Source: Acidimicrobiia bacterium (GTDB lineage: Bacteria > Actinomycetota > Acidimicrobiia > IMCC26256). Taken from it: a stretch of DNA of 14,384 nucleotides. Position numbers and translations under genes: made by a program. Shown here in pieces: positions 1-14,384 of the stretch (positions are counted from its first letter, which is position 1; each line of letters begins with the position of its first letter). Under the pieces are notes generated by a model. That model was not told the DNA's origin. It made no database searches and saw only the letters and a program-made list of their open reading frames with translations. The stretch spans positions 1 through 14,384 of the forward strand of contig JALRDW010000100.1 in assembly GCA_023262065.1 (NCBI GenBank). Direction: 5' to 3'.

Positions 1-981
1 GTCCGGGTCCCGGTTCGCCGCCGTGCACGACACGATCACCCGGTCCCCGGGTGCGAGGTCGAGGTCGTCGAGCGTGAACGCCTCCTCGGCCCGACGGGTG
101 AGGCCGGGCACGATCCCGGCGAAGCGGAGGATCTCGTCCACCGCGTTCGGCAGCAGGGTGGGGTCGGTGGCGAGACGGTCCCAATCCGTTGGGTGCTCGG
201 CCAGCACCAGCACCGCGCTCGTGAGCTGGCGCCGGGTGGTCTCGGATCCGGCGAAGAGGAACCCCGTGATCATGGCGATCACGTCGTCCTCGGACAGGAG
301 CTCGCCGTCGACCCTCGCGTCGAGCAGGCGGGTCAGCAGGTCGTCCCGGCGTGCCGCCCGACCGGCCCGGATGCGTTCGAGCCCGTAGGCGCGCATCTGC
401 GCAGCTGCGGCCTCGACCGCAGCCACCTGCGCAGCGTCCATCTGCACGGCGAACGCGAGCGCGATGTCGGCGGCCCACGCGGTGATGCGCACGGCGTCCT
501 CGGTGGGGAGGCCGAACAGCACGGCGAAGACCTCCGGGGGCAGCGGACCGGCGAACGCCTCGACGAACTCGATCTCCCCGCCGTCCGGAATGTCACCGGC
601 GAGCCGCTCGGCGATGGCCCGGGCCACGGGACGGAGTCGTTCGACGTTCCGGGCCGTGAACGCGTCGAGCAGGATGAGCCGCATCCGGCGGTGGTCCTCG
701 CCGTGGCGGCTGAACAGGGGTGCGATCTGCGCGACGGTGCCCGCGGAGAGGCCGGCGGCTGCCATGTCGTCGGTGAAGGACCGTGGCGACAGGCGACGGT
801 CGGCGATCGTGTCGCGGGCCCGTGCCCACCCGAGGACGATGGGCGACGCGTCGCCGTGCTGGTCGAGACCGTGGGCCCACCAGTGTGCGGCGGCGAGTCG
901 CCGCACCTCGGTGTCGGGATCGGCGAGGTACCGGATCGGATCGAGGTGGGCGGGACAGCCCGTGGTGCGGTCGTCGGCCAT
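1..981 (-). CDS. cytochrome P450, C-terminus beyond window edge
   Basis: Haem-thiolate monooxygenase, probably soluble; substrate unknown. Read from ATG at 981 the frame is open for 327 codons to the window edge. Visible P450 hallmarks are the C-helix HxxxR (H97-R101, in EDHRRMR), the I-helix oxygen-activation motif AGSETT (residues 244-249, acidic residue E247) and the K-helix ExxR (E283-R286, EILRF), followed by an RxAEEA-like beta region. Bacterial P450s are usually near 400 residues, so about 75 residues including the haem-ligand cysteine lie outside the window and cannot be checked. No ferredoxin or reductase partner is visible. The gene is divergent from the DUF429 gene across a gap of 117 bases. 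The start is preceded by GAGACT and then 6 bases, a geometry that would suit a leaderless transcript. Family assignment is firm; subfamily cannot be given. Confidence 0.93.
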   Translation of the reverse strand, partial: MADDRTTGCPAHLDPIRYLADPDTEVRRLAAAHWWAHGLDQHGDASPIVLGWARARDTIADRRLSPRSFTDDMAAAGLSAGTVAQIAPLFSRHGEDHRRMRLILLDAFTARNVERLRPVARAIAERLAGDIPDGGEIEFVEAFAGPLPPEVFAVLFGLPTEDAVRITAWAADIALAFAVQMDAAQVAAVEAAAAQMRAYGLERIRAGRAARRDDLLTRLLDARVDGELLSEDDVIAMITGFLFAGSETTRRQLTSAVLVLAEHPTDWDRLATDPTLLPNAVDEILRFAGIVPGLTRRAEEAFTLDDLDLAPGDRVIVSCTAANRDPD

Positions 982-1098
982 GGGGTGAGTCTCGCGTGGC
1001 GCGGCGATCCGGCGCGCCGGCCCGGCTTCGCTCCTCGGTGCGACCGGCGTGGCCGCAGGGGTCCGGGGATCGGCGCGGGCTGTGGCATCGTGGGCGAC

Positions 1099-1776
1099 GT
1101 GCTGGTGATCGGTGTCGACGGTTGTCCCGACGGGTGGGTGGCGGTCCTGCTCGACGAGGACCGGGTGGACGTGGCCCACGTGCCCGCGGCCGCCGGCCTC
1201 GATGCCCTGGCGCCGGCCGGGACCGTCACCGCGATCGACATCCCCATGTGGTTCCCGGAGCGACCGCCGCGTCGCTCGGAGGTGGCGGCTCGGGCCCTCC
1301 TCGGTGCCGGCCGTGCGTCCTCCATCTTCCCGACGCCGGTCCGGGCGGCGGTCGACGCTCCCGACCACGCGACCGCCAACGCGGTGTCGAAGCGGCTGAC
1401 CGGGCGTGGGGTGAGTGCGCAGGCCTACGCGCTCACGGCGAAGATCCGCGAGGTGGACGCGTGGCGCCACGGCACGGCCCTGGATGTGCGCGAGGTCCAT
1501 CCGGAGACGTCGTTCGCGGTCCTGCTCGATGGCCCGGCCCGACACGCCAAGAAGACCTGGTCGGGCATCGGGGAGCGCCGTCGGGCGCTGACCTCGGTCG
1601 GCATCGACCTCACGCCGTTCGAGGGTGCCGCGCTCGGACGCGCCGCGGTCGACGACGTGGTCGATGCGGCGGCGGCGGCGTGGACGGCCCTGCGCATCGC
1701 TCGCGGTGAGGCGATCCGCCTGCCCGAGTCACCCGAGGACGGTGCTTCCGACTCGGGTGACGTGATCTGGGCCTGA
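1099..1776 (+). CDS. DUF429 family protein (predicted RNase H-fold nuclease)
   Basis: A 225-residue protein matching the DUF429 family (COG4923-like, predicted RNase H-fold; biochemical function not established). Family features seen: N-terminal GVDGCPDGWVAV strand (residues 5-16, acidic D7), AIDIPMWFPE in the middle, the SSIFPTPVRAA segment, SAQAYALTAKI, REVHPETSF and a C-terminal DDVVDAAAAAW helix. The acidic residues in the first, middle and C-terminal motifs would be the metal ligands by analogy with RNase H folds. GTG at 1099 was chosen because family members begin a few residues before GVDG; GTG at 1090 or 1105 in the same frame are alternatives. No strong ribosome site is seen. The longer open frame upstream is antisense to the P450 and is not coding. 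The stop is one base from the end of the convergent ATP-grasp gene. Confidence 0.88.
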   Translation: MLVIGVDGCPDGWVAVLLDEDRVDVAHVPAAAGLDALAPAGTVTAIDIPMWFPERPPRRSEVAARALLGAGRASSIFPTPVRAAVDAPDHATANAVSKRLTGRGVSAQAYALTAKIREVDAWRHGTALDVREVHPETSFAVLLDGPARHAKKTWSGIGERRRALTSVGIDLTPFEGAALGRAAVDDVVDAAAAAWTALRIARGEAIRLPESPEDGASDSGDVIWA

Positions 1777-1779
1777 GTC
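1750..1779. terminator. inverted repeat spanning two convergent stop codons
   Basis: Arms 1750-1757 (GACTCGGG) and 1772-1779 (CCTGAGTC) pair over 8 positions, one of them a G-U wobble, around a 14-base loop. The right arm contains the DUF429 stop codon (1774-1776) and overlaps the stop of the leftward ATP-grasp gene (1778-1780). There is no U-tract. A bidirectional terminator is an inference from position. Confidence 0.4.
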
Positions 1780-2815
1780 AGTAGCGGCGGGGCGGTGTCC
1801 AGTCCGCGCCGAGCAGCGTGTCGTACTCGGTCGGCGTGAAGTTCGCGCGTCCCCCGGCCGGGTAGTTCGTGAGTTCGCCGAACACGATGCGGTCGCTGGC
1901 GTCGTAGAGGTCGACCCGCACGAGGTCCGTGCCGCGGCCGAGTGCCTCGGCGATCCGGATCATCTCGTCGAGGTTGCTCGGCAGTTCCACCGGTTCCGGG
2001 GCGGGCTCGCACACGTACCGTACCGGGATGACCTCACCGTCGCGATCGAAGCAGGTGATGTAGGTCGTGGGCTCGCGGACCTCGTTGACGTGGAACCACG
2101 AGACGCGGCCGTGCATCACGTGGAACTTGACGTCACGCGCCGAGTGGCCGTCGCCCTCGAGGAACTCCTCGACCATGAGCCGGTGCGGGACGTGCTTGTA
2201 GGCCCATTCGGTCGACCCGAGCGCCCGCCAGTAGTCGTGGCGGAGCCACAGGTCGCACATGGCGTCGAACCGGTGACGGTCGAGGTGCTCGGGTCGGACC
2301 CACGCGATCCTGCCGGTCCAGCCCCGGTCCCGCGGGAGGTCGGGCAGCCGGAGGTCCGGGTCGGCGAGATCGTGGACGACGATGACCGCCCCACTGCCGT
2401 GCGTGGGCTTGACCACGAACCGCGACGGGAGGGCAGCGAGGTCGAGGTCCCGTGGATCCTCGGCGACGGCGAGGAGCTCGGAGAGGTGCTGCGGCCCGAC
2501 GGTGCGCGCTACGACGTCGCGCACCGCGAGCTTGTCGGCGTAGGTCGTGAGGATCGGTCTGCGGTCCCATGCGAGCTTGTACTCGACCTTCTCGTTGAAG
2601 GTGCGTGGCGCATGGCGGGCGTACTTCAGCCGGTGGCGCGCGGTCCACAGCGCCGCCGCCACCCGCGAGGTCCGGATCCGGGCTCGCGCCGGTCGGCTCG
2701 TGTCGATGACGCGTCGGGGAGTGACGCGACGGGTCGCCCGCGCCGCACGGCTCATCGGGGTCACCTCGGACCCCTCGTCACCGGCGTGGCTCGCGTGCGG
2801 CCCGACGATGGTCAT
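1778..2815 (-). CDS. TupA-like ATP-grasp protein (paralogue A, downstream copy)
   Basis: A 345-residue member of the ATPgrasp_TupA family, named for Bacillus halodurans TupA of teichuronopeptide synthesis; probably an ATP-dependent amide ligase acting on cell-surface polymer precursors. Family signature seen: PRTFNEKVEYKLAWDR, then YADKLAVR, nucleotide-binding RFVVKPTHGSGAV (K136), EEFLEGDG, and the metal-binding C-terminal DLVRVDLYDASDRIVFGELTNYPAGG. ATG at 2815 overlaps the stop of the upstream paralogue as ATGA, implying translational coupling. The N-terminus (MTIVGPHA) resembles that of the neighbour, supporting both starts. It is closely similar to the neighbouring copy along its whole length, so this is a tandem duplication. 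Substrate is unknown; no glycosyltransferase or export gene of a polymer locus is nearby in the window. Confidence 0.9.
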   Translation of the reverse strand: MTIVGPHASHAGDEGSEVTPMSRAARATRRVTPRRVIDTSRPARARIRTSRVAAALWTARHRLKYARHAPRTFNEKVEYKLAWDRRPILTTYADKLAVRDVVARTVGPQHLSELLAVAEDPRDLDLAALPSRFVVKPTHGSGAVIVVHDLADPDLRLPDLPRDRGWTGRIAWVRPEHLDRHRFDAMCDLWLRHDYWRALGSTEWAYKHVPHRLMVEEFLEGDGHSARDVKFHVMHGRVSWFHVNEVREPTTYITCFDRDGEVIPVRYVCEPAPEPVELPSNLDEMIRIAEALGRGTDLVRVDLYDASDRIVFGELTNYPAGGRANFTPTEYDTLLGADWTPPRRY

Positions 2816-3864
2816 GCGGTGCGGCTCCGGTACCTCCGTGCGGGCCGCCACGGCTCGCCCATGATCGTGTCGTACTCGGGCGGGTCGAAGGAGGCCCGTC
2901 CGGCGCTCGGGTAGTTGGTCAACTCCCCGAAGATGATCCGCCCATCGGCGTCGTAGAGGTCGACCCGTACGAGGTCGGTGTCGGCGCCGAGCGCCTCGGC
3001 GATGCCGATCATCTCGTCGAGGTTCGCCGGCAGTGCGGGGGTCTCGGCCGGGCGGGGGTTCGAGTACTCGAACGGCAGCGGGGTGCCGTCCCGGTCGAAG
3101 TGTGCGGTGGTCTCGCCGTCGCCTCGGTGCTGGTTCACCCGGAACCAGGTGACCCGCCCGTGGACCACCATGAACTTGAAGTCCCGTGCGATGGACCCGT
3201 CCTCCTCGAGGAACTCCTCGACGACGAGCCGCCGCGGGATGCCCCGGTAGGCCCACTCGGTCGATCCGAGGGCCCGCCAGTAGTCGTGGCGGAGCCAGTG
3301 GTCGCACATGGCGTCGAACCGGTGACGGTCGAGGTGCTCGGGCCGGACCCATGCGGTCGCCCCGGTCCAGCCGCGGTCGCGGGGGAGCACGGGGAGTCGG
3401 TGGGCGGGGTCGGCGAGGTCGTGCACGATGATCACCGCCCCGCTCGCGTGGGAGGGCTTGACCACGTAGCGGGTCGGCAGGCCGGTGAGGTCGAGGTCAC
3501 GGGGGTCGTCGACGACCGCGTACTGGGTCGCCAGCAGGTGGGGTCCGACGACGCGGGCCACGTGGTCGCGGGCGGCGACCTTGTCGGCGAACACGCGCAG
3601 CATCGGGTTGCGGTCCCACGCCATCTTGTACACGACCTTCTCGTTGAAGGTCCGCGGGGTCCGCACCGCCCACTTCGCCCGGGTGCGTGCCGTCCACCAT
3701 GCGGCGGCCGGAGTCGACGATCGCACCGCGGCCCGCACCGGACGGGATGCCGCGATCAGCCGCTCCGGGGTCATCCGACGCACGAGGCGTGCGGTCGGAC
3801 CCATCGGCGTCTCGGCGTCCCGGGGGACGTGGGTCGGCGGCTCGTGCCGCGGGCCGACGATCAT
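2812..3864 (-). CDS. TupA-like ATP-grasp protein (paralogue B, upstream copy)
   Basis: A 350-residue ATPgrasp_TupA family protein, first gene of a two-gene leftward operon. Motifs in order: PRTFNEKVVYKMAWDR, FADKVAARDHV, RYVVKPSHASGAVIIV with the presumed ATP-binding lysine K136 (the same residue number as in copy A), EEFLEEDG, DFKFMVVHGRV, and DLVRVDLYDADGRIIFGELTNYPSAG with E314. ATG at 3864 has no clear ribosome site, but the N-terminal segment (MIVGPRHE) aligns with that of copy A. Its stop overlaps the start of copy A by four bases. The divergent neighbour is a peptidoglycan synthase, which fits a cell-envelope role but does not prove one. Predicted reaction: ATP-dependent ligation through an acylphosphate, known for the ATP-grasp superfamily; the actual substrates cannot be read from sequence. 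Confidence 0.9.
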   Translation of the reverse strand: MIVGPRHEPPTHVPRDAETPMGPTARLVRRMTPERLIAASRPVRAAVRSSTPAAAWWTARTRAKWAVRTPRTFNEKVVYKMAWDRNPMLRVFADKVAARDHVARVVGPHLLATQYAVVDDPRDLDLTGLPTRYVVKPSHASGAVIIVHDLADPAHRLPVLPRDRGWTGATAWVRPEHLDRHRFDAMCDHWLRHDYWRALGSTEWAYRGIPRRLVVEEFLEEDGSIARDFKFMVVHGRVTWFRVNQHRGDGETTAHFDRDGTPLPFEYSNPRPAETPALPANLDEMIGIAEALGADTDLVRVDLYDADGRIIFGELTNYPSAGRASFDPPEYDTIMGEPWRPARRYRSRTA

Positions 3865-3900
3865 CGTCGCCGCCGCCCCGGGGCGCCCGGGCCTGAGGAG

Positions 3901-3912
3901 CGGGGGCCCCCG
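3901..3912. repeat. 12-bp perfect palindrome between ATP-grasp and PBP genes
   Basis: CGGGGGCCCCCG is self-complementary and lies 37 bases upstream of the ATP-grasp start on the minus side. It could be an operator; no known binding-site family is recognised. Confidence 0.35.
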
Positions 3913-3955
3913 TGCTGTGCGTGGTGCGTGGTCATGCCGCGTTCCGCCCGGATCG

Positions 3956-3975
3956 GCGGGTGTCGGATCACCCGC
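3956..3975. promoter_or_regulatory. inverted repeat upstream of PBP gene
   Basis: Arms GCGGGTG (3956-3962) and CACCCGC (3969-3975) are perfectly complementary around the 6-base loop TCGGAT. It lies 84 bases before the PBP start in the divergent gap 3865-4059. It may be an operator or a leader hairpin; which one cannot be decided here. The rest of this gap shows no gene. Confidence 0.35.
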
Positions 3976-4059
3976 GCGGAGCCGAGATGGTAGCGGCGCC
4001 GCACGAGTGCCGTCCCGTGACGGGTGGCGCGGGTGCGGGAGTGGGAGACTGATCGGACC

Positions 4060-6159
4060 ATGCCTCGGAACGTCCCTCGGATCCTCACCGCGCTGCTGGC
4101 CGGTGGTACCGCCCTGGCGGTCTGCCTGCTCGCGCTGCCGCCGGCGGTCGGTGTCCTCGCCGGCGGGGCCAAGTACGAGGGTGTGGTCGGCGACGACCTC
4201 GCTGCCCTCAGCGAGTGGACGGTCGTCTACGACAACCGTGGACGGGTGATCGGGGAGCTCGGGCTCGAGGACCGGGCATCGGTCCGGCTCTCGGATGTGT
4301 CGCCGGCGCTCATCGCCGCCGTCCTCAACACCGAGGACCGCAACTTCTACGAGAACGCAGGGGTCGACGTGCAGGCGGTCGCCCGCGCGTTCTTCCGCAA
4401 CGTGGATGCGGGCGAGGTGGCCCAGGGTGGTTCGACCATCACCCAGCAGCTCGTCAAGAACCGACTCTTCTCCTCGCCGCAGCGCACGCTGGCCCGCAAG
4501 GTCCGGGAGGCCGCCCTCGCACTGCGGCTCGATGCCGAGTGGCCGAAGAACCGAATCCTCGAGGAGTACCTCAACACCGTGTACTTCGGGCAGGGGTCCT
4601 ACGGGGTGCGTGCGGCGGCTGAGCGGTTCTTCCAGACCCAGCCCGCACGTCTCGACGTCGCGCAGTCGGCCCTGCTCGCCGGACTCATCCGCAATCCGGA
4701 GGGCGACAACCCGTTCACGGATCCAGACGCCGCTCGCACCCGCCGCGCCGAGGTGCTGCGCAGCATGCGCGAGCGCGGGCTCATCACCACGGTGGAGGAG
4801 CAGTACGCCAACGCCGTGCCGCTCCCCACGACGAAGCCCGCCGCCGACCTGCGGCCGAAGAACTACTACGTGGACGAGGTCCAGCGACGACTCCTCGAGG
4901 ACCCCCGGCTCGCGGCGACCCGGCGGGAGCGGTACAACCTCGTGTTCCGGGGCGGCCTCAAGGTCACCACCGCCTACGACCAGCGCATGCAGGACGAGGC
5001 CCAGGCCGCGGTCGACGACACCCTGCCGACGACCCGGTTCACCGCGGCGATGGCGGTGATGGTGCCGACCACCGGTGAGGTGAAGGCGCTCGTCGCCGGA
5101 CCGGGTTTCGAGCGCTCGCAGTTCAACCTCGCCACCCAGGGTGCCCGCCAGCCCGGATCCACCTACAAGGTCATCACGCTCGCCGCCGCCCTCGAGGACG
5201 GCTACTCGGCGCGCGACACGATCAGCGGGGCGTCGCCGTGCACGGTGCGGATCGACGGGTACGAGCCGTGGACGACCCGCAACGCCGAGGGCGGGGGAGG
5301 GACCTACTCATTGCGCAGCGCGACCGAGGGGTCCGTCAACTGCGCCTACGCGCGCCTCATCGGTGCGGTGGGTCCCGCCCGGGTCGCCGAGATGGCGCGG
5401 CGCATGGGGATCAACCGCGAGGTCCCGGCGTACCCGTCGATCACCCTCGGCACGGTGGGGGCGAGTCCGCTCGAGATGGCGACCGTCTACAGCACGCTCG
5501 CCGCCGAGGGCGTGCGGCACGATCCGGTGTTCGTCACGAAGGTGCTCGACCGTAACGGCGAGGTGATCTTCGACGAGGTGCCCCGGGGCCGCCGGGTGCT
5601 CGACCCCGAGGTGGCCCGCACCGAGACCGACATCCTCACCGGGGTGATCCGCGGTGGGACCGGAACCCGGGCCGACATCGGTCGGCCCGCCGCGGGGAAG
5701 ACGGGGACGACCGACGACAAGACGAACGCCTGGTTCGTCGGGTACACGCCCCAACTCGTCGCCGCGGTCTGGATGGGGGATCCGGCCGCCTACACGCCGA
5801 TGACGAACGTCGGCCGGTTCGGCGACGTGTTCGGCGGCACCTACCCGGCGCTGATCTGGAAGCAGTTCATGACCGCGGCGCTGCGCGGTCAGCCGATCCG
5901 GAAGTTCACCCCGCCGGATCCGACGCGGTGGCCGAAGCCGGCGACGATCACCGAGAAGGGTCGGGGCGTGCCCTGGTCCTCGGTGACGGGCGCCACGGGG
6001 GTGAGCGGAGCGACGGGGCCGAGTGGGCCGAGCGGTCCGAGCGGTCCGACCGGCGAGACCCCGGTGACATCCACGACGACGCTCCCCGAGGTGACGACCA
6101 CCACCTCGGAACCACCGCCGACGACCACGACCGCCGCGCGCACGACCGGACCGCGCTGA
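4060..6159 (+). CDS. class A penicillin-binding protein (bifunctional transglycosylase/transpeptidase)
   Basis: A 699-residue PBP1-type enzyme that polymerises lipid II and cross-links peptidoglycan outside the membrane. Order: short basic N-terminus, one membrane anchor (about residues 8-33), GT51 transglycosylase with catalytic E92 in NTEDRNFYEN, then GGSTITQQLVKN, RKVREAALALRL and ILEEYLNTVYFGQGSYG. The transpeptidase follows with nucleophile S367 in STYK, the SVN motif (425-427) and KTGT (547-550). After about residue 640 comes a disordered tail: eight Gly-X-Y triplets (644-667), then a Thr/Pro-rich end. In the GT51 motif an Asn replaces the usual His after FYE. ATG at 4060 gives a normal anchor; an in-frame upstream GTG at 4024 is less likely. 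The gene is divergent from the ATP-grasp pair and 42 bases before the zinc-ribbon gene. Confidence 0.96.
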   Translation: MPRNVPRILTALLAGGTALAVCLLALPPAVGVLAGGAKYEGVVGDDLAALSEWTVVYDNRGRVIGELGLEDRASVRLSDVSPALIAAVLNTEDRNFYENAGVDVQAVARAFFRNVDAGEVAQGGSTITQQLVKNRLFSSPQRTLARKVREAALALRLDAEWPKNRILEEYLNTVYFGQGSYGVRAAAERFFQTQPARLDVAQSALLAGLIRNPEGDNPFTDPDAARTRRAEVLRSMRERGLITTVEEQYANAVPLPTTKPAADLRPKNYYVDEVQRRLLEDPRLAATRRERYNLVFRGGLKVTTAYDQRMQDEAQAAVDDTLPTTRFTAAMAVMVPTTGEVKALVAGPGFERSQFNLATQGARQPGSTYKVITLAAALEDGYSARDTISGASPCTVRIDGYEPWTTRNAEGGGGTYSLRSATEGSVNCAYARLIGAVGPARVAEMARRMGINREVPAYPSITLGTVGASPLEMATVYSTLAAEGVRHDPVFVTKVLDRNGEVIFDEVPRGRRVLDPEVARTETDILTGVIRGGTGTRADIGRPAAGKTGTTDDKTNAWFVGYTPQLVAAVWMGDPAAYTPMTNVGRFGDVFGGTYPALIWKQFMTAALRGQPIRKFTPPDPTRWPKPATITEKGRGVPWSSVTGATGVSGATGPSGPSGPSGPTGETPVTSTTTLPEVTTTTSEPPPTTTTAARTTGPR
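5989..6060 (+). repeat. Gly-X-Y (collagen-like) triplet repeat in PBP tail
   Basis: Seventy-two bases encode eight uninterrupted Gly-X-Y triplets (GATGVSGATGPSGPSGPSGP, then TGET), with near-repeats of GGNCCGAGN at DNA level. It is followed by a Thr/Pro-rich segment to the stop codon. Flexible Pro/Thr tails are common in actinobacterial PBPs; regular Gly-X-Y spacing is less usual. Confidence 0.8.
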
Positions 6160-6188
6160 GCCCTCCGGTTCCGGCCGACCCGCTTCGT

Positions 6189-6194
6189 TAGGCT
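6189..6194 (+). promoter_or_regulatory. -10 element TAGGCT, leaderless geometry
   Basis: TAGGCT matches the actinobacterial -10 consensus TANNNT and ends 7 bases before the GTG start of the zinc-ribbon gene, so transcription would begin at or next to the start codon. There is no convincing -35 box and no ribosome site. Same layout as at 9990 and nearly the same as at 13887. Confidence 0.6.
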
Positions 6195-6201
6195 CGACGG
6201 C

Positions 6202-6912
6202 GTGACCGACCTCGAGCTCCTCCTCATCGTCCAGGAGCACGATCTCGCGCTCGATCGGCTGCGCCACCGACACGCGAACCTCCCGGCCCGGGCCGACCTC
6301 GCGGCGGCCGAGGCTGCGCTCGTAGCCCTTGCGCCGGGTCTCGCTGAGGTGCGGGCGCGCCGGGACGAGGTGGCGCGGGACGCGAAGCGCCTCGACGACG
6401 AGGTGGCGGCGGTTCGGGAGCGCGCGGCGGACGCCGATCGCACGCTCTACTCCGGTTCGGTCACCGCCGTGAAGGAACTGCAGGCGCTCCAGACCGACGT
6501 CGAGCACCTCCGGGCCCGCCAGCGTGAACTCGAGGACCGGGAACTCGAACTGATGGAGGCACTCGAGGACCTCGAGGCCGAGGTCGCCGCGGCCGAGGCG
6601 GCGAGTGCGCTCGAGGCGGACCGGGCGGCGTCGGCCGCGCGGGCGCTGGCCGCGGCCGAGGCCGAGGTCGAGGGTGAGATCGAGACGGAGACCGCGGCGC
6701 GCACTGCCTCCACCGTGGGGATCCCGCCGTCGTTGCTCGACACCTACGAACGCATCCGCGCGATGTCGAACGGCGTCGGGGTCGCCCGACTCGTCGGCGA
6801 CACCTGTCAGGGATGTCGGCTGTCCATCCCGGCCACCGAGATCGACGCGATCCGGCGCGGCGTCGCCGGCGAGGCCCGCTGCGACAACTGCGGCGCGATC
6901 CTCGTCCCATGA
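6202..6912 (+). CDS. C4-type zinc-ribbon coiled-coil protein (Rv2229c/HP0958-like)
   Basis: A 236-residue protein of the C4-type zinc-ribbon family (zf-RING_7), which includes mycobacterial Rv2229c and Helicobacter HP0958 (FlgZ). Residues 1 to about 165 form a long Ala/Glu/Arg-rich antiparallel coiled coil. A linker with PPSLLDTYERIR precedes the C-terminal zinc ribbon, whose four ligands are C202, C205, C227 and C230 (TCQGCRLSIP and ARCDNCGAIL). The family is thought to bind nucleic acid or act as an adaptor; the actinobacterial role is not established. The GTG start at 6202 sits 7 bases after a TAGGCT -10 element. It is first in a four-gene operon and its stop overlaps the RNase HI start as ATGA. 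In mycobacteria the same neighbour is RNase HI, which supports both calls. Confidence 0.9.
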   Translation: MTDLELLLIVQEHDLALDRLRHRHANLPARADLAAAEAALVALAPGLAEVRARRDEVARDAKRLDDEVAAVRERAADADRTLYSGSVTAVKELQALQTDVEHLRARQRELEDRELELMEALEDLEAEVAAAEAASALEADRAASAARALAAAEAEVEGEIETETAARTASTVGIPPSLLDTYERIRAMSNGVGVARLVGDTCQGCRLSIPATEIDAIRRGVAGEARCDNCGAILVP

Positions 6913-7349
6913 TCCACGAAGCGGGGGCACGCCACGTGCCGACGGTGGCGGTCTTCTGCGACGGCGGGTCGCGGGGGAATCCGGGGCCCGCCGCGATCGG
7001 AGCGGTGGTCCTCGACGTCGGGGTCGAACCGCCGGTCGTCCTCGCCTCGGTGAGCGAGACGATCGGGGTGGCCACGAACAACGTGGCCGAGTACCGCGCC
7101 CTCATCGCCGGACTCGAGGCTGCGCTCGCGTTCACGCCGACCACGGTGCTCGTCCGCGCCGACTCCGAACTGCTCATCCGGCAGCTCGAGGGTCGCTACC
7201 GGGTGAAGAACGCGGGCCTCCAGCCGCTGCACCGCGAGGCCGCCGCACTGCTCGCCCGCTTCGAGGCTCACGACCTCCAGCACGTGCGGCGGGAGTTCAA
7301 CGTCGATGCCGATGCGCTCGTGAACGCGGCCCTCGACGCGGCGGGGTGA
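6909..7349 (+). CDS. RNase HI family ribonuclease
   Basis: A 146-residue RNase H that hydrolyses RNA in RNA-DNA hybrids, removing R-loops and primers. The family DEDD set is present: D18 in FCDGGSRGNPGPAA, E61 in NNVAEYRALI, D85 in VRADSELL and D135 in VDADALVN. The RYRVKNAGLQPL segment matches the standalone and N-terminal RNase HI domains of actinobacteria (Rv2228c type), which lack the basic protrusion of E. coli RNase HI. ATG at 6909 overlaps the upstream stop (ATGA), and its own TGA overlaps the next start (GTGA). In mycobacteria this domain is fused to a CobC-like phosphatase. Here it ends after the RNase domain and the phosphatase is a separate gene two positions downstream. Confidence 0.93.
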   Translation: MIHEAGARHVPTVAVFCDGGSRGNPGPAAIGAVVLDVGVEPPVVLASVSETIGVATNNVAEYRALIAGLEAALAFTPTTVLVRADSELLIRQLEGRYRVKNAGLQPLHREAAALLARFEAHDLQHVRREFNVDADALVNAALDAAG

Positions 7350-7837
7350 TCGAGGTGCTCATCTGGTACATCGGTGCGTCCATCGTGGCGGTCCTCGTGG
7401 TGTTCGACTCGAGCGGACTCGACCACCGGCTCATCGCGCTCGGTGCGCTCGCCCCGCTCCTCCTCGACCTGCCGGTCGGGCACATGGCCTACGGCCACAC
7501 CCTCGTGCTCGGGGTCCTGCTGCTCGGCGTCACCATGGTCGGCACGATCGGGCGGTCCCGGCTCCTGCGCCGACGCCTGCTGTGCCTTCCGATCGGCGTG
7601 CTCGCCGGGTTGCTGCTCTCCGGTGCGTTCCTCCACGACGAGGTCTTCCTCTGGCCGTTCATCGGCGACGGCTTCGGGTCGGTGTCCCTGTGGCCGCCGC
7701 TCACCGTGGGCGTGCTCGCCGAGGGGATCGGGATCGCATGCTGCGGTTGGATCTGGTCGCGCTGCGGACTCGCGGACCGGGGACGGCGATCGGTGTTCCT
7801 GCGGACGGGTCGGCTCACCGATCCGGTGGCGCGGTGA
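7346..7837 (+). CDS. polytopic membrane protein of unknown function
   Basis: A 163-residue hydrophobic protein with about five predicted membrane segments: residues 3-21, 28-45, 50-70, 76-96 and about 118-140. It has an arginine-rich loop (RSRLLRRRLL) between segments three and four and a basic C-terminal tail. I do not recognise the family. GTG at 7346 overlaps the RNase HI stop, and its TGA overlaps the phosphatase GTG, so it is embedded in the operon and likely co-translated. GTG at 7355 is an in-frame alternative. It sits exactly where mycobacterial Rv2228c joins RNase HI to the phosphatase domain, so it may be an insertion between two formerly linked partners or a remnant of the ancestral arrangement. 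Confidence 0.82.
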   Translation: MIEVLIWYIGASIVAVLVVFDSSGLDHRLIALGALAPLLLDLPVGHMAYGHTLVLGVLLLGVTMVGTIGRSRLLRRRLLCLPIGVLAGLLLSGAFLHDEVFLWPFIGDGFGSVSLWPPLTVGVLAEGIGIACCGWIWSRCGLADRGRRSVFLRTGRLTDPVAR

Positions 7838-8415
7838 TCCTCCTCGCCCGGCACGGGCAGACCGAGGCGAACCGCGACGGCCTGCTCGTCGGGCGCATCG
7901 ATCCGCCGCTCACCGCGCTCGGGGTCGAGCAGGCCGACCGACTCGGCGCTGCGCTGGCGTCGTCGGGCGCGGTCCGGGTCGTGGCGAGTCCGTTGGCCCG
8001 GACGCGGGCCACCGCCGTCGCCATCGCGGGTCCGCTCGGCCTCGAGGTCGAGGTCGACGACCGTCTCGTGGAGATGGATTACGGCGCGTGGGACGGCATG
8101 CCCCTCGCCGAGATCCCGATCGAGACCTGGCGGTCGTGGCGCACGGACCCCGACTTCCGACCGCCGGAGGGCGAGAGTCTGCGCGACGTGTCCCGGCGGG
8201 TGGGGGCGGCGATGGGGGAGTGGCTCACCACCGACGAGGTGGTGATCGCGGTCACCCACGTGTCCCCGATCAAGGCCGCGCTCACCTGGGCCCTCGGTGC
8301 GCCCGAGACCATGGCCTGGCGGATGTTCGTGGAGGTCGCCTCGGTCTCCCGGATCGGACTGCGGCAGGGCGCGCCCTGCATGCTCGGGTTCAACGACACC
8401 GCGCACCTCGCCTGA
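7834..8415 (+). CDS. histidine phosphatase family protein (CobC/GpmB-like)
   Basis: A 193-residue member of the histidine phosphatase (phosphoglycerate mutase-like) superfamily. The phosphohistidine nucleophile is H7 in the N-terminal LLARHGQTEAN; the SPLARTRATA arginine segment, the acidic VEMDYGAWDG and the second histidine H142 in VTHVSPIKAAL complete the active site. Members dephosphorylate small substrates such as alpha-ribazole phosphate; the substrate here is unknown and no cobalamin gene is in the window. Linkage to RNase HI recalls the C-terminal domain of mycobacterial Rv2228c. GTG at 7834 overlaps the upstream stop as GTGA and places RHG at the usual distance from the N-terminus; longer in-frame starts would overlap the membrane-protein gene. 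It is the last gene of the operon and converges on bioB 22 bases away. Confidence 0.92.
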   Translation: MILLARHGQTEANRDGLLVGRIDPPLTALGVEQADRLGAALASSGAVRVVASPLARTRATAVAIAGPLGLEVEVDDRLVEMDYGAWDGMPLAEIPIETWRSWRTDPDFRPPEGESLRDVSRRVGAAMGEWLTTDEVVIAVTHVSPIKAALTWALGAPETMAWRMFVEVASVSRIGLRQGAPCMLGFNDTAHLA

Positions 8416-8442
8416 TCGGAGCAGGGCGCAGGACGGATCAGG
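8411..8442. terminator. inverted repeat spanning convergent phosphatase and bioB stops
   Basis: Perfect 7-base arms CCTGATC (8411-8417) and GATCAGG (8436-8442) flank an 18-base loop. Each arm contains a stop codon: TGA 8413-8415 for the phosphatase and its complement at 8438-8440 for bioB. There is no U-tract. A shared bidirectional terminator is plausible from position. Confidence 0.4.
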
Positions 8443-9514
8443 TGGTGGTGACCGGGATGGTCGTGCGCGCCGGCTTGGCCGGCAGCGCGTGCGAACCGGT
8501 CGCGTCGACGACGAACCGTCCCTCGCCGGGCCCCTCGGCGACCGGCATCCCGAGCGCCTCGAGGAGGGCGTGGTCGGCCTCCGGCGAGCGGCCGGTCGTC
8601 GTGAGGTAGTTCCCGACGATGAGGGCGTTGGCCCCGGCGAGCAGCCCCATGCCCTGCAGCTCGCCGAGCACACGCTCGCGTCCGCCGGCCAGCCGCAGCC
8701 ACGCGCTCGGGAGGATGAGGCGGAACAGCGCGATCGCCTGCAGCGCCTCGCGGGCCGACATCGTCTCGTGGTCGGCGAGGGGCGTGCCGGGGCGGGGATC
8801 GAGCAGGTTGATCGGAACCTCGCACGGACCGAGCTCCGCGAGTTCGAACGCGAAGTCGATGCGCTGCTCGAGCGTCTCACCCATGCCGAGGATCCCGCCG
8901 CAGCACAGCTCCATCCCGGCGTCGATCGCCAGGCGCGCCGTCTCGACCCGGTCGTCGTAGGTGTGGGTCGTGCACAGTTCGGGGAACCGGGCTCGGGGCG
9001 CTTCGAGGTTGTGGTTGTAGCGACGCACGCCGGCGTCGGCGAGGCGCTGCGCCTGAGCGGGGGTGAGGAGGCCGAGGGAGCAGGCGACCTCGAGGCCGGT
9101 CTGCTCGTGCACGGCGTCGACGGCCTCGATGACCTTGTCGAGGAGTCGCTCCGACGGGCCGCGGACGGCGACGACGATGCAGAACTGGGTGGCGCCGGCG
9201 GCCCGGGTGGCGTGCGCGGCGGCGAGGACCTCCTCGAGGTCGAGGAAGGCGTAGACGTCCACGCCCGTGTCGAACTTCACCGACTGGGAGCAGAACGCGC
9301 AGTCCTCGGGGCAGGCCCCCGACTTCGCGTTGATGAGGCTCTCGAGCTCGACCGAGTCCCCGCAGTACTCGAGGCGGACGCGGTGGGCGAGGGCGACGAG
9401 GTCGGGGAGGAGGTCGAGCGGCTCCTGAGCCACGGCGACGGCCTCGGCCCGGGTGAGCGGGCGGCGCTCGACGAGGAGGGCCCGTTCGGCGGTGGCGAGG
9501 GCATCGGACGGCAT
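8438..9514 (-). CDS. bioB: biotin synthase, radical SAM
   Basis: A 358-residue biotin synthase, which inserts sulfur into dethiobiotin in the last step of biotin synthesis. The radical-SAM CxxxCxxC is C68/C72/C75 in GACPEDCAFCSQS. The second-cluster ligands of E. coli BioB (C97, C128, C188, R260) align with C112 (QFCIVV), C145 (EVACSLG), C204 (LCCGGILGMGET) and R279 (RLAGGRE). YNHNLE and the E. coli-like barrel order are intact. ATG at 9514 has GGAGG just upstream. The C-terminus carries a short Thr/Pro-rich extension. A TATCCT -10 element lies at 9565-9560, giving a leader of roughly 40 bases. No other biotin gene is in the window. The divergent neighbour is a BldC-like regulator. Confidence 0.97.
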   Translation of the reverse strand: MPSDALATAERALLVERRPLTRAEAVAVAQEPLDLLPDLVALAHRVRLEYCGDSVELESLINAKSGACPEDCAFCSQSVKFDTGVDVYAFLDLEEVLAAAHATRAAGATQFCIVVAVRGPSERLLDKVIEAVDAVHEQTGLEVACSLGLLTPAQAQRLADAGVRRYNHNLEAPRARFPELCTTHTYDDRVETARLAIDAGMELCCGGILGMGETLEQRIDFAFELAELGPCEVPINLLDPRPGTPLADHETMSAREALQAIALFRLILPSAWLRLAGGRERVLGELQGMGLLAGANALIVGNYLTTTGRSPEADHALLEALGMPVAEGPGEGRFVVDATGSHALPAKPARTTIPVTTT

Positions 9515-9541
9515 GGATCCTCCACGGTGGGCGTGGTCGGC

Positions 9542-9556
9542 GGGCGGGCGGGCGGG
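9542..9556 (+). repeat. four-run G-tract (G-quadruplex motif) in bioB leader
   Basis: GGGCGGGCGGGCGGG has four G3 runs with single-base loops on the plus strand, which is the template strand for bioB. It lies between the bioB -10 element and its ribosome site, so the mRNA leader would be the C-rich complement. It meets the sequence rule for a G-quadruplex; folding is not shown. Confidence 0.6.
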
Positions 9557-9559
9557 CTG

Positions 9560-9565
9560 AGGATA
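9560..9565 (-). promoter_or_regulatory. -10 element TATCCT for bioB
   Basis: On the minus strand TATCCT fits TANNNT and lies 45 bases upstream of the bioB start, with GGAGG between. No clear -35 box is seen. No recognisable biotin-repressor operator is present. Confidence 0.45.
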
Positions 9566-9752
9566 GCGACCGGAAGCGCCCCGGGCGGGCGCTGGAACGG
9601 GGCCCGGGACGGGTCCGCGATGAATTCCCGCACCGAGCCCTGCGGATGGGGCATGATGAAACGCAGCCGCACCAGTCGTCGGGGCAGGAGAGCGATCCGC
9701 GGTGCTCGAGTCCACTCGCGTCCCGCCGGGGCGCGGCAGCCGGGGAGCGGCG

Positions 9753-9950
9753 ATGATGGAACCGACGACGAGGCCGGAGCGACTCATGACGCCCGGCGAG
9801 GTGGCCACGCTGTTCCGGGTGCACGTGTCGACGGTGGCCCGATGGGCGACCGAGGGGCGACTCCGGGCGATCGTCACGCCGGGAGGGCACCGGCGGTACC
9901 GGCGTGAGGACGTCGAGGAACTCTACGGGCGGTCCGGTGGCACCGAGTAG
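9753..9950 (+). CDS. BldC-like MerR-type helix-turn-helix regulator
   Basis: A 65-residue protein that is almost entirely a winged helix-turn-helix of the BldC kind. MTPGEVATLFRVHVSTVARWATEGRL (residues 12-37) is the HTH, and GGHRRYRREDVEELY (44-58) is the wing and last helix. Streptomyces BldC is 68 residues and shares TPAEVATMFRV, TVTRWA and GGHRRYR, so the match is close. BldC-type proteins lack an effector domain and bind repeated sites cooperatively. ATG at 9753 (or the adjacent ATG at 9756) is preceded by GGGGAG at 9742; GTG at 9702 is a longer alternative. Divergent from bioB. Which genes it controls cannot be read here; autoregulation or control of bioB is possible. Confidence 0.9.
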   Translation: MMEPTTRPERLMTPGEVATLFRVHVSTVARWATEGRLRAIVTPGGHRRYRREDVEELYGRSGGTE

Positions 9951-9989
9951 CGGGAGCTCGCATTCCTCGCGATCCACGCGACGACGGCG

Positions 9990-9995
9990 TAACCT
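9990..9995 (+). promoter_or_regulatory. -10 element TAACCT, leaderless geometry
   Basis: TAACCT (TANNNT) ends 7 bases before the ATG at 10003, the same spacing as at 6189-6194. No ribosome site lies between, so a leaderless transcript is predicted. Confidence 0.6.
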
Positions 9996-10002
9996 GCGGC
10001 CC

Positions 10003-10380
10003 ATGCCCTCCCCCTCGAAGTCCGGTGCGAGCCGCGCCCAGCAGCGCCTGCGGGTCGCCGCGGTCCTCGTGGTCGGCATCGGCCTGATGGCCGGAGCCTT
10101 CCTCGGCGTCTTCGTCGGGGCGCTCTCGATCACGATCCCGACGGGGGTCGATCAGTCCTACCGCACGGTCAACATGACCCTGCAGCCCGTGAAACTCGCC
10201 GCCGGCCAGGCCCGGGCCTTCAACTGGCTGGTGTTCCTGCTCGTGTTCGGTCCGTCGCTCATCTCGAGCGCGATCCTGTTCTCCGGGGCCGAGGTCTGCG
10301 GAGCCGTGGCGCGGCGGACCCGGACCCGCACCTCGTCCGGTGCGCCGGGCGGTGGGGACACGATCACGCTCGGCGACTGA
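10003..10380 (+). CDS. small membrane protein, unknown function
   Basis: A 125-residue protein with two predicted membrane segments, about residues 17-42 (VAAVLVVGIGLMAGAFLGVF) and 70-95 (NWLVFLLVFGPSLISSAILF). A short exported or loop region with several polar residues lies between, and the cytoplasmic tail is basic then glycine-rich. I do not recognise a family. ATG at 10003 follows a TAACCT -10 element by 7 bases, arguing for an independent leaderless promoter rather than read-through from the BldC-like gene. Codon use is normal for the window, with strong third-position G/C, so it is likely a real gene. A large inverted repeat begins five bases after its stop. Confidence 0.75.
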   Translation: MPSPSKSGASRAQQRLRVAAVLVVGIGLMAGAFLGVFVGALSITIPTGVDQSYRTVNMTLQPVKLAAGQARAFNWLVFLLVFGPSLISSAILFSGAEVCGAVARRTRTRTSSGAPGGGDTITLGD

Positions 10381-10385
10381 CGACC

Positions 10386-10418
10386 GGCGCGACCGTCGGT
10401 CGCGCCGTCGGTCGCGCC
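10386..10418 (+). repeat. inverted repeat with a duplicated right arm (alternative hairpins)
   Basis: Left arm GGCGCGACCG (10386-10395) is perfectly complementary to CGGTCGCGCC at 10397-10406 and again to the identical copy at 10409-10418. The copies are part of a perfect 12-base tandem repeat (GTCGGTCGCGCC at 10395-10406 and 10407-10418). The left arm can form either a tight or a 13-base-loop hairpin. It lies between the stop at 10380 and the next start at 10436. It could be a U-less terminator or a switch. Confidence 0.6.
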
Positions 10419-10435
10419 AGGATCGGACGCACGCG

Positions 10436-10681
10436 GTGACGACCACCATCATCTTCGGCTTCGTGCTCGGCGTTCCGGCCGGACTCCTCGCGATCGTCGA
10501 CATGTGGCGCTTCCCGCGCCGGGCGTACCGGATCTCCGGTCACCACAAACGCCGGTGGATCGGCTGGGCGATCGTGCTGACCCTCAGTGGGTGGGGGGGC
10601 CTCGTCATCGGCGCGTTCTGGCTCCTCAGCAACGCCCGGAACGACGTCGTGGACGTCACGGAACGTCAGCAACGGGTCTGA
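10436..10681 (+). CDS. small two-helix membrane protein, unknown function
   Basis: An 81-residue protein with two predicted membrane helices, about residues 3-21 and 46-68. They are separated by a basic loop (RFPRRAYRISGHHKRR), with a short charged tail. The second helix has a Trp-rich pattern (WIGWAIVLTLSGWGG...FWLL) somewhat like the N-terminal domain of cardiolipin-synthase-like proteins, but I would not assign it. GTG at 10436 was chosen because the hydrophobic segment begins immediately after it; the upstream in-frame extension from 10340 is arginine-rich and overlaps the previous gene and the hairpin. It lies 55 bases after the previous membrane protein and about 100 bases before the acyltransferase. 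Confidence 0.7.
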   Translation: MTTTIIFGFVLGVPAGLLAIVDMWRFPRRAYRISGHHKRRWIGWAIVLTLSGWGGLVIGAFWLLSNARNDVVDVTERQQRV

Positions 10682-10712
10682 CGGCCCCTTTCGTCCGGAC
10701 CGCCCCGAGCCC

Positions 10713-10718
10713 TACAGT
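10713..10718 (+). promoter_or_regulatory. -10 element TACAGT before the acyltransferase gene
   Basis: TACAGT fits TANNNT and would start transcription near 10726, giving a leader of about 55 bases to the ATG at 10781. It is supported only by the consensus match and position. Confidence 0.4.
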
Positions 10719-10780
10719 CGGGCCCCGCATCGGTCCGGGGGGACGCGTCGGTGGTGGTCGAGGGTTCGGAGCAGGGGAGC

Positions 10781-12763
10781 ATGTCGGCGTACCGGCCCGC
10801 GCTCGATGGTCTCCGGGCGGTCGCGGTGGGCGCCGTCGTCGCCTACCACCTCGACGGACGAGGACTGCGTGGCGGCTTCCTCGGGGTCGACACGTTCTTC
10901 GTGCTGAGCGGATTCCTCATCACGACCCTGCTGCTCCTCGAGCTCGAGCGGTCCCGACGCATCGCACTCGTCGCGTTCTGGGGTCGTCGACTCCGTCGCC
11001 TCCTCCCCGCGCTGCTCGGCGTGGTCGCTGCGGTCGCCGTCCACGCGTGGTTCGTCGCGCCGCCCACGGAGCGGGCGGCCGTCCGCGGCGATGCGCTCGC
11101 CGGACTCGCCTACGTCGCCAACTGGCGGTTCGTGGCCTCGGGGCAGTCCTACTTCGACCTGTTCAGCGCTCCGTCGCCGCTGCGCCACCTCTGGTCGCTG
11201 GCCATCGAGGAGCAGTTCTACCTGGTGTGGCCCCTCGTCGTGGTCGCGGTCGCCGCGTTCGGCGGGGGCATGCGCCGCACCCGGCTGGCGGTGGGTGTGA
11301 TCGCCGGGGTCGGCGCCGCGGCGTCGATCTGGGCGATGGCCCGGCTCTACGACGGTGCCGATCCGTCACGCGCGTACTACGGCACCGACGCCCGGGTGCA
11401 CACGATCCTCATCGGCTGTGTCCTGGCGGTCGTCGTCGTGCACTGGAAGCCACGTGGGCGGGTGCGCGCCGTCCTCGTCCAGGGGGCCGGGGTGCTCGCG
11501 CTCATCGGTGTCCTCGTCGCGTACGCGACCGTCTCCGATCGGGGGACCTGGCTCTACCACGGCGGCTCGGTCGCGTTCGCGGTCGCCGTCGCCGCGGTCG
11601 TGCTCGCCGCCGTGCAGGACACCGGGCCGATCGTTCGGGTCCTGGGCGTGGCCCCGGCGCGGGCGCTCGGACGCATCTCGTACGGCGTGTACCTCTGGCA
11701 CTGGCCGGTCATCGTCTGGCTGACGCCCGGCACCACCGACCTCGACGGGGCCGCGCTGGCCGGCCTCCGCCTCGCGGTCACCCTCGTCGCCGCCATCACC
11801 TCCTACCACCTGCTCGAGATGCCGGTCCGGGCCGGTGCGCTCCGCGGGTGGCGCGTCGCCGTGGCGACGCCGGCGGTCGTCGGCGCGGTCGTGGGAGCGA
11901 TCGTGCTCGGTACGTCGGGCGCGACCGTGCGACCGAACTACCTCGGCGGCGGGGGACCGTTGTCGTTCGCGATGCCGTGTCCCGAGCCCTCGGCGCCGGA
12001 GCGTGCGGCGGCCACGGCGGCGGCGTCGTCCGTCCCGGTCCGCCACGGAGGGGCGCCGCAGCGGGTGCTCGTGCTCGGGGACTCGGTGGCCTGCAGCCTG
12101 CGTGTCGGTCTCGAGGCGACCCGGCCGACGTCGGTGCGGCTCGTCGACGGCAGCGTGATCGGGTGCGGCATCGTCGCCGGGCGGGTCCGGAGCGAGTCGA
12201 TGCGGGTGCCGCGCCACCAGCGCCGGTGCGACCGGTACGCCGCAGCATCGCTGCGATCCGGGGTCCGGGCCCTCGGGGGCGAACCGGACGCGGTGGTGCT
12301 GCTCAGCACGTGGGAACGGTTCGACCTCGTCGTCGGTGGCCGGACCCTCCGAGCCGGGACGAAGGAATGGGAGTCCGAACTGACGCAGCGGCTCGACCGC
12401 CGGGTCGACTCCTTCGGGCAGCTCGGCGCCCGCGTGTTCCTGGCGCTGCCCGCGCCATCGACGGCGGGGAACTTCGGCGGGCGGATCGTGCGCAGCGACC
12501 ACGCGCTCGATCAGGCGATGCTCCGTCTCGGTGATTTCCTGACCCGGTACGCCCAGCGACGATCCGGCACGGTGTCGACGCTCGACCTCTCGGCACTCGT
12601 CTGTCCGGGCGGGCCGCCGTGTCGGCCGGTCGTGGACGGGCGACGTCTCCGACCGGCGGACGGCACGCACTTCGACCCCGCGGGTGCGGTCCGCGTCGCG
12701 TCCTGGGTCTGGGAACGCGTCGGGCGTGGCATCGAGCCGGTGGGTGAGCGCGCCGGCCGCTGA
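10781..12763 (+). CDS. acyltransferase 3 / SGNH hydrolase fusion (OafA-like)
   Basis: A 660-residue O-acyltransferase expected to move acyl groups across the membrane onto a surface glycan or lipid. The N-terminal acyltransferase-3 domain (about residues 1-370, some ten helices) opens with YRPALDGLRAVAVGAVVAYH, catalytic H23, then GGFLGVDTFFVLSGFLIT and the RRLRRLLPAL arginine motif; ISYGVYLWHWPV comes later. The C-terminal extracytoplasmic SGNH-like domain has the GDS block (LVLGDSVACSL, S435) and the distal DGTH pair (D627, H630). ATG at 10781 has GGAG 9 bases upstream; GTG at 10751 with a G-rich tract 7 bases ahead is an alternative adding ten residues. Acceptor is unknown. It converges on csrA with 21 bases between. 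Confidence 0.93.
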   Translation: MSAYRPALDGLRAVAVGAVVAYHLDGRGLRGGFLGVDTFFVLSGFLITTLLLLELERSRRIALVAFWGRRLRRLLPALLGVVAAVAVHAWFVAPPTERAAVRGDALAGLAYVANWRFVASGQSYFDLFSAPSPLRHLWSLAIEEQFYLVWPLVVVAVAAFGGGMRRTRLAVGVIAGVGAAASIWAMARLYDGADPSRAYYGTDARVHTILIGCVLAVVVVHWKPRGRVRAVLVQGAGVLALIGVLVAYATVSDRGTWLYHGGSVAFAVAVAAVVLAAVQDTGPIVRVLGVAPARALGRISYGVYLWHWPVIVWLTPGTTDLDGAALAGLRLAVTLVAAITSYHLLEMPVRAGALRGWRVAVATPAVVGAVVGAIVLGTSGATVRPNYLGGGGPLSFAMPCPEPSAPERAAATAAASSVPVRHGGAPQRVLVLGDSVACSLRVGLEATRPTSVRLVDGSVIGCGIVAGRVRSESMRVPRHQRRCDRYAAASLRSGVRALGGEPDAVVLLSTWERFDLVVGGRTLRAGTKEWESELTQRLDRRVDSFGQLGARVFLALPAPSTAGNFGGRIVRSDHALDQAMLRLGDFLTRYAQRRSGTVSTLDLSALVCPGGPPCRPVVDGRRLRPADGTHFDPAGAVRVASWVWERVGRGIEPVGERAGR

Positions 12764-12778
12764 GTGGCGGGTGGGTCG

Positions 12779-12795
12779 GCGCCCTCAGAGGGCGC
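12779..12795. terminator. perfect inverted repeat between acyltransferase and csrA ends
   Basis: GCGCCCTC and GAGGGCGC are perfectly complementary around one central base (effective 6-pair stem, 5-base loop). It begins 15 bases after the acyltransferase stop and contains the csrA stop (12785-12787). There is no U-tract. Probable bidirectional terminator. Confidence 0.5.
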
Positions 12796-12982
12796 GCAGG
12801 CGCGGCTGTGACGGATGCCGGAGCCGGCTCGCCTCGACCTCGGTGCGTTCGACGCGTGCCGCCTTGGGTGCATCGACCCCGAGGCACACGTTCGCGCCGT
12901 CGAGGACCGTGATGCGCACCTCGGTGCCGTCGGGCATCGTGATGACGACCCCCTCGCCGTCGTCCCGGGTGATCATGTGCAT
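12785..12982 (-). CDS. csrA: CsrA-family translational regulator (divergent)
   Basis: A 65-residue RNA-binding regulator of the CsrA/RsmA family; dimers bind GGA motifs in mRNA leaders and block ribosome binding. The core lines up with E. coli CsrA: MHMITRDDGEGVVI corresponds to MLILTRRVGETLMI, VRITVLDGANVCLGVDAPK to [21 protein letters not shown], and VERTEV to VHREEI. Arg6 and the key C-terminal Arg (R46, E. coli R44) are kept, but the second basic residue (E. coli R7) is Asp. The tail after residue 50 is Arg/Pro-rich. ATG at 12982 has a strong GGGGAGGG ribosome site; ATG at 12976 is an alternative. A sigma-28-like promoter lies at 13056-13029. In Gram-positive bacteria csrA commonly sits with flagellar genes and controls flagellin; FliW is not in this window. 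Confidence 0.9.
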   Translation of the reverse strand: MHMITRDDGEGVVITMPDGTEVRITVLDGANVCLGVDAPKAARVERTEVEASRLRHPSQPRLRAL

Positions 12983-12985
12983 GGT

Positions 12986-13012
12986 TCCCTCCCCGTCCAC
13001 CGTGGGCCCTCC
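12986..13012 (-). promoter_or_regulatory. cluster of GGA motifs over the csrA ribosome site
   Basis: The csrA leader holds four GGA triplets on the minus strand (13012-13010, 12998-12996, 12992-12990 and 12988-12986), the last two within the ribosome site. CsrA is known to recognise GGA, so feedback repression is possible. GGA is frequent in G-rich leaders, which weakens the case. Confidence 0.35.
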
Positions 13013-13028
13013 GCCCCAGGTGACGCCT

Positions 13029-13056
13029 CTGTCGGCATCCAACGGCCGGGACTTGA
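13029..13056 (-). promoter_or_regulatory. sigma-28 (FliA/WhiG)-like promoter for csrA
   Basis: On the minus strand TCAAGTCC (13056-13049), 12 bases, then GCCGACAG (13036-13029). The sigma-28 consensus is TAAA-N15/16-GCCGATAA. Here TCAA-N16-GCCGACAG matches 3 of 4 and 6 of 8 positions. The predicted start near 13021 gives a leader of about 40 bases containing the csrA ribosome site. Confidence 0.6.
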
Positions 13057-13067
13057 GCGCGGTTCCC

Positions 13068-13081
13068 GGGCCCTTCGGCCC
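13068..13081. repeat. short hairpin between the 51-codon ORF and csrA
   Basis: GGGCC and GGCCC form a 5-pair stem around CTTC. It lies 14 bases downstream of the 51-codon ORF stop and just upstream of the csrA promoter, so it could separate the two transcripts. The stem is short. Confidence 0.3.
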
Positions 13082-13095
13082 AGGGGCGGGGGATC

Positions 13096-13251
13096 TCAGG
13101 CGGCGCGGCGGTGCGGCTCGGGGTCGGCGCACTCGTCCGAGGGGGTCGGCGGCCCGGTGGGTGCCGGCGACGCCGCGAGTTCCTGCCACGAGGCGATCGC
13201 ACGGCACGCGATGCGTGCGGCGAGGTCGAGGATGCCGGTCGTCTGGTCCAT
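13096..13251 (-). CDS. 51-residue protein, unknown function, sigma-28-like promoter
   Basis: A short protein: an N-terminal helix-forming half (MDQTTGILDLAARIACRAIA, then SWQELAA) and a Pro-rich, acidic, then basic tail. No family recognised. ATG at 13251 is preceded by GGAGGGGGC, but that stretch overlaps and follows the -10 box of a sigma-28-like promoter ending 7 bases before the ATG, so the message may be leaderless. It is upstream of csrA in the same direction, 113 bases away, with a second promoter between. Coding evidence: sensible composition, in-register start with both promoter and ribosome-site candidates, and an immediate stop. The longer open frame upstream in this reading frame runs antisense through the divergent gene and is rejected. 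It could be a small flagellum-associated protein, but that rests only on the promoter. Confidence 0.55.
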   Translation of the reverse strand: MDQTTGILDLAARIACRAIASWQELAASPAPTGPPTPSDECADPEPHRRAA

Positions 13252-13258
13252 GCCCCCT

Positions 13259-13286
13259 CCATCGGCGTTCGGAGGGTCCGACCTGA
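13259..13286 (-). promoter_or_regulatory. sigma-28-like promoter for the 51-codon ORF
   Basis: Minus strand TCAGGTCG (13286-13279), 12 bases, GCCGATGG (13266-13259). It shares CTCARGTC-N12/13-GCCGAY and identical spacing with the csrA promoter. The core GCCGAT is an exact match to the sigma-28 -10 core. The -10 box ends 7 bases before the ATG. Confidence 0.6.
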
Positions 13287-13309
13287 GGCCGGACCGCCGA
13301 GGATCCCTC

Positions 13310-13330
13310 GGGCCCGCGTCGGGCGGGCCC
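13310..13330. repeat. 8-bp perfect inverted repeat in the divergent gap
   Basis: GGGCCCGC (13310-13317) and GCGGGCCC (13323-13330) flank GTCGG. It lies 24 bases upstream of the sigma-28-like promoter and between two divergent genes, so a terminator is unlikely and an operator is possible. Confidence 0.4.
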
Positions 13331-13373
13331 GCACGTTTCGTGTGGTCCCGAAGCGGTGGAGGCCCGATCGCTC

Positions 13374-13436
13374 GCGGTACGCAGCGGTAACTACGCGCCG
13401 TGGGTGGTATTCGATGGAGATTCGGTGAATCGCGTG
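13374..13436. promoter_or_regulatory. helically phased direct repeats in the divergent gap
   Basis: GCGGTA occurs at 13374-13379 and 13384-13389, a 10-base period. ATTCGATG (13409-13416) and ATTCGGTG (13420-13427) follow with an 11-base period, then a looser AATCGCGTG (13428-13436). The stretch is more A/T-rich than its surroundings. Repeats one helical turn apart suggest a protein-binding region. Confidence 0.35.
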
Positions 13437-13471
13437 CGCGCGTCCGTTCCCGGGTGTGAGATGCAGGTGCA

Positions 13472-13494
13472 CCGGAGGTCGCGGTGACCTCCGG
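13472..13494 (+). promoter_or_regulatory. leader hairpin upstream of the coiled-coil orphan gene
   Basis: CCGGAGGTC (13472-13480) and GACCTCCGG (13486-13494) are perfect 9-base arms around GCGGT. The hairpin ends 18 bases before the ATG at 13513, just ahead of the GGGGGGAG ribosome site. Its left arm carries a second ribosome-site-like GGAGG that would be buried in the stem. Confidence 0.5.
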
Positions 13495-13512
13495 GCACAG
13501 GGGGGAGCGAGC

Positions 13513-13872
13513 ATGCGGAGTGCGAAGCGACAGTCCAGGAACGCAGTGCGGGGGACGCGGGACGACGGTGAGCCCTCGGATATCGGGGCGGCGTCGGAGC
13601 GACCGCTGCACCCGTCCATGCCGGCCTTCGCGGCGGCGACGATCGATGCGGCATCCATCGCCGCGATGGTCGAGGTGATGCACGAGCGAGCGCAGGCCGC
13701 AACGCCGGTCGACCTGCTCGAGGTCCAGCTCATCACGGCGGCCGAGCAGCTGCGGGTGGCGAGGGATCGTCTGGTCCGCTCCCGGCGTCGGGTCGCCGAG
13801 CTCGAGCGGGCGGTCGGACAACTCGATGCCTTCCTGCAGGTGGTGCGAAGCCGGAGTGCGATCTCGGCCTGA
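13513..13872 (+). CDS. orphan coiled-coil protein, unknown function
   Basis: A 119-residue protein that I do not recognise. The N-terminal 45 residues are basic, polar and probably disordered; residues about 50-115 are helical (AATIDAASIAAMVEVMHERAQ and LLEVQLITAAEQLRVARDRL, then a heptad-rich VAELERAVGQLDAFLQVV), so a coiled coil or helical hairpin is likely. No membrane segment, cysteine or signal peptide. ATG at 13513 is chosen because a strong GGGGGGAG ribosome site lies 5 bases upstream. It is divergent from the 51-codon ORF and csrA, and 26 bases before the next gene, which has its own -10 element. Being next to sigma-28-like promoters makes a motility link conceivable, but no flagellar domain is seen. 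Confidence 0.7.
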   Translation: MRSAKRQSRNAVRGTRDDGEPSDIGAASERPLHPSMPAFAAATIDAASIAAMVEVMHERAQAATPVDLLEVQLITAAEQLRVARDRLVRSRRRVAELERAVGQLDAFLQVVRSRSAISA

Positions 13873-13886
13873 TCGCGGACGTCCGG

Positions 13887-13892
13887 TACCGT
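13887..13892 (+). promoter_or_regulatory. -10 element TACCGT, leaderless geometry
   Basis: TACCGT (TANNNT) ends 6 bases before the GTG at 13899. With 6189 and 9990 this is the third gene in the window whose start codon falls where transcription should begin. Confidence 0.55.
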
Positions 13893-13898
13893 GACGCG

Positions 13899-14249
13899 GT
13901 GGAGTCCGAGGAGCGTCGACCGCTCGTGCTGCCGTCCGAGGGCGCCCAGGCGCTCCTCACGATCATCGGCATCGTCGACGACCAGTGCGTCCCCGTCGAT
14001 CGGGCTCGCCGGGACCGGCTCGAGCGTGCGTTGCTCGAGGTGCTCCCGGGCGAGCCCGTCGACCTCTCGATCGCCGACGCCGCGTTCCTCATGGACGGCA
14101 TGGACCTCACCGAGGCGCTGAGCATCGGGCTGCCGTGGTTCGAGCAGGTCGTGATGACGGCAGCGTTCGTGCGCGATGCGCTCCACGAACCGTGGACCGA
14201 CGCCGAGTGGCTCGCGTACCGCGACGCCACGAACGTCCGCCGCACCTGA
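13899..14249 (+). CDS. orphan soluble protein, unknown function
   Basis: A 116-residue acidic protein with no recognised family. It appears mostly helical: LVLPSEGAQALLTIIGIVDD near the N-terminus, an RRDRLERALLEVL helix, then DLSIADAAFLMDGMDLTEA, a hydrophobic LPWFEQVVMTAAFVRDAL helix and an acidic/aromatic DAEWLAYRDA end. No membrane span, signal or metal motif. GTG at 13899 follows a TACCGT -10 element by 6 bases, consistent with a leaderless message, and the gene begins 26 bases after the coiled-coil orphan. Codon use has the strong third-position G/C expected of a real gene. It converges on the partial gene at the right edge. Confidence 0.75.
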   Translation: MESEERRPLVLPSEGAQALLTIIGIVDDQCVPVDRARRDRLERALLEVLPGEPVDLSIADAAFLMDGMDLTEALSIGLPWFEQVVMTAAFVRDALHEPWTDAEWLAYRDATNVRRT

Positions 14250-14285
14250 CGCCGGCGCGCACCGAGCGCGGGCACCTCCGCGTCA
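14247..14285. terminator. nested inverted repeats at convergent gene ends
   Basis: TGACGC (14247-14252) pairs with GCGTCA (14280-14285); each arm holds the stop of one flanking gene. Inside is a second hairpin, CGCGC (14256-14260) and GCGCG (14266-14270), with a 5-base loop. Weak on its own, but it repeats the pattern seen at three other convergent junctions. Confidence 0.3.
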
Positions 14286-14384
14286 CGGCGAGGCTGTGCG
14301 CGTGTGCTGCTCTGCGGCAGCGGGTGCATCGAGGCCGACGACCCCGTCGAGGATCGCAGTCCCGAGGGCGACGCCGGCCCGTTC
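14283..14384 (-). CDS. C-terminal fragment of an unidentified gene (partial)
   Basis: The last 33 codons of a possible leftward gene entering from the right edge, ending with the stop at 14285-14283. It reads ERAGVALGTAILDGVVGLDA followed by a polar tail; the Ala/Gly helix looks protein-like but is too short to place. A competing plus-strand reading starts at GTG 14304 (or 14302), runs open to the edge and has even higher third-position G/C, so direction is uncertain. The convergent inverted repeat around the stop slightly favours the minus strand. Confidence 0.35.
   Translation of the reverse strand, partial: ERAGVALGTAILDGVVGLDAPAAAEQHTRTASP

Follow-up and report, generated by a model that had tools for sequence, protein, structure and literature searches.

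Two predicted WhiG-type promoters, one above a divergent csrA paralogue, as probable members of a type IV pilus regulon in an Acidimicrobiia bacterium

Introduction

A stretch of 14,384 nucleotides from an Acidimicrobiia bacterium (contig JALRDW010000100.1; the whole stretch is called the window) carries two closely matched promoter-like elements, one above a gene for a CsrA-domain protein and one above an open reading frame (ORF) of 51 codons. The arrangement raises the question of which sigma factor reads the two elements and to which regulon the sequences below them belong. The original prediction, which was made from the window alone, proposed a matched pair of sigma-28-like promoters of a flagellar or, alternatively, a WhiG-like regulon. 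The reading favoured here, to which we assign a probability of roughly 0.78, is that the elements are two WhiG-dependent promoters of a type IV pilus regulon, one of which would drive a divergent second CsrA, termed CsrA2 in the following.

Two promoter-like elements in the window

The predicted WhiG/sigma-28-type promoter above csrA2 extends from 13057 to 13029 on the minus strand (CTCAAGTC-N13-GCCGACAG), with CTCAAG at 13057-13052 as the -35 and GCCGACAG at 13036-13029 as the -10 region. Its predicted counterpart above the 51-codon ORF lies at 13287-13259 on the same strand (CTCAGGTC-N13-GCCGATGG) and consists of the -35 CTCAGG and the -10 GCCGATGG at 13266-13259. The two elements, separated by 230 bases, both lie in sense orientation just above their ORFs. 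The positions, the strand, the identical spacing and the placement directly upstream of ORFs that had been claimed for the pair were recovered exactly; the N12 counted originally after a 9-mer equals the N13 counted here after an 8-mer.

The -10 core GCCGAT is present in the 51-codon ORF site (GCCGATGG), and the csrA2 site (GCCGACAG) carries GCCGAC, a single core change with C for the consensus T. From the -35 TNAA to GCCGA a distance of 15-16 bases is expected, and both sites have TCAA or TCAG followed after 16 bases by GCCGA. The search rule in the available text of PMC8325347 combines the -35 TAAA with the -10 GCCGATAA and allows at most 2 mismatches altogether; by count, the csrA2 site has 3 mismatches and the 51-codon ORF site 4, and the two sites are therefore regarded as a lineage variant of the sigma-28/WhiG class. 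Within the window, the exact pattern CTCARGTC-N13-GCCGA occurs at these two sites only, and only this exact form is informative there, because up to 3 mismatches give 19 matches as compared to 17.6 expected from shuffles. Neither sigma-70-type promoters nor T-run terminators were found between 12600 and 14384, and a search for Rfam families across the whole window returned none.

The 51-codon ORF occupies positions 13251-13096 of the minus strand and could be a gene or part of a short RNA. Its ATG is located close to the -10 region, 8 positions below the last -10 base (the promoter ends 7 bases above the ATG), and transcription predicted to start at 13252 would therefore leave practically no leader; the mRNA would be leaderless if translated. 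A protein search returned no relative of the peptide except itself, no Pfam or NCBIfam family matched, and the GC content by codon position is 0.71/0.67/0.90; the ORF is a putative protein-coding gene. Folding places an 8-bp hairpin without a T run, a possible terminator, at 13084-13065 on the minus strand, between the stop codon of the ORF and the csrA2 promoter. The promoter at 13287-13259 might accordingly produce a short RNA that is ended by this hairpin, and not an mRNA for 51 amino acids. Such a product, which would be compatible with the pilus-regulon reading, is possible at somewhat less than even odds: the peptide has no relatives, the hairpin is present, and a perfect motif site elsewhere in the genome likewise has only a short ORF below it; however, the ATG stands exactly at the position needed by a leaderless mRNA, and the third-position GC content of 0.90 resembles that of the surrounding genes, an argument that is weak in GC-rich DNA. 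The site elsewhere is found on contig C65 (L015, 2791 onward), where a 42-codon ORF (MSYHEFLAYLYDH...) without a Pfam match follows the motif, possibly another micro-gene or RNA of the regulon.

CsrA2 and its leader

The gene csrA2 (12982-12785, minus strand) encodes a divergent CsrA-domain protein of 65 amino acids with a conserved C-terminal tail, and its ATG lies 46 bases below the end of the promoter. CsrA2 reaches 33.4 bits with the Pfam CsrA model (cut-off 27) and 26.4 bits with the NCBIfam csrA equivalog TIGR00202 (cut-off 70.1); since the latter cut-off is not reached, csrA2 is regarded as a divergent CsrA-domain paralogue and not as csrA proper. The gene had originally been called csrA, but it is a divergent second copy and not the canonical one. 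The canonical csrA of the host is found on contig C108, and its product is 31% identical to CsrA2. Both proteins share the CsrA domain, and R46 of CsrA2 matches Arg44 of E. coli CsrA, which we take to be a residue with a role in that protein. In contrast to canonical CsrA, CsrA2 has a longer tail, falls below the NCBIfam cut-off and has a predicted WhiG-type promoter that is absent from the canonical copies scored.

Nine relatives of CsrA2 share 75-94% identity with it, and the tail is conserved among them; of 36 pattern matches in genome contigs and 31 in viral contigs, none was confirmed as a csrA2 relative with its neighbouring DNA. Among 58 genomes of the order, only the host's own copy and one 35% match, in IMCC26256, were found. 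This match is a divergent second CsrA-like gene of IMCC26256 (101972 onward; L094 9973-10125), which lies below pentapeptide-like repeat DNA and has no WhiG-type motif close upstream.

With a start deduced from the -10 region, the predicted 5' leader of csrA2 extends from 13021 to 12983 on the minus strand and contains GGA triplets. Four of them fall within the 46 bases 13022-12977, a number that is reached by 7 of 1248 window segments. These triplets are possible CsrA sites; together with the retained R46, they are suggestive of GGA binding by CsrA2. Autoregulation of csrA2, as we infer, would suit the GGA-rich leader.

A WhiG-type sigma factor and its candidate targets

The host genome searched comprises 2,102,117 bases on 300 contigs and is 79% complete. 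One gene exceeds the FliA/WhiG cut-off (TIGR02479, 271 bits versus 189.6), and its product also passes the NCBIfam WhiG equivalog NF004935 with 354 bits (cut-off 343); all other sigma-70-family matches of the genome fall below the cut-off. The presence of a fliA or whiG gene, which had been named as a check on the prediction, was hence borne out by a single gene that NCBIfam assigns to WhiG. At least one FliA/WhiG-family sigma factor above the cut-off is encoded in 56 of the 61 genomes searched. The best solved relatives of the host protein are 6pfj and 6pfv, entries titled only as sigma factor, which we take to be Streptomyces venezuelae WhiG bound to RsiG. The host whiG adjoins a xerC-like gene and is situated above a gene like that of an M23 peptidase and above rpsB, tsf, pyrH and frr (named by eye), an arrangement that presumably resembles the whiG neighbourhood of Streptomyces. 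The WhiG-like regulon that had been offered as the alternative to a flagellar one is consistent with the model hit and with these solved relatives, and the two window elements are probably read by WhiG.

It had further been suggested that the motif could be used to find the rest of the regulon, and a search of the genome indeed led to pilus, GGDEF, surface and regulatory genes. On contig C213, a site precedes a type IV pilin gene (pilA), with genes for a prepilin peptidase and PilM downstream; the window sites and the pilA site have the -35, the spacer length and the -10 in common. A site on C103 lies above the gene of a minor pilin that carries an N-methylation motif, and further sites precede genes for a protein of the PAS-GGDEF type (C62), a sugar transferase (C30), a LuxR-type regulator whose receiver match is below the cut-off (C74), a WhiB-like protein (C276), an RPE65-family protein (C25) and a hydrolase-like protein identified by eye (C209). 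The gene below the site on C123, which lies ahead of tatA- and tatC-like genes (by eye), encodes a small protein whose zinc-ribbon matches stay below the cut-off. On C86, a contig that was examined solely for a control match with a different spacing and not for the N13 motif, DUF4388, pilB and pilT each have an upstream site in which CTCAAC or CTACAG is separated by 15 bases from GCCGATG or GCCGATA. The pilB product contains T2SSE and MshEN domains; for the pilT-like protein, a segment of 300 residues was scanned and matches MshEN only, and its identity as pilT comes from reading the whole translation. MshEN is a domain that binds c-di-GMP. The candidate WhiG sites thus stand before pilA, a minor pilin gene, pilB, pilT and a GGDEF gene, and no sporulation genes were seen among the targets. 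The promoter class and the membership of the regulon have good support in the sequence.

The promoters could also be genuine members of the sigma-28/WhiG class while the window pair lies outside the pilus programme or is read by another sigma factor. The window pair and the targets encoding the RPE65-like protein, the sugar transferase and the WhiB-like protein are without evident pilus role, and the sub-cut-off sigma-70-family matches would provide other candidates for a reader. However, the agreement of the window sites with the pilA site in all three parts of the promoter and the position of WhiG as the only host sigma factor above the FliA/WhiG cut-off render this alternative unlikely.

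Occurrence of the motif in the host genome

In the host genome, CTCARGTC-N13-GCCGA has 8 exact matches versus 0 for the reversed pattern. When the spacer is freed to 2-30 bases, 14 matches are obtained, 8 of which have N13 and 6 of which are spread over the other 28 lengths, and the reversed pattern gives 2. The extended form CTCARGTC-N13-GCCGATRG with up to 2 mismatches yields 18 matches versus 1 for the reversed pattern, some of the 18 being intragenic or without clear target. The enrichment of the motif that had been called for was therefore found for the exact form, for the N13 spacing and for the looser form. When the 51-codon and 42-codon ORFs are included, seven of the eight exact sites have an ORF downstream, and one is intragenic (C103:310).

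A weight matrix built from the pilin promoters of 16 relatives ranks the csrA2 site first in the window (18.2) and the 51-codon ORF site second (16.0), followed by a third site with 9.1; this test is not fully independent, because the training rows were picked with the consensus from the host genome. The best scores in 12 shuffled windows range from 8.4 to 16.3, and one of them exceeds the second window site. The matrix scan of the host's own contigs covered 185,095 of the 2,102,117 bases, namely the window and 16 contigs, C209 in part; the selection is biased, since most contigs were chosen for carrying the motif, C175, C108 and C86 being those that were not. Positions on C175, C108 and C53 that have no evident target score 14.9, 15.0 and 16.1, and the pilB and pilT sites reach 15.1 and 15.0. 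As scores of 14.9-16.6 recur without evident targets, these two sites rest on their position and on the comparison with IMCC26256. In 8 of 15 listed sites, an ATG or GTG, not all of which are likely gene starts, is found 4-8 bases below the -10 region, compared to 2.7 expected.

If the window pair were chance copies of a common motif without promoter function, an intragenic copy among the eight exact matches and shuffled windows scoring up to 16.3 would be no surprise, and the pair itself is without cross-species comparison. This explanation is nevertheless very unlikely in view of the 8 matches against 0 reversed, the accumulation of 8 matches at N13, with 6 shared among the 28 other spacings, and the occurrence of two exact copies in sense orientation just above ORFs.

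Conservation in related genomes

Across 60 other genomes, the exact motif occurs 71 times as compared to 4 times for the reversed pattern, with intergenic and intragenic matches pooled. The same-genus genomes G001 and G002 and the complete genome of IMCC26256 (G003) contain 0 exact matches to CTCARGTC-N13-GCCGA, and within the genus conservation is restricted to the looser form of the motif. According to the available text of PMC5962788, IMCC26256 represents the deepest branch of the Acidimicrobiia. When the regions upstream of its pilA, DUF4388, pilB and pilT are compared with those of the orthologous pilus-cluster genes of the host, the promoter cores agree at 49 of 52 positions, and the spacers and flanks at 109 of 344; the core identity is inflated, because sites with the motif in both genomes were chosen. 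The distances from site to gene are similar in host and IMCC26256, with 89 and 88 bases for pilA, 35 and 38 for DUF4388, and 52 and 48 for pilB. The IMCC26256 stretches contain other sites scoring 14-17 that have no evident target.

A larger comparison was based on 61 pilin loci in named genomes, 55 of which could be scored; the 6 loci left out lacked a pilin motif or had too little upstream sequence, and several loci share one genome. Of the scorable loci, 52 bear titles that are actinobacterial or those of unassigned bacteria. At 31 of them, a CTCAAG-N14..16-GCCGATA site with at least 11 of 13 matching positions lies upstream of the pilin gene, and the other 21 upstream regions are without a site at this threshold; it was reached by 1 of the 52 regions after reversal and by 3 of 520 shuffled sequences. 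The three pilin loci titled Acidobacteria score 8, 11 and 12 of 13. An earlier count with a threshold of at least 13 of 16 positions gave 17 of 38 upstream regions versus 1 of 38 reversed; this set, from 27 of 30 loci, overlaps the later one in species and includes two regions from the host genome. As a control, the upstream regions of canonical csrA genes were scored at the 22 of 30 loci that could be located (8 could not), and the best score of 9 of 13 is the same as in reversed sequence, on which ground the same promoter was rejected for canonical csrA at these loci.

Flagellar genes and canonical csrA

No flagellin was detected in the 79% complete host assembly, and FlhA was detected in none of the four genomes of the host genus (72, 79, 79 and 99% complete); across all genomes searched, FlhA was found in 16 of 61. 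The bacterium seems to be without flagella. The sigma-28-like class proposed for the pair is borne out by the motif, its spacing and the sigma factor gene, but of the two regulons considered in the original prediction, the flagellar one fails, because flagellin and FlhA were not found, and the WhiG-like one holds, because the sigma factor passes the WhiG model. A flagellar regulon in which FliA reads these promoters and csrA encodes the flagellar CsrA is hardly tenable. The sigma-28-class motif, the flagella that are common in Acidimicrobiia (PMC10746217, available text) and the linkage of canonical csrA to FliA-family sigma factors in relatives are set against several findings: no flagellin was detected in the 79% complete host assembly and no FlhA in the four genomes of the genus, the host genome has no second FliA-family sigma factor above the cut-off, the targets are pilus genes, and the window csrA is not the canonical copy.

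In 16 of 61 genomes, one contig carries both canonical csrA and, at most 15 kb away, the gene of a second FliA-family sigma factor (in some cases one that scores under the cut-off), for example in G040 (C1:274333 and 279183), G034 (C43) and G021 (C24), and canonical csrA is therefore considered to be flagellum-linked in these relatives.

Comparison with known WhiG and FliA systems

In Streptomyces, WhiG controls the sporulation regulon (PMC8325347). The host protein belongs to the same sigma family, passes the WhiG model and has its best solved relatives there; in contrast to the Streptomyces regulon, its candidate targets are pilus and surface genes, and no sporulation genes are among them. 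For the FliA-family sigma factors of Actinoplanes missouriensis, the consensus is CTCA-N15..17-GCCGAA, the -35 of which resembles that of the host. A. missouriensis forms flagellated zoospores and has three FliA paralogues (PMC13293333, available text), and its FliA-family sigma factors drive pili and flagella according to PMC8325347, also available in part; in contrast, the host is without detected FlhA or flagellin.

The closest counterpart is Rubrobacter radiotolerans. The available text of PMC8325347 describes 12 WhiG-type promoters with mapped starts in this bacterium, 3 of which are in the pilus cluster and 5 before genes for diguanylate cyclases or phosphodiesterases, and a WhiG that is held by RsiG with c-di-GMP; according to the same text, RsiG occurs in 3 of 4 Acidimicrobiales, for which no regulon is given. 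Both the host and R. radiotolerans appear as flagellum-less actinobacteria with a WhiG-type sigma factor and flagellar-class promoters before pilus and GGDEF-type genes. Unlike R. radiotolerans, for which TAAA was used in the search, the host has a CTCAAG-like -35 and includes the genes of a CsrA paralogue and of a WhiB-like protein among its targets, and starts were mapped in R. radiotolerans, whereas the host sites are known from sequence alone.

Proposed role of WhiG and CsrA2

In the proposed mechanism, RNA polymerase with WhiG would read both window sites and the pilus promoters, and the WhiG promoter of this lineage would approximate CTCAAG-N15-GCCGATA. The regulon would be centred on type IV pili (pilA, minor pilin, pilB and pilT) and would further include the GGDEF protein, the sugar transferase, the LuxR-type regulator, the WhiB-like protein and csrA2. 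Free WhiG would lead to the joint transcription of the pilus genes and csrA2. Because of this co-transcription, CsrA2 could adjust the translation of pilus or surface mRNAs, perhaps including its own, thereby acting post-transcriptionally within the pilus programme. By analogy with the known systems, WhiG itself may be controlled by c-di-GMP via RsiG. We infer the firing of the window promoters, its dependence on WhiG and the targets of CsrA2.

A more far-reaching and rather doubtful extension is a circuit of three layers, in which c-di-GMP would act both on WhiG, by way of RsiG, and on the MshEN-containing pilus motors, WhiG would switch on pilus transcription, and CsrA2 would tune pilus or surface mRNAs. 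WhiG would then be the pilus master switch of the Acidimicrobiia and, in this lineage, would additionally drive CsrA2 as a dedicated second copy and a co-regulated micro-gene, the 51-codon transcript being a partner or antagonist of CsrA2. A sigma-28-class regulon whose pilus branch has recruited a CsrA is without precedent in the literature searched, which covered few subscription papers, and for WhiG in Acidimicrobiia and pili the same kind of search found only the Rubrobacter work (PMC8325347) to be directly relevant. The results provide a usable promoter rule for WhiG regulons in a class that is known largely from assembled genomes. They suggest that, outside Rubrobacter as well, the type IV pili of bacteria without flagella may be run by a flagellar-clade sigma factor, and offer a testable case of a CsrA paralogue drawn into a WhiG regulon.

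Further genes in the window and repeated CsrA-like sequences

Divergent to the 51-codon ORF, a gene at 13513-13872 on the plus strand encodes a protein of 119 amino acids with a coiled-coil-like end (LLEVQLxTAAEQLRVARERLVRSRRRVAELERAVGQ). The database contains 13 such proteins including itself, and no family exceeds the cut-off. As a candidate RsiG, whose helix motif is E(X)3S(X)2R(X)3Q(X)3D in the available text of PMC8325347, it was rejected: the PDB search gave no match below 0.8, no family scored above a cut-off, and no exact helix motif was seen by eye.

At 1778-3864 on the minus strand, two adjoining genes have paralogue-like translations, and the one scanned matches the TupA-like ATP-grasp family (114 bits). 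An acyltransferase-SGNH fusion (Pfam Acyl_transf_3 and SGNH), a protein of the type that modifies surface polymers, is encoded at 10784-12763 on the plus strand, convergent with csrA2. In another genome, G014, there are 12 CsrA matches, 11 of which are partial, on 11 contigs (C16, C61, C5, C47, C23, C57, C41, C8, C88, C35 and C50), as if a CsrA-like piece were carried by a repeated element.
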